This document shows, piece by piece, positions 1 through 64,000 of a stretch of DNA of 64,000 nt. The DNA lies in the NCBI RefSeq assembly GCF_000814475.1, contig NZ_JSVC01000005.1, positions 62,001-126,000 of the forward strand. Reading direction: 5' to 3'. The notes under the pieces were generated by a model. It ran no database searches, was not told where the DNA came from, and saw only the letters and a program-made list of their open reading frames with translations. The translations under genes were made by a program, and so were the position numbers. The stretch's first letter is position 1. Every line of letters starts with the position of its first letter. Source of the DNA: Flavihumibacter solisilvae. GTDB lineage: Bacteria > Bacteroidota > Bacteroidia > Chitinophagales > Chitinophagaceae.

Positions 1-33
1 AATGACCTTAACGATGGTGTTGAAGTGAAATAA
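1..33 (+). CDS. 3' end of an upstream gene (partial)
   Basis: The first 33 bases read as ten in-frame codons (NDLNDGVEVK) followed by TAA, with a strong hairpin terminator 26 bases later. This fits the tail of a plus-strand gene that begins outside the window. The fragment is too short to name, and the frame rests mainly on the terminator placement. Confidence 0.35.
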   Translation, partial: NDLNDGVEVK

Positions 34-59
34 TATCCAGATTTATAATACTGATGAAG

Positions 60-87
60 ATCCCGGCCGGTGCCGGGATTTTTATTT
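60..87 (+). terminator. Rho-independent terminator
   Basis: ATCCCGGC and GCCGGGAT form a perfect 8-bp stem around a CGGT loop, followed directly by a T-rich run. It closes the gene entering from the left and separates it from recN. Confidence 0.85.
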
Positions 88-123
88 ACAGTAAAAACAC
101 GGAATTTATCAACGTGTGGACAG

Positions 124-140
124 GGCATTTGGCAAATGCC
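124..140. promoter_or_regulatory. 17-bp perfect palindrome upstream of recN
   Basis: GGCATTTG and CAAATGCC flank a single central G, and the repeat ends 24 bases before the recN start codon. No T-run follows, so it does not look like a terminator. A dimeric regulator binding here is inferred; recN is damage-induced in many bacteria. Confidence 0.5.
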
Positions 141-164
141 TAAATTGCCGCATCATTATAGATT

Positions 165-1820
165 ATGTTGCAGGAACTGCATATTAGAAATTATGCGATC
201 ATAGAAGAACTGGTGATCCGTTTTGATGCGGGGTTGAATATCATTACGGGAGAAACAGGAGCTGGTAAGTCTATCCTGATGGGCGCGCTTTCGCTTATAC
301 TTGGTGAAAGGGCAGACAGCAATGTGGTGCTTAACAAAGAGAAGAAGTGTTTTGTCGAAGGCGTTTTCAGTGTGTCACAACAGGAAGCGGTAAGCAGGTT
401 CCTGGAAGATAATGACCTGGATGTTACTACTGAGCTGGTGATCCGGCGGGAAATCGCTTCTTCAGGCAAATCACGGGCCTTCGTAAACGATACCCCGGTC
501 ACGCTTACACAACTGCAGGAACTTTCCGTAAAGCTGGTTGACCTTCATCGCCAGTTTGATACATTATCGCTGGGAGAAACCGGCTTCCAGCTTGCAGTGA
601 TGGATGCCATGGCAGGAAATGAATCCCTGCTGGCTCAATACAGGAAATCTTTCCGCCAATGGCAGGAGATCCAGCGCGAGCTTAGTTCGCTTATGGGTCG
701 TATCAGCAGCGATAAGAAAGAACAGGACTATTTCCAGTTCCTGTATAACGAACTTGAGGATGCTGCTTTCCGGGAGAATGAGCTGGAAGACCTTGAAGCC
801 GAACTGAAGCTGCTCAGCAGCGCCGAAGGTATTAAGGCGGCACTTGCAGGGATATATGAGCAATTGCAGGGACAGGAACCTGCCATCGTTCAACAACTGA
901 AGATCCTTTCACATCAGTTGCAGCCATTCGGTGATCAGCATCCTAAAATTGCTGAACTCCTGGAACGCCTACATGCGGCCCATGTTGAGTTGGATGACAT
1001 AGCGGATGAAGCCAGCCACCTGTCTGATAAGACAGGTCATGATAGTGCGCGGATAGAACAGGTTAATGAACGGCTTGCAGCGGGCTATAAGCTATTGAAA
1101 AAGCATGGTGTAAAGACGACGGCGGAGTTGTTGCAACTGAAGCAGGAGTTATCCGGAAAGCTGGAGGCGATTGAAGTGCTGGATGAAAAAGCAGCAGAAT
1201 TGCAGGCCAGGCTAGGAGCAGCCGAGACTGCCATGACTGAACTTGCTGATCGCCTTGGCAATGCACGTAAGAAACAGGTTTCTCCGCTGGAAAAACAGGT
1301 TAACAGCCTGCTGGCCAGGGTTGGGATGCCCAATGCTTCCATCAAGGTTCACCTTGAAAAATCAGCTCCCTCAATTTCCGGTAGTGACGACATTGACTTT
1401 CTCTTTGATGCGAATAAAAGCAAACAATATGCGCCCTTACGGAAAGTGGCGTCAGGCGGAGAACTAAGCAGGTTGATGCTGTGTATAAAATCACTGGTAG
1501 CAAACAGGATGGACCTTCCCACCCTGATTTTTGATGAAATCGATACCGGCATTTCCGGAGAAGCCAGTCGCCAGGTAGGCCTGATCATGAAAGAGCTTGC
1601 TCATGCGCGCCAGGTGATCTGTATCACCCATCAGCCACAGATTGCAGGTCGCGCCGATCTTCATTTATTCGTATATAAGCAATCCCTGGGATCGGTAATA
1701 AACACCAACATCAGGATCCTGGATAAGGAAGAACGCATACAGGCAATTGCACAAATGCTGGGAGGGGAGAAACCAACAGCAGCTGCTCTTGAAAATGCAA
1801 GGGAAATGGTAATGAACTAA
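165..1820 (+). CDS. recN: DNA repair protein RecN
   Basis: RecN is an SMC-like ATPase that acts in recombinational repair of double-strand breaks. The 551-residue length is normal for the family. The Walker A motif GETGAGKS lies at residues 29-36. The centre is a long glutamine- and glutamate-rich coiled coil (about 150-390). The C-terminal ATPase half has the signature VASGGELSRL, Walker B TLIFDEIDTGIS and the switch region CITHQPQIA. The start is the first ATG after a 17-bp palindrome, and no Shine-Dalgarno sequence is visible. The gene stands alone downstream of a terminator, with fabI following 34 bases later in the same direction. Confidence 0.97.
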   Translation: MLQELHIRNYAIIEELVIRFDAGLNIITGETGAGKSILMGALSLILGERADSNVVLNKEKKCFVEGVFSVSQQEAVSRFLEDNDLDVTTELVIRREIASSGKSRAFVNDTPVTLTQLQELSVKLVDLHRQFDTLSLGETGFQLAVMDAMAGNESLLAQYRKSFRQWQEIQRELSSLMGRISSDKKEQDYFQFLYNELEDAAFRENELEDLEAELKLLSSAEGIKAALAGIYEQLQGQEPAIVQQLKILSHQLQPFGDQHPKIAELLERLHAAHVELDDIADEASHLSDKTGHDSARIEQVNERLAAGYKLLKKHGVKTTAELLQLKQELSGKLEAIEVLDEKAAELQARLGAAETAMTELADRLGNARKKQVSPLEKQVNSLLARVGMPNASIKVHLEKSAPSISGSDDIDFLFDANKSKQYAPLRKVASGGELSRLMLCIKSLVANRMDLPTLIFDEIDTGISGEASRQVGLIMKELAHARQVICITHQPQIAGRADLHLFVYKQSLGSVINTNIRILDKEERIQAIAQMLGGEKPTAAALENAREMVMN

Positions 1821-1825
1821 ATCCC

Positions 1826-1833
1826 TATTTTCG
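1826..1833 (+). promoter_or_regulatory. -7 promoter element of fabI
   Basis: TATTTTCG matches the Bacteroidota consensus TAnnTTTG at all but one base and lies 21 bases before the fabI ATG, just after the recN stop codon. The related variant TATCTTCG stands before trpS. fabI may therefore have its own promoter instead of relying on recN transcription. Confidence 0.4.
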
Positions 1834-1854
1834 CAGCCAACTCAAACTATTAAT

Positions 1855-2679
1855 ATGGGATACAATTTACTTAAAGGCAAACGCGGCATCATAACCGGCG
1901 CATTGGATGAAAATTCAATTGCCTGGAAAGTTGCGGAGAAAGCGCATGAAGAAGGTGCGACATTTGTCCTGACCAATGCTCCGATTGCCATGAGAATGGG
2001 TGAAATCAAAAAATTAGCTGAAAAGACCGGGGCAGAGATCATCCCCGCAGATGCTACCAATAACGATGAACTGGCTAACCTGTTTACAAAGTCTCAGGAA
2101 GTCCTTGGCGGTAAGATTGACTTCGTTCTGCATTCTATCGGGATGAGTGTGAATATCCGTAAGAATATCCCATATACTGAACTTAATTATGAATACTTCC
2201 AGAAGGGCATCGATGTATCCGCTTTGTCACTGCATAAGATGCTGGCAGTTGCAAAAAAGCTTGATGCCATCAATGAATGGGGGAGCGTGGTAGCATTAAC
2301 CTATATGGCTGCACAGCGGACCTATCCCTTCTATACCGATATGGCTGATATTAAAGCGATGCTCGAATCTATCGCCCGCAGTTTCGGTTATCACTATGGA
2401 AAAGAAAAGAATGTTAGGATCAATACTGTTTCCCAATCGCCCACTAAAACAACGGCCGGCACGGGGATCAAAGGATTTGGTGACTTCTACGATTATGCGA
2501 ATGCCATTGCGCCGTTGGGAAATGCAACTGCAGAGGATTGCGCGAACTATTGTATCACCCTGTTTTCTGATCTTACCCGTATGGTGACGATGCAGAACCT
2601 GTTTCATGACGGCGGTTACTCAACTACAGGTGTAAGCATGGAAGTGATGACGAGCCTGGGGATAGAAAAAGAAAATTAA
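1855..2679 (+). CDS. fabI: Enoyl-[acyl-carrier-protein] reductase [NADH] FabI
   Basis: FabI performs the last reduction of each fatty-acid elongation cycle in the cytoplasm. The 274-residue protein is a short-chain dehydrogenase-type Rossmann fold with the divergent FabI N-terminus (KGKRGIITGALDENSIAW). The catalytic Tyr-x6-Lys pair is visible in YTDMADIK, followed by the SPTKTTAG stretch that lines the substrate pocket in the family. It ends in a strong terminator and is probably a single transcription unit or a recN-fabI pair. Confidence 0.95.
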   Translation: MGYNLLKGKRGIITGALDENSIAWKVAEKAHEEGATFVLTNAPIAMRMGEIKKLAEKTGAEIIPADATNNDELANLFTKSQEVLGGKIDFVLHSIGMSVNIRKNIPYTELNYEYFQKGIDVSALSLHKMLAVAKKLDAINEWGSVVALTYMAAQRTYPFYTDMADIKAMLESIARSFGYHYGKEKNVRINTVSQSPTKTTAGTGIKGFGDFYDYANAIAPLGNATAEDCANYCITLFSDLTRMVTMQNLFHDGGYSTTGVSMEVMTSLGIEKEN

Positions 2680-2696
2680 AAAAATATAAAGTAGGC

Positions 2697-2729
2697 ATAA
2701 AAAAGCGTTCCACCAGGGAACGCTTTTTT
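2697..2729 (+). terminator. Terminator after fabI
   Basis: GCGTTCC and GGAACGC form a 7-bp stem around ACCAG, extended by A-run/T-run pairing (AAAAA upstream, TTTTTT downstream). The flanking A and T runs could make it work in both directions. Confidence 0.88.
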
Positions 2730-2763
2730 AGTTTGGAAAACTACCGGGGGAGTGCTCACAATG

Positions 2764-2790
2764 AAAAAGGACCCCCATTGGAGGCCCTTT
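2764..2790 (-). terminator. Terminator of the DUF2795 gene
   Basis: Read on the minus strand, AAAGGGCC and GGTCCTTT pair (one G-T wobble) around a 9-base loop and are followed by TTTTT. It lies about 90 bases past the stop codon of the minus-strand DUF2795 gene, facing the fabI terminator. Confidence 0.65.
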
Positions 2791-2881
2791 CTATAAATTT
2801 CTTATTGGCTATGGCATTAACATCCGTGTGTCCCACTGTCGCACGCTCACTTTTCCTATTTAACTTTCGAATTTTTCCTTA

Positions 2882-3103
2882 CTAATACTCATCCTCATTA
2901 AAGAAGAAGTCTTCCTGGGAGGGATAATCGGGCCAAATGTCGTCAATCCCTTCATATATCTCTCCTTCGTCTTCCAGTTCCTGCAGGTTTTCCACCACTT
3001 CTATTGGTGCACCGCTACGGATGGCGTAATCGATCAACTCGTCTTTAGTTGCAGGCCATGGTGCGTCTTCCAGATAGGATGCCAATTCAAGAGTCCAGAA
3101 CAT
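2882..3103 (-). CDS. DUF2795 domain-containing small acidic protein
   Basis: This 73-residue protein of unknown function is found widely in Bacteroidota. The sequence begins MFWTLELASYLEDAPWPA and continues with a compact helical region (TKDELIDYAIRSGAP) and a very acidic tail rich in Asp, Glu and Phe. No signal peptide or membrane segment is present, so it is expected in the cytoplasm. It is monocistronic, between fabI (convergent) and the lolD-type gene (divergent). The assignment is by overall resemblance to the family. Confidence 0.8.
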   Translation of the reverse strand: MFWTLELASYLEDAPWPATKDELIDYAIRSGAPIEVVENLQELEDEGEIYEGIDDIWPDYPSQEDFFFNEDEY

Positions 3104-3218
3104 CTATACAGATTTTAAATTTCCGGCAAATGTAGGGGTTAAAACGAAATTTCCAAATCCTTTCGGCTAACAACGCTTAATATTGCTGCTTCGTATACAG
3201 GAATAATCAATTAGTTAC

Positions 3219-3878
3219 ATGCTCCAGGCTACAGGTATTCGTAAACAATTTGGTAATCTACAGGTGCTGAAAGGGGTGGATATCCGTATTGAGGCAGGGG
3301 AAATCGTAAGTATCGTCGGTTCGTCAGGAGCCGGGAAGAGCACCCTTTTGCACATTCTCGGTACGCTCGACAAAGCTGACAGTGGCACCATCTCACTCAA
3401 TAATACCGCCATTAACGGAATGACGGATCGCCAGCTCGCGGCTTTCCGCAACCAGTTTATTGGTTTCGTATTCCAGTTTCACCACCTGCTGCCCGAGTTT
3501 ACTGCGGTGGAGAATGTTTGTATTCCCGGATGGATAGCAAACAGGCCCAAACAGGAGGTGGAACAGCGGGCAATCCAATTGCTGGAACACCTTGGACTGA
3601 AGGAAAGGGCGGGAAACAAGCCCCAGGAACTGTCCGGCGGAGAGCAGCAAAGGGTTGCCGTGGCAAGGGCACTGATCAATAACCCGCGGATCATTTTTGC
3701 CGATGAGCCGACTGGTAACCTCGACTCAAGAAACGCAAGGGAATTGCATGAACTTTTCTTCCGCCTGCGCAAAGAATTCAACCAGACCTTTCTCATCGTT
3801 ACCCACAATGAAGAACTTGCGCAGATGAGCGATCGCGTACTGCACATGAAAGATGGCCTTATTACAAACGGAAGCTAG
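3219..3878 (+). CDS. lolD: ABC transporter ATP-binding protein, LolD-type
   Basis: This 219-residue ABC ATPase belongs to the LolD/MacB/FtsE branch. It has Walker [10 protein letters not shown], a Q-loop in the stretch [17 protein letters not shown] typical of LolD, signature LSGGEQQR, Walker [14 protein letters not shown] and the switch His in THNEE. In the family it powers extraction of lipoproteins from the inner membrane with LolC/LolE. No permease gene is next to it, which is common for lolD in this phylum, so the partner must be encoded elsewhere. Its 3' end overlaps the convergent adenosyltransferase gene by four bases. Confidence 0.85.
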
Positions 3879-4438
3879 CTGGTGCGGGGTTTCCAGGGGA
3901 TTTCCCCGGCACCCAGCAGATGACCGGTGTAGCGGGATAAAACGAAAAGATAATCGCTCAGCCTGTTCAGGTATTTTATGACCAGGGGATCGACAAATAT
4001 TGATTCCTGTTGCATGTGAACACACAGGCGTTCGGCCCTTCTGCAAATACACCTGGCGATGTGTAGTGATGAAACGGCCATATGCCCTCCTGGCAGGATG
4101 AAGGCCTTCATTCTTGGCAACACTTCATTCATCCTGTCAATTTCATTCTCAAGAATGGTAACGTCACTTTCCTTAAGGTCAGGAATTTTCATGAGCGGTT
4201 CACGGTCAGGGTCACAGGCCAGGGAGGAACCGATGGTAAACAGGCGATCCTGGATCTCTTTAAGCATTTCCTTTGAAGCAGCATCAGAGAGCTGATCATT
4301 GCAGAAACCCACATACGAATTGAGTTCGTCAACCGTACCGTATGTCTCTATACGAATATGGCTTTTCGGGACTTTTGTACCTCCGATAAGGGAAGTGTTC
4401 CCTGTATCGCCTGTTTTGGTATAAATTTTTAATGCCAT
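3875..4438 (-). CDS. Cob(I)yrinic acid a,c-diamide adenosyltransferase, PduO type
   Basis: It transfers adenosine from ATP to cob(I)alamin to make adenosylcobalamin. The 187-residue protein has the PduO N-terminal ATP-binding stretch ([17 protein letters not shown]), the helix with [16 protein letters not shown], and the conserved RAERLC and LNRLSDYLF motifs near the C-terminus. It is the last gene of a tight minus-strand run: gatC, an ABC ATPase 1 base later, then this gene after 6 bases. Nothing in the neighbourhood concerns cobalamin. Confidence 0.92.
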
Positions 4439-4444
4439 ATAACC

Positions 4445-5158
4445 TTAATGTACAACAGCCAGGCTGGGCTGGAGGTTTTTCTTGTCGGTTTCTATAAGCC
4501 CGTCACGAAGACGAACAATGCGGTGCGCGTGATTGGCAATATCTTCTTCATGCGTTACAAGAACGACAGTATTCCCTGCCTGCTGGATCTTCCCAAATAT
4601 GTCCATGATCTCCACAGATGTTCTTGAGTCAAGGTTACCAGTCGGCTCATCGGCGAGAATAATGGATGGATTGTTTACCAACGCCCGGGCAATGGCTACC
4701 CGCTGACACTGTCCACCACTTAGCTCATTCGGTTTATGGTGGCTCCTGTCGGCCAGCCCCACCTTGTTCAGGACTTCCAGCGCCCATTCATGACGCAGCT
4801 TTTTTGCCATGCCTGCGTATACCAGGGGCAGCGCCACATTTTCAGCTGCCGTCAGCCTTGGTAGCAGGTTGAATTGCTGGAAAACGAACCCTATTTCCTT
4901 ATTTCTCACATTGGCAAGGTCATCATCTGCCATCTTGCTGACATCATGCCCGTTCAAGATATACTTGCCGGCAGTAGGGGAGTCGAGACAGCCCAGGATG
5001 TTCATCAGGGTACTTTTACCGGACCCCGAAGGTCCCATGAGCGCCACATACTCATTCCGGGAAATATCTATGGTTATGCCTTTCAGCACCGGAATGGCCT
5101 GCTTTCCCATGTAATAACTCTTGTGGATCTGGTGTAGGTGTATGATCGGTTGACTCAT
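4445..5158 (-). CDS. ABC transporter ATP-binding protein, MacB/LolD family
   Basis: The 237-residue ABC ATPase has Walker [11 protein letters not shown]-loop [17 protein letters not shown], signature LSGGQCQR and Walker [14 protein letters not shown], followed by THEED. These features place it in the MacB family, whose members serve lipoprotein, macrolide-type or peptide efflux permeases. No permease is encoded nearby. It starts one base after the gatC stop and is probably translated together with it. The lone ATPase could pair with FtsX-like permeases elsewhere; the substrate is unknown. Confidence 0.9.
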
Positions 5159-5159
5159 A

Positions 5160-5450
5160 TTATTTTTTGATCACTTTGGGAACATAAAAATACTTACCGT
5201 CAGTATCCGGTGCAATCTTCATCGCGTCTTCCCTTCCCATCGATCCTTTGATTTCGTCGTCCCGCAATACATCCCTGGTTCCGGACATGTGCAGCAACGG
5301 TTCCACTCCGGTGGTATCCAGTTCCTGCAGTTTTTCGACAAAGCCGATCATCCGGGCCAGGTCTTCCCTGATCTGAATGGTATCCGCCTCATCGAATTCC
5401 AGCCTTGCCAGGCTGGCCAGTTGCCGGATCATATCATTAGTAAGTTCCAT
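5160..5450 (-). CDS. gatC: Aspartyl/glutamyl-tRNA(Asn/Gln) amidotransferase subunit C
   Basis: GatC stabilises the GatA/GatB complex that amidates mischarged Glu-tRNA(Gln) and Asp-tRNA(Asn). The 96-residue size, the N-terminal helix ([12 protein letters not shown]) and the central VEPLLHM segment are characteristic. gatA and gatB are not adjacent. It is the first gene of a minus-strand operon with the ABC ATPase and the adenosyltransferase, and shares a 62-base divergent promoter region with trpS. Confidence 0.93.
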
Positions 5451-5498
5451 GGTATCAACAAAAATAATGGAAATGAATGGGTTTTAAAGGAGCTTCTT

Positions 5499-5506
5499 AT
5501 CTTCGC
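5499..5506 (+). promoter_or_regulatory. -7 promoter element of trpS
   Basis: TATCTTCG differs from TAnnTTTG at one base and ends six bases before the chosen trpS ATG at 5513. A start site a few bases downstream would give an almost leaderless mRNA. Its position rules against the earlier in-frame ATG at 5477, which would lie upstream of the promoter. Confidence 0.55.
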
Positions 5507-5512
5507 CGCTCT

Positions 5513-6520
5513 ATGGAAAATGGAAAGAAGGAAGTTGTAATGAGCGGGATCCGGAGTACCGGATTTTTACACCTCGGAAATTATTTCGGGGCAATCCGCA
5601 ATTATGTAAGAATGCAGGATGAATATGAGTGTTATTTTATGGTTGCTGATGTACACTCACTGACAACACATCCTGATACAAAAGAACTGAAACCAAATGT
5701 TCACCGCGTGCTTGCGGAGAATGTTGCGTGTGGACTGGATCCTGAAAAAGTCGCGCTCTATTGCCAGAGCCATCTTTATGAAACAGGTGAATTGTATATG
5801 TACCTGAATATGCTGGCATATAAAGGCGAGTTGGAAAAGACGACTACTTTTAAGGACAAGGCAAGGCAGCACCCTGAAAACGTAAATGCGGGACTACTGA
5901 CTTATCCCGTTTTACAGGCTGCTGATATCCTTCTTCACCGGGCGACACTGGTGCCTGTTGGAAAAGACCAGGAGCAACACCTGGAAATGAGCCGGAATTT
6001 TGCCAACCGCTTCAATCACCGGTACGGTGATGTATTTCCAGAACCTTATGCCTTTAACTTCGGCGAGCAACTGATTAAAGTTCCCAGCCTTGATGGGAAG
6101 GGGAAAATGAGTAAAAGTGAAAATCAGTATGCTACGATTTACCTTTCTGATGAAGACGATATGATCAGGAAGAAGATCATGAAAGCAAAAACTGATGCGG
6201 GACCGACAGAACCTGGTACGCCTATGCCGGACTATATTGAGAATATTTTCCTTCTCATGAAACTGGTGAGCAGCAATGAGGTGTTAGATAAATTCCTGGA
6301 CGATTATAACAGAGCTGTTATCCGTTATGGTGATATGAAAAAGCAACTGGCTGAAGATATGGTTGTGTTTGTACGGCCAATCCGCGAAAAAGCCGAAGCC
6401 ATTCGCAATGATCAGAAGTACCTGAGGGATATTATGGAAGCCGGGGCAGAAAAGGCAAGAAAAAGAGCAGCCGAAACAATGGAAAAAGTAAGGGAAGCAA
6501 TTGGATTGAAATACTATTAA
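5513..6520 (+). CDS. trpS: Tryptophan--tRNA ligase
   Basis: This class I aminoacyl-tRNA synthetase charges tRNA(Trp). With the start at 5513 it is 335 residues, as usual for bacterial TrpS. The N-terminal SGIRSTGFLHLGNYFG holds the HIGH-like signature, and GKGKMSKSEN holds the KMSKS loop. The family usually has Pro where this protein has Ser in SGIRST. An upstream ATG would add 12 residues that look like untranslated leader. The deoxynucleoside kinase gene follows after 11 bases and is likely co-transcribed. Confidence 0.95.
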   Translation: MENGKKEVVMSGIRSTGFLHLGNYFGAIRNYVRMQDEYECYFMVADVHSLTTHPDTKELKPNVHRVLAENVACGLDPEKVALYCQSHLYETGELYMYLNMLAYKGELEKTTTFKDKARQHPENVNAGLLTYPVLQAADILLHRATLVPVGKDQEQHLEMSRNFANRFNHRYGDVFPEPYAFNFGEQLIKVPSLDGKGKMSKSENQYATIYLSDEDDMIRKKIMKAKTDAGPTEPGTPMPDYIENIFLLMKLVSSNEVLDKFLDDYNRAVIRYGDMKKQLAEDMVVFVRPIREKAEAIRNDQKYLRDIMEAGAEKARKRAAETMEKVREAIGLKYY

Positions 6521-6531
6521 TTTGCCTAATT

Positions 6532-7167
6532 ATGTCCAAAGGAAAGAAACCAAAACATATTGCGGTGGCTGGCAATATCGGTGCCGGTAAAACCACGCTC
6601 ACTGAATTGCTAAGCAAACACTATAAATGGATTCCCCAGTTTGAAGATGTCGATCATAATCCCTACCTGAACGATTTCTATGAGGATATGCCCAGGTGGA
6701 GTTTTAACCTGCAGATATTTTTTCTGAACAGCAGGTTGAACCAGATCCTCGATATTCATCGTGGTACAGAGACCGTGATACAGGATCGGACGATTTATGA
6801 AGATGCGCACATTTTTGCTCCCAACCTGCATGAAATGCAATTGATGAGCAAACGTGATTACGACAACTATTTTTTGTTCTTTCAGACCCTGAAAACAATG
6901 GTTCAGCCGCCGGATCTTCTCATTTACCTGCAGGCTTCCGTTCCGACACTTGTCGGCCAGATTCAGAAGCGTGGCAGGGAATATGAAGAGAATATCAGGC
7001 TGGATTACCTTAAGCGCCTGAACGATTTTTACAACAAGTGGATCGCCTCATATAATGAAGGACCGCTTTTGGTAATTGACGTCGACAAGAACAAGTTCGC
7101 AGAAAAGGAAGAAGACCTTGGTGATATCATTCGTAAAGTTGATGCGCAACTGTACGGCCTGTTCTGA
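6532..7167 (+). CDS. Deoxynucleoside kinase
   Basis: It phosphorylates deoxynucleosides for the salvage pathway. The 211-residue protein has the P-loop AGNIGAGKTTLTELL near the N-terminus, the family's DRTIYEDAHIFA motif (equivalent to the DRS/ERS substrate motif), and the LID-type basic stretch QKRGREYE. It resembles the bacterial dAdo/dGuo kinase and Drosophila dNK group; the preferred base cannot be read from sequence. It follows trpS closely. Downstream lies a 151-base region full of inverted repeats, not a clear T-run terminator. Confidence 0.9.
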   Translation: MSKGKKPKHIAVAGNIGAGKTTLTELLSKHYKWIPQFEDVDHNPYLNDFYEDMPRWSFNLQIFFLNSRLNQILDIHRGTETVIQDRTIYEDAHIFAPNLHEMQLMSKRDYDNYFLFFQTLKTMVQPPDLLIYLQASVPTLVGQIQKRGREYEENIRLDYLKRLNDFYNKWIASYNEGPLLVIDVDKNKFAEKEEDLGDIIRKVDAQLYGLF

Positions 7168-7197
7168 CCAGATACCGTTAAAGCACTCTACCTCACG

Positions 7198-7298
7198 ATC
7201 TCCCCGTATACTAGCTTAGCATCTGTAAACAGTATGCATGCCGGTTACGGGGAGATTTACGTTATGCCTGCTGCCTGAAGGGGGCGAAAGAAACGTAA
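7198..7298 (+). promoter_or_regulatory. Structured leader of the double-glycine peptide gene
   Basis: ATCTCCCCGTA (7198-7208) and TACGGGGAGAT (7246-7256) are an 11-bp perfect inverted repeat. Inside it GCATCTGT and ACAG-T-ATGC form a second stem with one bulge. TTACGTT (7257-7263) and AACGTAA (7292-7298) form a further 7-bp repeat next to it. No T-run follows the large stem, so simple termination after the kinase gene is doubtful. An RNA leader or operator controlling the peptide gene at 7319 is inferred. Confidence 0.5.
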
Positions 7299-7318
7299 TA
7301 ATTTTAAATCACTGAGTT

Positions 7319-7513
7319 ATGGAATCGTGTTGCGTAGACCAAAAAGCTTTGTTTGTTCAATTAACAGAGGTTGAAATGCAGGACATAAATGGTGGTGAAG
7401 CACAGCCATTTGACCTGTTTACTTATGCCTCTGGTGCGTTACAAAGTATCTGGGAACTCTCAAAGCAGGCGGCTGAATTTCAGTCCTCGCTTTCGTCCAG
7501 TCTCAAAAAGTAA
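7319..7513 (+). CDS. Small secreted peptide precursor with double-glycine leader
   Basis: The 64-residue precursor has a leader ending LTEVEMQDINGG (residues 15-26). This matches the double-glycine pattern with Leu at -12, Glu at -8, Met at -7, Ile at -4 and Gly-Gly at -2/-1. Cleavage after Gly26 would release 38 residues starting EAQPFDLF. That core has no Cys, is near neutral, and its Leu/Ile/Trp/Phe spacing suggests one amphipathic helix with a Ser-rich, Lys-Lys end. The two Cys residues lie in the leader. An HlyD adaptor and a C39-peptidase ABC exporter follow at once, which is the classic bacteriocin or pheromone export arrangement. Whether the product is antimicrobial or a signal is unknown, and no immunity gene is recognised. 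Confidence 0.82.
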   Translation: MESCCVDQKALFVQLTEVEMQDINGGEAQPFDLFTYASGALQSIWELSKQAAEFQSSLSSSLKK

Positions 7514-7520
7514 TTAGTCC

Positions 7521-7543
7521 GGACCGGCAACTGCCGGTCCTTT
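7521..7543 (+). terminator. Hairpin between peptide gene and exporter genes
   Basis: GGACCGGC and GCCGGTCC form a perfect 8-bp stem with an AACT loop and only three T residues after it. It lies 7 bases past the peptide stop codon and 12 bases before the HlyD start. A partial terminator or mRNA-stabilising hairpin here would let the small precursor be made in excess over its exporter. Confidence 0.7.
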
Positions 7544-7555
7544 CAAATTAGCGGA

Positions 7556-8695
7556 ATGGAAGATGTGTTTGAACAACAGCGACTACTATCCGGACAACCG
7601 CCGGCATACATAAGGCGATTGTACATACTCGTTATAATATTGCTTACCGGGGTAATCTTATCTATGTTTTTTATAACAGTTGATGTAGTCGCGATATTTC
7701 CGGCGATTACCCGACAGAATGGGGAAACAATACCAATCCATTCGAGGAAACCCGGAATTATAGATTCGATCTATATCAGCAATGGTGACAGCATATCTGC
7801 CGGTGATAAAATTGCGAAGCTTCACGATGCTGTCTCCCGGAAGACAATACTTACGCTTAGAAAGGCATCTGAAGATCTCAAATTGCAGATCGGACGTTTG
7901 GAAATTCTTGGAGTCTTTGCTTCTCAATATCCCGTTACGCCCGGTGAAGTGAACGTTAAGAAAAGCGATAGGCAATACCAATTGTTTATGGCAAACCATT
8001 CTGCGTGGAATGTGAAATTGAAGAAGGCCGAAGCCGATCTGGAACTCACCAGGGTGTTGTGCCACGACAATATTGTCGCTCCTGCTGAGCTGGCTGCAGC
8101 GGAGAGTAAGTTCCAGGAAATTAATACAGCTTTCAAAGCTTTTATCAGCGGGCAGGTTGCGGCCTGGGAAAAAGAGCGGCAATTACTTTCCGAACGTTTA
8201 TGGAAGCTGGAAATGGACATCTTTAACGCAGAGGAAGAATATAAAAGTCATTACATACACTCACCAGTAGCAGGAGTAGTGACCGGGCTGAAACGTCGCG
8301 TGGAAAATGATAACATAGCCATAGAAGATGTTTTTTGTTTTGTATCTCCATTCGATTCTCTCGTCATTGAATCTTATGTTACGCCGTCTGCAATTGCATT
8401 TCTCTCTCCGGGGCAACCGGTATATTATTCTTTCAATATTGCCGGCGCAGATCATTTGAATATAGCACCCGGCAGGATCGTAGTCGTAAGTCCGGTTATG
8501 GAGTGGAATAGCAGCCAGCCGGTTTACCGCGTGTTGTCATCGCCACCGGATAATAATGGTGATGAAATAAAAGATTTCCACCTGGTAGCCGGTGTGACGC
8601 TCAAGTCCCGGTTCCTGGTTACAGAAAGAAAACTGTGGCAGTTGGTAATCGGCCGGTTTCGTCAATACACACAACCAATCCCGGTCATCAAATAG
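7556..8695 (+). CDS. HlyD-family membrane fusion protein (peptide secretion adaptor)
   Basis: This 379-residue periplasmic adaptor links an inner-membrane ABC exporter to an outer-membrane channel. A short cytoplasmic N-terminus is followed by one membrane segment (about 22-46, LYILVIILLTGVILSMFFI). The biotinyl-lipoyl half-motif with SRKPGIIDSIYISNGDSISAGD comes next, then a helical hairpin (about 105-230), the second lipoyl half (HSPVAGVVTGLKR) and a beta-barrel domain. The gene starts 12 bases after the peptide hairpin and ends 7 bases before the exporter. No outer-membrane TolC-like gene is present here, so a channel from elsewhere would be used. Confidence 0.88.
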   Translation: MEDVFEQQRLLSGQPPAYIRRLYILVIILLTGVILSMFFITVDVVAIFPAITRQNGETIPIHSRKPGIIDSIYISNGDSISAGDKIAKLHDAVSRKTILTLRKASEDLKLQIGRLEILGVFASQYPVTPGEVNVKKSDRQYQLFMANHSAWNVKLKKAEADLELTRVLCHDNIVAPAELAAAESKFQEINTAFKAFISGQVAAWEKERQLLSERLWKLEMDIFNAEEEYKSHYIHSPVAGVVTGLKRRVENDNIAIEDVFCFVSPFDSLVIESYVTPSAIAFLSPGQPVYYSFNIAGADHLNIAPGRIVVVSPVMEWNSSQPVYRVLSSPPDNNGDEIKDFHLVAGVTLKSRFLVTERKLWQLVIGRFRQYTQPIPVIK

Positions 8696-8702
8696 AGTTT
8701 AA

Positions 8703-10826
8703 ATGGCAAGAGTCAGGGCAGTCAGACAACAGGATGGTTCTGACTGTGGACCAGCATGCCTGGCATGTATACTCGGATTTTATGGATTCAGAATCCCTGT
8801 GTCAAGGGTAAGGCGCCATACATGGACTACGGCTACCGGAACAAGTATTTCGGGTCTGGTACGGGCAGCTGGGATCTTTGGGTTGACAGGAAAGGCAGTG
8901 AAAGGCAGTCCTGAAGCTTTAATGTCGATGACGGTGCCGGCTATTGCCCACATCCGGAGGAGCGACAATAGCAATCATTTCGTGGTTATAGTGAAATCAG
9001 GGCGTAAAGAAATTAAGTATATGGATCCGGCGTCCGGCAGGTTTCATTTTGTGAGAAAAGAAATTTTTGCAGAAATCTGGACTGGAATCCTCGTCATGTT
9101 TTCTCCTTCTGTTGATTTCCGCGAGGGAGATGAACGATTGCCGGTTTCCAGGATCTGGTATAGTTTGATCCTTCAACAGAAAAGTAATCTTTTGCTGATG
9201 ATGGCAGGTGCACTGTTATATTCAACAGTGGGATTTTCGACGGTCATTTATGTACAGAAATTATTTGACCTGGTTATCGGGAACGCTGATTTTCATCTGT
9301 TGCATATTTCAGGGTTTGTCATGATCGTAGTCCTGATATTGCAGGCATTTATTGGTTTGATCCGTAATATGCTCGGCGTGTATGTTGGAAAGGTTCTGGA
9401 CACCAGGCTGTTTGCCGCCTGTTTCAGGAAGTTAACTGCCATGCCGCAACAAGTATTTGAGAGTTTCAGAACTGGTGACCTGCTAAACAGGATTGGCGAT
9501 GCGATGAAGATCCGTATTGCGTTGAATGAGTTCCTGGTGAATATACTGCTGAATTTATCCATCGTTTTATTCAGTATTGCCGGATGCCTTTTTTATAACT
9601 GGAAACTTGCCCTTATTGTTATCTCCATGTTACCGGTTTTTATTCTGCTGTATGCAATAAGCAGCATCACTAACCGAAAGCTGCTTGTAAAACAGTTGGC
9701 GGCCTCGGCAAAACTCGAGTCGGACATCACAGAAAGCCTGCACAACATGCATACTATTCGCTCGCTGAACCTCGGAAATATTTTTGCTGACAGGGTTAAT
9801 GAGAGCTTTTTCCGGTTCCTGCAATTGACCGGTGTTTCAAACAGGTTTAATCTCCTTATTTCTGCCATAGCTGATTTCGCCAATAAAGTCTCGTTAGTCA
9901 TAATACTGTGGTGTGGGGCATACCTTGTAATGATTCAGGATCTTACAGCAGGAGAACTGCTTTCTTTTTACACATTGGCAGGTATGCTGGCCAGTCCTTT
10001 CGTTATGCTTGTCAGCTCCGGCAGGATTATCCAGGATGCAAGAGTTGCAACTGAAAGACTATTTGCAGCCGTGGAAGATGGTAATGAGCAAGAGGAAACA
10101 ATTGCGATGACACCGGAATTGGTTGACGATATCAGGTTTTCTGATGTTGTTTTCCGGTATGGTGCGGGAAAACCTGTATTTGATCATTTGAATTTAATTT
10201 TGAGGAAGGGCGAGTGTACTGGCATTACCGGTATGAGTGGTAGTGGCAAGTCAACACTGGTCAGTCTCATCATGGGCCTGAATTCTCCTGAAAGCGGGAA
10301 CATTTATATAGGCCCATATCCCATCAGGCATATAGATAAAAGTAGTATCCGGTCTGTGGTAGGAATAGTACCACAAAAGATTGAGCTTTTCTCAGGCAGC
10401 ATACTTGAAAACATTACCCTGGGAGATCCGGATCCCGATCCTGCACTTGTGATCAGGATTTGCTGTCTCCTGGGCGCTTCGGATTTTATCGAATCATTTC
10501 CTTCGGGCTTTATGCACCAGGTAGGTGAGGGTGGTGCAAACCTTTCCGGAGGCCAGCGTCAACTTATTTCTATTGCCAGGACTTTATACCGCGACCCACA
10601 GATCGTGATCTTTGATGAAGCCACATCGAACCTTGACAATAAAACAGGCAAAAGAATCCAGGACCTGATCAGTCATCTCCGGTCAATAGGAAAAACGGTT
10701 ATTGTCATTGCTCACAGGCACGATATTCTGCAGTATTGTGATCGTATTCATGTGATCAGGGAAGGGAAGTTATCGGCATCCGGCGATTATTACACATTGT
10801 GGGAGAATGATGGCGATCACGGATAA
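8703..10826 (+). CDS. Peptidase-containing ABC transporter (C39 domain)
   Basis: This 707-residue exporter cleaves the double-glycine leader and pumps the peptide out. The N-terminal C39 peptidase has Gln9 (QQDGSDCGPACL), catalytic Cys15, His92 (SNHFVVIV) and Asp108 (YMDPASG), so it looks catalytically intact. Six membrane helices span about 155-430. The ATPase domain has Walker A GMSGSGKST, signature LSGGQRQ, Walker B IVIFDEATS and the switch His in IVIAHRHD. It is translated just after the HlyD gene. Its last ten bases overlap the convergent DUF922 gene. Confidence 0.93.
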   Translation: MARVRAVRQQDGSDCGPACLACILGFYGFRIPVSRVRRHTWTTATGTSISGLVRAAGIFGLTGKAVKGSPEALMSMTVPAIAHIRRSDNSNHFVVIVKSGRKEIKYMDPASGRFHFVRKEIFAEIWTGILVMFSPSVDFREGDERLPVSRIWYSLILQQKSNLLLMMAGALLYSTVGFSTVIYVQKLFDLVIGNADFHLLHISGFVMIVVLILQAFIGLIRNMLGVYVGKVLDTRLFAACFRKLTAMPQQVFESFRTGDLLNRIGDAMKIRIALNEFLVNILLNLSIVLFSIAGCLFYNWKLALIVISMLPVFILLYAISSITNRKLLVKQLAASAKLESDITESLHNMHTIRSLNLGNIFADRVNESFFRFLQLTGVSNRFNLLISAIADFANKVSLVIILWCGAYLVMIQDLTAGELLSFYTLAGMLASPFVMLVSSGRIIQDARVATERLFAAVEDGNEQEETIAMTPELVDDIRFSDVVFRYGAGKPVFDHLNLILRKGECTGITGMSGSGKSTLVSLIMGLNSPESGNIYIGPYPIRHIDKSSIRSVVGIVPQKIELFSGSILENITLGDPDPDPALVIRICCLLGASDFIESFPSGFMHQVGEGGANLSGGQRQLISIARTLYRDPQIVIFDEATSNLDNKTGKRIQDLISHLRSIGKTVIVIAHRHDILQYCDRIHVIREGKLSASGDYYTLWENDGDHG

Positions 10827-11374
10827 GCTGCGAATTTTGAAAGTGATTTTAATTCTTCTTCAATCTTTTCCTGCCAGATCAGTTGTTGTGATGCATCTCT
10901 CGAATAGTTTGTTTCCTTGTCATACTGCTGCTGAAAAGCAGCCTGTTGGCTACCGATTTTCTGGTATATGTCCATTACATCACGATCAACTGAGCCTTCT
11001 GAGAAGCGATATTCAGACAGTGCTTTGTGAAGTTTTCGGGTGAACAATTGCGATATATCAAAATGTCCCTGTTCATGAGCAAGAATACGGACAGATTTCA
11101 CTTTTGTCCATGATTTTTCCGGATAAAATACGCATTGCAGGTTATAGGTAAGGGCTTTGTTGTCGTAGCCGAAACTAATCAGGATGGAAGTGCTTGTGAG
11201 GGCTGCATTCGGGGCACTCGCAACCGGTTGACCTTTAAAGTCGCCCCACTGCAATTGGCGTCGCTGTCGCCAATTGATACTTTCTTTTTCCGCTGCACCA
11301 GGGTCTGCATTTGGGTGCGCAGATGGGATAAGCAGAAAACTCTGGATAATTAGCAGGTAGCCAACAATAAACAT
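10817..11374 (-). CDS. DUF922-type putative secreted Zn-dependent protease
   Basis: The protein carries LAHEQGHFDIS, an HExxH zinc motif, in the context typical of DUF922. An N-terminal hydrophobic segment (FIVGYLLIIQSFLLIPSA) suggests a signal peptide, so it should act in the periplasm or at the membrane. The longer frame opens with TTG at 11395; the ATG at 11374 is preferred because it begins directly at the signal peptide, giving 185 residues. It faces the exporter gene and overlaps it by ten bases. Whether it acts on the exported peptide or is merely adjacent cannot be told from sequence. Confidence 0.75.
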   Translation of the reverse strand: MFIVGYLLIIQSFLLIPSAHPNADPGAAEKESINWRQRRQLQWGDFKGQPVASAPNAALTSTSILISFGYDNKALTYNLQCVFYPEKSWTKVKSVRILAHEQGHFDISQLFTRKLHKALSEYRFSEGSVDRDVMDIYQKIGSQQAAFQQQYDKETNYSRDASQQLIWQEKIEEELKSLSKFAAYP

Positions 11375-11433
11375 AGGGGAATATTTACTGTACAAAGATG
11401 ATGGTTAGTCCATTTTGCTTTATGCAAAGTATT

Positions 11434-11465
11434 GCTAAAAAAATTCCGCCCCGTGAACGGGGCGG
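11434..11465 (-). terminator. Terminator of pckA
   Basis: On the minus strand CCGCCCCG and CGGGGCGG pair around TTCA and lead into AATTTTTTT. It lies about 40 bases past the pckA stop and separates pckA from the DUF922 gene, which is transcribed in the same direction. Confidence 0.92.
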
Positions 11466-11506
11466 ACTGCAAGCAACGTTGAGACCGAAAAACAATTAAA
11501 CTAAAC

Positions 11507-13117
11507 CTATTTTACAGCAACAGGCGCTGCAGCCATAATTTCAGCTGAAACTCCTGAAGCATATTTCTCGAAATTTTTAATGAATTGGCTAGCAAGTTCA
11601 CTGGCTTTCATGTCGTAGGTATTGGTATCCTGCCAAGTTTTCCGCGGGTTCAGAATAGAGGCGGGAACACCGGGACAACTCTGTGGGATGTCCATTCCGA
11701 AAACAGGGTGCCGTTCATACGCAACTCCTTCAAGCTGTCCGTCAAGGGCAGCCGTTATCATTGACCGTGTAAACGCAAGTTTTATCCTGCTTCCGGTGCC
11801 ATAAGGACCGCCGGTCCAACCGGTATTAATGAGCCATACCTTGACGTTATGGCGGCGCATTTTTTCCCCCAGCATTTCTGCATACTTGCCTGGATGCAGG
11901 GGCAGGAAAGGCGCACCAAAACAGGCACTGAATGTAGACTTAGGCTCAGTAATGCCTGTTTCTGTTCCTGCAACTTTCGCAGTATACCCGGAAATGAACT
12001 GGTACATGGCCTGTTCCGGCGTCAGGCGGGATATAGGTGGCAGCACGCCATAAGCATCACAGGTCAGGAAGAATACATTCAGCGGCGTATTTCCAATCGC
12101 AGGGTCCAGTGAATTGCTGATATAATCAAGTGGATATGAAACTCTGGTGTTCTCAGTTATTGAGGCATCCTCAAAGTTGATGGTATTCGTACCTGGAAAA
12201 AAGATCGCATTTTCCACCAATGCACCGTGTCTTATGGCATGAAATATCTCAGGTTCCTTTTCTTCTGTAAGATTGATGCATTTGGCATAACAACCTCCTT
12301 CAAAATTGAATACATTATTGTCAGTCCACCCATGTTCATCATCACCAATCAGTTTTCGGTTCGGGTCGGCACTTAATGTGGTTTTCCCGGTACCACTGAG
12401 CCCGAAGAAAAGCGCAGTATCCCCTTCATTCCCCATGTTGGCTGAACAGTGCATACTTAATACCTGGTGCTCGTGGGGCAGAATGAAATTCAGGATGCTG
12501 AATATTCCTTTTTTGAGTTCTCCTGTATAACCCGTTCCTGCAATCAGGATTGTTTTATACTTGAAAGAAATTACGGCGGCATTATGTTGCCTGATGCCAC
12601 AAACCGAAGGGTCAAGCCTTAAACCGGGGGCAGACATGATAGTCCATTCCGGGTGAAAGTTTTCAAGTTCTTCTTCCGTAGGCCTGAGAAACATATTATA
12701 GGCAAACAGGTTGAGCCACGGCTTTTCATTCACAACGCGGATACTCACCCTGTAACGCGGATCTGCACAGGCATAGGCGTCGCGTACCCAGATCTCACTT
12801 CTTTTTGAAAGATAGTCCGTGATACGTTGTTTTATGATGAAGAAGTACTTCTCATCTATCGGGAGGTTAAAATCATTCCAGTGGACCGTATCGGCTGTGA
12901 TCTCATCTTGTACGATGAACTTGTCTTTGGGACTCCTGCCGGTGAATTCGCCCGTGCGGATTAACAGGGCTCCGGAATCACTCAACTCCCCTTCACCGAT
13001 TCGAAGGGTGTCCTGAATTAATTCCTCCGGAGAAAGCTGGTAATGTACTGTGTCAGACGATCTTAGGCCCAGGGTCACCAGCTGCTCTGCTGGTAGCATA
13101 ATAGTAGGAACTGACAT
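11507..13117 (-). CDS. pckA: Phosphoenolpyruvate carboxykinase (ATP)
   Basis: It converts oxaloacetate and ATP to phosphoenolpyruvate, the entry step of gluconeogenesis. The 536-residue length and motifs are standard for the ATP-dependent enzyme: TGEFTGRSPKDKF, the kinase-1a P-loop FGLSGTGKTTLSADP, the metal-binding GDDEHGW and the C-terminal TGWTGGPYGTGSRI. It is monocistronic, with its own promoter (-7 element at 13141-13148) and a strong terminator. Confidence 0.97.
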   Translation of the reverse strand: MSVPTIMLPAEQLVTLGLRSSDTVHYQLSPEELIQDTLRIGEGELSDSGALLIRTGEFTGRSPKDKFIVQDEITADTVHWNDFNLPIDEKYFFIIKQRITDYLSKRSEIWVRDAYACADPRYRVSIRVVNEKPWLNLFAYNMFLRPTEEELENFHPEWTIMSAPGLRLDPSVCGIRQHNAAVISFKYKTILIAGTGYTGELKKGIFSILNFILPHEHQVLSMHCSANMGNEGDTALFFGLSGTGKTTLSADPNRKLIGDDEHGWTDNNVFNFEGGCYAKCINLTEEKEPEIFHAIRHGALVENAIFFPGTNTINFEDASITENTRVSYPLDYISNSLDPAIGNTPLNVFFLTCDAYGVLPPISRLTPEQAMYQFISGYTAKVAGTETGITEPKSTFSACFGAPFLPLHPGKYAEMLGEKMRRHNVKVWLINTGWTGGPYGTGSRIKLAFTRSMITAALDGQLEGVAYERHPVFGMDIPQSCPGVPASILNPRKTWQDTNTYDMKASELASQFIKNFEKYASGVSAEIMAAAPVAVK

Positions 13118-13140
13118 GGTTTAGCAATCGTTTGTTGGCA

Positions 13141-13148
13141 CAAATCTA
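13141..13148 (-). promoter_or_regulatory. -7 promoter element of pckA
   Basis: The minus strand reads TAGATTTG, an exact match to TAnnTTTG, 23 bases before the pckA ATG. No clear TTG -33 element is seen. Confidence 0.6.
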
Positions 13149-13267
13149 GGGGTTGATGGTTATGCGCCCTACTAATGTGTATTCAGTACACTATAGATGT
13201 TTTCTAATACTTTTGAAGTAATGTTGAATGATTTCTTGATAGGTTTAGGGATGGTTGAATGCGCTAT

Positions 13268-13287
13268 AAACTAACGTTTGTTAGTTT
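13268..13287. promoter_or_regulatory. 20-bp palindromic operator-like site
   Basis: AAACTAAC and GTTAGTTT are a perfect 8-bp inverted repeat around GTTT. The size and symmetry resemble TetR-family operators, but no such regulator is adjacent. The site is 119 bases upstream of the pckA -7 element and 150 bases from pepP, and no T-run follows it. Confidence 0.55.
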
Positions 13288-13418
13288 GAATGCTTCCTAT
13301 ATTTTTAATTTTGAACAATATTAAAATTTGACTTCGTTTTTGGCCCCGGCGGAGCTGAAATTGCCAGCCGATGTTATAACATTGCGTCCATGTTTCCCGG
13401 ATTGATGAAAATCATACC

Positions 13419-13426
13419 TATTTTAG
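13419..13426 (+). promoter_or_regulatory. -7 promoter element of pepP
   Basis: TATTTTAG matches TAnnTTTG at seven of eight positions, 17 bases before the pepP ATG. Confidence 0.4.
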
Positions 13427-13443
13427 CCGACTAATATTGGAAC

Positions 13444-14736
13444 ATGAAATACCAGCCACTGGATTCCCGGATGTTTATCGAAAACCGCAAACGGTTCGTT
13501 AAGGAAATGGATCCGCAGTCCATCGCCATTTTCAACAGTAACGATGAACTTCCGACTAACGGTGATGCGCTATATAAGTTCAAGCAGAATTCAGATCTGT
13601 TCTGGCTTACAGGAATTGAGCAGGAAGACTCCATGCTTATACTCTTCCCGGCAAGCCCGGATCCAAAATACCGCGAAGTGCTGGTTCTCGTCCGTCCCAA
13701 TGAATTAAAGGAAAAGTGGGATGGAAGAAGGCTGAGGCGAAATGAAGCCACTGCAATTTCCGGCATAGACAGTATTGTGTGGCTTGACAGCCTGGATGGC
13801 CTGTTGCAGCCGATGATTCACCTGGCCGAAACCATTTACCTGAATACAAATGAAAACGACAGAAAATCTAATAATATAGCGGTCAGGGATTATCGTTACG
13901 CTGAAGAAATGCGCAAACGTTACCCACTACATCAGTATAAAAGAAGTGCACGCATCCTCAAGTCATTAAGGTCAATAAAGTCGCCCCTGGAAGTTAAAGT
14001 GATGCAGGAAGCGATCGACATAACCGAAAAGACATTCCGCCGCCTGCTTTCGTTTATTCGTCCCGGTGTAATGGAGTACGAGATCGAGGCAGAAATCTGG
14101 CATGAATTCCTGCGTAACCGCGCCACGGGCCCGGCTTATGGCAGCATTATCGCAAGCGGTGACCGCGCCAGGATACTGCATTACGTGAGCAACAATGAGG
14201 AATGTAAAGCCGGGGAACTCGTGCTAATGGATTTCGGGGCTGAATATGGTGGATATTGTGCAGACCTTACCCGTACGGTACCCGTGAGTGGTTCATTCAC
14301 CAAGCGTCAGAAAGATGTGTATAATGCCTGCCTTGCCATACATACATACGCAAAGGGAATACTTAAACCTGGTATTACCATTGTGGATTATACTGAAAAA
14401 GTAGGCGGTGAGGCCACCCGCCAGTTTCAAAAACTGGGGCTGTTAAAAAAAGAGGACATGAAAAATGAGGATCCGGAAAACAGGGCTTACCGCAAATATC
14501 TCTACCATGGCATATCCCATCACCTGGGCATCGATGTACATGACCTGGGAACCCGCACAGAACCGATAAAAGCCGGCATGGTGTTCACAATCGAGCCGGG
14601 AATATATATTGAAGAAGAAGAAATGGGGATCCGGATTGAGAACAATGTTTGGATCACAAAAACCGGGAATAAGGACCTGATGGCCAACATTCCCATTAAA
14701 GCCGAAGAAATAGAAGCGCTGATGAAGAAAAAATAA
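13444..14736 (+). CDS. pepP: Xaa-Pro aminopeptidase (aminopeptidase P)
   Basis: This M24-family peptidase removes N-terminal residues ahead of proline. The 430-residue protein has an N-terminal domain (about 1-170, with DLFWLTGIEQEDSMLILFP) and a C-terminal pita-bread domain. The metal ligands are visible: Asp in VLMDFGAEYGGYCADLTRT (two Asp), His in GISHHLGIDVHD, and Glu in FTIEPGIYIE and GIRIENN. No signal peptide is present, so it should be cytoplasmic. pssA follows after 43 bases in the same direction. Confidence 0.94.
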   Translation: MKYQPLDSRMFIENRKRFVKEMDPQSIAIFNSNDELPTNGDALYKFKQNSDLFWLTGIEQEDSMLILFPASPDPKYREVLVLVRPNELKEKWDGRRLRRNEATAISGIDSIVWLDSLDGLLQPMIHLAETIYLNTNENDRKSNNIAVRDYRYAEEMRKRYPLHQYKRSARILKSLRSIKSPLEVKVMQEAIDITEKTFRRLLSFIRPGVMEYEIEAEIWHEFLRNRATGPAYGSIIASGDRARILHYVSNNEECKAGELVLMDFGAEYGGYCADLTRTVPVSGSFTKRQKDVYNACLAIHTYAKGILKPGITIVDYTEKVGGEATRQFQKLGLLKKEDMKNEDPENRAYRKYLYHGISHHLGIDVHDLGTRTEPIKAGMVFTIEPGIYIEEEEMGIRIENNVWITKTGNKDLMANIPIKAEEIEALMKKK

Positions 14737-14779
14737 GCGCTACCCAATACTGTACACTAACTCTTATGTTTAATCGAAA

Positions 14780-15544
14780 ATGAAACAAATCCCAAATCTC
14801 TTTACCCTCCTGAACCTGGTGTTCGGTTTCCTGGCCATCATTGTCATACTGCAGAACGGGATCGTGATCGCAAGCGGCCCATCCGGAGAATACCTCATCG
14901 ATATGCCGGAAAAGATCTGGATGGCATCACTTTTCATTGCAATCGCTGCTGTCGTGGATTTTCTTGACGGTTTCGTTGCCAGGCTGATGGGTGCCACCAG
15001 TGAATTGGGAAAACAACTCGATTCCCTGGCTGATGTGGTGAGTTTTGGCGTGGCCCCCGGTCTGATCCTGTACCAGTTTCTGCGGCTGGCTGTTGCACGC
15101 GAAGAAACGGGACTCGACGCTTCAACAATGTGGCTGATTCCATCCGTGCTGATTCCCTGTGCCGCTGCCTACAGGCTGGGCCGTTTCAATATTGACCCCA
15201 GCCAGAGCCATGGTTTTAAAGGTGTTCCGGTTCCCGCCACCGGGCTTGTCGTAGCCTCATTGCCATTGATTTACTGGAACACCGACAGTACTGTCATCAG
15301 CAACCTGCTCCTGAACAAATGGCTCTTATATGTAATAATTCTTGTACTCAGTTATCTCATGGTTAGTACGCTTCCGATCATGGCGCTGAAGTTCAAGGAC
15401 TTTACACTTAAAAACAATTTGCCAAAACTTATAATATTACTGATCGCAATTCTGTCTGTGATCGTGCTGAAATGGGCGGCCATGCCAGTCATTTTCCTTT
15501 CCTACATTATTGTATCTTTGGCCCTCAAAAATCGAATAGAATGA
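14780..15544 (+). CDS. pssA: CDP-diacylglycerol--serine O-phosphatidyltransferase
   Basis: It makes phosphatidylserine, the precursor of phosphatidylethanolamine. The 254-residue membrane protein has the CDP-alcohol phosphotransferase motif DFLDGFVARLMGATSELGKQ, with the Asp residues that bind metal and CDP, and several hydrophobic helices. A -7-like element TATGTTTA (14765-14772) lies 7 bases before the ATG. The stop codon overlaps the purS start in an ATGA arrangement, so the two are probably translationally coupled. Confidence 0.93.
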   Translation: MKQIPNLFTLLNLVFGFLAIIVILQNGIVIASGPSGEYLIDMPEKIWMASLFIAIAAVVDFLDGFVARLMGATSELGKQLDSLADVVSFGVAPGLILYQFLRLAVAREETGLDASTMWLIPSVLIPCAAAYRLGRFNIDPSQSHGFKGVPVPATGLVVASLPLIYWNTDSTVISNLLLNKWLLYVIILVLSYLMVSTLPIMALKFKDFTLKNNLPKLIILLIAILSVIVLKWAAMPVIFLSYIIVSLALKNRIE

Positions 15545-15786
15545 CCTTCTCAGTACAGGTAAAAGTAATGCCACTTAAAGACCTCCTCGATCCCCAGGGT
15601 AAAGCTGTTATGGGCGGATTAAGCAATCTTGGTTTGAATGCGATTCAGGACGTGCGTGTTGGGAAACATATCACCCTGCAGGTAGAAGCTGCCAATGCTG
15701 AAGAAGCAAAATCCCTTGCCGACCAGGCTGCAAAAAAATTACTGGCGAACCCGGTAATGGAGCAGTATGAGATCAGCGTGAACTAA
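15541..15786 (+). CDS. purS: Phosphoribosylformylglycinamidine synthase subunit PurS
   Basis: PurS is the small subunit that bridges PurL and PurQ in purine synthesis. The 81-residue protein starts at the ATG overlapping the pssA stop and has the family pattern VMPLKDLLDPQGKAVMGGL and GLNAIQDVRVGKHITL. purL and purQ are not next to it. An upstream in-frame ATG at 15472 lies well inside pssA and is rejected as the start. Confidence 0.93.
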   Translation: MTFSVQVKVMPLKDLLDPQGKAVMGGLSNLGLNAIQDVRVGKHITLQVEAANAEEAKSLADQAAKKLLANPVMEQYEISVN

Positions 15787-15794
15787 TCCGGCTC

Positions 15795-16463
15795 ATGCTG
15801 TACCTGGTTCCCTCTCCAATCGGCAATTTGCAGGATATTACTCTCCGGGCACTCGAAGTGCTCAGGAACGTGGATGTAATTCTTGCAGAAGATACCCGGA
15901 ACTCGTCCCGTTTATTGAATCATTTCCAGATTCAGAAGCCGCTCACGCCCTATCACCAGCATAACGAACATAAGGTGCTCCAGCATCTTGTGGATCAGCT
16001 GGCGACGGGTAAGACAATGGCAGTGCTGACTGATGCCGGTACCCCGGGAATTTCAGATCCGGCCTTTCTGCTTGTAAGGGAATGTATACGACACAATATC
16101 AGGGTGGAATGCCTGCCCGGTGCCACTGCATTCGTTCCTGCATTGGTGAACAGCGGCCTGCCCATCAACCGTTTTTGTTTTGAGGGTTTCCTGCCGTTGA
16201 AGAAAGGAAGGCAAACGATGCTGAAGAAACTGGCCCAGGAAGAACGTACCATTGTTTTGTACGAATCACCCATGCGGCTGGTGAAAACACTGGAAGAAAT
16301 GGCACAATATTTCGGCTCAGAGAGGCAATGCTGCGTGAGTCGCGAACTTACTAAAATGTTCGAGGAAAATAAAAGGGGCACACTTGCAGAAGTAGCCGGG
16401 TATTTTAAGGAAAAGATTGTCAAAGGGGAAATTGTGATTGTGGTGGCAGGAACCGAACAATGA
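15795..16463 (+). CDS. rsmI: 16S rRNA (cytidine(1402)-2'-O)-methyltransferase
   Basis: RsmI methylates the ribose of C1402 in the decoding centre of 16S rRNA. The 222-residue tetrapyrrole-methylase-like protein has LYLVPSPIGNLQDITLRAL at the N-terminus, ILAEDTRNSSRLL, VLTDAGTPGISDP and LPGATAFVPAL, all RsmI hallmarks. It follows purS after 8 bases and likely ends the pssA-purS-rsmI operon. A GC-rich hairpin with weak T content follows. Confidence 0.95.
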   Translation: MLYLVPSPIGNLQDITLRALEVLRNVDVILAEDTRNSSRLLNHFQIQKPLTPYHQHNEHKVLQHLVDQLATGKTMAVLTDAGTPGISDPAFLLVRECIRHNIRVECLPGATAFVPALVNSGLPINRFCFEGFLPLKKGRQTMLKKLAQEERTIVLYESPMRLVKTLEEMAQYFGSERQCCVSRELTKMFEENKRGTLAEVAGYFKEKIVKGEIVIVVAGTEQ

Positions 16464-16480
16464 GTTTTATGATTTCCTTT

Positions 16481-16495
16481 TCAGCCCCGGGCTGA
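16481..16495 (+). terminator. Weak hairpin after rsmI
   Basis: TCAGCC and GGCTGA pair around CCG, followed by TATTTG instead of a clean T-run. It may be a weak terminator, since the next gene starts 25 bases later. Confidence 0.35.
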
Positions 16496-16520
16496 TATTT
16501 GTATAAACAATATTCACATT

Positions 16521-16973
16521 ATGAGACCAATAATCCTGGTAACCCTTATGTTTGTTAGCTTTTGCCGGTTTGGTAACCAGGCAAATGCCCAAATCAGGAA
16601 GATCCCTTCAGTGGTTACAGATGCGTTTAAGTATAAATACCGTAACGCGGAAAGCGTGGAGTGGAAGGACAAGCTCAGTCATTATATTGTGTATTTTCAT
16701 CTCGACGGAAGGCAATTTGAAGCCAGTTTCCGGAATGATGGTACGTGGACAAGCTCACAGAAAGTGATCAAAAAAGATGAACTTCCCGGAAACGTAATAG
16801 ATGGCTGGGATAAAAGCAAATATGCGGACTGGGATGTAGACACATTGTATGAGCTGGCATTTCCTGATGAACGTCATGAGTATCGTCTCATCGTTCGTAA
16901 ATCGGATCTAAACAAAAGAGATCTTACCTTTTCTGAAAAAGGCCGATTGCTGAAAGATAAACTCACCCTATAA
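16521..16973 (+). CDS. Secreted PepSY-like protein (DUF2874 type)
   Basis: The 150-residue protein has a signal peptide (about 1-23, LVTLMFVSFCRFGNQANA) and a single PepSY-like domain with the repeated pattern VVTDAFKYKYRNAESVEW and YIVYFHLDGRQFEASFRNDG. Such proteins are periplasmic, common in Bacteroidota and without a proven function; the fold resembles the beta-lactamase inhibitor BLIP. It is followed after 19 bases by the M1 peptidase gene, probably in one operon. A role in restraining or folding the peptidase is possible but untested. Confidence 0.82.
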   Translation: MRPIILVTLMFVSFCRFGNQANAQIRKIPSVVTDAFKYKYRNAESVEWKDKLSHYIVYFHLDGRQFEASFRNDGTWTSSQKVIKKDELPGNVIDGWDKSKYADWDVDTLYELAFPDERHEYRLIVRKSDLNKRDLTFSEKGRLLKDKLTL

Positions 16974-16992
16974 CCTAACTAACAGGACACCA

Positions 16993-18921
16993 ATGAAAAT
17001 CAAGTTGAGCTGGCTGTTGTTCAGCTTCCTTTTTTCCATTTCACTATCGTATGCCCAGCCTGATCGCTGGCAACAGCGCGTTAAGTATAAAATGGATATC
17101 GATGTTGATGTAACTTCCAACCGTTTTACAGGTAAGCAACAGCTGGAATACACAAACAACTCACCGGATACCCTTCACAAAGTGTTTTATCATTTGTACT
17201 GGAATGCATTTCAGCCTAACAGTATGATGGATGTAAGAAGCAGGGAGCTGGGCAAGGTCGCAATTAACAACCGCCCCGATTGGGATGGGAGAGTACGTGA
17301 CCGGATCCAGAACCTCAAGCCCGATGAGATTGGATACCAGAAAATTCTTTCACTTAAAATGAATGGCGTTTCCCAGCAATTCACCGTGAAGGAAACGATC
17401 CTCGAAGTTGTGCTGAAAAAGCCAATTGCCCCGAAATCAAAGGTGGTATTCAACATGGAATTCGAAAGCCAGGTGCCCTTGCAGGTCCGCAGGGCAGGAC
17501 GCGATAATCCGAACACCGGTGTACGTTATTCAATGAGCCAGTGGTATCCGAAACTGTGTGAATACGATTATGAAGGCTGGCATCCGACTCCTTACGTTGC
17601 ACGTGAATTCTATGGCGTTTGGGGGGATTTTGATGTGAAGATCTCTATCGATAAGAATTATGTGCTGGGGGGAACAGGATACCTGCAGAATCCGCAATCA
17701 ATCGGATTTGGTTACGAAGCAAAAGGCACAAAGGTTACCCTGCCTGCGGGAAATAAACTGACATGGCATTTTGTTGCGCCCGAAGTGCATGACTTCGTAT
17801 GGGCTGCCGACCCTGAGTTCAGGCATATTGTAAGACAGGTGCCTGGTGGTCCGGCCATTCACGTTCTGTATAATTATAAAGAGAACGATGCGAAGAACGA
17901 TGAAGCGTGGACGAAGATCGCCGATGCTGCTGTACAGGTTCTTCCGTTCATTGAAAAAAAATTCGGTAAATATCCTTACAAGCAATATTCGTTTATACAT
18001 GGGGGTGATGGCGGTATGGAATATCCTATGGCTACACTCATTTCCGGACCCAGTATCGGCACTGCCTTCCACGAATGGATGCACACATGGTACCAGATGC
18101 TGATGGGGACAAACGAAAGCCTGTATGCCTGGATGGATGAAGGATTCACATCATTTGGTGAATCTCTTGTGTCACAATACTACCGCAACCTGAACACCGG
18201 AAACGCTGTTACCCAAAGTTCAACGGGAACCGGCCCGCGTCGCGACAGTAACGTCCAGCCGCAGGAAAATCCGCACAGTGATGCCTATGCCGGGTATTTT
18301 GCTCTTGTACGCAGCGGAAGGGAAGAACCCATGACAACCCATGCCGATCATTTTGAAAGCAATTTCGGGTACAGCATCGCTGCCTATTCGAAAGGTGAAG
18401 TGTTTCTCGAACAACTGGGTTATATAGTGGGCGCGCAGGTCCGCGACCAGATCCTGGTCGATTATTATAACAAGTGGAAATTCAAACATCCCAACGTTAA
18501 TGATTTCATTCGCGTAGCCGAACAGAAGAGTGACATGAAACTGGATTGGTACAGGGAATACTGGGTGAATACTACGAAAACGATCGATTATGGTATCGAT
18601 AGTTTATATGAGCAAAGCGGTACCACAAAAATCAGGTTGAAAAGAACGGGCAAAGTGCCTATGCCGATTGATCTCGTGGTAACCTTCAAGGACGGTACCA
18701 GGGAATTGCATTACGTTCCGATGTACCTCATGTTTGGTGAAAAACCAGCAGAATCAGACAGCATCAGGAGAACTACATACGAGGCATGGAAATGGACTCA
18801 CCCCACTTATGAGATCAGTACAAGTCATAAGTTACAGGATATCATTAAAGTGGAAATTGATCCTTCAGGTCGCCTGGCAGACGTGAATAAGAAAGATAAC
18901 ACGCTCGAACTGACCTGGTAG
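16993..18921 (+). CDS. M1-family metallopeptidase
   Basis: This 642-residue zinc aminopeptidase-like enzyme has a signal peptide (FSFLFSISLSYAQ). The exopeptidase motif appears as GGMEYPMATLI, and HEWMHTWYQ with the downstream Glu in MDEGFTSFGE gives HExxH-x18-E. The active-site Tyr is probably in FGYSIAAYSKGEVFLEQLG. GGMEY differs from the canonical GxMEN, as in many secreted Bacteroidota members. It should degrade peptides in the periplasm or outside the cell. It is the second gene of a pair with the PepSY-like gene and ends at a strong terminator. Confidence 0.92.
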   Translation: MKIKLSWLLFSFLFSISLSYAQPDRWQQRVKYKMDIDVDVTSNRFTGKQQLEYTNNSPDTLHKVFYHLYWNAFQPNSMMDVRSRELGKVAINNRPDWDGRVRDRIQNLKPDEIGYQKILSLKMNGVSQQFTVKETILEVVLKKPIAPKSKVVFNMEFESQVPLQVRRAGRDNPNTGVRYSMSQWYPKLCEYDYEGWHPTPYVAREFYGVWGDFDVKISIDKNYVLGGTGYLQNPQSIGFGYEAKGTKVTLPAGNKLTWHFVAPEVHDFVWAADPEFRHIVRQVPGGPAIHVLYNYKENDAKNDEAWTKIADAAVQVLPFIEKKFGKYPYKQYSFIHGGDGGMEYPMATLISGPSIGTAFHEWMHTWYQMLMGTNESLYAWMDEGFTSFGESLVSQYYRNLNTGNAVTQSSTGTGPRRDSNVQPQENPHSDAYAGYFALVRSGREEPMTTHADHFESNFGYSIAAYSKGEVFLEQLGYIVGAQVRDQILVDYYNKWKFKHPNVNDFIRVAEQKSDMKLDWYREYWVNTTKTIDYGIDSLYEQSGTTKIRLKRTGKVPMPIDLVVTFKDGTRELHYVPMYLMFGEKPAESDSIRRTTYEAWKWTHPTYEISTSHKLQDIIKVEIDPSGRLADVNKKDNTLELTW

Positions 18922-18950
18922 TTTTCCTGCCACACATACTGCAATAAAAT

Positions 18951-18983
18951 AAGCCGTTGCTATGCGACGGCTTAAATTTTTTA
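18951..18983 (+). terminator. Terminator of the M1 peptidase gene
   Basis: AAGCCGTTGC and GCGACGGCTT pair over ten positions (one T-G wobble) around TAT, followed by AAATTTTTT. It lies 30 bases after the stop codon. Confidence 0.9.
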
Positions 18984-19090
18984 TAGCAGAAATGGAGTGG
19001 CCTATTGGGTTGCGGAATCTGTGAGGTAAGGTTGAATGATTAATAATATTTGTGCATCCCTGAGGCAGTCCAAAAATACCAAGCATATTC

Positions 19091-19116
19091 TACCCACGAA
19101 TACCACAAAGTGGGTA
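19091..19116. promoter_or_regulatory. Inverted repeat downstream of the NarL-type regulator gene
   Basis: TACCCAC (19091-19097) and GTGGGTA (19110-19116) are a perfect 7-bp inverted repeat. Within it TACCAC-AAA-GTGG (19101-19113) closely matches the palindrome TACCAC-TTT-GTGGTA found upstream of the same gene at 19829. It could be a second binding site or part of a termination hairpin for the minus-strand gene. Confidence 0.5.
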
Positions 19117-19139
19117 TTTTCTACAACCAAATCCGGTAA

Positions 19140-19793
19140 TTACCTGCCAAAAAACTTATTTACTGCTTCTACCCGGTTATTTACATGTAGTTTTTCGTAC
19201 ATATGATACACGTGTTTCCGGACCGTTTCCTGGCTGATAAAAAGCTGGGCAGCAATCTCCTTGTAAAGCATTCCTTTTGACAGAAGCTCAAGGATCTCCA
19301 TTTCACGATTGGAAAGCGTATTTAATTTCCCCGAAGAACTACCGCTGGGGCTCACTTCGGAAGTGGCGGGCTTTTGCTGGAAGGCGGCGACAACTTTCCG
19401 TGCTATCTGGGTACTCATCGGTGCTCCACCCTCATTCAGTTCCCGGATTGCTTCCAATAACTTTACCGGTGAAGTCTTTTTCAGGATATATCCGCTGGCG
19501 CCTGCACTAAGGGCTTCAAAAATTTTCTCGTCTTCCTCGTAAACAGTGCACATCATAAAAAGTATGTCCGGGTTCTCCGGCTTCAGTTTACGCACACATT
19601 CAATCCCGCTCATTCCCCCGAGGTTAATATCCATCAAAACAACATTCGGTTGCAATACCGGTATTTTAAGGATTGCATCCTCTCCACTGGCAAAACTTCC
19701 CAATAATTTATAGTCATCGGATAAGCGGACAATCTCCTCAAGTGCCAGCCTGATATCGCTGGTATCATCTACAATGCATACTGTTATCGCCAT
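19140..19793 (-). CDS. NarL/LuxR-family response regulator
   Basis: The 217-residue transcription factor has a receiver domain (about 1-120) with acidic pocket VDD, phosphoacceptor Asp55 (VVLMDINLGG) and Lys in ILKKTSPVKLL. The C-terminal LuxR-type HTH has LSNREMEILELLSKGM and TVRKHVYHMYEKL. The start at 19793 is chosen because the receiver domain begins there; the longer frame to 19919 would run through a palindrome and into rsmG. No kinase gene is adjacent, so it is an orphan here. Matching palindromes on both sides suggest autoregulation. Confidence 0.9.
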   Translation of the reverse strand: MAITVCIVDDTSDIRLALEEIVRLSDDYKLLGSFASGEDAILKIPVLQPNVVLMDINLGGMSGIECVRKLKPENPDILFMMCTVYEEDEKIFEALSAGASGYILKKTSPVKLLEAIRELNEGGAPMSTQIARKVVAAFQQKPATSEVSPSGSSSGKLNTLSNREMEILELLSKGMLYKEIAAQLFISQETVRKHVYHMYEKLHVNNRVEAVNKFFGR

Positions 19794-19828
19794 CTGGCAA
19801 AGGTTGTATTTTAATAGGGATTTTCCCA

Positions 19829-19843
19829 TACCACTTTGTGGTA
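19829..19843. promoter_or_regulatory. Palindrome upstream of the NarL-type regulator
   Basis: TACCAC-TTT-GTGGTA is a perfect 15-base palindrome, 35 bases upstream of the regulator's ATG and beyond a -7-like AACCTTTG (minus strand, 19798-19805). The placement at about -30 to -45 suits a regulator-binding site. Confidence 0.6.
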
Positions 19844-19860
19844 GGTGTTCCCGCCGGAAC

Positions 19861-20511
19861 TTATTTGTGTACGTATAAAAGGTATTTTTCCCTGAAGTTT
19901 TCTTCCGGGAAAAGATCAAACACTTCCATTATTTTGGGTCTTACGCCGCTTGCAGAAATTTCCGCAGCCAGGTCACCGCCTTTCAGGCAGATTAATCCGG
20001 ATGCAGGATGTTCACCATCTGAGGGTCGCTTGGCCAGCAAGGGCTTACTCCATCTCCACAAGTCGCCTAACGGGGCCACAGCCCGTGAAACGACGTAATC
20101 AAATTTCCGGTCTTTTATGTCTTCAACCCGGGTGTGCCTGGTCACGACATTCTTCAGCCCGATCTCGTCTGCCACTCCGGCCACCACCTTAAGTTTCTTA
20201 TTTATACTGTCGGCAAGCAGGAATTCGACCTCGGGGAAAAAGATGGCGAGGGGAATCCCCGGGAAGCCTCCACCGGTCCCGATATCAATAATTTTTGATC
20301 CCGGCGGAAAAGTAAAAGCAGCAGCTATTGCAAGGGAATGAAGTACGTGGTTACTATAAAGCTGGTCAATGTCCTTCCTCGAAATCACATTGATTTTGCT
20401 GTTCCAGTCCGTGTACAACCCCTCCAATGCCCTGAATTGCTCAAGTTGGCGAGGGGTAAAATCTCCGAAGTAATTCTCGATCAGTTCCAGTTTTGCCGGG
20501 GCTTTTTCCAT
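19861..20511 (-). CDS. rsmG: 16S rRNA (guanine(527)-N(7))-methyltransferase
   Basis: RsmG makes m7G527 in 16S rRNA; its loss gives low-level streptomycin resistance in other bacteria. The 216-residue protein has the SAM-binding motif IIDIGTGGGFPGIPLAI, the N-terminal helix-rich part with WNSKINVISRKD, and VVSRAVAPLGDLWRWSKP. The start at 20511 (MEKAPAKLEL) is preferred over 20532, which adds seven unrelated residues. The start lies inside the end of the upstream glycosyltransferase gene (31-base overlap), suggesting coupled translation. Confidence 0.95.
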   Translation of the reverse strand: MEKAPAKLELIENYFGDFTPRQLEQFRALEGLYTDWNSKINVISRKDIDQLYSNHVLHSLAIAAAFTFPPGSKIIDIGTGGGFPGIPLAIFFPEVEFLLADSINKKLKVVAGVADEIGLKNVVTRHTRVEDIKDRKFDYVVSRAVAPLGDLWRWSKPLLAKRPSDGEHPASGLICLKGGDLAAEISASGVRPKIMEVFDLFPEENFREKYLLYVHK

Positions 20512-21614
20512 ATTGCAGATGCAAAGATGCAATAATAAAAGAACATCCAGATATCAAACAGCCACCACCAGGGCCAGAGATCCTTTTCCTGGAGACGATT
20601 CATGCATTTGTAGGAAATAATGGCCTGAGTAATGAAACGACTGCCAAAAACTACCAGGCTCCATTGCCAGCTGAAGAAAATAAGACAGATAATGAAGGCC
20701 GGGTAAAACATAAATTGGGAAAAGGCGTACAGGCCCAACAGGAACCTGAATTTTGGACTGTAGTACTTACCGGTGCTGTAATGCCGTGTCTTTTGCCTGA
20801 ACCAGTCGCCGAATTTCAATTTCGGCTCCGAAAGGGTGAAGGCATTTTCGTCGATCACCACGCCTGTATTATGTTTATGTGCGACCTTATGAATAAACAG
20901 GTCGTCGTCTCCTCCCGGAAGGTGGTTAATTGAACTGAATCCCTTGTTTTCGAGGAACAGCTGTCGTTTGTAAGAAAGGTTTCTTCCTACTCCCATATAT
21001 GGCATTCCTGAAAGTGCAAACGACAGGTATTGCATGGCCGTATGGAAAGTATCAAACCTGATCAGCTTATTGAGAAGGCCGGGTTTCTTCCGGTACGCTC
21101 CATATCCCAGAACAATTTCAATTCCCGGCTGGTATGCATCCTGCATCCGGTAAAGCCAGTTTTCGGAGGCTGGCACGCAATCAGCATCCGTCAGCAGGAG
21201 GATTTCATGATTCGCTTCGCGGATCCCTATCGATAATGGATATTTCTTACCGGGGATGCCTTTTGCTTCGTGTTCAAGATTAACAATCTCCAGGCTTTTG
21301 AATGTCTTACGGAACTCCTCAAGAAGATACCGCGTATCATCCTGGCTGTTATGATTAACTACAATAAGTTCATGCGTGCTGGGATATTGCTGGAACAGGA
21401 CTCCGGGAAGATTTCTTGCAAGGTTGCCTGCTTCGTCCCGTGCGCAGATGATGACGGAAACGGGATGCTGCTGTGTATGCTCTCTTTCACGTGGTTTAAA
21501 ATAGGCGAGTTTCCTGAATATGCCCCAGTAATATATAAGCTGGATAAGTGTGATTACACAAAAACATATAAAGGCGACCTGCCACCAGTCCAGGTTAATC
21601 TGCAATAAATCCAT
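20481..21614 (-). CDS. Family 2 glycosyltransferase, membrane-anchored
   Basis: The 377-residue protein has a membrane segment near the N-terminus (WWQVAFICFCVITLIQLIYY), then a GT-A domain with VSVIICARDEAGNLARNLP, the metal-binding LLLTDADCVPAS, and the QxxRH-like QKTRHYSTGKYY. Two or three more membrane helices follow near the C-terminus. The acceptor and product are unknown; it may act on a cell-envelope glycan. The start at 21614 is chosen because the longer frame to 21791 crosses the divergent tgt promoter. It precedes rsmG in the same operon. Confidence 0.88.
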   Translation of the reverse strand: MDLLQINLDWWQVAFICFCVITLIQLIYYWGIFRKLAYFKPREREHTQQHPVSVIICARDEAGNLARNLPGVLFQQYPSTHELIVVNHNSQDDTRYLLEEFRKTFKSLEIVNLEHEAKGIPGKKYPLSIGIREANHEILLLTDADCVPASENWLYRMQDAYQPGIEIVLGYGAYRKKPGLLNKLIRFDTFHTAMQYLSFALSGMPYMGVGRNLSYKRQLFLENKGFSSINHLPGGDDDLFIHKVAHKHNTGVVIDENAFTLSEPKLKFGDWFRQKTRHYSTGKYYSPKFRFLLGLYAFSQFMFYPAFIICLIFFSWQWSLVVFGSRFITQAIISYKCMNRLQEKDLWPWWWLFDIWMFFYYCIFASAIWKKPRQNWN

Positions 21615-21654
21615 AAACGTTTCAGGGTTCGACCGGATACAACCCGGCCAGCCG

Positions 21655-21662
21655 CGAAAATA
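21655..21662 (-). promoter_or_regulatory. -7 promoter element of the glycosyltransferase-rsmG operon
   Basis: The minus strand reads TATTTTCG, one mismatch from TAnnTTTG, 40 bases before the chosen start at 21614. Confidence 0.4.
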
Positions 21663-21709
21663 GGGAAAAAGAACAGCGCGAAAAGGTAAACAGCGGGGTA
21701 GGTGGACAA

Positions 21710-21730
21710 GTGAATGGTGAATGGTGAATA
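21710..21730 (+). repeat. Three tandem heptamers in the tgt promoter
   Basis: GTGAATG, GTGAATG and GTGAATA lie head to tail and run into the -7 element TATCTTTG (overlap of two bases). They occupy the spacer and part of the -33 region of the tgt promoter. Confidence 0.8.
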
Positions 21731-21736
21731 TCTTTG
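21729..21736 (+). promoter_or_regulatory. -7 promoter element of tgt
   Basis: TATCTTTG is an exact match to TAnnTTTG and ends 8 bases before the chosen tgt ATG. It lies downstream of the in-frame ATG at 21721, which is therefore unlikely to be the start. Confidence 0.7.
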
Positions 21737-21744
21737 CCCCCCAT

Positions 21745-22884
21745 ATGGCAGCTTTATCTTTTACTTTATCAGCACAGGATCCGAACAGCAAGGCCCGAGC
21801 CGGTGAGTTTGTTACTGATCATGGAACCGTCCAGACCCCCATTTTTATGCCTGTAGGAACTGTAGGCAGCGTAAAAGCCGTGTCACAACAGCAGCTCAAG
21901 GAGGAGGTGAAGGCGGAAATTATCCTCGGCAACACATACCACCTGTACCTGCGCCCGGGCCTGGAGGTACTGGAAGCAGCCGGGGGATTGCATAAATTCA
22001 ACGGATGGGACGGCCCGATCCTGACCGATAGCGGGGGATACCAGGTCTTTTCCCTGGCCGGCAACAGGAAGCTGACAGAGGACGGAGCCCTGTTCCAGTC
22101 GCATATAGACGGCTCAAAACACCTGTTCAGTCCCGAAAGCGTAATGGACATTCAACGCATTATCGGGGGTGATATAATCATGGCATTTGATGAATGTCCA
22201 CCGTATCCAAGCGATTACGCCTATGCCCGGAAATCTCTTGATCTTACACACAGGTGGCTGGACCGCTGCTTCAAACGACTGGATGAAACGCCGGACAAAT
22301 ACGGCTATTCGCAAAACCTGTTTCCCATTGTCCAGGGAAGCACTTTTGGCGACCTCAGGAAAGAATCCTGCGCTTATATAAGTTCTAAGAATGCAGTGGG
22401 AAATGCAATCGGCGGCTTAAGTGTCGGCGAACCGGAAGAGATGATGTATGAACTGGCCGGCCTTTGCTGTGAAAACCTGCCGGAAAATAAGCCGCGATAC
22501 CTGATGGGCGTCGGAACTCCTTGGAACATACTGGAAAATATTTCACTTGGTGTAGATATGTTCGATTGTGTCATGCCTACCCGCAATGGACGGAATGCGA
22601 TGCTTTTCACAAGCAGGGGAGTAATCAACATCGATAACAAGAAATGGGAAAAGGATTTTTCGCCGATTGATGATGGTATTGATTGCACTTTCAGCCACTA
22701 TTATTCAAAAGCATACCTGCGTCATCTAGTAAAAGCTAAGGAGATTCTTGGACTAACCATTGCAAGCGTCCATAATCTTGCATTTTACCTGTGGCTTGTA
22801 AAAGAAGCAAGAAAACATATTTTAGCCGGGGATTTCAACAGTTGGAAAAACGAAATGATCCCCATTATAAAAACAAGGCTTTAA
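21745..22884 (+). CDS. tgt: Queuine tRNA-ribosyltransferase
   Basis: Tgt exchanges the wobble guanine of GUN-anticodon tRNAs for the queuosine precursor. The 379-residue TIM-barrel protein has IFMPVGTVGSVKAV, the nucleophile region DSGGYQVFSL, the second catalytic Asp in VDMFDCVMPTRNGRNAM and GIDCTFSHYYSKAYLRH near the C-terminus. In that last stretch the usual zinc site (CxCxxC) is degenerate: only one Cys is seen where the family has three. The start at 21745 follows from the promoter position. The DUF6056 gene starts one base after the stop. Confidence 0.93.
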   Translation: MAALSFTLSAQDPNSKARAGEFVTDHGTVQTPIFMPVGTVGSVKAVSQQQLKEEVKAEIILGNTYHLYLRPGLEVLEAAGGLHKFNGWDGPILTDSGGYQVFSLAGNRKLTEDGALFQSHIDGSKHLFSPESVMDIQRIIGGDIIMAFDECPPYPSDYAYARKSLDLTHRWLDRCFKRLDETPDKYGYSQNLFPIVQGSTFGDLRKESCAYISSKNAVGNAIGGLSVGEPEEMMYELAGLCCENLPENKPRYLMGVGTPWNILENISLGVDMFDCVMPTRNGRNAMLFTSRGVINIDNKKWEKDFSPIDDGIDCTFSHYYSKAYLRHLVKAKEILGLTIASVHNLAFYLWLVKEARKHILAGDFNSWKNEMIPIIKTRL

Positions 22885-22885
22885 T

Positions 22886-24322
22886 ATGATCAACGCAGGC
22901 AGCTCCGGCAACAGCAGGTTTTTTCTTCTGCTGATGTCCGTAATGGTAATGCTTGTTCCCCTTTTTGTGTTGAGTTTTTTTGCGCGTCCCGCTGCCGATG
23001 ATTTCATGTGGGCAGCCAGTCACCGTGATACCAGCTTCTGGGATATGCAGAAAGACTACTACCTGAACTGGCAGGGCAGGTATTTTTCAACGCCCCTTTT
23101 GTCTGTACTGGCATATTTGTCCGTGAGCTCAGCGGGCTACCATTGGCATGCTATTGTGCTTATGATTCTTACTGCAGGTTCATTTTATTTTTTTGTCACC
23201 AGTTTCTTAAGGAAGATCTCAACTGCAGGTACCAGCCTTTCAATAAGACTATTGATTTCACTGGTACTTTTTCTTCTGTACACTTATTCACTTCCCTCTG
23301 TTGCCCAGGCTTATTACTGGTTAAGCGGAGCTGTAACATACCAGGTGCCGGTAGTTGCCATGGTAATATTGGGCGGACTACTGATTGGTGATCGGCCTGT
23401 CCGCAACCAGGTCCTGCATGGTACGGGCATGTTGTTTCTCGTTTTTATTATTGCTGGCTCTAATGAATTGTCCGCTATTCTGCTGTTACTTTTCATGCCC
23501 ATGGCTGGAAAGAGATACAGGTGGCTCCAGGTTTCAATAGTCGTCCTTGTTGCCATGGCCATTTTTTCACCCGGTTCCTGGAAGCGATCTGAATCAATGG
23601 GCGATAAGGACATCACGAAAGTGTTGGCCAGCATTTTTTATTGGAGCATCAATCTGGTCCTTGGTATTATCCGCGAACCGTTATACTGGACATCGCTTCT
23701 GGTTTCCTACATTTCAGGATGTCTTTTCGGGACCAGGAAGCCGCTGCCACCAAAAATTTATAACGCTGTTCCCTTTGGTGCGGTTGTTATTTTGTTGTTG
23801 CCACTGGTTTCACTTGCTCCCATACTTTGGGGAAGTAATGGTTCAATACCACCGAGGATGCTTAATGTGCTCGTAATGCCGATGATCTTCGTCAGTTTGT
23901 GTGGTGCCTATTTTTATGGCAGCAGGTTTCACGGTGTCGGGATAAAGGAGGAAATGTGGAAACACCTGCCGTCCTTTTTCTGGTGGATTATTGCCGTTAT
24001 GCCATTGGCAAGCGTCCAGGTGCCAAGGATATATGAAAATCTTTTGCAGGGATATGTTTATGGAAAGGTGTTCAGTGACCGTGAAAAGAATTTCAGTGAA
24101 GCAGCAGCGAAGGGCAGTACGATACAATTTGTGCCTTATGATTCGGCGGCAAAACAAGTCCTGGCGCAACACCCCTTCATTGATCTTGTGTTGTTCAGGG
24201 AAAAGGTTGAGCGACTTCCCGATATAATTGCCTGGTATGATGACTATGAGCCCCGGGACCGGCAGGGATTTATAAAATTATATTATAAAAGGAAAAGCGA
24301 AGGCTCCGACCCCGTAAATTGA
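22886..24322 (+). CDS. Polytopic membrane protein, DUF6056-like
   Basis: The 478-residue integral membrane protein has about ten hydrophobic helices, beginning FFLLLMSVMVMLVPLFVLSFF. An early periplasmic loop reads RPAADDFMWAASHRDTSFWDM, resembling the acidic loop of glycosyltransferase-C-type proteins and of DUF6056 members. No function is known; a lipid-linked sugar transferase is possible from topology alone. It is one base behind tgt and surely co-transcribed with it, though no functional link is apparent. Confidence 0.7.
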   Translation: MINAGSSGNSRFFLLLMSVMVMLVPLFVLSFFARPAADDFMWAASHRDTSFWDMQKDYYLNWQGRYFSTPLLSVLAYLSVSSAGYHWHAIVLMILTAGSFYFFVTSFLRKISTAGTSLSIRLLISLVLFLLYTYSLPSVAQAYYWLSGAVTYQVPVVAMVILGGLLIGDRPVRNQVLHGTGMLFLVFIIAGSNELSAILLLLFMPMAGKRYRWLQVSIVVLVAMAIFSPGSWKRSESMGDKDITKVLASIFYWSINLVLGIIREPLYWTSLLVSYISGCLFGTRKPLPPKIYNAVPFGAVVILLLPLVSLAPILWGSNGSIPPRMLNVLVMPMIFVSLCGAYFYGSRFHGVGIKEEMWKHLPSFFWWIIAVMPLASVQVPRIYENLLQGYVYGKVFSDREKNFSEAAAKGSTIQFVPYDSAAKQVLAQHPFIDLVLFREKVERLPDIIAWYDDYEPRDRQGFIKLYYKRKSEGSDPVN

Positions 24323-24324
24323 CC

Positions 24325-24332
24325 TACTTTTG
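24325..24332 (+). promoter_or_regulatory. -7 promoter element of the LptG-type gene
   Basis: TACTTTTG is an exact match to TAnnTTTG, 20 bases before the ATG at 24353 and two bases after the DUF6056 stop codon. Confidence 0.6.
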
Positions 24333-24352
24333 GTCGCTGCAAATGCACAGGA

Positions 24353-25447
24353 ATGAAGATATTAGACTGGTACATCTTTAAGAAGTTTATGGTCACTTTC
24401 GTCTTTACAATTATGACGATTACAGTGATCGCAGTGGTTATTGATGCCAGCGAAAAGACTGACGACTTCGTAAAGTCAGGCCTTCCAATTATGGGAATAA
24501 TCACCAAATATTATTTTGGCTTTGTTCCATTCCTCATCTCTATGCTCTTCCCGCTGATCGTGTTTATTGCGGTTATTTTTTTTACATCGAAAATGGCTGG
24601 AAGGTCTGAGACGGTCGCCATACTTGCCGCGGGAATTCCCTACAATCGGATGCTGCGGCCATACATGATAGGAGCAGTGCTGCTTGCGCTTATAATGGCA
24701 TGGGCTAATGCATTTATTATTCCCCGTGCCAATGAGATTCACAGCACTTTCAAAACGAACTACATAGATAAGAACAGTTCCTACTATGCCGGGCAGGCAG
24801 GAGGCAGCCGTGATTTCTATTTCCGTTCCGACTCCAACACATTTGTCGGAATGAAATATTATGATACTATAAATAAATCAGCCAGCTCATTTTTCCTGGA
24901 GAAGGTCAGGGGCAACCAGGTTTATTATAATCTTCGTTCCGATTACATCAGGTGGGATACAGCCTCAAAAAAATGGCGGGCTGAGAATGCCCTGGAACGC
25001 ACCATCAACGGATTAAAGGAAGATGTAGTCAGGCATGCTTCCCTGAATCTCAATCTTAACGTAAAACCTGACGAACTGCGCCGGGACGATTACCTGAAGG
25101 ACAAGCTGACGACACCTGAATTGCGTGGTTTTATCAACAGGGAAGAGGACAGGGGCACGGAAGGACTGAATACTTACAAAGTTGAGCTTTACAGGAGATT
25201 AGCCACTCCGGTTTCTGTTATAATTCTTACGATTATGGGCGTGGCTGTGGCTGCGCGAAAAACAAGAGGGGGAAGCGGACTGCACATGGCTTTTGGTATA
25301 GTAACGGCAGCCCTGTTTGTGGTGATGGATAAATTCTCTACGGTATTTTCCACCAAAGGGAATTTCCCGCCTTTCCTTGCTGCATGGCTGCCTAACATCA
25401 TTTTCACAGCAGTGGCAGCAATACTATACAGGAAGGCTCCCAAATAA
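24353..25447 (+). CDS. LptF/LptG-family permease (LPS export)
   Basis: The 364-residue YjgP/YjgQ-type protein belongs to the LptF/LptG pair that extracts lipopolysaccharide from the inner membrane with LptB. It starts MKILDWYIFKKFMVTF, as the family does, and has three N-terminal and three C-terminal membrane helices around a periplasmic domain (about 115-270) with jellyroll-like content (YFRSDSNTFVGMKYYD). Bacteroidota usually encode the partner elsewhere, so LptG versus LptF cannot be settled. Confidence 0.88.
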   Translation: MKILDWYIFKKFMVTFVFTIMTITVIAVVIDASEKTDDFVKSGLPIMGIITKYYFGFVPFLISMLFPLIVFIAVIFFTSKMAGRSETVAILAAGIPYNRMLRPYMIGAVLLALIMAWANAFIIPRANEIHSTFKTNYIDKNSSYYAGQAGGSRDFYFRSDSNTFVGMKYYDTINKSASSFFLEKVRGNQVYYNLRSDYIRWDTASKKWRAENALERTINGLKEDVVRHASLNLNLNVKPDELRRDDYLKDKLTTPELRGFINREEDRGTEGLNTYKVELYRRLATPVSVIILTIMGVAVAARKTRGGSGLHMAFGIVTAALFVVMDKFSTVFSTKGNFPPFLAAWLPNIIFTAVAAILYRKAPK

Positions 25448-25471
25448 TCTTTGTTGTACCGTTGACAATAG

Positions 25472-25505
25472 CTAATTTTATCGGTTATAGCCAACCGGAA
25501 ATTAG
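25472..25505. promoter_or_regulatory. Composite inverted repeat upstream of citrate synthase
   Basis: CTAATTT (25472-25478) pairs with AAATTAG (25499-25505), and inside it CGGTT (25482-25486) pairs with AACCG (25493-25497). No T-run follows, so an operator or 5' hairpin is as likely as termination of the preceding gene. It ends 30 bases before the gltA ATG. Confidence 0.4.
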
Positions 25506-25535
25506 TTACATCTGAACACATAAAATTTGTTCTTC

Positions 25536-26861
25536 ATGGGAGCTTACAAAGAAAAATTCAAAGCAAAGGCAGATGCGGCGGGAGCCGAAATCAAGGAGTT
25601 ATTGAAAGAGAATGGTCAGAAAGTGATCGGAGAGGTCGTCCTTTCCCAGGTCTACCAGGGGATGCGTGGAATAACTGGCCTTGTTTCCGAGACTTCCCTG
25701 CTTGATTCACATGAAGGAATTCGTTTCAGAGGATTTACTATTCCGGAACTTCAGTCAAAACTTCCCAAAAGTAAAAACGGCAATGAGCCCCTTCCCGAAG
25801 GTTTGTTTCACCTGATGTTGTTTGATGATTTACCTACTGAGGAGGACGTGAACGAGATGACTGCCAAATGGCAGCGCCGCTCACACGTGCCTACCCATGT
25901 TTTCAATACCATCGATGCGCTGCCGCTAAGTACCCATCCCATGACCATGTTCGTGGTTGGTGTTATGGCGCTTCAGACTGAAAGTAATTTCGCAAAAGAG
26001 TATGCGAAGGGAATGAATAAAAAGGATTACTGGGAACATACTTTCGATGATGCTATGGACCTGATCGCACGACTTCCCAGGATTGCTGCATATGTGTATC
26101 GCCGTAAGTATAAGAACAATGAACATATTCAGCCAAACGGGCTTCTTGACTGGGCAGGGAACTTCGCTCATATGCTTGGGTATGAAGATGAGTGTTTCAA
26201 GGAACTCATGAGATTGTATATGACCATACATGCAGATCATGAAGGAGGAAACGTATCGGCTCATACCACCCACCTCGTAGGGTCTGCTTTAAGTGATCCC
26301 TACCTGAGTTTTGCTGCAGGTATGAACGGCCTTGCCGGTCCACTGCATGGGCTGGCTAACCAGGAAGTTATCAAATGGATCTACGAAATGCAGGACCAGC
26401 TGGGTACCGAGTCTCCGACAAAAGAACAAATTGCTCAATACGTTCAGGATACTTTATCGGCTGGGAAAGTGGTTCCCGGATACGGGCACGCGGTATTAAG
26501 AAAGACGGATCCCCGTTTTACCGCACAGATGGAATTTGGTAAAAAGCATATGCCGGATGATAAGCTTTGCCAAACAGTCTGGAATGTTTATGAAACCGTG
26601 CCACCAATCCTGCAAAGCCTCGGTAAAATCAAAAATCCATGGCCGAATGTGGATGCCCACAGTGGAGCGCTGCTCGTGCATTTTGGACTTAAGGAATATG
26701 AGTTTTACACAGTACTGTTTGGTGTCAGCCGTGCGCTTGGCGTAATGGCCAGCCTCATCTGGGATCGTGCGCTTAGTTTCCCGATCGAAAGGCCGAAATC
26801 GGTTACGACCGAGATTGTGAAGAAGTGGCTCAAAGGTGAAGAGGAAATCTGGGGCGAATAA
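25536..26861 (+). CDS. gltA: Citrate (Si)-synthase, eukaryotic type
   Basis: It condenses oxaloacetate and acetyl-CoA in the TCA cycle. The 441-residue protein resembles mitochondrial citrate synthases more than the common bacterial type: it has YQGMRGITGLVSETS, DSHEGIRFRGFTIPE, GLAGPLHGLANQEV and VVPGYGHAVLRKTDPRF. Catalytic residues in this family are two His and one Asp, found in GPLHGLA, GYGHAVL and the NVDAHSG segment. The start at 25536 (MGAYKEKFKAK) is chosen over an ATG three codons earlier. It is monocistronic. Confidence 0.94.
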   Translation: MGAYKEKFKAKADAAGAEIKELLKENGQKVIGEVVLSQVYQGMRGITGLVSETSLLDSHEGIRFRGFTIPELQSKLPKSKNGNEPLPEGLFHLMLFDDLPTEEDVNEMTAKWQRRSHVPTHVFNTIDALPLSTHPMTMFVVGVMALQTESNFAKEYAKGMNKKDYWEHTFDDAMDLIARLPRIAAYVYRRKYKNNEHIQPNGLLDWAGNFAHMLGYEDECFKELMRLYMTIHADHEGGNVSAHTTHLVGSALSDPYLSFAAGMNGLAGPLHGLANQEVIKWIYEMQDQLGTESPTKEQIAQYVQDTLSAGKVVPGYGHAVLRKTDPRFTAQMEFGKKHMPDDKLCQTVWNVYETVPPILQSLGKIKNPWPNVDAHSGALLVHFGLKEYEFYTVLFGVSRALGVMASLIWDRALSFPIERPKSVTTEIVKKWLKGEEEIWGE

Positions 26862-26886
26862 ATCGCAGCGGATCCTTTTTTTTAGA

Positions 26887-26914
26887 TTTTTACTTTTTAC
26901 TTTTCACTTTTCAA
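26887..26914 (+). repeat. Four tandem heptamers in the tRNA-Ala promoter
   Basis: TTTTTAC, TTTTTAC, TTTTCAC and TTTTCAA run head to tail and end exactly at the -7 element TATCTTTG, so the array fills the -33 to -8 interval. Confidence 0.8.
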
Positions 26915-26922
26915 TATCTTTG
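26915..26922 (+). promoter_or_regulatory. -7 promoter element of tRNA-Ala
   Basis: TATCTTTG exactly matches TAnnTTTG, 18 bases before the tRNA 5' end, a normal distance for a tRNA with a short leader. Confidence 0.7.
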
Positions 26923-26940
26923 CACTCCCAAATAGGGAAA

Positions 26941-27015
<75 letters not shown>

Positions 27016-27016
27016 G

Positions 27017-27050
27017 AAGGTTCTGCAGTTGCAGAACCTTTTTCTTTTTC
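27017..27050 (+). terminator. Terminator of tRNA-Ala
   Basis: AAGGTTCTGC and GCAGAACCTT form a perfect 10-bp stem around AGTT, followed by TTTCTTTTT. It starts three bases after the tRNA. Confidence 0.95.
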
Positions 27051-27078
27051 CTCCCCCCGAATATTGTAATTTCCCCAT

Positions 27079-27765
27079 ATGTTGAATGTAAAAACCTGCA
27101 TAATAATACTGGCATCATGGTGTGCTTCCTGCAGCCAGACAACTGGACAGAAAAGCGCAGTTTCCCTTTTCAACGGAAAGGATTTAACGGGCTGGCACAT
27201 GGATGTGCCAGAACGGGATACTGTGCCTGCAGCAAGGAAGCCCTTCATTGTCCGTGATGGGAACCTTGTTAGCCTCGGTACACCCGTCGGACACCTGATC
27301 ACTGACAGTGTGTTCAAAGATTATGTCCTTGAGGCAGAATACCGGTTCGCAGGGGAACCCGGCAACTGTGGCATTTTGGTGCATGCATCAACTCCCCGCA
27401 TTTTATACAAAATATTTCCGAAGTCAATAGAAGTGCAGTTAATGCACGAAAACGCCGGCGACTTTTGGTGCATCGGTGAAAATATCGAAGTGCCTGACAT
27501 GGAAAAGCGCCGCGGTCATAAAGATGCCTGGGGTACAGTGGAAGGAAAGGAGCGAAGAATCCTGAACCTTACCGACAACTCCGAAAAGCCGTTGGGAGAA
27601 TGGAATAAAGTCAGGATTGAGTGTCGTGAGGATAAAGTGCGTGTGTGGATAAATGAGGACCTGGTAAATGAGGGATCCAATGCAACTGCTTCTAAAGGCC
27701 ACATCGCCCTCCAGGCCGAAGGTTCGGAAGTGGAATTCAGGAACCTTATGCTTAAAGGGCTTTAA
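27079..27765 (+). CDS. Secreted DUF1080 (3-keto-disaccharide hydrolase-type) protein
   Basis: The 228-residue protein has a short hydrophobic N-terminus ending in Cys residues ([12 protein letters not shown]), probably a lipoprotein-type signal. It is followed by a concanavalin-like DUF1080 domain that begins [14 protein letters not shown] and contains [10 protein letters not shown] and [12 protein letters not shown]1080 proteins act on glycans, and some hydrolyse 3-keto-glycosides. Its last 14 bases overlap the convergent GH95 gene, so the two are neighbours but not co-transcribed. Confidence 0.88.
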
Positions 27766-30115
27766 TTATTTCTTTCAGGTTATAACGTTTGCCTGCAACT
27801 GTTTTAAGCTTTGTTTCCCTGCCGCCATACCTGATGGTCACTAACCCGGAAGTCTTTGCTGCCAGGAACCCATTCACCAGTTTGCCTTCCTTCCATTGCA
27901 TGTCTATTTCCAGACCACCCCTCGCACACAGGCCTTTTACTTCGCCATTATGCCAGGCTTTTGGCAACGCTGGCAATAAATTAATGATACCATTGTGAGA
28001 TTGCAGCAGCATTTCTGCAATGCCTGCAGTTCCCCCGAAATTGCCATCTATCTGGAATGGCGGATGGTTGTCGAAGAGATTTTTCAGGGTGGATTTCTGC
28101 AACAGGGCTACAACGTTTTCGTATGCTTTCTCACCGTCCAGCAGTCTTGCATAAAAGTTTATGATCCAGGCGCGGCTCCAGCCTGTATGTCCACCACCAT
28201 GTCCAAGACGCCTTGTTAATGTTTTTGATGCTGCCTGGAATAATTCAGGCGTTTGCGGTGTGATGAGATCACCCGGATATAAACCGAACAAATGTGAGAT
28301 GTGCCTGTGTCCCGGCTCAGCTTCTTCATAATCATTGATCCATTCCTGTACAGTCCCGTAACGCTTACTTACCTGCAGGGGTGGCAGGCGCGCAAGGGTT
28401 TTTTCCATTGCTGCTATGAAATTGTCTTCCTTACCGACCTGGCGTGCAGCTGCAATACATGCTTTATACAATTGCATAATCATTTGCACATCGATGGTTG
28501 GCGCGTATGTGATCTGTGTCCTGCCTCCATCCGGGAGCACAAACGCGTTTTCGGGCGACATTGATGGTGCCGTCACCAGGTAGCCATTCTTGTCCTCTAT
28601 AAGGAACTGTTGAATGAATTCAACTGCTTCCTTCATGATTGGGTATGCCTTTGTCCTAAGGAATTCTTTGTTCTGCGTAAACTGGTAATGTTCCCACAGG
28701 TGCAGGCATAACCATGCGCCAGAAAGTGGTGAAGTGCCCCATTGCATTGAAGCATTGATCCCGGTTTTACCGAATATATCTGTCGCATGATGCATCGTCC
28801 AGCCGGGAGCACTATAAAGTGACTGTGCAGTAACTCTGCCGGGAACGCGGTAATAGTCGATGAAGTCAAAAAGCGGGCGCGTGGTCTCGGAAAGATTGCA
28901 GACCTCGGCCGGCCAGTAATTCATCTGAAGGTTGATGTTTGTGTGGTAGTCCGAATTCCAGGGCGCAATATAATGCTCGTTCCACACGCCCTGCAGGTTT
29001 GCAGGGAGAAGACCAGGACTTCTCGAAGATGCCATTAAAAGGTAACGGCCATACTGGAAATATAATGCTGCCAGTTGCTGATCTTCGCGGCCTTTTTTGA
29101 TTGCTTCGAGGCGGACATCAGTGGGTTCGTGGCTGTAATCCTTACCGCCAAGTGCCAGCTGAACACGGCTGAACAACCGTCTGTGATCAGTCTCATGTTG
29201 CTGCATTAATTGCTTGTCGGAAAATGAAACTGCTTCCCCGATTATCTTTTCAGCCACTGCTTCCGGTTTGATATTCCTGTCGAAGCCAAGTGTGGCAAAA
29301 TTATAATCAGTGGCGGCGGTGATGAATAATGTAACCGCATTTGCACCGGAAATCAGTAATGTATTGTTTGATGATTTGATATTACCACCCTGCTGGCGGG
29401 CTGTTAACCGCGCTGAAAACTTCATATTGAATCCACCTGCACCATTGATCACATCATCCACGTCAACGATTTGTCCGGTCATCGTAAGTTGATCATCTCC
29501 GGCAGATATAACCGTTGCATCTTTTTCGCGGGAAAGATTGACCTTGCAATGGATCGCATTGGGCTTACTTGCAGTAATCCTGATAATTATACAGTTCCGG
29601 GGTGCGGAGGCAAATACCTGGCGACTGAATAAAACTCCATTGATTGAATAAGTAGTAGTAACTATGCCTGTCTCCAGATCCAATTCATTTCGATAGTCAT
29701 GAGCCTCGCCCTGCTCACCGAAATCAATGATGCAGTCCCCCAATGACTGATAGGACCTGAAACCGGGCGGTGTATTTACAAGGTATTTTTCACCGAGGTC
29801 AAATGCTTTTTGGTTATGGCCGTTAAGTACGAGCTGTTGAATTTCACGGATGTGTGCTTTCGCTTCCGGGTTATTGACGTTGATATTTTTCCCAGCCCAC
29901 AGGCTTTCTTCATTCAACTGGATGCGTTCGTTGTCCACACGCCCAAAAACCATTGCACCCAGCCTTCCATTACCGACAGGAAGTGCCTCATTCCAGGTGC
30001 CTGCTGCATGCGTATACCAAAGCTTCAATTGATCTGCTGTTAGACTGTCCTGCGTATATACCACCAATGGTAACAAAAAGGCGATAGTAAGAAATGCGGC
30101 GAGCCTTGATTTCAT
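27752..30115 (-). CDS. GH95 family alpha-L-fucosidase
   Basis: This 787-residue secreted glycoside hydrolase removes alpha-linked fucose (some members act on galactose) by an inverting mechanism. A signal peptide ([18 protein letters not shown]) precedes the N-terminal beta-sandwich starting [20 protein letters not shown]. The catalytic (alpha/alpha)6 barrel carries [13 protein letters not shown], where the Asn residues match the family's catalytic Asn pair, and [14 protein letters not shown], where Asp matches the conserved acid partner. It is complete. No SusCD-like pair is adjacent, so it is not part of a visible polysaccharide locus. Confidence 0.93.
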
Positions 30116-30139
30116 GATAATCAGAATAGTATGACGGAA

Positions 30140-30583
30140 TCAGAATTTGCGGATTATGATAACACCTGCAATGATCATAACGATTCCGAATATACGCCAG
30201 ATGTTAATGGGATGCGGTTGCGCTACCAGAATATTGTAGTGATCCATGATAACGGAGATGATCATCTGGCTGGCTACTACCAGTCCAAAGGTCAATGCCG
30301 GACCGATCTTCGGAAATGCATAGATAGTAGCTGACACATAAAATGCACCGAGTAGTCCGCCCAGCCAATAGGCAAAATGGACATTCCGCAACTGTTGCCA
30401 GTTGATGGTTTGTCCGGTTACAACTATATAGAGGAACAGGGCGATTGTGCCGGTCAGAAAGGAGAAGGCAGCTGCGTAGATCGGGCTGCCCGTAGCTTTG
30501 CCCAGTTTCGAATTCAGACCCGCCTGAATAGGTAGCAATGCCCCAGAAATAAGAGCTAAAAACATCCAGAATCCTTTTCCCAT
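30140..30583 (-). CDS. DMT-family permease, YdcZ/DUF606 type
   Basis: The 147-residue membrane protein has five hydrophobic segments and the family start FLALISGALLPIQAGLNSKLG. This half-size drug/metabolite transporter group often works as dimers, and its substrate is unknown. It lies between the GH95 gene (24 bases downstream) and the cyclase gene (27 bases upstream), all on the minus strand, so co-transcription from the cyclase promoter is likely. Confidence 0.88.
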   Translation of the reverse strand: MGKGFWMFLALISGALLPIQAGLNSKLGKATGSPIYAAAFSFLTGTIALFLYIVVTGQTINWQQLRNVHFAYWLGGLLGAFYVSATIYAFPKIGPALTFGLVVASQMIISVIMDHYNILVAQPHPINIWRIFGIVMIIAGVIIIRKF

Positions 30584-30610
30584 GTATGTTTAATATTAAT
30601 GAATGTCTGT

Positions 30611-32542
30611 TCAGGTGGGTATCGTTCTCTGTGTACGCTCCATCAGTTGTGCATACCGCGGATCCTCCTTCACGCCCTGGTAAGCGGGGTATTCCAGGAA
30701 ATAGCTGACTGGGCCCATCCGCTTGTCTATGCACCTGTTAAGATATTCGAATGTCTTGTCCATATCACCAAGTCCGAACCAGGCGGCCGCAATATCTGCA
30801 TCTATAACGGAATCAGGTTCCTGTAATTGGCGCTGTTCCATTTTCCTGATACATTCAAGTGCTTCTTCTTTTTCGCCAAGCCGCCCATGTGAGAACGCCA
30901 GGCCCATCAACCCTTTTAGTGGATGGCCGGTGAGCCTGTGTACTTCCTGGAATAGTTTTTTTGCAGCATGCCAGTCGCCTTTCATCCCTGTGCCCCATCC
31001 TTTTATTTCGATGGCAATTCGCATTTGCGGATCAATTTCCAGGAGCTTTTCTGCCTGCCTGATGCTGTCGTCGTACCTGCCAGCAAACATGTACATATTA
31101 CCCAGCGTTTGCAACACGATCGGGGAAAGCGGATCAATCCTTTCTGCTTCTTCGAGGATATTTACCGCTTCCTCCTTTTGTCCTTTTATCACATAATAAA
31201 ATCCCATCAGTTCGTAAGCCTCTATTGCTCCGCGATTAAGGCTCATCGCTTTCTGCAGGGCTTCATAGCCTTTTGGCCAGTTCCACTCATAAAACAGGTA
31301 GGCGCTTGCCTTTGCGATGTGGCTTTCAGCGATAGAATCATCAAGTTCGAGTGCCTTGTCGGCAAACCTGTGCACTATTTCGAAAGCAGTGGAGGGAAGC
31401 ATTTGTCCCGTGGCACCAAGAAAACTGTAGGCCGCTGCGATCATCGCATATGCGTGGGCATATCCGGGTTCGAGTGCAATGGCCTGTTCAAAATATTCAA
31501 TTGCCTTTCGCGTATCCGCCGGGGTTAATTTGTTCCAGAAGTGAAGCCCCTTAAGATAGTAGGTGTACGCTGTCACATTCTTGACCGGAACTTTTACCAG
31601 GTGTTCTTCCCTGACCGGTGTCGAAAGGTTTTCCCGCATTTTGTTGGCGATGCGGGCACTGATCTCATCCTGCACTTCAAAAATATCCGTCAGGTTGCGG
31701 TCATAGTTTTCGCTCCAGATATGATAGCCATCTGCAGCATTTATCAGCTGGGCGGTTATCCGTACTCGGTTACCCGCTTTTCTCACACTGCCTTCCAGCA
31801 CCTTGTCAACATTTAGCTGAATGGCAATGTCGCGAATATCATGGTTCGTCCCTTTGAAGGCGAATGCTGAAGTGCGGGATGTCACCTGCAACCCTTCCAC
31901 CCGAGTGAGTGCATTGAGCAGCTCCTCAGTTATACCATCACTGAAATACTCATTTTCCGGGTCTGCACTCATGTTGACAAAAGGCAGTACAGCAAGCCTG
32001 TTGCCTGTCTGTTTGGTCTTCCCCTTAAGATCCTGCCTTGTGGGAACGACAATGCCATTATTGGAAATGGCATAGATCCTGACCGGAGATCGCACGTTCT
32101 TTAATTCGAAATATCCCAGCTCACTTGCAATGATATTCTCCTGGTTCCGGATCTCGTCATATACTTTCTCGGAAATAAGAATACCTCCTGGTACTGCAAG
32201 TGATTCGATACGCGAGGCAAGGTTAACTCCATCGCCATATACTGCGTCCTCATCTATGATAATGTCACCGGTATGGATGCCAATGCGAAGATCAACTTTT
32301 GGCTCCTGCATGAGTTGCTGCTGGATGTTGATTGAGCAGCGCACACTGTCTATTGCACTATTGAAGATGCTGAGGGAACCATCGCCGTAGTACTGCAATA
32401 TTTTTCCATTGTGGGAATTTATGCATGATTCCAATACAGTTTTGAGGCGTCTCCTTTTCTGGCGGGCCAGTTGTTCATTTTCCTGAACAAGTGTGGTGTA
32501 GCCAGTCATGTCCGCGAATAATATTGCTGCCAGTTGTCGCAT
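30611..32542 (-). CDS. Class III adenylate/guanylate cyclase with TPR repeats
   Basis: The 643-residue protein has an N-terminal cyclase domain (about 1-175) with metal Asp11 (ILFADMTGYT) and Asp54 (YYGDGSLSIF), base-contact Lys47, and transition-state Asn107/Arg111 (GVNLASRIE). The second base-selecting position is Ala100 instead of Asp or Thr. A middle domain of the FlgO-like type (NRLAVLPFVNMSADPENEYFSDG, split here for length) is followed by TPR helices (about 330-640). No membrane segment is seen. It is predicted to make cAMP or a related nucleotide; the unusual Ala makes specificity uncertain. Confidence 0.88.
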   Translation of the reverse strand: MRQLAAILFADMTGYTTLVQENEQLARQKRRRLKTVLESCINSHNGKILQYYGDGSLSIFNSAIDSVRCSINIQQQLMQEPKVDLRIGIHTGDIIIDEDAVYGDGVNLASRIESLAVPGGILISEKVYDEIRNQENIIASELGYFELKNVRSPVRIYAISNNGIVVPTRQDLKGKTKQTGNRLAVLPFVNMSADPENEYFSDGITEELLNALTRVEGLQVTSRTSAFAFKGTNHDIRDIAIQLNVDKVLEGSVRKAGNRVRITAQLINAADGYHIWSENYDRNLTDIFEVQDEISARIANKMRENLSTPVREEHLVKVPVKNVTAYTYYLKGLHFWNKLTPADTRKAIEYFEQAIALEPGYAHAYAMIAAAYSFLGATGQMLPSTAFEIVHRFADKALELDDSIAESHIAKASAYLFYEWNWPKGYEALQKAMSLNRGAIEAYELMGFYYVIKGQKEEAVNILEEAERIDPLSPIVLQTLGNMYMFAGRYDDSIRQAEKLLEIDPQMRIAIEIKGWGTGMKGDWHAAKKLFQEVHRLTGHPLKGLMGLAFSHGRLGEKEEALECIRKMEQRQLQEPDSVIDADIAAAWFGLGDMDKTFEYLNRCIDKRMGPVSYFLEYPAYQGVKEDPRYAQLMERTQRTIPT

Positions 32543-32578
32543 TTCAATTGTAAATTAACAAAGAAATGCCTAACCTGT

Positions 32579-34357
32579 TCAAACTACAGGATGAGTGGCT
32601 GCAGTCATGGGAATCTCTATCTTCAGCGTGCAGCCATTGTTAGGGGAGGAGTTGATCTGCATATTTCCCGAATGGAACTGTACTCTTCCTGCAATGTTAC
32701 GTAACCCGATACCTTTTGGCTTAAGCTGTGGGTCAAAGCCAATGCCGTCATCAGAAATCTCCAGGTAAACCTGACCTGAAACTATCTTCAGGTCAATCAA
32801 TATGTTCGATGCCCTTGAGTATTTTAAGATGTTATTGAGCTGTTCCTGGCAGATTCGGAAAAGGGTAAGCTTAAGTTTCTCACTCAGGGCATTCAACTGT
32901 TTCTTTCCTGAGCATTTCATTCGTGCTTCCATCCGGCCGGCAAGGTTGATGTCTTTTACCAATTGCTCTATGGCATCTGTGATTGGTTCATTTTTCAGGA
33001 AGGGTGAAACGAGGGCATGTGAAAGTTTGCGGCTTTCATTTATAGCAGTGAAAATGTCGTTCCGGGCTTTTTCCAGCCGGGGGTCTTTCGACTCTGTAGT
33101 GTGCAATGCAGTATCGAGCATCATTTTTGCCGACGCCAGCAGCTGACTGATATTGTCGTGTAGTTCAATTCCAATCTCTTTACGTTCATTCTCCTGGGCT
33201 TCGATCGTGTTTTCTACGATCTCCCGCTGGCGTTGCAGCTCCTGTCTTATTATGAGGTCCGTTATGTCGGTTGAGATGCCTACCAGTGCATATACCTCAC
33301 CGTTCCTGTTGGCAAGTGGGAACTTGATGGTGTAGTAGTGGTGCGACTGCCCATTGATTACCATATCTTCTTCCGTTTCCAGCAGTTTTCTTTCGCCGAG
33401 CACCTGGTCATCCAGTTTTGTATTCGCTGCAGCGCGATCAAAATCCAGGAATTCGAAAACGGTCTTACCGATAATGTCTTCCTGACTAAGTCCAAGTGTT
33501 TTTACAAAAGTTGTGTTCACGAGCGTGTACCTGCCATACATGTCTTTAACGTATATCAGGGATGTAGTATTGTCAATTATCGACTGCAGAAGCTGGCGGT
33601 TATTTTCCAGCGACATCTTTGCCATCATGGTTGTGCGCATGTTTTTCCATAACGTCATAAAGAAGGCCGTCGACAGCGCCAGTAATACTGTAAAAAAGAC
33701 CAGGTAAATAGTCGTAAATGCGGAAATGCTTTTTTCGTTCGCTTCAATTCTCGTGGCGAGCGTACGGTTCTCTTCAGCTTTAATGGCGGAAATGATATTT
33801 TCAAGGAATGCCAGCCGGTTTACATCTGCATTTTCTTTGATGTAGTTTTCCGCCACTTTCGAACCTTTTCTACGCATTTGAATACAGGTTTCCAGGAACG
33901 CCAGTTTTTGCTGCAGCAGGTTTTTCAAGGTATCGAGCCTGGCTTGTTGCTCGTGGTTGTCTTTTGAAATGGCTTTCAGGTTGGCAATGCGGTAAAAAAT
34001 AGTTTGCCTGATGGTATAAAAGGGAAGGAGAAAAGTATGGTCGCCGGTAATTACATATCCCCTCGCGCCAAGTTCAAGGTCCTTGATCAGGGCAGATATC
34101 TGCTCGGCATCATTCATTACCTGGCGCGTGTGGTCTACCTGGTGTGCCGCTTCCTGCTGAAGGAAATTGTTATCAAGAGTTTTTGCGCCGAGGAAAAGAA
34201 TCCCCGCGATTATAATGATGGATAGTGCCAGGAACTTACGTTCATTCGTAAGCCTGGGGTGGTTAAGTTTTTTGATACCATATTCCGTAATACCCGGTAC
34301 TACCTGCCCTAACCAATGCCTGATGATGTTGTCCTGTAACATAATTCGTTTGATCAT
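32579..34357 (-). CDS. Sensor histidine kinase with CHASE3 and PAS domains
   Basis: The 592-residue membrane kinase has a first membrane helix (about 43-60), a CHASE3 extracellular domain with LIKDLELGARGYVITGD, a second helix (about 208-230), a PAS domain (about 255-370) with VKDMYGRYTLVN, then a HisKA_3 domain. The likely phosphoacceptor His lies in IGIELHDNISQLL, followed by an ATPase domain with GIGFDP and GIGLRN. HisKA_3 kinases normally partner NarL-type regulators; none is adjacent, though an orphan one lies at 19140-19793. It starts upstream of the cyclase gene by 36 bases. Confidence 0.9.
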   Translation of the reverse strand: MIKRIMLQDNIIRHWLGQVVPGITEYGIKKLNHPRLTNERKFLALSIIIIAGILFLGAKTLDNNFLQQEAAHQVDHTRQVMNDAEQISALIKDLELGARGYVITGDHTFLLPFYTIRQTIFYRIANLKAISKDNHEQQARLDTLKNLLQQKLAFLETCIQMRRKGSKVAENYIKENADVNRLAFLENIISAIKAEENRTLATRIEANEKSISAFTTIYLVFFTVLLALSTAFFMTLWKNMRTTMMAKMSLENNRQLLQSIIDNTTSLIYVKDMYGRYTLVNTTFVKTLGLSQEDIIGKTVFEFLDFDRAAANTKLDDQVLGERKLLETEEDMVINGQSHHYYTIKFPLANRNGEVYALVGISTDITDLIIRQELQRQREIVENTIEAQENERKEIGIELHDNISQLLASAKMMLDTALHTTESKDPRLEKARNDIFTAINESRKLSHALVSPFLKNEPITDAIEQLVKDINLAGRMEARMKCSGKKQLNALSEKLKLTLFRICQEQLNNILKYSRASNILIDLKIVSGQVYLEISDDGIGFDPQLKPKGIGLRNIAGRVQFHSGNMQINSSPNNGCTLKIEIPMTAATHPVV

Positions 34358-34464
34358 AACAGGTATGGATTAGACGTAAAATATACGAAATAGGGATAAA
34401 TATCCAATATCGGTAAACGAACTATTTTATTGCGGTGTCATGAATTTTAATTTGTGGGTCTTAC

Positions 34465-35247
34465 TTACTTACTTTTCCTCGCAGCATCTGCAGCATCCAT
34501 GAACGGTTTAACCAGGTCGATGGGAACCGGGAAGATGGTGGTTGAATTGTTCTCGGTAGCTATTTCACGAAGTGTCTGAAGGTAACGTAAGGTCAATGCA
34601 CTCGGCTCCATGCTCAAAACTTTCGCTGCATCAGCCAATCGTTGTGATGCCTGGAATTCTCCTTCGGCTGCAATGACTTTCGAACGCCGTTCACGTTCTG
34701 CTTCCGCCTGTTTTGCCATCGCCCGCTGCATTTCCTGCGGCAGGTCGATCTGCTTTACTTCCACATTTGAGACTTTTATTCCCCATGGCTCAGTGTTGGC
34801 GTCGATGATCTGCTGAAGTTTATGATTGATCTTTTCCCGTTGCGACAACAGGTCATCGAGTTCAGATTGACCCAGCACGCTTCTCAGTGTGGTTTGTGAA
34901 ATCTGTGACGTGGCAAACAGGTAATTTTCAACTTCCACAATTGCCTTTTGCGGATGAATCACCCGGAAATAGACCACGGCATTAACTTTAATGGAAACGT
35001 TATCCTGTGTAATGATATCCTGCGGTGGAACGTCCAGTACAACTGTTCTGAGACTGACCCTGACCATTTTGTCTATGATCGGGATAAGCAGTATCAGTCC
35101 CGGTCCTCTTACGCCTGAATTTGGTGCCAGCCGTCCAAGCCGGAATACGACACCGCGTTCATATTCGCGCAGGATTCTTATGGCATTCGCAAGAATGATG
35201 ATGGTAAAGAAAATTACCAGTAACAATACGATCGATGCGGGCTGCAT
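34465..35247 (-). CDS. Slipin family SPFH/band-7 membrane protein
   Basis: The 260-residue protein has one N-terminal membrane segment ([19 protein letters not shown]), then the SPFH domain starting [14 protein letters not shown] and the conserved stretch [16 protein letters not shown]. Slipins form membrane microdomain scaffolds and partner NfeD proteases. The NfeD gene lies ten bases upstream in the same operon, which supports the assignment. Confidence 0.93.
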
Positions 35248-35257
35248 GGTTATGTAT

Positions 35258-36535
35258 TTATATGTGGAGTGGTTCTACAAACAATCTGAGATCCTTTATA
35301 CCAGTTACCCGTATGCGTACACTGCCTCCGATACTCCCGGAAACTGATTCTGCCTGCCAGATCTCCCCATGGACTCTCACCATTCCTGACGGGTTCAGTT
35401 CCTCAAGCGATTCTCCTGTTTCACCAATCAGTCCCTCGGGCCCCGTAACCGGCTTGCTTCTCTGGGCCCTGAGTCCGGCGCCCACTACAAACAGGAAGAA
35501 CAAAGCGGTTATGACAATGGATGGTATAATCACTTTCAGTGAGATCCTGACGTATTCCAGCGGCGAGTCATTCCGCAACAACATCATGGAGCCCATTAGT
35601 AACGCCACTGTTCCTCCAATTGCCAGGATACCATGACTGACAATTTTAATTTCCAGCAAATAAAGAATAACTGCAAAAATGATAAGTGCCAGGCCGGCAT
35701 AGTTTATCGGTAACGTATGCAGGGTGTAAAAAGCAAGGATGAGACAGATCCCTCCGGCAACTCCCGGAAAGATTGCGCCCGGATTATAGAGTTCGAAAAG
35801 TATTCCATAAAAACCGATCAGCAGCATGATATAAGCGATGTTAGGGTCACTTAAAAGGTCGAGGAGCTTGTCAACAAATCCCATTTCAAGATATTCAACG
35901 GAACTCTTCGTCGTATGGAGCGTGTGCTTGCCTGAACTGGTCTGAACCACTTTTCCGTCGATCATTGCAAGCAATTCGCGTACGTCAGTAGCCACAACAT
36001 CGATAACATTTTTTTCCAACGCTTCTTTTTCCGTGATGGACTGGCTTTCCCGGACAGCCTGTTCCGCCCATTCAAGGTTACGGTTGCGCTGGTTGGCAAT
36101 GCTCCTGATGAAGGCGGCTGCATCGTTGGTTGCTTTGGCTGACATAACAGAATCCTGCGCACCCTGCAGTGTTACAGGATGGGCAGCGCCAATGTTGGTA
36201 CCCGGGGCCATCGCTGCGATATGCGCGCCCATCGTAATGAAAACACCTGCCGAACCGGCATGCGCGCCCCCCGGTGAAATATATACGATGACAGGAACAG
36301 GAGACTCAAGTATGGACTGCACAATGACCCTTGTAGATTTTAATAGACCACCCGGTGTATTCAATTGGATCAGGAGGCAGGATGCGTTATCGTCCGTGGC
36401 CTTTTTAATGCCCCGTTGGATATAATCGGTCGCAACCGGATTAATGGCGCCGTCAACTTTTATGGCCAGCACTTTCTGGGCCTGGAGCTGATAGGAAGCA
36501 AGCGCTATCAGGGTTATTAAAATGAATCGTATCAT
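35258..36535 (-). CDS. NfeD family membrane serine protease (ClpP class)
   Basis: The 425-residue protein has a signal peptide ([17 protein letters not shown]), a ClpP-like protease domain with the nucleophile in [18 protein letters not shown] and SGPAHPV-like GAAHPV, four membrane helices (about 235-345), and a C-terminal OB-fold NfeD domain ([13 protein letters not shown]). In family members the protease clips slipin near its C-terminus. It forms a two-gene unit with the slipin gene. Confidence 0.93.
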
Positions 36536-36553
36536 ATGATCCCCTGACGTAAT

Positions 36554-37465
36554 TTACCGATTTTTTGTTGTTTCATTTCTATGCGGAATACTGTTGATCG
36601 CATTTTGCAAAGCCCGGTTAAATTCTTCCGGTTTTTCTATCATGGGGTAATGCCGGGTAGAAGGCACATAAAAAACCTGGAAGCCGGATCTGCAAAATTT
36701 TGCAAGAGCCATCGTGTCAACGGGGTTCGCATCACTATTTACCAGCAATAGCGGAAGGGTTAATTGCTGAAGTACTGTTCTTTCCTGCTGCTGGTATTTC
36801 AACAATCCTTCGAGGGCAGAGATAGCAACAGTGGAATCAGCCATTTTAATGTCATTGATCACCTTTTTTCGGATAGCCGTATCTGTATCCTTGTGAAACA
36901 ACGTCTGGTCAGCATAAGTTCCTGCTGTTTGCTGATAGCTCTTTTTTAGCGCGTCCATGAAGTTTTGTATCTCCTGCTGGTCTTTCAATGTAATTATTCT
37001 TCCGACATCCTGGAAATTATCGATACCTACCAATCCGCTAATATGTTGCGGATGTTTTCGAAGTGCTTCTATTACGATGTCGCCACTCATGGAATGCCCG
37101 ATCAGAATTACGTTTTCCAGGTTAAGCTGATCAATCACCGCGGCGATATCGTCGGCGTATTTCTCAATTGTATATTCCTTCCGCCCAGGTTCCGAAGCGC
37201 CGAAACCCGGAAGATCAACAGTCACCACTTTATACCTCGCTGAAAAACCCGAAACCTGGTTCGACCAGTACGAGTGATTGATCGCCCAGCCATGTATGAA
37301 AAACAATGTCGTATCGCCGGCTCCATCTATAGTGTAATGGATGTTCAGGCTGTCTGTTGAATAAATTTTGTCCGGGTATGCAATTGCTTTACGTTTTTTT
37401 TCCGGGTTGTTGCAGGCGACATTCAGCAACATTGCAGCTACTGTGATCATCGCAAAAAAATTCAT
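36554..37465 (-). CDS. Alpha/beta hydrolase, lipoprotein
   Basis: The 303-residue protein has a lipoprotein signal with lipobox LNVAC near residue 18. The hydrolase fold shows an HG oxyanion motif (LFFIHGWAIN), nucleophile Ser in LIGHSMSGD and a C-terminal His in STRHYPMIEKPEEF. The substrate is unknown. It begins upstream of the NfeD gene by 18 bases and may share its transcript. Confidence 0.87.
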   Translation of the reverse strand: MNFFAMITVAAMLLNVACNNPEKKRKAIAYPDKIYSTDSLNIHYTIDGAGDTTLFFIHGWAINHSYWSNQVSGFSARYKVVTVDLPGFGASEPGRKEYTIEKYADDIAAVIDQLNLENVILIGHSMSGDIVIEALRKHPQHISGLVGIDNFQDVGRIITLKDQQEIQNFMDALKKSYQQTAGTYADQTLFHKDTDTAIRKKVINDIKMADSTVAISALEGLLKYQQQERTVLQQLTLPLLLVNSDANPVDTMALAKFCRSGFQVFYVPSTRHYPMIEKPEEFNRALQNAINSIPHRNETTKNR

Positions 37466-37506
37466 GCTAATTGATTTAAAGTAAATACTCCGGTTAATTC
37501 ATCCGG

Positions 37507-38007
37507 CTATTGCTCTTCAGTTCTGAACCCCGGCCTTTCATAATATCGTGCTGCCAGAATGGACACCGGAATGCCAACCGCTACTATAAGGATGAGTATA
37601 CCGGTAACAGCTGATTTCAGTTTGAATGGTAAAGACGGGGTGTTGCTGAGCGGCAGAACAATCCTGTTCATGATTAACCAGATGACCAGTCCGTATATTA
37701 CTCCGCCTGTAATCCGATTCCGGGAAAAAAATGGAATCCTCGGATATAAGAAGAAAAAGATCGCCGTAAATATCGTTGCTATCGCGAGATGAAAGAATAA
37801 GCCCCATACCGGCATGAATGTCGCCTCCGGATCAAAAGCGGGTTTGCCAAAGATTCCACTGGCAATAAACCGGAAAACCATCACCGGGTTCCTGCCTGTA
37901 TTTATCAGGTATTGTACTACGGCTGCGAACCCATCCAGTATACCGGTTAATAGACCGGCAGCCAGGATGGCCGGAAGGAGGGGTTTGTTTTCCTTAACTG
38001 GTAACAA
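37507..38007 (-). CDS. Four-helix membrane protein of unknown function
   Basis: The 166-residue protein has four hydrophobic segments and the stretch GLLTGILDGFAAVVQYLI, with FIASGIFG in the first loop, a pattern seen in an uncharacterised Bacteroidota family. The frame opens with TTG at 38007 because a stop codon lies shortly upstream and no ATG precedes the first helix. It diverges from the TetR gene across 66 bases that contain the operator at 38058, so the regulator may control both. Confidence 0.72.
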   Translation of the reverse strand: MLPVKENKPLLPAILAAGLLTGILDGFAAVVQYLINTGRNPVMVFRFIASGIFGKPAFDPEATFMPVWGLFFHLAIATIFTAIFFFLYPRIPFFSRNRITGGVIYGLVIWLIMNRIVLPLSNTPSLPFKLKSAVTGILILIVAVGIPVSILAARYYERPGFRTEEQ

Positions 38008-38049
38008 TATACTAGCGGATAAAAATTTTTCCTATTAATTTTTTTTATA

Positions 38050-38057
38050 TACCTTTA
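38050..38057 (+). promoter_or_regulatory. -7 promoter element of the TetR-family gene
   Basis: TACCTTTA matches TAnnTTTG at seven of eight positions and directly abuts the operator, so bound repressor would cover the transcription start. Confidence 0.55.
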
Positions 38058-38073
38058 GAGACCAATCGGTCTC
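38058..38073. promoter_or_regulatory. Operator 1 of the TetR-family regulator
   Basis: GAGACC-AATC-GGTCTC is a 16-base palindrome immediately before the tetR ATG. It is repeated, with a different centre, after the gene at 38682. The arms resemble the TAGACC-n4-GGTCTA box known for NemR. Confidence 0.8.
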
Positions 38074-38664
38074 ATGCGTAATGCTGAAGCAACCATACAA
38101 CATATTGTAGAAAAGGCATCGGTCCTGTTCAATACAAAAGGTTATGCAGGCACATCTATCAACGACATCATGGAAGAGACCGGTTTGAAAAAGGGTGGCA
38201 TCTACCGGCATTTCGAGTCAAAGGAAATGCTTGCCGCCATCGCGTTCCGCTACTCTTACCAAAAACTTAAGGCAGCCTACTTGTCTACTTTCACTAAAGG
38301 CCAGCCTGCTGACCAGAAACTGTACCAGTTCCTGGATACTTTTTGCCACTTTCTTGCCCATCCGCCAGTGGAAGGTGGTTGTCCGATCCTGAACACGGCA
38401 ACAGAAGTGGACGATACAAACCTACCCCTCCGTGAAGAAGTCATGAAAGCAGCAAAGGATTGGGAGCAATCCGTCGCATCCGTTTACCGCGATGGAAAAG
38501 AAAAAGGGATTTTCAAACCCTCGACTGACCCTGAAGCGGAAGCCCGGATCATGCTGGTATCCATTGAAGGCGCTATACTGCTGGCAAAATTGCATAAGGA
38601 CATGAGCTACACCACACCGGTAATCGAAAGTCTCCGCCAGCGCATCCAGAACCTTAGAAGCTGA
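38074..38664 (+). CDS. TetR/AcrR family transcriptional regulator, NemR/YxaF-like
   Basis: The 196-residue repressor has an N-terminal HTH (about 8-55: LFNTKGYAGTSINDIME, KGGIYRHFESKEML) and a ligand domain with EGGCPILNTATE, a conserved Cys motif of the NemR/LmrA/YxaF branch in which that Cys can sense electrophiles. GAGACC-n4-GGTCTC palindromes lie just before its ATG and 18 bases after its stop, so autorepression and control of the next gene are strongly suggested. Electrophile sensing is inferred only. Confidence 0.92.
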   Translation: MRNAEATIQHIVEKASVLFNTKGYAGTSINDIMEETGLKKGGIYRHFESKEMLAAIAFRYSYQKLKAAYLSTFTKGQPADQKLYQFLDTFCHFLAHPPVEGGCPILNTATEVDDTNLPLREEVMKAAKDWEQSVASVYRDGKEKGIFKPSTDPEAEARIMLVSIEGAILLAKLHKDMSYTTPVIESLRQRIQNLRS

Positions 38665-38681
38665 TTTTTTTTAACCTGTTA

Positions 38682-38697
38682 GAGACCGGTTGGTCTC
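38682..38697. promoter_or_regulatory. Operator 2 of the TetR-family regulator
   Basis: GAGACC-GGTT-GGTCTC repeats both arms of operator 1 and stands 26 bases before the next ATG (38724). Only the centre differs. It points to control of the downstream secreted-protein/hydrolase genes. Confidence 0.8.
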
Positions 38698-38723
38698 AAT
38701 TATTTGACAAAAAATAACCTTAC

Positions 38724-39263
38724 ATGAAAAAGATTCTTGCAGGGGTGGGACTGATTATTACTGTCCATTGCGCCCAGGCTCAAAACGCAGCCATTCTTTT
38801 CAACGGAACGACATTGCAGGGTAGTTTCAGAAATGACATCAACAGGACCGGCATGCTCACATATGTGGATGCATCCAGCAAAAAGCAGCAACTGAGTGCC
38901 TCGCAGGTAAAAGAGTGCTCGATCGACCAGCACCGTTATATCAGTTACAAGAATGATTTTTTTGAAGTAGTGACAACAGGCAATCGCTATACACTTTACC
39001 AGAAAGTGACCGATAATGATGGTAAACTCACTTACAACGGAACAGAAGCTAGCGTGATGCAGGGAAGTGAAGGCCGAAAGGGTGAGTATTTTATTTCTGT
39101 TTCCGGTGAACCGGACCTGACCTGGTTAAAAAAGAAAGAATATGTCGCTATCATAAAGCCTATGGCCAAAGATTGCCAGGCTGTTCTCGGGCAACTGGAG
39201 TCAGGAAAAACGGCATACACAGAATTGCCTGCCCTGGTTGGCACATTGAATAACTGCCAATAG
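38724..39263 (+). CDS. Secreted protein of unknown function
   Basis: The 179-residue protein has a clear signal peptide (ILAGVGLIITVHCAQAQ). The mature part starts AAILFNGTTLQGSFRND and is rich in beta-type segments; I do not recognise its family. It is the first gene after the second TetR operator and is followed after 9 bases by an alpha/beta hydrolase gene. It is therefore a likely member of the TetR-controlled operon. Confidence 0.8.
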   Translation: MKKILAGVGLIITVHCAQAQNAAILFNGTTLQGSFRNDINRTGMLTYVDASSKKQQLSASQVKECSIDQHRYISYKNDFFEVVTTGNRYTLYQKVTDNDGKLTYNGTEASVMQGSEGRKGEYFISVSGEPDLTWLKKKEYVAIIKPMAKDCQAVLGQLESGKTAYTELPALVGTLNNCQ

Positions 39264-39272
39264 AAACCAGCC

Positions 39273-40202
39273 ATGGACACAACTATCAGGAGCATCACGA
39301 TCCCGGCCATGGATAGTCTGCAACTCGCAGCCGACATCATCATGCCCGTGAACAACCAGGTGATAGGAACAATTCTTGTCCACCCCGCAACCGGGCTCAC
39401 AAAAAAGTTCTATTTGAAATTCGCGCGGTATATGGCCGGTGAAAGTTACCGGGTGATCATATACGACTACCGCGGCATGGGAGATTCCAGGAACTCGAAG
39501 CTCAGGAATGTAAAATGCAGTATGCTTGACTGGGCCTTGCTCGACATGAACGGTGTTTTGAATTTCGCTGTTGAATACTTTTCTTCTCAACCAATATACT
39601 GGGTCGGTCACAGCATTGGTGGACAGTTTATGGCGCTAATGGACCGCTACGATTGTATCACAAAAGTTATTGCCATTAACAGCTCAACGGGATACTGGAA
39701 GTCATTTAGGTTTCCCTTTAACCTGTACAGTCTTTTCCTGTGGAAGGTATTCCTCCCGCTTTCAATTCCGTTGCTGGGCTATGGACCGATAAGCCGGTAT
39801 GGCCTTGGCCAGGACATACCCGCTGGGGCGGCACGCCAGTGGGCACGCTGGTGCTGCGATCCGGATCATTTTGCAGAAACCTTGAGACAGGAATCCGGTC
39901 GCTTTGATTTCTCGCATTTCAATGTTCCGATTACAGCATTTGGTTCTTCAGATGACTTTATTGCAACGAGTGACAACATTGATCGCCTGCTGTCTTTTTA
40001 TCCCTCTTCTCCGCGGAAGAAGATCATGGTATCGCCGGAGCAGGCCGGGGTGTACAGGATCGCCCACACCGGGTTTTTCCGGAGCGGACCTGGCGGGAAA
40101 ATCTGGCCTCTCATCCTCCGCGAGATCGAGCATGACGACAGGAATGCAGGAGAGACGTTACCGCTTATCCACGTTGGCGAGCCGGCTATCCGTTTCACAT
40201 AG
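39273..40202 (+). CDS. Alpha/beta fold hydrolase (COG4757-like)
   Basis: The 309-residue cytoplasmic hydrolase has an N-terminal strand set with VIGTILVHPATGLTKKFY, then YDYRGMGDS, the nucleophile Ser in YWVGHSIGGQF, a possible Asp in FGSSDDFIA and a His in RIAHTGFF. No signal peptide is visible. It resembles the predicted hydrolase group COG4757, with unknown substrate. It is second in the operon behind the second TetR operator. Confidence 0.87.
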   Translation: MDTTIRSITIPAMDSLQLAADIIMPVNNQVIGTILVHPATGLTKKFYLKFARYMAGESYRVIIYDYRGMGDSRNSKLRNVKCSMLDWALLDMNGVLNFAVEYFSSQPIYWVGHSIGGQFMALMDRYDCITKVIAINSSTGYWKSFRFPFNLYSLFLWKVFLPLSIPLLGYGPISRYGLGQDIPAGAARQWARWCCDPDHFAETLRQESGRFDFSHFNVPITAFGSSDDFIATSDNIDRLLSFYPSSPRKKIMVSPEQAGVYRIAHTGFFRSGPGGKIWPLILREIEHDDRNAGETLPLIHVGEPAIRFT

Positions 40203-40233
40203 ATATGTGAATGCCGGGAAAGTTGGCAGCAGC

Positions 40234-40241
40234 TAAGTTTG
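40234..40241 (+). promoter_or_regulatory. -7 promoter element of the serine hydrolase gene
   Basis: TAAGTTTG exactly matches TAnnTTTG and ends nine bases before the ATG at 40251. It overlaps the TTG codon at 40239, which therefore cannot be the translation start of this transcript. Confidence 0.65.
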
Positions 40242-40250
40242 CCTAAAAAG

Positions 40251-41660
40251 ATGCGCCACCTTATCCTTATTGCAGTTTTCTTTTGTACTGCACTACATTC
40301 AATCGCCCAGCAGCATCCGGAGGTTGCCACTAACATCGCGCGTTATGTCAACCAATCGGATCCTGCCGGGCTTTTCAGTCTTTTCGACAGCACATTCAAA
40401 ACACAATTCCCGCTCGATGCGGTAAAAAACGCAGTTCCCTCACTGCAGAACGCATTCGGAAATTTCAACTCGGTGAAGTTTCTCAAAGGAGAAAACAATC
40501 AGTCCCTTTACCAGTTTGAGGGCACCAAAGGAAAAATATTTGTTGTCCTTTCATACAACAACGACAAGATCTCTTCAATGCTGTTTACGCATGAAGATCC
40601 CTTCTTTGAATTAAAGAAGCGGGATAAATGGCAAACAGATAACCCCCTTTCCAGTACCAGCGATAAACTGGTTGACACCATCGTAAGATCCATTTTGCAA
40701 CGCTCAAATACCCCGGCGATCAGCATTGGTGTCTGGAAGGATGGGAAGGCTTTTTATTATAACTACGGTGAGTCGTTTCTTAACGGAGGACCTTTACCTT
40801 CGGCACATTCTGTTTATGAAATCGGTTCGGTCACCAAAACCTTTACCGGCACAGTACTCGCCCACCTTTTACGTACCGGTAAAGTATCACTGGACGACAA
40901 GGTGAATAAATACCTGCCTGATTCCATTCCTCTTTTGGGTACCAGCGATACGCCTTTGCTGATCAGGCACCTGGTGGCACATACGGGGGGACTTCCACAT
41001 CAGAACGATAAGGACTATGGTGCAAAAGTTTCAGACGATGTCGATAACCAGATGAAATTCTATGAAGCCCGTCATATGCTGGCATTCGTGAAGGATTGGA
41101 AACCTTTTGAAACACCTGGTACGAAATTCCGTTACAGCAATCTCGGGTATTCTTTACTGGGGTACATGTGTGAAAGAGTAACAGGCAAGCCGATATCTGT
41201 TTTGTATCGCGAGCTGATATTCACTCCGCTCGGCATGAAGAGAAGTTTCATCAATGAGGAACAGCCAATCGGTGAGGTTCGTCCGTATCATGCGGATGCC
41301 ACACCCGCACGATACTTTACTGTATCTGCATATACACCTGCCGGGGCAGCCCGCAGCAATATCGAAGACCTCCTGAAATATTTGCGAATGCAAACCACGC
41401 CCGATAGTTCCATCGCTGGCAGGGATATTGCATATTCCCATGCTCCGGTAATGCAAACGGAAATGAACCTTGCCATTGGCTGGTTCTGGGCAGAAAATGC
41501 AAAAGGAAAATACTTCTTCCACTCAGGGGGTACAGCCGGTTTTACCAGCAGGGTGTTGTTTCAGCCGGCGACAGGTGTGGCGGTGGTTGTATTAAGCAAT
41601 TGCCTGAATGGAGATGCAAATGAAATAGGAGACAGGATTTTCCACCAAATAAATCCTTAA
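40251..41660 (+). CDS. Secreted serine hydrolase, beta-lactamase family with N-terminal DUF3887-like domain
   Basis: The 469-residue protein has a signal peptide (LILIAVFFCTALHSIAQ) and a DUF3887-like domain (about 20-125). The class C beta-lactamase/PBP-type domain has SxxK in EIGSVTKTFTG, the YxN in FRYSNLGYSLLG and HSGGT near the C-terminus. Such enzymes are esterases or D-peptidases as often as beta-lactamases. The ATG start follows the promoter. The membrane-hydrolase gene follows after 26 bases. Confidence 0.9.
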   Translation: MRHLILIAVFFCTALHSIAQQHPEVATNIARYVNQSDPAGLFSLFDSTFKTQFPLDAVKNAVPSLQNAFGNFNSVKFLKGENNQSLYQFEGTKGKIFVVLSYNNDKISSMLFTHEDPFFELKKRDKWQTDNPLSSTSDKLVDTIVRSILQRSNTPAISIGVWKDGKAFYYNYGESFLNGGPLPSAHSVYEIGSVTKTFTGTVLAHLLRTGKVSLDDKVNKYLPDSIPLLGTSDTPLLIRHLVAHTGGLPHQNDKDYGAKVSDDVDNQMKFYEARHMLAFVKDWKPFETPGTKFRYSNLGYSLLGYMCERVTGKPISVLYRELIFTPLGMKRSFINEEQPIGEVRPYHADATPARYFTVSAYTPAGAARSNIEDLLKYLRMQTTPDSSIAGRDIAYSHAPVMQTEMNLAIGWFWAENAKGKYFFHSGGTAGFTSRVLFQPATGVAVVVLSNCLNGDANEIGDRIFHQINP

Positions 41661-41686
41661 TTGCATGAAAATTCTGTTGTCAGAAA

Positions 41687-42718
41687 ATGGATTCGTTAAC
41701 TCACATAGCATTAGGGGCATGTATTGGTGAAGTTTTTTTTGGGAAACAGATCGGGAAGAAGGCAATGATCTGGGGGGCGCTTGCACAGAGTCTCCCCGAT
41801 ATTGATTTCATAGCCGGATTCTGGATGCCAGTCGCTGAAGAACTTCTTGCACATCGCGGGTTCACGCATTCCTTTTTATTTATTTTCATGGCCACACCCG
41901 CCCTGGCTTTTGCAGCCGACAGGATCCACCGGCCGCATGAGATTATGTTCCGGCGTTTTCTCTTGTTCTTCGCTGCAGAAATGCTCGTACATATTTTTCT
42001 TGATGGGTTTAATAATTATGGAACAGGATGGTTTGAACCCTTTAGTCATGCGCGCTTTTCGTTCAATGCAGTATATGTAGCAGATCCCCTGTTCAGTATC
42101 TGGCCGGCTATTGCCACTGTCGTGTTGGCGATCATTCCCAACTCACACAGAAAAAGAAGCTTCTGGATCAGGTTCGGACTTATACCGCCGGCAATGTACC
42201 TGCTGCTTTCTGTCTTCAATAAACTGGTTATAAATAACGAAGTGAAGAAGATTGTGAAAGCGCAGAAGATTCCTATGAACAATTACTTCATTACTCCAAC
42301 GCCGCTTAACAACCTGCTGTGGTATGTGGTAACAGGTAATGATAGCGGATACTATGTCGGGTACCGGTCAGTGTTTGATAAGGATACTACTATGGATTTT
42401 CAGTATTTCCCGCGCAATGACAGTCTTCTCCGACCCATTTCTGAGCATGAGGATGTTCATCAGCTGATACGATTTGCACAAGGGTTCTATACAGTTGAAA
42501 GATGGGGAGATAGTATCGTGTTCAATGATCTCAGGTTTGGTCAGATCATTGGTTGGCAAAGTCCCGAAGAGCGGTTTGTATTCCATTATTTCCTGCAACA
42601 CCCCGGTGAGAACATGCTTGTTGTGCAAAGAGGCCGGTTTGCCAAGTGGGACAAAGATGTAGCAATAGCTTTATTACGCAGGATGGCAGGGCGAAAAAAA
42701 GCCCTTCGCAGGTTGTAA
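41687..42718 (+). CDS. YdjM-like metal-dependent membrane hydrolase (DUF457)
   Basis: The 343-residue protein starts MDSLTHIALGACIGE and has the family motifs ALAQSLPDIDF and LLAHRGFTHSF, whose Asp and His residues are expected to bind metal, plus four membrane helices (about 25-170). The C-terminal part is soluble. E. coli YdjM is a LexA-regulated membrane protein of unknown role. The last codons overlap the terminator of the convergent YtxH gene. Confidence 0.9.
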   Translation: MDSLTHIALGACIGEVFFGKQIGKKAMIWGALAQSLPDIDFIAGFWMPVAEELLAHRGFTHSFLFIFMATPALAFAADRIHRPHEIMFRRFLLFFAAEMLVHIFLDGFNNYGTGWFEPFSHARFSFNAVYVADPLFSIWPAIATVVLAIIPNSHRKRSFWIRFGLIPPAMYLLLSVFNKLVINNEVKKIVKAQKIPMNNYFITPTPLNNLLWYVVTGNDSGYYVGYRSVFDKDTTMDFQYFPRNDSLLRPISEHEDVHQLIRFAQGFYTVERWGDSIVFNDLRFGQIIGWQSPEERFVFHYFLQHPGENMLVVQRGRFAKWDKDVAIALLRRMAGRKKALRRL

Positions 42719-42728
42719 CGAAAGGCTT
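42693..42728 (-). terminator. Terminator of the YtxH gene, overlapping the opposite stop codon
   Basis: On the minus strand AAGCCTTTCG and CGAAGGGCTT pair over ten positions (one wobble) around a 10-base loop, followed by TTTTTTT. The plus-strand stop codon of the YdjM-like gene lies inside the loop, so the stem also encodes protein on the other strand. Confidence 0.85.
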
Positions 42729-42753
42729 GGTTATAAATGAAAAGTTTGTTGGC

Positions 42754-43002
42754 TCAGGTTGCATATTCATCCATGGTACCCCTGATGGAGTCCACCCGTT
42801 CGCGAACATTATTGCGGATGCCGGATAGTTTATTCTTCCCTTCATTTACTTTATCCCGGATGGTATCAGTGAGCTTTTTGCTGTTATCCGCTATTTTTTT
42901 GCGGGTATTTTCGCCCTTGTCGGGAGCGAATAATATTCCCAGTACACCACCGATAGCCACCCCTGCCGCCAGTGCAGTCATGATTTTATTTGCGTTTGTC
43001 AT
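42754..43002 (-). CDS. YtxH domain-containing protein
   Basis: The 82-residue protein has a hydrophobic N-terminal helix with AAGVAIGGVLGILFAPDKGENTRK, the YtxH pattern, and an amphipathic charged tail. YtxH proteins are stress-induced in Firmicutes, with unknown molecular role, and are common as small genes in Bacteroidota. It is monocistronic with a strong terminator and diverges from the PLD gene across 84 bases. Confidence 0.9.
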   Translation of the reverse strand: MTNANKIMTALAAGVAIGGVLGILFAPDKGENTRKKIADNSKKLTDTIRDKVNEGKNKLSGIRNNVRERVDSIRGTMDEYAT

Positions 43003-43086
43003 AACGAATGGTTTTTTATTTAAGGAATTCAGTTACTCTCTTAAAGTTACCAAATACAATACCAAGATTTAATCTAAATTACTTTT

Positions 43087-44259
43087 ATGGAGAAGTCTTT
43101 TCCTCAGGTGGGATATACCATACACAACCGGGTGCAACTCATTCGCGGAGGAAAAGAATATTTCAGTCATCTTACCGAATTGATCAGGAGTGCCAGGCAG
43201 TCATTCCACCTCCAGATCTATATTATCGACGGCGATGAAACCGGCCGTGAAATCCTTGGCGAGTTGATGGCTGCGGCAGCCAGGGGAGTAGCTGTGTTTG
43301 TACTGGCCGATGGATATGCTTCGCAGGGGGTGACAAAACAGTTATCTGAGTTAAAAGCTTCCGGCGTAAAGTTTCGCTGGTTCGAACCGCTCCTCCGTTC
43401 CAAACATTTTTATTTCGGCCGCAGGCTTCACCATAAGGTTGCAGTTGCAGACGGCTCCCGCGCGCTTGTTGGTGGCATTAACCTCAGTAATCGTTACAAT
43501 GACCTGTCGGATCAGCCGGCCTGGCTTGATTGGGCGATCCTTACTGAAGGGCAGGCAGCAGGAAAGTTGTTCTTCATCTGCCAGGACCTGTGGAATAAGT
43601 CAGGATGGGGAAAGAAGAAGAGTGAACGCTTTAACCTCAAACTTTCCGCCGCTAATATTCCCGATAAATGCCTGGTAGGAGTAAGGCGTGAAGATTGGGT
43701 TCGCAGGCGGATTGAAATCTCCTCCAGTTACCTGAAAATGCTGTCACATGCAACCAGGGATGTCTATATGATGTCGAGCTATTTTTTACCCGGTCGGATC
43801 ATGCGCCGGAGCATAGCTGCAGCGGCAGCAAGAGGAGTGAGGATAACCGTTATTACAGCAGGCAAGTCAGACATCCATATGGCCAAACATGCCGAAAGGT
43901 ACCTTTACCGCTGGATGATCAGGAAGAAAATGCGGCTTTATGAATACCAGCCTAAGGTCCTTCATGGCAAGATCAGCTGCGCTGATGGGCAATGGGCCAC
44001 CACTGGGTCTTATAACCTGAATTTCCTGAGTGCATATGCAAGTATTGAACTAAACCTTGAAGTGCTGGATGAAGAGTTTGCCGCGTCTGTCCGGGAGCAG
44101 CTGGAAGAAATTATCCGGCAAGACTGTGTCAGGATCACGGAAGACGATCTTGTAAAACATTATCCCTGGTATGTCAGGTTCTGGCAACGCATCTCATATG
44201 ATCTTATCCGATTCGCCTTTTACCTGTTCACTTTCTATTTCAAGCAGGACCGTAAATAA
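43087..44259 (+). CDS. Phospholipase D-type cardiolipin synthase-like protein
   Basis: The 390-residue protein has two HKD motifs, HHKVAVADGSRALVGGIN and HGKISCADGQWATTGSYN, the hallmark of the ClsA/ClsB branch. It probably joins two phosphatidylglycerols, or phosphatidylglycerol and phosphatidylethanolamine, to make cardiolipin. No N-terminal membrane anchor is visible, which resembles ClsB. The C-terminal tail has a hydrophobic helix (FAFYLFTFYF). A cobalamin or lipid operon context is absent. Confidence 0.9.
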   Translation: MEKSFPQVGYTIHNRVQLIRGGKEYFSHLTELIRSARQSFHLQIYIIDGDETGREILGELMAAAARGVAVFVLADGYASQGVTKQLSELKASGVKFRWFEPLLRSKHFYFGRRLHHKVAVADGSRALVGGINLSNRYNDLSDQPAWLDWAILTEGQAAGKLFFICQDLWNKSGWGKKKSERFNLKLSAANIPDKCLVGVRREDWVRRRIEISSSYLKMLSHATRDVYMMSSYFLPGRIMRRSIAAAAARGVRITVITAGKSDIHMAKHAERYLYRWMIRKKMRLYEYQPKVLHGKISCADGQWATTGSYNLNFLSAYASIELNLEVLDEEFAASVREQLEEIIRQDCVRITEDDLVKHYPWYVRFWQRISYDLIRFAFYLFTFYFKQDRK

Positions 44260-44280
44260 TCATCCATCAAATAAAAAATT

Positions 44281-44892
44281 TCAAAGGATCTTGTCCCGCT
44301 TCATTCGGGCTAACACCAAACCTGCAAGCATTTCTGTTCCCATATCAAGGCCGTTGCTCATATTTACCTGCACCATGCTGGCCCATTGCTTCTGGTATTG
44401 CTCCCTGGTATAGAATGCAGCTGATACACTGCCGACAGTCTGCGATCTTGTATCATAATTGAAATCGTAGGCAGGGCTGGTATAAATATCGAAGAGGCTC
44501 ATGGATGCAAGTGGTGTCGTTGAAGCCACACTGACCTGGTCACTCATTGATGTCTGCGCTCCAAGATATGTCAGTACGATTATTCCATCGAACTGGATCG
44601 GGTCAATTTTTGTCTTTAACGCTTCTCGGCTGGTAATCTCAGTCATCGAAAAATAAGGATGTGTCGGAGTGGAATGATATCCGCTGCGGTTCAGCAGATC
44701 CACCATTTCTTTTTCTACTTTTTTCCGCGCAACAGTATCCTTCATCGTGCCCAGCACCAGGATGTTGCTGTACTTCTTTTTCTGGTATCCTTCAGCAATG
44801 AAACTTTCGGTTCCGGAAGCGGGCTTGGAGCTGCCGCACCCGGTTAAGATCATACTGGCGAGAAGTGCCATCGCAACTGCTGGAAATTTCAT
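44281..44892 (-). CDS. Lipoprotein of unknown function
   Basis: The 203-residue protein has a lipoprotein signal with lipobox LTGC at about residue 19. The mature region starts GSSKPASGTES and contains NILVLGTMKDTVARKKVEKE, a pattern of small outer-membrane lipoproteins; I cannot name the family with confidence. It diverges from the small membrane gene across an unusual inverted repeat. Confidence 0.72.
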   Translation of the reverse strand: MKFPAVAMALLASMILTGCGSSKPASGTESFIAEGYQKKKYSNILVLGTMKDTVARKKVEKEMVDLLNRSGYHSTPTHPYFSMTEITSREALKTKIDPIQFDGIIVLTYLGAQTSMSDQVSVASTTPLASMSLFDIYTSPAYDFNYDTRSQTVGSVSAAFYTREQYQKQWASMVQVNMSNGLDMGTEMLAGLVLARMKRDKIL

Positions 44893-44894
44893 GG

Positions 44895-44949
44895 CGGTTT
44901 TTTATTAAAGTTAACTATTAGCCGACTAGTTTTGTTAATAAATAAACCG
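44895..44949. promoter_or_regulatory. Large imperfect inverted repeat in a divergent promoter region
   Basis: CGGTTTTTTATTAA (44895-44908) and TTAATAAATAAACCG (44935-44949) pair over 14 positions with one extra T. Inside, AACTA (44913-44917) and TAGTT (44927-44931) repeat the symmetry. The whole divergent gap is therefore near-symmetrical. Confidence 0.55.
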
Positions 44950-44954
44950 TTATA

Positions 44955-45125
44955 ATGGGCGTATTAAGGCAGTTAGCAGAATACCTCTACATCAAAAAGA
45001 GAGATCCGAAAGCGCCACGGAGTAAATGGATAGGGTATATGCATGGCATTAACCGCATCTCATTGTTTATGTTCGTGGCAGCGTTGATTTTTATGCTCGT
45101 CCGTTTTGTCTTTTTCCGGAAGTAA
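44955..45125 (+). CDS. Small single-span membrane protein
   Basis: A 56-residue frame starts with ATG at 44955 and ends TAA at 45125. It has a basic N-terminal half (LYIKKRDPKAPRSKW) and one membrane helix (RISLFMFVAALIFMLVRF). This composition matches a small conserved family in Bacteroidota, possibly DUF6728, though I am not sure of that name. Its last 35 bases overlap the convergent lpxB gene, so its C-terminus is encoded antisense to the LpxB end. Confidence 0.6.
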   Translation: MGVLRQLAEYLYIKKRDPKAPRSKWIGYMHGINRISLFMFVAALIFMLVRFVFFRK

Positions 45126-46239
45126 GATCTCTTGTTCCTTCCAGCATGAAGTTCCAGATACTTTCAGCTGCCTGCGCTGATGCATTGCCGCCCTGTTGAA
45201 GGATTTCTCTTAAATCATGGTATTCTTTTTCCAGCTGACGGCGCGCTGATTCGTTATGAAGGAGTCGATCCAGTTCGGCACTGAGATTCTCCACATTCAT
45301 TTCATCCTGGATGAGTTCCTTAACGATCAGCCTATCCACGATCAGGTTCACCAGTGAAATATATTTTACTTTGATGAGTCGTTTGGCTATCATGTATGAT
45401 ATCCTGTTGCCTTTATAGCACACAACTTCCGGAACGCCGAACAGCGCAGTTTCCAGGGTAGCAGTGCCCGATGTAACCATGGCTGCCGCAGCCTGCATCA
45501 ACAGGGGATAGGTCGCGTTTCGGACAGCCGAAACATTTGGGAACGGACCTAATAATGGTTCGTAAAAGCTGTCAGGTTGGCCAGGGGCCATTGCCACGAC
45601 AAACCTGTAATCGGGAAACGAACGGCTTACTTCGAGCATTACCGGAAGCTTCTGAAGGATTTCCTGTTTACGGCTTCCTGGCAGCAGCGCGATCAGTTTC
45701 GGATCGGGTTTCAGATCAGGATGTGCAGCCTTAAACTGGTTAATGACTTCCACCAAAGGATGACCCACATATTCTACCGGGTAATTCCATTTGTCATAAA
45801 AACCTTTTTCAAAGGGGAGGATTACGAGCATTTTATCCACGTTCTCCCTTATACCTTTGACCCTGTTTTCCTTCCAGGCCCACACCTGGGGAGAAATGTA
45901 ATAGATGGTCCTGTACCCTTTTTCCTTCGCCCATTTCGCAATGCGTAGGTTGAAACCTGGATAGTCAATGAATATTATCGCATCCGGCCGGAATTCAGTT
46001 ATATCCTGTTTACAAAAGTCAAGGTTTCGGAATATGGTCCGAAGGTTTGCAATCACTTCCACAAAACCCATGAAAGCCAGTTCGGAGTAATGTTTAACCA
46101 GGGTTGCACCGGCGGCCTGCATCAGGTCCCCGCCCCAGCAACGGATGTCTGCATCAGTATCCCTTTTTTTCAATTCCCTGATCAGGTTACCGCCATGCAG
46201 GTCGCCGCTGGCCTCGCCCGCGATGATGTAATATCTCAT
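45091..46239 (-). CDS. lpxB: Lipid-A-disaccharide synthase
   Basis: LpxB joins UDP-2,3-diacylglucosamine and lipid X in lipid A synthesis. The 382-residue GT19 enzyme has YYIIAGEASGDLHGGNLI, IDYPGFNLRIAKWA, VWAWKENRVK, LLPGSRKQEI and GTATLETALFGVPEV. Its 3' end overlaps the small membrane gene. The -7 element at 46245-46252 lies inside the previous gene, so lpxB may have its own promoter besides that of surE. Confidence 0.95.
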   Translation of the reverse strand: MRYYIIAGEASGDLHGGNLIRELKKRDTDADIRCWGGDLMQAAGATLVKHYSELAFMGFVEVIANLRTIFRNLDFCKQDITEFRPDAIIFIDYPGFNLRIAKWAKEKGYRTIYYISPQVWAWKENRVKGIRENVDKMLVILPFEKGFYDKWNYPVEYVGHPLVEVINQFKAAHPDLKPDPKLIALLPGSRKQEILQKLPVMLEVSRSFPDYRFVVAMAPGQPDSFYEPLLGPFPNVSAVRNATYPLLMQAAAAMVTSGTATLETALFGVPEVVCYKGNRISYMIAKRLIKVKYISLVNLIVDRLIVKELIQDEMNVENLSAELDRLLHNESARRQLEKEYHDLREILQQGGNASAQAAESIWNFMLEGTRDLTSGKRQNGRA

Positions 46240-46244
46240 AGCCC

Positions 46245-46252
46245 CAAAATTA
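46245..46252 (-). promoter_or_regulatory. -7 promoter element of lpxB
   Basis: The minus strand reads TAATTTTG, an exact match, five bases before the lpxB ATG. It overlaps the stop region of the preceding gene. Confidence 0.5.
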
Positions 46253-46549
46253 GGCGATCAGTTTTATAAGGAGGACAGCGATCCCATAAACGAGTGTAGC
46301 AATAAATACGCCTTTCGCCGTCTGGTCCCTCCTGCTGTTGATATAGATGGTGAAAAGGATAGCATTTGCAACCAGCGATATACTGCTGACTCCAGTCAGC
46401 AGGCTTTTATAAAGGCGGAGGTATTGAAGAAAGTCCGTAAACGCAACATGCCGCGGTAAAAACGCAACAAGGTAATATATGATCAGTCCGGCTACAGGTG
46501 CCAGTAAGCCCAGTACGATTCCCAGGCGGAGATTGTCTTTCTTGAACAT
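46250..46549 (-). CDS. Small three-helix membrane protein
   Basis: The 99-residue protein has three hydrophobic segments (LGIVLGLLAPVAGLIIYYLV; ISLVANAILFTIYI; GVFIATLVYGIAVLLIKLI). It overlaps the surE stop by one base and is followed by lpxB after ten bases. This is conserved synteny in the phylum, but no function is known. Confidence 0.8.
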   Translation of the reverse strand: MFKKDNLRLGIVLGLLAPVAGLIIYYLVAFLPRHVAFTDFLQYLRLYKSLLTGVSSISLVANAILFTIYINSRRDQTAKGVFIATLVYGIAVLLIKLIA

Positions 46550-47328
46550 TAATGTTTCCAGCTTTTTTCCAGTTTGGACTTAAGAACGTAATTGGTAAGA
46601 TCAAATTGTACAGGAACCACACTTACATAATTATTCTGAAGTGCCCACACATCGGTATCCCTGCCCTTATCAAAATTCATGAACTCGCCGGTGAGCCAGT
46701 AATACCTGCGGCCGTGAGGGTCCTGGCGTTCCAGGAAATCCTCCTGGTACTTGGCATAGGCCTGCCGGCAGATCTTAATGCCTTTTATCTGGTCTTCCGG
46801 TACTGCCGGGAAGTTCACGTTCAATACGAGGTGCTTATCGAGCTTTTTAGCCAGCACAAGCTCAGTAATTTTTCGCGCATACACTGCAGCGGCAGAAAAA
46901 TCCGCTTCAATGCTGTAATCCAGCAGTGAAAATCCAATGGAGGGGATGCTTTCAATGGCTGCTTCAACTGCGGCGGACATAGTGCCTGAATAGATCACAT
47001 TGATGGAATGATTGGCACCGTGGTTTATTCCGCTGAGGCAGATGTCCGGCTTGCGGTGCAAAACCTTATCGACCGCCAGCTTCACACAGTCCACCGGAGT
47101 ACCGGTACATGAGTATGCTTCTATGCCCTCAAAATAGGTAACTGCATTCAGTCGCAACGGCGACCCGATCGTAATGGCATGTCCCATCCCCGACTGTGGT
47201 TTGTCCGGGGCAACCACAACGACCTTACCCAGATCCTTAACCGCTTCTACCAGGTTTTTAATTCCGGGTGCCGTAACACCGTCGTCGTTTGTAATGAGAA
47301 TGATTGGCTTTTCCTTGCGCTTTGGCAT
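46549..47328 (-). CDS. surE: 5'/3'-nucleotidase SurE
   Basis: SurE is a stationary-phase survival nucleotidase. The 259-residue protein has the metal-binding ILITNDDGVTAPGI at the N-terminus and the conserved SGINHGANHSINVIYSGTMS (20 residues), typical of SurE. It heads the surE-membrane protein-lpxB run. A perfect -7 element lies 11 bases upstream of its ATG. Confidence 0.95.
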   Translation of the reverse strand: MPKRKEKPIILITNDDGVTAPGIKNLVEAVKDLGKVVVVAPDKPQSGMGHAITIGSPLRLNAVTYFEGIEAYSCTGTPVDCVKLAVDKVLHRKPDICLSGINHGANHSINVIYSGTMSAAVEAAIESIPSIGFSLLDYSIEADFSAAAVYARKITELVLAKKLDKHLVLNVNFPAVPEDQIKGIKICRQAYAKYQEDFLERQDPHGRRYYWLTGEFMNFDKGRDTDVWALQNNYVSVVPVQFDLTNYVLKSKLEKSWKH

Positions 47329-47339
47329 AATAAAAAAGT

Positions 47340-47347
47340 CAAAAGTA
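47340..47347 (-). promoter_or_regulatory. -7 promoter element of surE
   Basis: The minus strand reads TACTTTTG, an exact match to TAnnTTTG, 11 bases before the surE ATG. It sits in a run of AAAAGT-type heptamers (47333-47347). Confidence 0.6.
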
Positions 47348-47450
47348 GATATTAAAAAGGGAAAAACAGGTTCCGGGATGGAACGGTTACAAGTGTCCGC
47401 AGGCGGGTTGCTCCATCCTTCGCATTCGCAGCAGGAACTATTTTTCTAAA

Positions 47451-47478
47451 TTTTAATTTTTTACTTTTTACTTTGACA
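47451..47478 (+). repeat. Degenerate heptamer array upstream of the S24 regulator
   Basis: TTTTAAT, TTTTTAC, TTTTTAC and TTTGACA follow each other with a 7-base period. Two copies are identical to the array before tRNA-Ala. It lies just upstream of the -7-like element at 47489. Confidence 0.6.
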
Positions 47479-47488
47479 AATAATTTAG

Positions 47489-47496
47489 TATTTTCG
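47489..47496 (+). promoter_or_regulatory. -7 promoter element of the S24 regulator gene
   Basis: TATTTTCG (one mismatch from TAnnTTTG) directly abuts the palindrome at 47497 and lies 16 bases before the ATG. Confidence 0.5.
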
Positions 47497-47513
47497 TGCT
47501 AAATCACTTAGCA
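47497..47513. promoter_or_regulatory. Inverted repeat over the start of the S24 regulator gene
   Basis: TGCTAA and TTAGCA are perfect 6-bp arms around ATCAC. The last base of the right arm is the A of the ATG. Its position between -7 element and start codon is what an autorepressor site would have. Confidence 0.7.
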
Positions 47514-48262
47514 TGTCATTTGCCGGCAAAAACTTAAAATATCTGCGTAAGCTTCGGGGATGGACACAGGAAGATTTTGCAACGAAGCTCAGGATCAAAA
47601 GATCTTTACTTGGTGCTTATGAAGAAGAAAGGGCAGAGCCAAGACTGGAAGTGCTGGAAGTTGTGAGTGAAATGTTCAAGGTGAGCCTGGATGAGTTGTT
47701 TCTGAAAGACCTTGGTGATACAAAGGGTAGTTATATAGCCAAACGACGGGCCCAGAAACTGGCTTCGGAACCAACGGTAATTCAATTTGTACCTGTTAAA
47801 GCAGCCGCCGGTTACCTGGCAGGCTATGCAGATCCGGAGTTCATTGATGAATTGAACACGTTTACGCTGCCAATGCTTGCTCCGGGCCAGTACAGGGCAT
47901 TTGAGATTCTTGGTGATTCAATGTTGCCGACCCCAAGTGGTTCTATCATTGTTGGCGAGAAGATCGATAACCTTGAGTCGTTGAAAACGAGCAATACCTA
48001 CATAGTCGTTTCAAGGCAGCAGGGTATAGTTTATAAAAGGGTCATGAAAAATCCCCGCTCAAAAACTAAACTTACCCTCGTTAGTGATAACCCGGTTTTC
48101 CAGCCTTACCAGGTTGATGCCGGCGATATTATGGAAGTATGGCAGGCGCAGATGGTCATCACCCGTGCAAATCAACAGCAACGGTGGGACGTTGACCAAC
48201 TGGCCTCAGTTGTCTCTAACCTGCAGGAACAGGTTAGTTCCCTGAAGAAAAAAATGAATTGA
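47513..48262 (+). CDS. XRE-type HTH regulator with S24 peptidase-like domain
   Basis: The 249-residue protein has an N-terminal HTH (about 5-65: NLKYLRKLRGWTQEDFATKL) and a C-terminal S24/LexA-like domain. AAAGYLAG offers a possible Ala-Gly cleavage bond, EILGDSMLPT has the catalytic Ser and GIVYKRV the Lys. A coiled tail (SNLQEQVSSLKKKM) follows. In this family such domains allow self-cleavage when DNA damage activates RecA; whether this one cleaves is untested. The palindrome over its start codon suggests autorepression. Repair genes lie just downstream. Confidence 0.9.
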   Translation: MSFAGKNLKYLRKLRGWTQEDFATKLRIKRSLLGAYEEERAEPRLEVLEVVSEMFKVSLDELFLKDLGDTKGSYIAKRRAQKLASEPTVIQFVPVKAAAGYLAGYADPEFIDELNTFTLPMLAPGQYRAFEILGDSMLPTPSGSIIVGEKIDNLESLKTSNTYIVVSRQQGIVYKRVMKNPRSKTKLTLVSDNPVFQPYQVDAGDIMEVWQAQMVITRANQQQRWDVDQLASVVSNLQEQVSSLKKKMN

Positions 48263-48297
48263 TAAACGCTGTTGTTTTTTAGTATTATGGGTTAGTA

Positions 48298-48322
48298 AGC
48301 CCCGCTTCGGCGGGGTTTTTTT
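48298..48322 (+). terminator. Terminator of the S24 regulator gene
   Basis: CCCCGC and GCGGGG pair around a TTCG tetraloop, followed by TTTTTTT. It touches the stop codon of the convergent deacetylase gene. Confidence 0.93.
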
Positions 48323-49238
48323 AATTGTCACTGATCATTGCAGCTTCGCGAAAGGTATTGCAATGCGCTGTTATTATGTCCCTGATGTCAGGTGAATACC
48401 CCCCGCCCATGGCAACCGTGCACGGAATGTGGTTCTCGTGTAAGATTTGAAAAACGAACCGGTCGCGTTCGCGACACCCCTCTGTGGATACCTTCAGTTT
48501 ACCGAATTTATCTGTGGCGAGTATATCAACGCCCGACAGGTAGAACGCAAAATCCGGCTGGTAGCTTTTGATTACCGGGGGCAGGTTTTTTTTCAGCAGA
48601 TCGAGATAGGTAATAGTATCGGTGCCATCTTCAAGTGGAATATCCAGGTCTGAAATTTCTTTCCGGAAGGGATAATTGTGACGCCCGTGCATACTGAAAG
48701 TGAAGACCCGCTTTTCATGCTCAAAGAGTTTTGCAGTTCCATTACCCTGGTGCACATCGAGATCAATGATCAGTATGCGTGAAGCAAGCTGCTCCTGCAG
48801 CAGGTAATTCGCTGCAACAGCAAAATCGTTCAGGAGGCAGAAGCCCTCGCCCTTTCCGGCATATGCATGATGTGTACCTCCCGCAACATTTAGCGCAATT
48901 CCGTGACTCAGTGCATGCAACGAACAGTTGATGGTGCCCTGCGTGATAATGAGTTCACGAAGCGTGAGTTGCGGCGATTGGGGAAAGCCTATCTCTCTTT
49001 GTTCTTTAGCGCTTAGTGTCTGGTTATGTAACCTGCCGAGGTAATCATGGTCATGCGTGTAGAGTATTACCTTATCCGGGCATACTGCTGGCGCCACGAG
49101 ATTTTCTTCCCGGATTAATCCTTCATAGAGTAGTTGTCCCGGGATCAGTTCGTACTTGATCATCGGGAAGCGATGACCTTCCGGCAGTGGATAAGAATAA
49201 ATGGGATCATAAGCGATATACAGGCCGTTTCTACTCAT
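48321..49238 (-). CDS. Histone deacetylase-family (acetoin utilisation AcuC-type) protein
   Basis: The 305-residue arginase/deacetylase-fold protein has the catalytic His pair in AGGTHHAYAGKGEGFC, the zinc ligands in IIDLDVHQGNGTA (Asp, His) and a second Asp in SGVDILATDKFGKL. Bacterial members remove acyl groups from lysines or small polyamines. Its start is 14 bases after the pdeM stop, so it appears to be co-transcribed with the repair phosphoesterase. Its true substrate and any repair role are unknown. Confidence 0.9.
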   Translation of the reverse strand: MSRNGLYIAYDPIYSYPLPEGHRFPMIKYELIPGQLLYEGLIREENLVAPAVCPDKVILYTHDHDYLGRLHNQTLSAKEQREIGFPQSPQLTLRELIITQGTINCSLHALSHGIALNVAGGTHHAYAGKGEGFCLLNDFAVAANYLLQEQLASRILIIDLDVHQGNGTAKLFEHEKRVFTFSMHGRHNYPFRKEISDLDIPLEDGTDTITYLDLLKKNLPPVIKSYQPDFAFYLSGVDILATDKFGKLKVSTEGCRERDRFVFQILHENHIPCTVAMGGGYSPDIRDIITAHCNTFREAAMISDN

Positions 49239-49252
49239 CGGAACTCGTCGTC

Positions 49253-49912
49253 TTATTGAAGGGAAAGCACTTTTTTCTCGGCAATTACAAATACCCGTGA
49301 GCCTTCATCCGGTTCAAGTATTGCCAGGCCCGTAAATTCACTGAAGGCAGGCAGGATCGCGGCACTACGGCCGAAATAAAAACATGGCAGACGGAGTGAC
49401 TGCCTGCCCATTCCACTTAACCGGACCCCCGGGTGTATATGGCCGGAGAAAAAATAGGTCTCCGTCCCGTTTTCCATTTCGGGTAACCATTCATGCACGA
49501 AACTGAACGGACCCTGTGAGTAAATATTCTTAAAAACTTCTATGTTGTTTATTGTATACCAGTCTTCGGAAAAAATATCATGATTACCCATGACCAGCCT
49601 GATCCTGATGCCATCGTGGTCATTTCTCCAGCGGGCAAACAGGTCTGCTTCACGGTTTTCAGCCGAATGAAAGAAGTCGCCAACGATCAGGATCGTGTGC
49701 GGCCTGAAAAAGCTGACCAGGTCAAAAAGTCGCTGGAGGTCATTCCTGAACACATGTTGTGGTACTGCAATCCCTGCCTTGCGGAAATGCCCGGTCTTAC
49801 CAAAATGAAGATCACTGACGATCAGTGTACCGGCCGATTCCCAGTAAACAGCCTTGTGAGGGGAAAGCCACAATTGCTCACCGGATACAGAAAAAGAAAG
49901 AGGTGCCTGCAT
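49253..49912 (-). CDS. pdeM: Ligase-associated DNA damage response endonuclease PdeM
   Basis: The 219-residue calcineurin-like metallophosphoesterase has VSDLHFGKTGHFRKAG, VGDFFHS, MGNHD and FSGHIHPGVRL, all metal-ligand motifs. It belongs to the group that occurs with the ATP-dependent ligase, Lhr-type helicase and MBL exonuclease. Those three are encoded upstream on the same strand, separated only by one opposite-strand gene. A -7 element 7 bases upstream of its ATG gives pdeM and the deacetylase gene their own transcript. Confidence 0.92.
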   Translation of the reverse strand: MQAPLSFSVSGEQLWLSPHKAVYWESAGTLIVSDLHFGKTGHFRKAGIAVPQHVFRNDLQRLFDLVSFFRPHTILIVGDFFHSAENREADLFARWRNDHDGIRIRLVMGNHDIFSEDWYTINNIEVFKNIYSQGPFSFVHEWLPEMENGTETYFFSGHIHPGVRLSGMGRQSLRLPCFYFGRSAAILPAFSEFTGLAILEPDEGSRVFVIAEKKVLSLQ

Positions 49913-49919
49913 TATCCTG

Positions 49920-49927
49920 CAAATCTA
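49920..49927 (-). promoter_or_regulatory. -7 promoter element of pdeM
   Basis: The minus strand reads TAGATTTG, an exact match to TAnnTTTG, 7 bases before the pdeM ATG. Confidence 0.6.
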
Positions 49928-49970
49928 AAAAGGATTATTGTTAATTTGGCTTTTCAACAAAACCCCGCGT

Positions 49971-50459
49971 ATGAATACAGAAAACCCATTTGAACCGCAG
50001 GAGAAAAAACTTCCCTCCATGCTGAATGTGCTCACAATTCTCACATTTATCGGAAGTGCGATTGAACTGTTTTTTGGCTCATTGAACTTTATAAAAGGAA
50101 GGAAGAGTCTCGATGACCTCGAGGAACTTCAATCAAGTGGAAAACTGGATGATGCACCGGATTTCATGAAGAAAATGGCAGGACCGGAAGCACTTGAAAA
50201 TGCCCGCCTGGCTTACGAAAACAGGATTCCCCTTTTTATAATTGCACTCGTAGGTGTCGGTCTCTGTATTTACGGCGCCATCCAGATGCGGAAACTTCAG
50301 AAAAATGGTTACTACATGTGGCTCATCGGTGAATTGCTTCCCATCGTAGGCAGTATCATCTTTATCGGGATCGGTTTCGCTGGTGCCATGAGTTTCATGC
50401 TTGTATTCCCGGTATTGTTTATCATTTTGTATACCACCCAGCTGAAACACCTGAAATAA
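49971..50459 (+). CDS. Small membrane protein inside the repair cluster
   Basis: The 162-residue protein has a proline-containing charged start (NTENPFEPQEKKLPSMLN) and four hydrophobic segments, with an acidic loop (LDDLEELQSSGKLDDAPDF) between the first two. The start at 49971 is preferred over 49938, which would extend into the pdeM promoter. Its stop is directly next to the stop of the convergent helicase gene. I do not recognise the family. Confidence 0.78.
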   Translation: MNTENPFEPQEKKLPSMLNVLTILTFIGSAIELFFGSLNFIKGRKSLDDLEELQSSGKLDDAPDFMKKMAGPEALENARLAYENRIPLFIIALVGVGLCIYGAIQMRKLQKNGYYMWLIGELLPIVGSIIFIGIGFAGAMSFMLVFPVLFIILYTTQLKHLK

Positions 50460-52910
50460 TTATTTCGATAGCTGTAACTGCATTTTTTTGATCCTGTCCT
50501 CGAGCTTTTCCGAGGACAGGTTCTCTCTCATGCTATCGACTTTGATCGGGAAACAGAAAGGCGTCAGTCTTTCAGGGAACCTGATCACTATATTGCTCTG
50601 CTGTATGCGTTGCAGCATATCCCGCAGGCGGACTTCCTCCATCTGCTGATCGAATACCTGCTGGTAGGCCTGCCTGATCAAAAGATTGTCGGGATCATAT
50701 TCCCGAAACACATTGAACAACAACGAGGCACTCGACTGAAGATGCCTTGTCTTCTTCTGCTCCCCGGGATATCCCTGGAAAATAAGCCCGCCGATCGTGG
50801 CAATCTCCCTGAACTTTCTCCTGGCCATTTCTGTACTGTTGACACTTCGCTGGATATCCTGGAATAGATTTTCAGGTGAGAACAATTCATATACATTGCT
50901 GTCGTCGACCGGAATGGGTTGATCACTCAGTAATTCGAATCCGTAATCATTCATCGCAAATGAAAAGGTAATAGGCATGATCCGGCTGATCCTGTAAGCA
51001 AGGATCGCCGCCATTGCTTCGTGCACGAGCCGGCCTTCAAAGGGATAAACGAAAAGGTGGAAACCATCTTTTGTTTCAATCTGCTCAATGAGGAGTTCAT
51101 TTGCCTTTGGCACGTGACTTAACTCTGACTGCAGATCGAAGAGCGGCCGTAGCGCAATGATTTCGTCTTTGTTACTGCTGCCACTTCCGGCTTCGTCGAA
51201 CTGCTCCCTTAGCATTCTGCCCAGGTTCGCTGAAAGCGGCATCCGGCCTCCTTCCCAGCTGGGTACGATCGCCTTGGGCGAATTTGATTTTCGAACCAGG
51301 GCAGTCATCTCTTTTACCATTACCAGTTCCAGGTTTCTGCCGGCAAGGATGAAACTGTCGCCCGGTTCCAAACGCGCAATGAACCCTTCTTCAATCACTC
51401 CGATATATCCTCCGCTGATGAACCGGACTTTCATCATTACATCACTTACGATCGTGCCTATATGCATCCGGTGTCGCATGGCCATCCTCCGGCTGGTGAT
51501 CCGGTAAACACCATCTATCAACTCTACTTTTTTATAATCGTCATATTGTTGCAATGCCTTACCGCCGGTCGTAAGGAAACTCAACAATTGAATCCAGTCA
51601 TCCTGAGTGAGGTCACGGAAACAATAGGTTGTCCTTACTTCGTTAAAAAGAACTGCCTGGTCAAATCCTTCAGAAATGGCCAGCGTGCACATAAATTGCA
51701 ACAACACATCATAACAAAGTAACATCGGGTCACGTGATTCAATCACATTGCGATCCATCGCTTCTTTTAACGCAGCAGCTTCAACAAGCTCAAGAGAATG
51801 TGTGGGCAAAAAGTAAATGCGGCTGGTAGCACCTGGCTGGTGACCGCTTCTTCCTGCCCGCTGCAGGAAGCGCGCAACTCCCTTTGGTGAACCAACCTGG
51901 ATGACTGTTTCAACCGGCCGGAAATCAACACCAAGGTCAAGGCTTGATGTGCATACTACAACTTTAAGCAGACCGGTGTGCAGCGCTTCTTCCACCCAGA
52001 TCCGCAAATCCTGGTCGATACTGCCGTGATGCAACGCAATAGCGCCGGCAAGATCAGGGGCCTCGTTTAACAGCACCTGGTACCAGCGCTCACTCATTCC
52101 CCTTGTATTGATGAAGAGCAGGGTAGTGGTACTATTCTCAATTACGGGAAGTGTTTTCGCAGCGAGCTTTATTCCCAGGTGTCCCGCCCAGGGGTATTTT
52201 TCTATTTCATCGGGAAAGATGGACAAAACCTCCATCTTCTTATCAAGGTTTGCTGAAATAGTAACACCGCTTTTTTTCAAAGGAGACAACAATACTTCTT
52301 TCGCCTGTTCGAGGTTGCCAATTGTCGCAGAAATACCAAATACGCATATCGATGGATGTAAAGCTGCGAGTCTGGACACTGCCAGTTCTACCTGGACACC
52401 TCTTTTGCTGCCGATCAGTTCATGCCATTCGTCTACCGCAAGTATCTGAAGGTTACTGAGTGTTGACGGATATCCTTTTTGTGCTAACAATAAATGCAGG
52501 CTTTCAGGAGTAATGATCAGCACCTCCGGCATGTGGGTCTTCTGCCGTTGTCGTTCTGCCGGTGTCGTATCGCCATTGCGGATGCCAACCGACCAGTTCA
52601 TTCCCAGTTCACTGATCACTTCTTCCATAGCCCGTCCGATATCTTTTGCCAGCGCCCGAAGTGGTGAGATCCACAATAACCGTAACCCGTTTTTCTTACG
52701 CGTTTTGTAATTGTCAGGATTTTCATTGATGAAACGGATCAATGCGCCAAGGAAGACCGAAAATGTTTTTCCATAACCGGTCGGGGCATTCACAAGACCG
52801 CTCTCTCCTTTTGCAATGGCAGCCCACGTCGCTTCCTGGAATGTAAAGGGGGCGAATTTTTTTTCTTCCAGCCATGCCTGTATGATTCTATATCCTCTGG
52901 TGTCCTTCAT
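50460..52910 (-). CDS. Ligase-associated DNA damage response DEXH-box helicase (Lhr-type)
   Basis: The 816-residue superfamily 2 helicase has Walker A NAPTGYGKTFS, DEWH box (LAVDEWHELIG), motif III SATIGN and motif VI QRAGRSGHQPGAT. An Lhr-type winged-helix and C-terminal domain follow (about 430-810). In related clusters it is believed to act with the ligase and exonuclease on damaged DNA. It is preceded by the cytochrome gene, with an octamer repeat in the 62-base gap between them. Confidence 0.94.
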   Translation of the reverse strand: MKDTRGYRIIQAWLEEKKFAPFTFQEATWAAIAKGESGLVNAPTGYGKTFSVFLGALIRFINENPDNYKTRKKNGLRLLWISPLRALAKDIGRAMEEVISELGMNWSVGIRNGDTTPAERQRQKTHMPEVLIITPESLHLLLAQKGYPSTLSNLQILAVDEWHELIGSKRGVQVELAVSRLAALHPSICVFGISATIGNLEQAKEVLLSPLKKSGVTISANLDKKMEVLSIFPDEIEKYPWAGHLGIKLAAKTLPVIENSTTTLLFINTRGMSERWYQVLLNEAPDLAGAIALHHGSIDQDLRIWVEEALHTGLLKVVVCTSSLDLGVDFRPVETVIQVGSPKGVARFLQRAGRSGHQPGATSRIYFLPTHSLELVEAAALKEAMDRNVIESRDPMLLCYDVLLQFMCTLAISEGFDQAVLFNEVRTTYCFRDLTQDDWIQLLSFLTTGGKALQQYDDYKKVELIDGVYRITSRRMAMRHRMHIGTIVSDVMMKVRFISGGYIGVIEEGFIARLEPGDSFILAGRNLELVMVKEMTALVRKSNSPKAIVPSWEGGRMPLSANLGRMLREQFDEAGSGSSNKDEIIALRPLFDLQSELSHVPKANELLIEQIETKDGFHLFVYPFEGRLVHEAMAAILAYRISRIMPITFSFAMNDYGFELLSDQPIPVDDSNVYELFSPENLFQDIQRSVNSTEMARRKFREIATIGGLIFQGYPGEQKKTRHLQSSASLLFNVFREYDPDNLLIRQAYQQVFDQQMEEVRLRDMLQRIQQSNIVIRFPERLTPFCFPIKVDSMRENLSSEKLEDRIKKMQLQLSK

Positions 52911-52920
52911 CTTTAGCCCT

Positions 52921-52968
52921 ATTCACCTATTCACTTATTGACTTATTCACTTATTGAATTATTGAAAC
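52921..52968 (+). repeat. Six degenerate tandem octamers
   Basis: ATTCACCT, ATTCACTT, ATTGACTT, ATTCACTT, ATTGAATT and ATTGAAAC follow one another without gap. They fill almost the whole 62-base interval between the helicase start and the cytochrome stop. Confidence 0.85.
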
Positions 52969-52972
52969 CCAA

Positions 52973-54370
52973 TCACAAAGTTTTGAGATATTCAATCACT
53001 GCTTTCCTGTCAGCAGCTGACAGTTTATCACCGAATGTATGTCCATAATTTCCGTAACCTTTCAGTGTTGTATTATAGACAGTGGACCCGCCCGCCATTT
53101 CATGCCGGGTATAATTCCAGCCGACCTCTTCGTAGTTGTAATCGTTCTGTTGGTAACTGCGCGACCAGTACTTCGGCCTTTCACTGCTGTTCAGCAACGC
53201 TTCCAGTGTCGGCACCGATCCGTTATGAAGATACGGTGAAGTGCACCAGATGCCGTCCAGCGGCGGAGCGATGTATCCACTGAAAGGAACAAGCTTTGCC
53301 GGGTGATCACCCATTCCGAACCAACTGTTGTTGAACCAGCTGATGAATTGTGGTTGCTGGTAATTACTGCTATATAATGCAGAGTCGGTTTTGATAATCT
53401 TCGCGGGCACAAGCAGGTTGGGATATTGTTCGTCCTCTCCATAAGTGCCGTGGCATTTTTTACAACTCTCCATAAAGACTTCCTTACCTTTTTCAGCAAG
53501 CTGTTTATCTACCGGTTTAGGGTATGCGGGCGGTTCGAGTGAATACAGGTAAGCAAGCACATCACTGATCTTTTTGTCCACCCCGGCAGCTTCACTGCTG
53601 TCAGTTACGGTCAGCAGGTTACTGGCCATCAGGAAGCGTCCGAAGTCACCCCTTCCAAATCCAGTATAGAACATCGCGTTCTTTTTTTTCAGCAGCCACC
53701 ATGCAGGTACATCGGTAGGAATAACATCATCCGGAATTCGCATCGCTGCACTGTCGGTCCATCTTAATGTTACCGGGTCACGGTGGGCTACAAGAACGGC
53801 AGCGAGACGGTCAGCCGCGTTTACTCCCCGTACTGCTGTTTTCAGGTACGGACCAACGGTGCCGGTAACTGTAATAAAATTCTTTGCAGCCTCGTATTTT
53901 GCCGGCGCCGATGATTTGAGCATATTGGCCAGCATATTCACATTCTTTGAATTAAGGACCTGTCCACCGCTGAAATCAATGAAACTGTTACCCAGCCCCA
54001 TTACCAGTGAATCGTTGAAAACCTGGGCATGGCATTGCAGGCAATTCGGCGCTACCAGGTTCTCACCGTTGGTTGCCTGTATTACGGTGAACTCATGACT
54101 CACAGTTGCATTCATTCCCGTGCGATTGAGATGATTTACCGGCGTTTTCCCTTTACCAAGCACAAATAAGTCATATGGAATTCCGCTCTTCACGTAGTCG
54201 CCGGTTGTCAGGTAACTGAAACCCTTTACGGCATCACCACTTCGTTGTGGCGATGGAGGAACCGGCACCGGTTTTTCAGGATCGATGTAACCGGCATCAA
54301 CTGCCAGAAGACTCACAGCTGCAACAATGCAGGCAAACAGGATAATTCCTGCGCGATAGGTTTTTTGCAT
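52973..54370 (-). CDS. Secreted di-heme cytochrome c (peroxidase/RoxA-like)
   Basis: The 465-residue protein has an N-terminal signal (GIILFACIVAAVSLLAVDA) and two heme c sites, CLQCH (about residue 110) and CKKCH (about 307). Later motifs PPLDGIWCTSPYLHNGSVPT match the di-heme peroxidase-like/RoxA group. The start at 54370 is used because 54397 would overlap the ligase gene. It sits between ligase and helicase genes, and its function in that setting is unexplained. Confidence 0.88.
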   Translation of the reverse strand: MQKTYRAGIILFACIVAAVSLLAVDAGYIDPEKPVPVPPSPQRSGDAVKGFSYLTTGDYVKSGIPYDLFVLGKGKTPVNHLNRTGMNATVSHEFTVIQATNGENLVAPNCLQCHAQVFNDSLVMGLGNSFIDFSGGQVLNSKNVNMLANMLKSSAPAKYEAAKNFITVTGTVGPYLKTAVRGVNAADRLAAVLVAHRDPVTLRWTDSAAMRIPDDVIPTDVPAWWLLKKKNAMFYTGFGRGDFGRFLMASNLLTVTDSSEAAGVDKKISDVLAYLYSLEPPAYPKPVDKQLAEKGKEVFMESCKKCHGTYGEDEQYPNLLVPAKIIKTDSALYSSNYQQPQFISWFNNSWFGMGDHPAKLVPFSGYIAPPLDGIWCTSPYLHNGSVPTLEALLNSSERPKYWSRSYQQNDYNYEEVGWNYTRHEMAGGSTVYNTTLKGYGNYGHTFGDKLSAADRKAVIEYLKTL

Positions 54371-54386
54371 ATATGAAATTAAGCCA

Positions 54387-55982
54387 TCACTTCCCATACA
54401 TCTCTAGCATTTTTTTAAGATCGTCCAGTGTATTGATATCTTCCGGCCCTTTATCATGCCGCCAGCGGCTGATGCGGGGGAACCGCAACGCGACTCCGCT
54501 TTTATGCCTGCCCGACGCGGCAATTCCTTCAAAAGCAATTTCAAATACTAGCTCAGGTTTTACGGTACGTACCGGCCCGAACTTTTCGAGCGAATTCTGC
54601 CTGACGAAATGATCCACCTGGCCAATTTCCTTATCTGTGAGCCCCGAATATGCTTTGGCAAAAGTTACCAGGATCTCACCATCGCGTACGGCAAATGTGT
54701 AGTCAGTATAAAGATTACTCCTTCTGCCATGTCCCTTCTGTGCATACACCATTACTGCGTCAATGGTCAGCGGATCGATCTTCCATTTCCACCAGTCACC
54801 CCGCTTTCTCCCCACCTGGTAAACCGACGATCTCCGTTTCAGCATAATGCCCTCTGCGACCTTGTCACGGGATTGCTCCCTTATCCGTTCGAGTTCCCGC
54901 CATTCCCCGAACGTTATTACAGGTGACAACAGCAGCACAGGGTGATGAAGGGATGTAAGCAATTGCTCGAGCTGCCCGCGTCTTTCTTCCAATGCAATGT
55001 CACGGAAATCGTTCCCTGCATATTCGAGGAGATCGTAGGCAAAAAAAGCAACAGGTGCTTCAGTAAGCTGCTTTTTGGTCACGTTCTTCCTGCCAATCCT
55101 TGTCTGCAGCAGTGCGAATGGAAGTGGCTTTCCTTCCCTCGCGGGCATGATCTCACCGTCCAACACTGTTCCTTCCGGTAACAGTTGAAGCAGTGGATTA
55201 AACTCAGGAAATTTATCTGTCATCAGTTCCTCGCCACGACTCCAGACGAAAAGCTGGCCGTTTCTCCTGATCAGCTGCCCCCGTATTCCGTCCCATTTCC
55301 ATTCTGCCTGCCACTCAACCGGATCACCTAATGAATCTGGTCCTCCTTCCAGCGCATATGCGAGGTAGAAAGGATAGGGCTTCGAATGATCTTCTGACAT
55401 GCCTTCTCCGCTCAGCAATTCGGCGAAGCTGACCAATGCCGGTTCCCAGTTACCACTTATCCGGTGTGCAACAATGCTCGCTTCCAGTCCGGTGACGCGG
55501 GCGAGCGACTGTACCATCAGTTGCTGCGAAACGCCTATCCGGAATCCTCCCGTAATGAGTTTATTGAATACGAACCTGCCATCCTTTCCCAGTTCCCGCC
55601 AACACTCGAGCATAAACGCTTTTTTTTCCACTTCGGGCAACGGTCCAAGCTCCGCCAGCCGCTCGATATACCAGGAAAGATTGTGTTCCGGACTGTCAGA
55701 TTCCGGCGACGGCAGAACAAGTGCAATGGTTTCGGCAAGATCGCCTACTGTGTGATAGCATTCCTCAAAAAGCCATGGCGGAAGGCCAGCCTGTTCGCGA
55801 CTCCATTCTGCCAGCAGCCTGCTGTTGACGACACGTTTCGGTCGCCTTCCACTGAATAAGGCGATCACCCATACTTTGTCCTTTCCAGGTGCCTGCTGGA
55901 AGTAGCTGGTAAGCGCATCCAGCTTTTCATTTGTCTTTGTGGATGTGCCAAGGGTGTTTACCAATACAGAAAACCGGTGCAT
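54387..55982 (-). CDS. ATP-dependent DNA ligase (damage-response ligase)
   Basis: The 531-residue ligase carries the adenylation motif I EWKWDGIRGQL, with its Lys, motif IIIa-like FFAYDLLEY, and motif IV/V residues in VAEGIMLKRRSSVYQVG and GDWWKWK. An N-terminal DNA-binding domain (about 1-200) and a C-terminal OB-fold complete the LigC/ligase-associated architecture. The start MHRFSVLVNTLG at 55982 is preferred over 56033, which overlaps the exonuclease stop. It is 23 bases downstream of the exonuclease gene. Confidence 0.93.
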   Translation of the reverse strand: MHRFSVLVNTLGTSTKTNEKLDALTSYFQQAPGKDKVWVIALFSGRRPKRVVNSRLLAEWSREQAGLPPWLFEECYHTVGDLAETIALVLPSPESDSPEHNLSWYIERLAELGPLPEVEKKAFMLECWRELGKDGRFVFNKLITGGFRIGVSQQLMVQSLARVTGLEASIVAHRISGNWEPALVSFAELLSGEGMSEDHSKPYPFYLAYALEGGPDSLGDPVEWQAEWKWDGIRGQLIRRNGQLFVWSRGEELMTDKFPEFNPLLQLLPEGTVLDGEIMPAREGKPLPFALLQTRIGRKNVTKKQLTEAPVAFFAYDLLEYAGNDFRDIALEERRGQLEQLLTSLHHPVLLLSPVITFGEWRELERIREQSRDKVAEGIMLKRRSSVYQVGRKRGDWWKWKIDPLTIDAVMVYAQKGHGRRSNLYTDYTFAVRDGEILVTFAKAYSGLTDKEIGQVDHFVRQNSLEKFGPVRTVKPELVFEIAFEGIAASGRHKSGVALRFPRISRWRHDKGPEDINTLDDLKKMLEMYGK

Positions 55983-56004
55983 GCCACCGGATATTTCCTC
56001 CTGG

Positions 56005-57024
56005 TCATATGGTACTGTCTCCAACACTGTCATTTTCTTCCTCCATATCGCCGTAATCGGTTTTTACTTCATATGCCTTCACCCCCTGTTCATTCAGGTA
56101 GCGACTGAATGCCGACTGGAACCCGTGGGTGGCAAATATTTTTTCCGCTCCCGTTTCGTGCACTGCCTTCAACAGTCCTTTCCAGTCTGCATGATCACTC
56201 AATGCGAATCCGGCATCTGCATTTCGCCTGCGGCGGTTTCCGCGCACCTGCATCCAACCGCTGCAAATTCCGGTCCGGTAAGGCTGGAACTTCCGCATCC
56301 AGCTACTGCCGTCCGCTGATGGCGGTGCCAGTATGATTGCTCCCTTCAGCTCTTCACGGGGCGTTTCCGGTGTAATCCTCGTTAATGATGGTAAATTGAA
56401 TCCAGACTGCCTCAGGATCTCCTGCGCATTTGCAATTGCGCCATGAGCATAAATCTTTTCGGTTATGGCTGACAGGCAGACACTGACGCGCTGTGCTTTA
56501 CCAAGACTGTAAGCAATAAGTATGGATGCAAAACCGGATTCACGGTTTCCCTGTACCCATGATCGCATGTCATCATAGATCTTTTCCTGTGGCTCCCAGT
56601 CGTATATGGGAAGCCCGAATGTTGATTCGGTGATGAAACTGTGACAACGAATGGGTTCGAATGCACCACTGATCCCGTCATCCTCTGTTTTGTAATCGCC
56701 GCTGACAACCCAGGTTTCGCCCTGGTATTCCAGGCGCACCTGCGATGAGCCAATTATATGTCCCGCAGGATGAAGGCTTACCCGGACACCGTTTACGTAA
56801 ATGATGTCACCCCATTCAACAGGCTGGTAGGTTCCGGCACCCAGCCTTAATTCAAGTAGCGGTTTGCAACCACGATGGCACAGGTATTCCTTCGAACCCC
56901 ACCTGGCATGATCGCTGTGTGCATGGGTGATAATTGCTTTGTCAACCGGAAGCCAGGGATCGATATAGAAATTCCCTGGTTGACAAAAAAGTCCATATTC
57001 GGTAAATGTAATAAGTGGTTGCAA
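56005..57024 (-). CDS. Ligase-associated DNA damage response exonuclease (MBL fold)
   Basis: The 339-residue metallo-beta-lactamase-fold nuclease has the metal motif AIITHAHSDHARWGS, then AGHIIGSSQV, VSGDYKTEDD and the C-terminal FALSDHADW with GAEKIFATHG. It belongs to the beta-CASP-like group that accompanies PdeM and the ligase. The frame starts with TTG at 57024; no ATG precedes the conserved LITFTEYG start and a stop lies just upstream. It overlaps nothing and follows the binding-protein gene by 7 bases. Confidence 0.92.
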   Translation of the reverse strand: MQPLITFTEYGLFCQPGNFYIDPWLPVDKAIITHAHSDHARWGSKEYLCHRGCKPLLELRLGAGTYQPVEWGDIIYVNGVRVSLHPAGHIIGSSQVRLEYQGETWVVSGDYKTEDDGISGAFEPIRCHSFITESTFGLPIYDWEPQEKIYDDMRSWVQGNRESGFASILIAYSLGKAQRVSVCLSAITEKIYAHGAIANAQEILRQSGFNLPSLTRITPETPREELKGAIILAPPSADGSSWMRKFQPYRTGICSGWMQVRGNRRRRNADAGFALSDHADWKGLLKAVHETGAEKIFATHGFQSAFSRYLNEQGVKAYEVKTDYGDMEEENDSVGDSTI

Positions 57025-57031
57025 GGTTGAC

Positions 57032-58228
57032 TCAAAATACAGTCACCACCGCTCCGTTCACTTTTTTAACTATGTACAATTTCTTGTTCTCAAAATAATC
57101 CAGCTGTTGTGTTTTCTTGTCGAGCAGTACCGGCTGAATATCGAAGTCGGTGAAGATCCTGTACTTTTTTATACCAAGACCAGTTGCAATATTGGGACCA
57201 AGTTCTACAAGCAGTTTGCTGAAACGGTACGTCGTTTCAAATCCCCTGAACACCATATCGCTTGGCCTTGCATACAGGTTGTCTTTGAAGTGAGTATTTA
57301 CCTGCTCACTTACCGGATCATTCCGTTGCGGGTTAAATGGTGTTGAATAGAATATCTCCAGGTCCTTGAACTCCGGTTTCTCAAAATCGCGGATATTGTC
57401 CCAGGTCGGCATACCCAGGATCTGGACAGGGTAGGTTTTATTCAGCTCAGCCAGCTGCATGCAGATGTTACGGCCGAAACTTTCATCAAGGCTGCCCGCC
57501 ACACACATCGTGGTTTCCGTACTGTCGAGATAGGGAGTAAGGTTGGCAGCTGTAAAATTAGATGGCAGGTTAACGTACTTAAGCTTTAATTGCGCGCCTG
57601 ATGTTGACTTTTCTATCTCGGTAAAATAATTCTTCAACCTGTCTTCCTGCGGACCGGTTTTCCGGAATACAATAATAGTGGAAGTGCGGTTTTTAAGTTG
57701 CAGGAAACGGTACATACCCTCGCAGTGAGTAGCGAGCGTACTGTTCAGGATCACCATATACGGATTGTTGGTGACCCCTCCGTCGTTAGGCAGGTTTACG
57801 TTAATGAAGGGAACCTGCTTCCTGTTTGCATACTCCGCCAGTGGCCTGATCTCGTTGTTGCTCACATAAGACAGCAGGAGGGAAGCATCAGTTACGGCAG
57901 GCAGCTTGAGGACGTCGTAAATCGTCTTGACCGAACGCGTGTCAACAATATTCAGTTCAAGTGAAACATTCTCCTTTTTGAGAGAGTCAATTGCGAACTG
58001 CACACCTTCATAAAATTCGAGGCCGGGCAGCATGAAACGGGGAAACTGTTTGCCATACCTGTACTGGCCGGAAGCATCAAAAGCTGAATCAAGATATAAA
58101 GGAATCAAAACAGTCAATACCGGTTTCTTTATACCTGACTGAACTGGTATATTTTCCTGTGCGGATGCGGATTGCCTAAAACCCAGTAACAGGACTACTG
58201 CTACAAAGAGAAGCCTCATTTTACCCAT
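57032..58228 (-). CDS. Periplasmic-binding-protein-like (type 1 PBP fold) secreted protein
   Basis: The 398-residue protein has a signal peptide (LLFVAVVLLLGFRQSASAQ) and a type 1 periplasmic binding fold, with PVLTVLIPLYLDSAFDAS and LPGLEFYEGVQFAIDSLKK, as in amino-acid ABC substrate-binding proteins. No permease is adjacent. The ATG at 58228 is chosen because the longer frame (to 58360) runs into guaA. Such proteins beside guaA are common in the phylum. Ligand and role are unknown. Confidence 0.85.
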   Translation of the reverse strand: MGKMRLLFVAVVLLLGFRQSASAQENIPVQSGIKKPVLTVLIPLYLDSAFDASGQYRYGKQFPRFMLPGLEFYEGVQFAIDSLKKENVSLELNIVDTRSVKTIYDVLKLPAVTDASLLLSYVSNNEIRPLAEYANRKQVPFINVNLPNDGGVTNNPYMVILNSTLATHCEGMYRFLQLKNRTSTIIVFRKTGPQEDRLKNYFTEIEKSTSGAQLKLKYVNLPSNFTAANLTPYLDSTETTMCVAGSLDESFGRNICMQLAELNKTYPVQILGMPTWDNIRDFEKPEFKDLEIFYSTPFNPQRNDPVSEQVNTHFKDNLYARPSDMVFRGFETTYRFSKLLVELGPNIATGLGIKKYRIFTDFDIQPVLLDKKTQQLDYFENKKLYIVKKVNGAVVTVF

Positions 58229-58250
58229 ATATGATCTTACGGTTTGGTCT

Positions 58251-59786
58251 TTATTCCCATTCAATCGTGGCAGGGGGCTTACTGCTGATATCGTACACCA
58301 CCCTGTTAATTCCCCTGACATTATTAATGATCTCATTCGAAATGTATGCCAGAAAATCATACGGAAGGTGCGCCCAGTCAGCTGTCATCCCGTCCACCGA
58401 AGTTACGGCACGTAACGCCACCGTATATTCGTAAGTACGCTCATCGCCCATAACCCCCACACTCTTTACGGGAAGCAGGATTGCGCCGGCCTGCCAAACT
58501 GTTTTATATAAGTTGTGCTCTTTCAATCCGGTGGTGTACCTGTAATCGGCTTCCTGCAGCAGTTTAACCTTTTCTTCAGTTATTTCTCCAAGAATACGGA
58601 TAGCAAGTCCCGGGCCGGGGAACGGGTGCCTGTCCAGCAACTCGTCCGGAATTCCTAATTCCCTTCCTACACGCCTTACCTCGTCCTTGAACAGGTAACG
58701 AAGTGGTTCCACCAGGCCAAGATGCATTTTTTCCGGCAGGCCGCCAACATTATGGTGCGATTTGATGGTCACCGATGGACCATGTACCGAAACACTTTCA
58801 ATCACGTCGGGGTAAATAGTACCCTGACCCAGCATTTCTATGCCTTCGATGTTAGCTGCTTCTTCCTGGAAAATATCTATGAAAAGGCGACCGATCACCT
58901 TACGCTTGTCTTCCGGGTCGGTTTTACCTGCAAGCTCGCCGTAAAAACGCGCTTTCGCATCAATCCCTTTGACGTTCAGGTGAAGGTTATCCTTATATGT
59001 CTTCAGGACTTGTTCAAATTCCCCTTTCCGTAGAACGCCGTTGTCTACAAAAATGCCATACAGGTTATCACCAATAGCTTTATGTATCAGTGTTGCTGCT
59101 ACTGTACTGTCCACACCGCCGCTGAGTGCCATGATCACTTTGCGGTCGCCGATCTGTTCTTTCAGTGCAGCCACTGTATCAGTAATAAAGTGTGCGGGGG
59201 TCCAGTCCTGTGCGCAACCACAAACTTCTACCAGGAAATTCTTTATCAGTTTTTTTCCCTCGATAGAATGATATACTTCGGGGTGGAACTGGACTGCGTA
59301 TAATACTCCGTCTCCTTCATTTTTGCGGAATGCAGCTACCGGAATGCTTTCGGTAACAGCAAGCAATTCAAAGCCTTCGGGAAGTTCCTTGATTGAGTCA
59401 CCATGACTCATCCAAACCTGTGAATTCTCTGACATACCATTGAGCAGAACATTCTCTTTAATTTTCTGCATATAAGCACGGCCATATTCGCGCTTGTTAC
59501 TCTTTTCCACTTTTCCGCCAAACTGCTTTGCCGTGAGTTGGGCACCATAGCAAACGCCAAGTACCGGTACCTTCCCGATCAGCTCCCTGATCTCCACTTC
59601 CGGTGCATTCACATCATTCACAGAAAAGGGGGACCCGGAAAGGATGATCCCTTTCAGGCCTGGTTCAAACACCACTGCCTTATGATATGGGGTTATTTCG
59701 CAATAAACATTGGCTTCGCGCACGGCCCTGGCAATCAATTGTGTATATTGCGAGCCGAAGTCTAAAATGAGGATTTTTTCTGTCAT
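58251..59786 (-). CDS. guaA: GMP synthase (glutamine-hydrolysing)
   Basis: GuaA aminates XMP to GMP. The 511-residue protein has an N-terminal glutaminase (Cys in [10 protein letters not shown], His/Glu in [10 protein letters not shown]), the ATP-pyrophosphatase P-loop [14 protein letters not shown] and the C-terminal dimerisation domain ending [18 protein letters not shown]. The start at 59786 is preceded by an exact -7 element 7 bases away. The binding-protein and repair genes follow on the same strand with gaps of 22 and 7 bases, so read-through into the exonuclease-ligase genes is possible. Confidence 0.97.
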
Positions 59787-59793
59787 GGTGGCG

Positions 59794-59801
59794 CAAAGGT
59801 A
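59794..59801 (-). promoter_or_regulatory. -7 promoter element of guaA
   Basis: The minus strand reads TACCTTTG, an exact match to TAnnTTTG, seven bases before the guaA ATG. Confidence 0.65.
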
Positions 59802-59836
59802 AGATGTTTATAAAAACTGCAACAAACACATACAAC

Positions 59837-60562
59837 ATGAGAATTCTATTGACCGTCTTCGCAGCATTGTTCTGCCTTTCACTTGTTTCATGTAAATATG
59901 GATTCGGAAAAAGGGTAAAAGGCAACGGAAATGTCGTGTCTACCACCAAAACTCCCGGTACTTTCAACAGCGTTGAACAGAAGGGATCATTCGATATTGA
60001 GATCAAAACCGCACCCTCCAATGAAGTATTGATTGAAGCAGAAGATAACATCTTACCGCATATCGAAACCTATGTTGATGGCAGTACACTTATTATCCGC
60101 ACCAAAGAAGGGTTTAATCTTGACCCTTCACGCGACATAAAAATTGTCGTATCTGCACCATCTTACCAGCGGATCTGGTCAAACGGTTCCGGAAATATTA
60201 CCGGCCAATCTGTGATCACAAATGATGAAGCACTCGAAGTGGGAACAAAAGGAAGCGGAAACGTGAACCTGAGTGTAAATGCACCTGAGATCAAAGCCCA
60301 TACGTACGGTAGCGGCAATATCGAACTGACCGGCGAAACCAGGCAGGTTTTACTCGAAAGTGCAGGCAGCGGTGATCTCCGTGCGGCTGACCTGAAATCA
60401 GAAACTGCATCTATTGACATCAAGGGAAGCGGCAACGCCAGCGCCTTTGCCAGCAAAGAATTGAATGTGGATGTGAAAGGAAGCGGTGATGTCAGCTATA
60501 AAGGCAATCCCGTGATCCGCAGCGATATCAAAGGCAGCGGTAATATCAGGAAGATCGATTGA
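59837..60562 (+). CDS. GIN-domain (DUF2807) auto-transporter-adhesin-like lipoprotein
   Basis: The 241-residue protein has a lipoprotein-like signal (ILLTVFAALFCLSLVSC) and a right-handed beta-helix type GIN domain, with repeated GSGN/GSGD turns (NGSGNITG, KGSGNVNL, YGSGNIEL, KGSGNASA, KGSGDVSY). Such proteins are thought to sit at the cell surface. The start at 59837 is preferred over 59804, since the signal peptide begins there. It diverges from guaA. Confidence 0.9.
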   Translation: MRILLTVFAALFCLSLVSCKYGFGKRVKGNGNVVSTTKTPGTFNSVEQKGSFDIEIKTAPSNEVLIEAEDNILPHIETYVDGSTLIIRTKEGFNLDPSRDIKIVVSAPSYQRIWSNGSGNITGQSVITNDEALEVGTKGSGNVNLSVNAPEIKAHTYGSGNIELTGETRQVLLESAGSGDLRAADLKSETASIDIKGSGNASAFASKELNVDVKGSGDVSYKGNPVIRSDIKGSGNIRKID

Positions 60563-61657
60563 TCATTCCTGTTTAAACCGGGTGAAGTACAGCTCGTATT
60601 CCACATCGTAATCAGCATACATATTGTGAATTATTGCAGGTGACCATTCTGTGAAAGAATGGAAAAACGCTTCTGCTTCGCTTGTAAGCAGCGGATGGGT
60701 TGACGAAAGCGTTTTTATGGAAACGAGTTTTCCCGTGGAAGAAATGCTGACACGCATTTTCACTTCCCCATGTGCGATCACTCCTTTCAGTGTATCGGGG
60801 ATAAACAGGTTGTTTTCTGCATACAGCGAAAAATTGGTGAATGAGCCAATCGGGTAAGGGCGTTGTAAAACAGGGCATGAATTTCCCGATGGTTTTCCTT
60901 CAGTATTGAAACATTCGATCGACACCAGTTTGTTTCGCCGGTACTGTTCAATCGTAGCCTGGCTTCCATCCTTACGGAACCAGCTCCAGGTTCCGGTTAA
61001 GCTGTCATTGGTATAATTGCCTGAGCCTTGTAATCTTCCATTTTCATACCGGTGGATCCATTCGCCGTGCATCCAGTTGTTGAAATAAGCTCCCGAGTCT
61101 TTTACTGCCCCGTCCGGGTAGTAAAAAATGGCGGGTCCATGCATCCTTTGACGGATATTATTCAGGGCAAGCAATGACCCGTTTGCCGGCTCTGTAACCT
61201 GTGGCAGCCTGGTGTCCTGCTGCGACTCATGGTGCAGGACTGATCGCTTCCGGCCACCAGTATAAAAGGTCCAATCGCCGGTCATCTGGCCAAGGCTCAT
61301 CTGTCCTTTCTGCAGCAGGTTTCCCTTCTCGTCGTAAAAACTCCAGGTGCTGTCTGGCAGGTTGTTGCGGTAGCTGCCGGTTACCAGTGGTTTTTTGCCG
61401 GCCTGGTAAGCAGCAAAGGCACCGTCCCTTGTACGGAGCTTCCGGTCAAGGAAAGACATCACCAAAACGAAGGATGTATCCGGTTGAAGGGCATAAAGCA
61501 CCCAACGGTTGTTTTGTTGTATCACGATAGCAGGGTAGATGCCGCCTTTTTTTTGCGGTGCCAGGTGTTCATTCAATGAAAGCCAGCTGGTATCGGATTT
61601 CTGTGCTAAGGCTGGTGCGGCAATAAAAAGTGTGATAAGGATAAGTAACAGGCGCAT
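60563..61657 (-). CDS. MORN_2-repeat protein with TonB-like C-terminal domain
   Basis: The 364-residue secreted protein has a signal peptide (LLLILITLFIAAPALAQ) and about five MORN_2-type repeats (for example PLVTGSYRNNLPDSTWSFYD; GSGNYTNDSLTGTWSWF). The C-terminal part (about 290-360, VKMRVSISSTGKLVSIKTLS) resembles the TonB C-terminal fold used for envelope contacts. It follows the second MORN_2 gene by 26 bases in one operon. Its stop codon directly follows that of the convergent GIN-domain gene. Confidence 0.8.
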   Translation of the reverse strand: MRLLLILITLFIAAPALAQKSDTSWLSLNEHLAPQKKGGIYPAIVIQQNNRWVLYALQPDTSFVLVMSFLDRKLRTRDGAFAAYQAGKKPLVTGSYRNNLPDSTWSFYDEKGNLLQKGQMSLGQMTGDWTFYTGGRKRSVLHHESQQDTRLPQVTEPANGSLLALNNIRQRMHGPAIFYYPDGAVKDSGAYFNNWMHGEWIHRYENGRLQGSGNYTNDSLTGTWSWFRKDGSQATIEQYRRNKLVSIECFNTEGKPSGNSCPVLQRPYPIGSFTNFSLYAENNLFIPDTLKGVIAHGEVKMRVSISSTGKLVSIKTLSSTHPLLTSEAEAFFHSFTEWSPAIIHNMYADYDVEYELYFTRFKQE

Positions 61658-61683
61658 GCGTCAAACATACAAACTGAAAGCTA

Positions 61684-62409
61684 TCACTCGTAAAATTTTT
61701 GATGATATATCTCGCCTTTCCTGTTATAGCTCGTGAGAGATCTGAGTTTTCCACCGGCATCATAATATGCCCAGGTGCCGGACCTTTTCCCGTGATGATA
61801 ACCTCCTGACATCCTCGTGCTCCCGTTTTCGGTCCATTCTTCCCAATGTCCTTCACGCAGGCCATTTTTGTAATATCCCGAATCCTTAACCGAACCATTT
61901 GGATAAAAGTTCATATACAGCCCATGATGGAGACAGGTATTGAAAGGTGGTTGATAAATTCTGGTGTCGGCGGTGCTTTCGTGTAAGTCACGGAAAGAAC
62001 CAACTGAGGATGTAGCCCTTTTTATTTCTGCAGGATCTGACTGGGCCGCTTTTGCCAATGGAGTAAAGACCTGGCGGGGATGTTTTTTGACTTCCTGCCT
62101 GATGCGCAGATATTTATCGGCGTTGTAGTTCCTGATGAACATCGGGCTTCCGTTGCTGAACCATCCTTTCCATTCTCCATCCGGTAAACCGTAACGGAAC
62201 CTCCCTTTGTCTTTTATGCGCATATCCTCATACCGGCCTTCATATGCACTGTTCGATCTTGTGCTCACCACTTTCTCATCAGTTAAGTATGGAGTAGATT
62301 CAGCACTATTTTCCATTTCGCTGGATGATGCGATGCCGGATTGCGCATACAGGCTAATGTTACCCATGCACAATGCCGCCATCATCGATATGATAATGGT
62401 ACGTTTCAT
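61684..62409 (-). CDS. MORN_2-repeat secreted protein
   Basis: The 241-residue protein has a signal peptide (TIIISMMAALCMGNISLYAQ) and MORN_2 repeats (GRFRYGLPDGEWKGWFSNG; GYYKNGLREGHWEEW; GGYHHGKRSGTWAYYD). The repeat VKDSGYYKNG matches VKDSGAYFNN in the neighbouring protein, so the two are likely paralogues. The start at 62409 is the ATG next to the signal peptide. The gene follows the M14 peptidase gene by 23 bases and is probably in its operon. Confidence 0.85.
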   Translation of the reverse strand: MKRTIIISMMAALCMGNISLYAQSGIASSSEMENSAESTPYLTDEKVVSTRSNSAYEGRYEDMRIKDKGRFRYGLPDGEWKGWFSNGSPMFIRNYNADKYLRIRQEVKKHPRQVFTPLAKAAQSDPAEIKRATSSVGSFRDLHESTADTRIYQPPFNTCLHHGLYMNFYPNGSVKDSGYYKNGLREGHWEEWTENGSTRMSGGYHHGKRSGTWAYYDAGGKLRSLTSYNRKGEIYHQKFYE

Positions 62410-62432
62410 GTCTGCAAGCAATTACCACAAAT

Positions 62433-64000
62433 TTACTTAACAATCCTGTATACCGGGTACTGCATGTGATCCGGTTCGTAGTATGGCGAGTTGCGATAGA
62501 TAAAATCCAGCTGTTGCGCGCCGCTTTTAGCGAAGGCGGTGTCTGCAGCTACTTTATTTTTTAATTTTTCTTTAAGATCCGGGTGGTCGGCAAGGTACTT
62601 CTCGGCCGTATCCTCAAAGACATATGAACTGTAGCCTTCTTTTTGTCCCAGTATGGGATCGAAAAAATTCCAGCAGAAATAAGCATCCATCGCCTCCGGT
62701 TCAAGCACTTCCATGAGGAACCTGTTTCCCGGTTGGTTCATAGGGATCAGCCAGTCGCCCTTGCGGAACTGCCTTTGTTGAATGTGCTTGCTGATTTTTA
62801 CAGCGCTGTTCAGGTGATGGCCTTCAAAGGCGCGTGGACTGGTCTTATAATCTTCGATGCGGTAAGACTCTACTTCGATCGTCGTATCCCTCGATAACTG
62901 GCTCATGTGAATCTTATTGGCTGCCAGCAGGTCGATCACCTTCCACCAACCCTGCGGGATGACGTAAGCTTCCGGCCGGTTTGCGTATACGGATGCCTTA
63001 TAGGTGTTATAGAATTTTACTTTCTTTTCGAATGGTTTACTCCTGTCATAATAGAGGCGTGGCTGGCCGGATACCCCGCTTGGTTTTCTACCTGCTTCAA
63101 ATCCTTTAAAAGTCAGCTCAGTGAAACTGTTTTTGTCGTGTTCCCATTGAAGGGGCAGCGATTCCGCAGTCTGCTGCCCGTTGAAGGCAGCCTTCCGTAA
63201 CTGCTTGATCTGGGTGGCGTTTTCAGTCGCGAAGCGCACAAAACATTCCATCAGCGCATAAGTGGCATCCACCCTCTTTATATATGGCTTCAGCATGTGG
63301 GTTTCCGGAACGAACGCAAAACTATTCCACAAAGAAGCATACCCGCTGCTGTACCTTGGTCCTTCCAGGAACTCAGGCCAGCCGGATTCGGGGGTATCAC
63401 TGAAGGCATTCACATAGGGCACCAGGTCATACCCCTTTTCCTTCATGAGGCGGTAAAGCCCCGGCTCAAATTCGCGGTTCATAAATTGCCCCATTTCCCC
63501 GCCAAGTTTATTGTGCTGTGACGCAATCAGAGTCATAATATGCTGGTAGTCAGCCCCGTTACTGACATGGTTATCTACAAAAATGTCGGGGTCCAGGAAA
63601 CGGTAGAGCGACGCGAAACTCCTGGCTTCACGGGTATCGCATTTGATGAAGTCGCGATTCAGGTCATAATTCTGGCTGTTGCCGCGGGAACCAAAGGCCT
63701 CGGGGCCGTCCTGGTCAACCCGATAAAAATTGCTCCGGTTAAGCGCTCCGCCGATATTGTACACCGGGATAAAGGCAAGTGCTACGTTGTCGGGAAGCTT
63801 CTTCTTTCCTTCCACCAGGTCACGCAGCAGCAGCATGCTGGCATCAATGCCGTCGGGTTCACCGGGGTGGATTCCATTGTTGACCAGGATCACTACCTTT
63901 TGGCTGCGGTGCCAAAGCGCCGGGTCGTTTTTCCCGTCATTACTGAAAAGTGCCAGGTGCAGGGGAAAACCGGCATCTGATGGGCCCATGGTCACCAGGC
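62433..64000 (-). CDS. M14-family zinc carboxypeptidase (partial, 5' end missing)
   Basis: The frame stays open to the right edge, so the protein's N-terminus lies outside the window. The visible 520 or more residues contain the zinc ligands NGIHPGEPDGID (His and Glu) and the later His in VDNHVSNGADYQ, plus the substrate-binding NYDLNRDF. The GTG near 63995 could be read as a start, but the frame continues past it. It is the first gene of a minus-strand run with both MORN_2 genes. A signal peptide may lie in the missing part. Confidence 0.88.
   Translation of the reverse strand, partial: LVTMGPSDAGFPLHLALFSNDGKNDPALWHRSQKVVILVNNGIHPGEPDGIDASMLLLRDLVEGKKKLPDNVALAFIPVYNIGGALNRSNFYRVDQDGPEAFGSRGNSQNYDLNRDFIKCDTREARSFASLYRFLDPDIFVDNHVSNGADYQHIMTLIASQHNKLGGEMGQFMNREFEPGLYRLMKEKGYDLVPYVNAFSDTPESGWPEFLEGPRYSSGYASLWNSFAFVPETHMLKPYIKRVDATYALMECFVRFATENATQIKQLRKAAFNGQQTAESLPLQWEHDKNSFTELTFKGFEAGRKPSGVSGQPRLYYDRSKPFEKKVKFYNTYKASVYANRPEAYVIPQGWWKVIDLLAANKIHMSQLSRDTTIEVESYRIEDYKTSPRAFEGHHLNSAVKISKHIQQRQFRKGDWLIPMNQPGNRFLMEVLEPEAMDAYFCWNFFDPILGQKEGYSSYVFEDTAEKYLADHPDLKEKLKNKVAADTAFAKSGAQQLDFIYRNSPYYEPDHMQYPVYRIVK

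Follow-up and report, generated by a model that had tools for sequence, protein, structure and literature searches.

A solitary double-glycine peptide and its C39 exporter in Flavihumibacter solisilvae: most likely one half of a class-IIb-like bacteriocin cassette

In this study, a 64,000-nucleotide stretch of the Flavihumibacter solisilvae genome (hereafter the window, in whose coordinates all positions are given) was investigated, and we observed that it holds a unit of three genes on the same strand, encoding a small double-glycine (GG) precursor, an HlyD-family adaptor and a C39-peptidase ABC exporter, with about 3.5 kb in the three open frames in all (Table 1). The precursor frame (7319-7513) opens with ATG and encodes 64 residues, with the GG at residues 25-26 and two cysteines at residues 4 and 5 of the leader peptide. 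The 38-residue core (EAQPFDLF...SLKK), termed B below, harbors no cysteine and has a balance of K/R minus D/E of -1. A sequence-only reading of this DNA had described the same arrangement, including the cysteine-free, near-neutral core, and the open reading frames, Pfam domains and retained motifs bear it out. That reading had extended the locus to 11374; it ends at 10826, because the frame that follows is a convergent DUF922 gene, after which a PEP carboxykinase-like ORF was recognised by eye. A DUF922-like protein directly after the deoxynucleoside kinase (dNK) was also recognised, by eye, in genomes free of the cassette. The inverted repeat between the precursor and hlyD gave no terminator-like site by scan.

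Table 1. Positions of the export locus and its neighbours in the window
Feature	Position	Strand	Basis or remark
dNK (deoxynucleoside kinase)	6532-7167		upstream of unit
Promoter-like box ACCGTTAAAGCAC...TAGCTTAG	7174..7219	+	similar box upstream of several related loci; by eye, without statistic
5' leader RNA element (GGGA-N-ATGCCY-5-bp hairpin-AAAGA)	7250..7299	+	model R1, covariation
Leader peptide of precursor, 26 aa, ends INGG	7319..7396	+	sequence; weak NCBIfam matches in leader only, below cut-off
Core peptide B, 38 aa, with stop codon	7397..7513	+	sequence, alignment of relatives
Inverted repeat, possible mRNA hairpin, precursor-hlyD gap	7511..7550	+	79% complementary
HlyD-family periplasmic adaptor, 379 aa	7556..8695	+	PF13437 (HlyD_3) E 3.6e-9
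C39-peptidase ABC exporter, 707 aa, catalytic motifs kept	8703..10826	+	Pfam domains; TIGR01193 E 3.9e-122
DUF922 protein, convergent, outside the export system	10817..11395	-	PF06037

The exporter displays the architecture of PCAT exporters, with an N-terminal Peptidase_C39 domain (E 7e-28) followed by ABC_membrane (E 3.2e-39) and ABC_tran (E 2.6e-26) domains. The C39 residues Cys15, His92 and Asp108 are kept, and Walker A, Q-loop, LSGGQ, Walker B and H-loop are all retained in the ATPase, as seen in an alignment whose outgroup row (G036) is without the C39 part. The match to TIGR01193 reached 409 bits, below the cut-off of 524, and full-length matches in the PDB were obtained to 4ry2 (E 3.9e-111) and to ComA, 8hf4 (E 2.6e-90). 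Since this exporter is the only C39 match in the genome at E<=1e-3, it and the precursor probably serve each other alone; a scan of a collection of genome contigs with the exporter as query returned one distant match. The genome also has 44 TolC-type OEP stretches. In a search of plasmids, the five best exporter matches come from Bacteroidota or its genera. The precursor combines hydrophobic leader positions and the GG with a place beside a C39 exporter and with conservation in relatives, as expected of an exported GG-leader peptide, and the dedicated export locus proposed earlier is well supported.

With regard to the structure of the core, AlphaFold2 (12 rows) returned a single helix at residues 30-57 with a mean pLDDT of 59.6, and the hydrophobic moment of the core was equalled by 86 of 2000 shuffles. 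The core is thus predicted, with low confidence, to form one helix; of the amphipathic helix proposed before, the single helix reappears in the model, but the amphipathic character receives little support from the shuffles. Among 12 aligned precursors, Q55, S57 and K64 are invariant and a common tail, [YF]Q.SLPxNLKK, was recognised, which the window retains in part: it reads FQSSLSSSLKK where the relatives have YQxSLPxNLKK, with fewer of the common C-terminal residues. No GxxxG motif is present in the window core. A search of the B profile against the PDB yielded two Dps proteins at E about 0.7, which we took as chance.

The distribution of the precursor was broader than a single query disclosed. 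With the window sequence alone, matches were found in five of 59 genomes at E<=0.05, its own included, and more relatives were recovered by reading the genes next to homologous exporters. A B profile was then built from eight precursors (G000, G001, G004, G005, G006, G009, G012 and G013, where G000 is the window genome) and matched 11 of the 15 genus genomes at E<=0.01, again counting its own; the eight full matches (at least 62 of 63 positions) are the rows of the profile itself, and partial matches were noticed in G010 (17-63), G008 (43-63, the locus there being decayed) and G003 (1-45). In a draw of 394 family genomes, the profile was detected in 11 at E<=1e-4, including four outside the genus (G181, G250, G419, and G365 over 1-44 only). 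A plasmid search with one B precursor gave no match. An orphan precursor is ruled out by these data, as homologous precursors adjoin homologous exporters in other genomes; conservation of the small gene beside the exporter was the check set beforehand, and it holds.

In these relatives, B is rarely alone. We identified seven loci in which B and an adjacent exporter lie away from the dNK site (G004, G005, G006, G181, G250, G365 and G419), and in all seven B has a CPBP protein, about 160 aa long, as a neighbour. It exceeds the Pfam cut-off (PF02517) in six (G004, G005, G006, G181, G250 and G365), and in G419 it is an open frame recognised by a profile of the other CPBPs (E 4.3e-32). CPBP/CAAX membrane proteases are a known immunity type for class II bacteriocins. 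A second peptide, termed A, is found ahead of B in six of these seven loci, with the exception of G250, and in G365 it ends in GS in place of GG; A and B are adjacent in G001, G004, G005, G006, G010, G181, G365 and G419. Clusters of A, B and a PF02517 protein, with no exporter seen alongside, were observed in G010, whose contig ends there, and as the second cluster of G003, and a suspected second CPBP-like ORF in G003 (L071:6649-7110) had no Pfam match. The GxxxG motif occurs in all eight A cores tested, a set that leaves aside the truncated A of G012 and the A of G005; it occurs in four of 12 B cores and is not conserved in B. The A of G006 matched the lactococcin G-beta family at E 1.5e-4, below the cut-off, and this match is partly one of leader, because the window's own leader also scores weakly. 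In the window genome, A gave no match at E<=0.01, and a search of the gaps in the window locus turned up no CPBP; seven PF02517 matches lie elsewhere in that genome, in open frames of 257-337 aa. The statement that no immunity gene is visible is therefore true of the window but untrue of most relatives, which carry CPBP beside B.

All 15 genus genomes contain dNK, the G002 copy being partial and situated at a contig end, and what follows the gene varies. A GG cassette follows it in five genomes (G000, G001, G009, G012 and G013), and a DUF922-like gene follows it directly in another five (G002, G003, G007, G010 and G014). G004 and G006 display about 0.9 kb without an ORF of at least 100 aa between dNK and PEP carboxykinase, an unrelated operon occupies the site in G005 and G008, and G011 departs from all of these arrangements. 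In the tree, the five exporters from dNK sites group in one clade (96/100), and no CPBP was found in the gaps of these five loci. A possible CPBP remnant in the G012 gap (best domain E 4.3e-4, whole sequence E 0.074) showed hydrophobic bias and was not counted, and the G013 gap yielded no convincing remnant. At this site, G001 has an intact peptide A and G012 a truncated one in which GA replaces GG. In G013 the peptide is broken by a stop, with the leader RNA described below still ahead of its remains, and in G000 and G009 A gave no match. In our reading of these sequences, A has probably been lost repeatedly in a lineage without CPBP. Loss rather than gain is inferred from the distribution, with several deep forks of the tree open, and the absence of an immunity gene seems to be particular to one clade.

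Between the window genome and the other four dNK-site genomes, dNK is 94-96% identical, PEP carboxykinase 72-78% and DUF922 58-64%, and the cassette genes are at 35-42% (ABC) and 25-30% (HlyD). Such divergence of HlyD and ABC beside a dNK of 94-96% is as compatible with relaxed or altered selection as with an arms race. In the exporter tree, for which the tool warns of long-branch effects, the branches of G000 and G009 measure 1.84 and 3.26, far above the 0.03-0.71 spanned by the remaining 14 ingroup branches. Omega values among G004, G005 and G006, which are relatives keeping A and CPBP and not the window's lineage, were 0.08-0.23 for A, 0.06-0.14 for CPBP, 0.06-0.08 for ABC and 0.27-0.28 for B in two pairs, the third pair of B having a dS of 0. 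One alternative, quite improbable in our judgement, is that the locus is a decaying remnant whose frames are open and whose product no longer matters: A is absent or broken in four of the five dNK-site loci, the G008 copy has decayed, the window core has lost part of the common C-terminus and its exporter sits on a long branch, but all three frames are open, every catalytic motif is kept at about 40% identity, and the leader element is still in its place before B.

Common to the upstream regions are GGGA-N-ATGCCY, a 5-bp hairpin whose sequence varies, and AAAGA, and in the window genome this leader RNA stands directly ahead of B, ending 19 nt before the start codon. In the six rows of the covariance model (R1), 29 of 30 cells pair and four of the five pairs change on both sides, with slid controls at most 64% paired; the covariation figure is inflated, as rows G013 and G008 were picked with a pairing filter. 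On the window genome, whose sequence is one of the six rows, R1 gave a sole match at E<=1 (E 3.4e-8). Over the 15 genus genomes, seven matches fell below 1e-7, namely the model rows G000, G001, G012 and G013 with GG cassettes, the model row G008, and the new matches G005 and G011; in G005, G008 and G011 the element precedes an unrelated operon opening with a 470-codon frame, so that both strong new matches lie ahead of that operon. The next best match (0.016) is ahead of a GG peptide of G003, at a locus already noticed. Over 394 family genomes, where about four chance matches are expected, ten were obtained at E<=0.01, comprising seven strong (the six model rows and G011) and three weak. One of the weak matches (G117, E 0.0067) stands 22 nt upstream of a GG peptide, behind which come another GG peptide and a C39 ABC gene; the other two (G081 and G305) are not ahead of GG peptides.

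Several other searches for this element were set aside. An exact-motif scan (TGCCC-N-CAAGACGAG) of 117 genomes gave six matches against 14 in the reversed control, none of the six being ahead of a recognised GG peptide. A hairpin descriptor matched six of 15 upstream regions against a shuffle mean of 0.06, which is circular because the descriptor came from those same regions. The refined descriptor matched 21 distinct places in 1.42 Mb, of which ten entered alignment A7 and six of those the model, the remaining 11 being probable chance matches. Rfam gave one match on the window, a tRNA, and none for the leader at gathering score, and four matches over 13 related loci at E<=3, all below gathering scores. 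Judged by covariation, the leader element is real, and it is not exclusive to GG/C39 operons; independent support for its link to such operons is thin.

Considering these data together, we suggest that the precursor most likely represents peptide B of a class-IIb-like bacteriocin cassette of which a single peptide remains, and that it probably acts alone as an exported peptide of the class-II, IIb-like bacteriocin type. This reading draws on homology, gene order, the intact exporter, a genome with no match to A, locus gaps with no CPBP and the covarying leader, all of them visible in sequence. The locus would make and export one unmodified peptide: with the structured mRNA leader standing ahead, the precursor would be translated, the C39 domain of the exporter would cut after Gly26, and the exporter, HlyD and a TolC-type outer-membrane protein encoded elsewhere may release a 38-residue helical peptide. 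B belongs to a family usually accompanied by partner A and a CPBP protease, and with both missing here it would act by itself; its role would most likely remain that of an antagonist of close relatives that acts on membranes. The earlier suggestion of an orphan or a wholly new class does not stand, as the relatives place the precursor in a two-peptide cassette with CPBP, of class-IIb type.

The missing genes also bear on an unlikely, though not negligible, reading in which the solitary B has turned self-acting or signalling (a pheromone, autolysis or biofilm peptide), so that partner and immunity are unneeded. Neither of the two was found, the core is near neutral, two of the three B-only dNK-site loci have a long exporter branch, and at G250, where B occurs but A does not, genes for a response regulator and a histidine-kinase-like protein, recognised by sequence, lie convergent just past the exporter. 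Precedents are provided by Neisseria autolysis peptides without detectable antimicrobial activity (PMC11798529) and by GG peptides enabling biofilm in Synechococcus (PMC4997328). A ComC-type pheromone would have an above-cut-off match and an adjacent two-component system, but the ComC model NF033214 reached 21.2 bits against a cut-off of 50 over residues 12-28 only, which are leader, and no kinase or regulator was recognised by eye beside the window locus or at the other four dNK-site loci. Moreover, absent immunity does not exclude a bacteriocin, because bacteroidetocin producers, which are Bacteroidota, are described in PMC6671954 as having no obvious immunity genes and inhibiting themselves. 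A wider proposal, which we regard as unlikely and speculative, is that of an undescribed Bacteroidota family of two-peptide, CPBP-protected bacteriocins with its own structured RNA leader, in which one chromosomal lineage would have repeatedly lost partner and protection and kept B and the exporter because B alone took a new job in self-directed lysis or signalling.

Class IIb bacteriocins, such as lactococcin G and the plantaricins, are two-peptide systems of Gram-positive bacteria whose antimicrobial activity is synergistic. The relatives' cassettes resemble them in two adjacent GG-leader peptides, GxxxG in A, a CPBP/CAAX protease and a C39 ABC exporter with an accessory protein, but differ in the HlyD route, the near-neutral cores and a B without conserved GxxxG. 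The window differs further: it has one precursor gene where class IIb has two adjacent ones, no GxxxG where both peptides should carry it, and no dedicated immunity protein beside the peptide. Because B is without conserved GxxxG and has no partner, the window locus is not a class IIb pair. The peptides also score below curated bacteriocin-family cut-offs, except that B of G006 narrowly exceeds the cut-off of TIGR01847, a generic leader model of 15 positions (15.8 vs 15.7 bits). The PCAT exporters of known structure, 4ry2 ('ABC-type bacteriocin transporter') and ComA, are full-length sequence relatives of the window exporter, which is encoded beside HlyD.

Bacteroidetocins share with the window the phylum, a GG leader, a C39 ABC exporter and the lack of an obvious immunity gene, but, as characterised in PMC6671954, they have at least two cysteines, a leader of 15-16 aa and genes for a TM protein and mostly a thiol oxidoreductase. 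The window has a core without cysteine, a leader of 26 aa and dNK, HlyD, ABC and DUF922 as neighbours. The gene order of the relatives' cassettes has a parallel in plasmid pBACSA02 of Phocaeicola salanitronis, which carries two GG peptides, a CAAX protease, HlyD, C39 ABC and TolC, although neither core profile matched these GG peptides at E<=1. Among four plasmid stretches with 405 ORFs, a Bacteroides uniformis plasmid yielded one core resembling A (E 7.4e-6) and one resembling B (E 0.0024). Clusters combining GG peptides, HlyD and C39 have been on record for Bacteroides since 2015 (PMC4573289), and many unmodified GG-leader class II precursors across Bacteroidota are predicted by IIBacFinder, according to a commentary (PMC12648078). 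Among the matches listed for open-licence PMC papers, no title dealt with a two-peptide family of Bacteroidota accompanied by CAAX proteases, or with the leader RNA; as far as we have seen, the kind is known and the variant apparently is not. Few class II bacteriocins have been studied in Bacteroidota. To these systems the present loci add a candidate structured leader RNA found ahead of such operons, and a natural series from a two-peptide toxin to a one-peptide system without recognised immunity, running from A, B and CPBP through A and B, and a dying A with B, to B alone.

Within the genus, the interval 3' of the deoxynucleoside kinase gene (dNK) was observed to be a variable chromosomal site, holding the GG-leader peptide cassette, another operon or no cassette. 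Upstream of the precursor, an inverted repeat was found with its left arm inside the promoter-like box and its right arm overlapping the structured leader RNA, and folding of this region was stronger than that of shuffled sequences (z -3.46).

We also noticed the same leader RNA, together with a similar promoter-like box, before an unrelated operon in three compared genomes, G005, G008 and G011 (stretches L099, L100 and L124), where the first gene is a 470-codon frame, followed in G008, as judged by eye, by a 263-aa ORF and an O-antigen-ligase-like ORF. The likely start of this frame in G011, MRKLEFEAQGLIKL, resembles a GG-peptide leader.

Between peptide B and the CPBP membrane protease, G004, G005 and G006 (L041, L042, L044) share a 30-aa membrane-like ORF (MKEELSKLTT...LKC), which may encode an additional peptide with an accessory or immunity role. 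An A/B-like GG pair was also detected in G003, with no exporter among the listed ORFs of at least 110 aa in its 16-kb stretch; the G003 exporter of this clade lies elsewhere on the same contig. Since the small GG-like ORFs near same-clade exporters of G003, G016, G017 and G020 (L040, L043, L045, L046) are quite different, cargo appears to vary within this family of exporters. At the G250 locus, regulatory genes were recorded just past the exporter.

Coordinates of the features in the window and in related loci
Feature	Stretch	Position	Remark
Variable site 3' of dNK	window	6532-11395	
Inverted repeat, GATCTCCCCGTA/TACGGGGAGATT	window	7197-7208 and 7247-7258	
Leader RNA	window	7250-7299	
A/B-like GG pair and PF02517 protein, G003	L071	7349-8494	
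LuxR-type response regulator and histidine-kinase-like gene, G250	L068	12247-13682	reverse strand orientation; convergent
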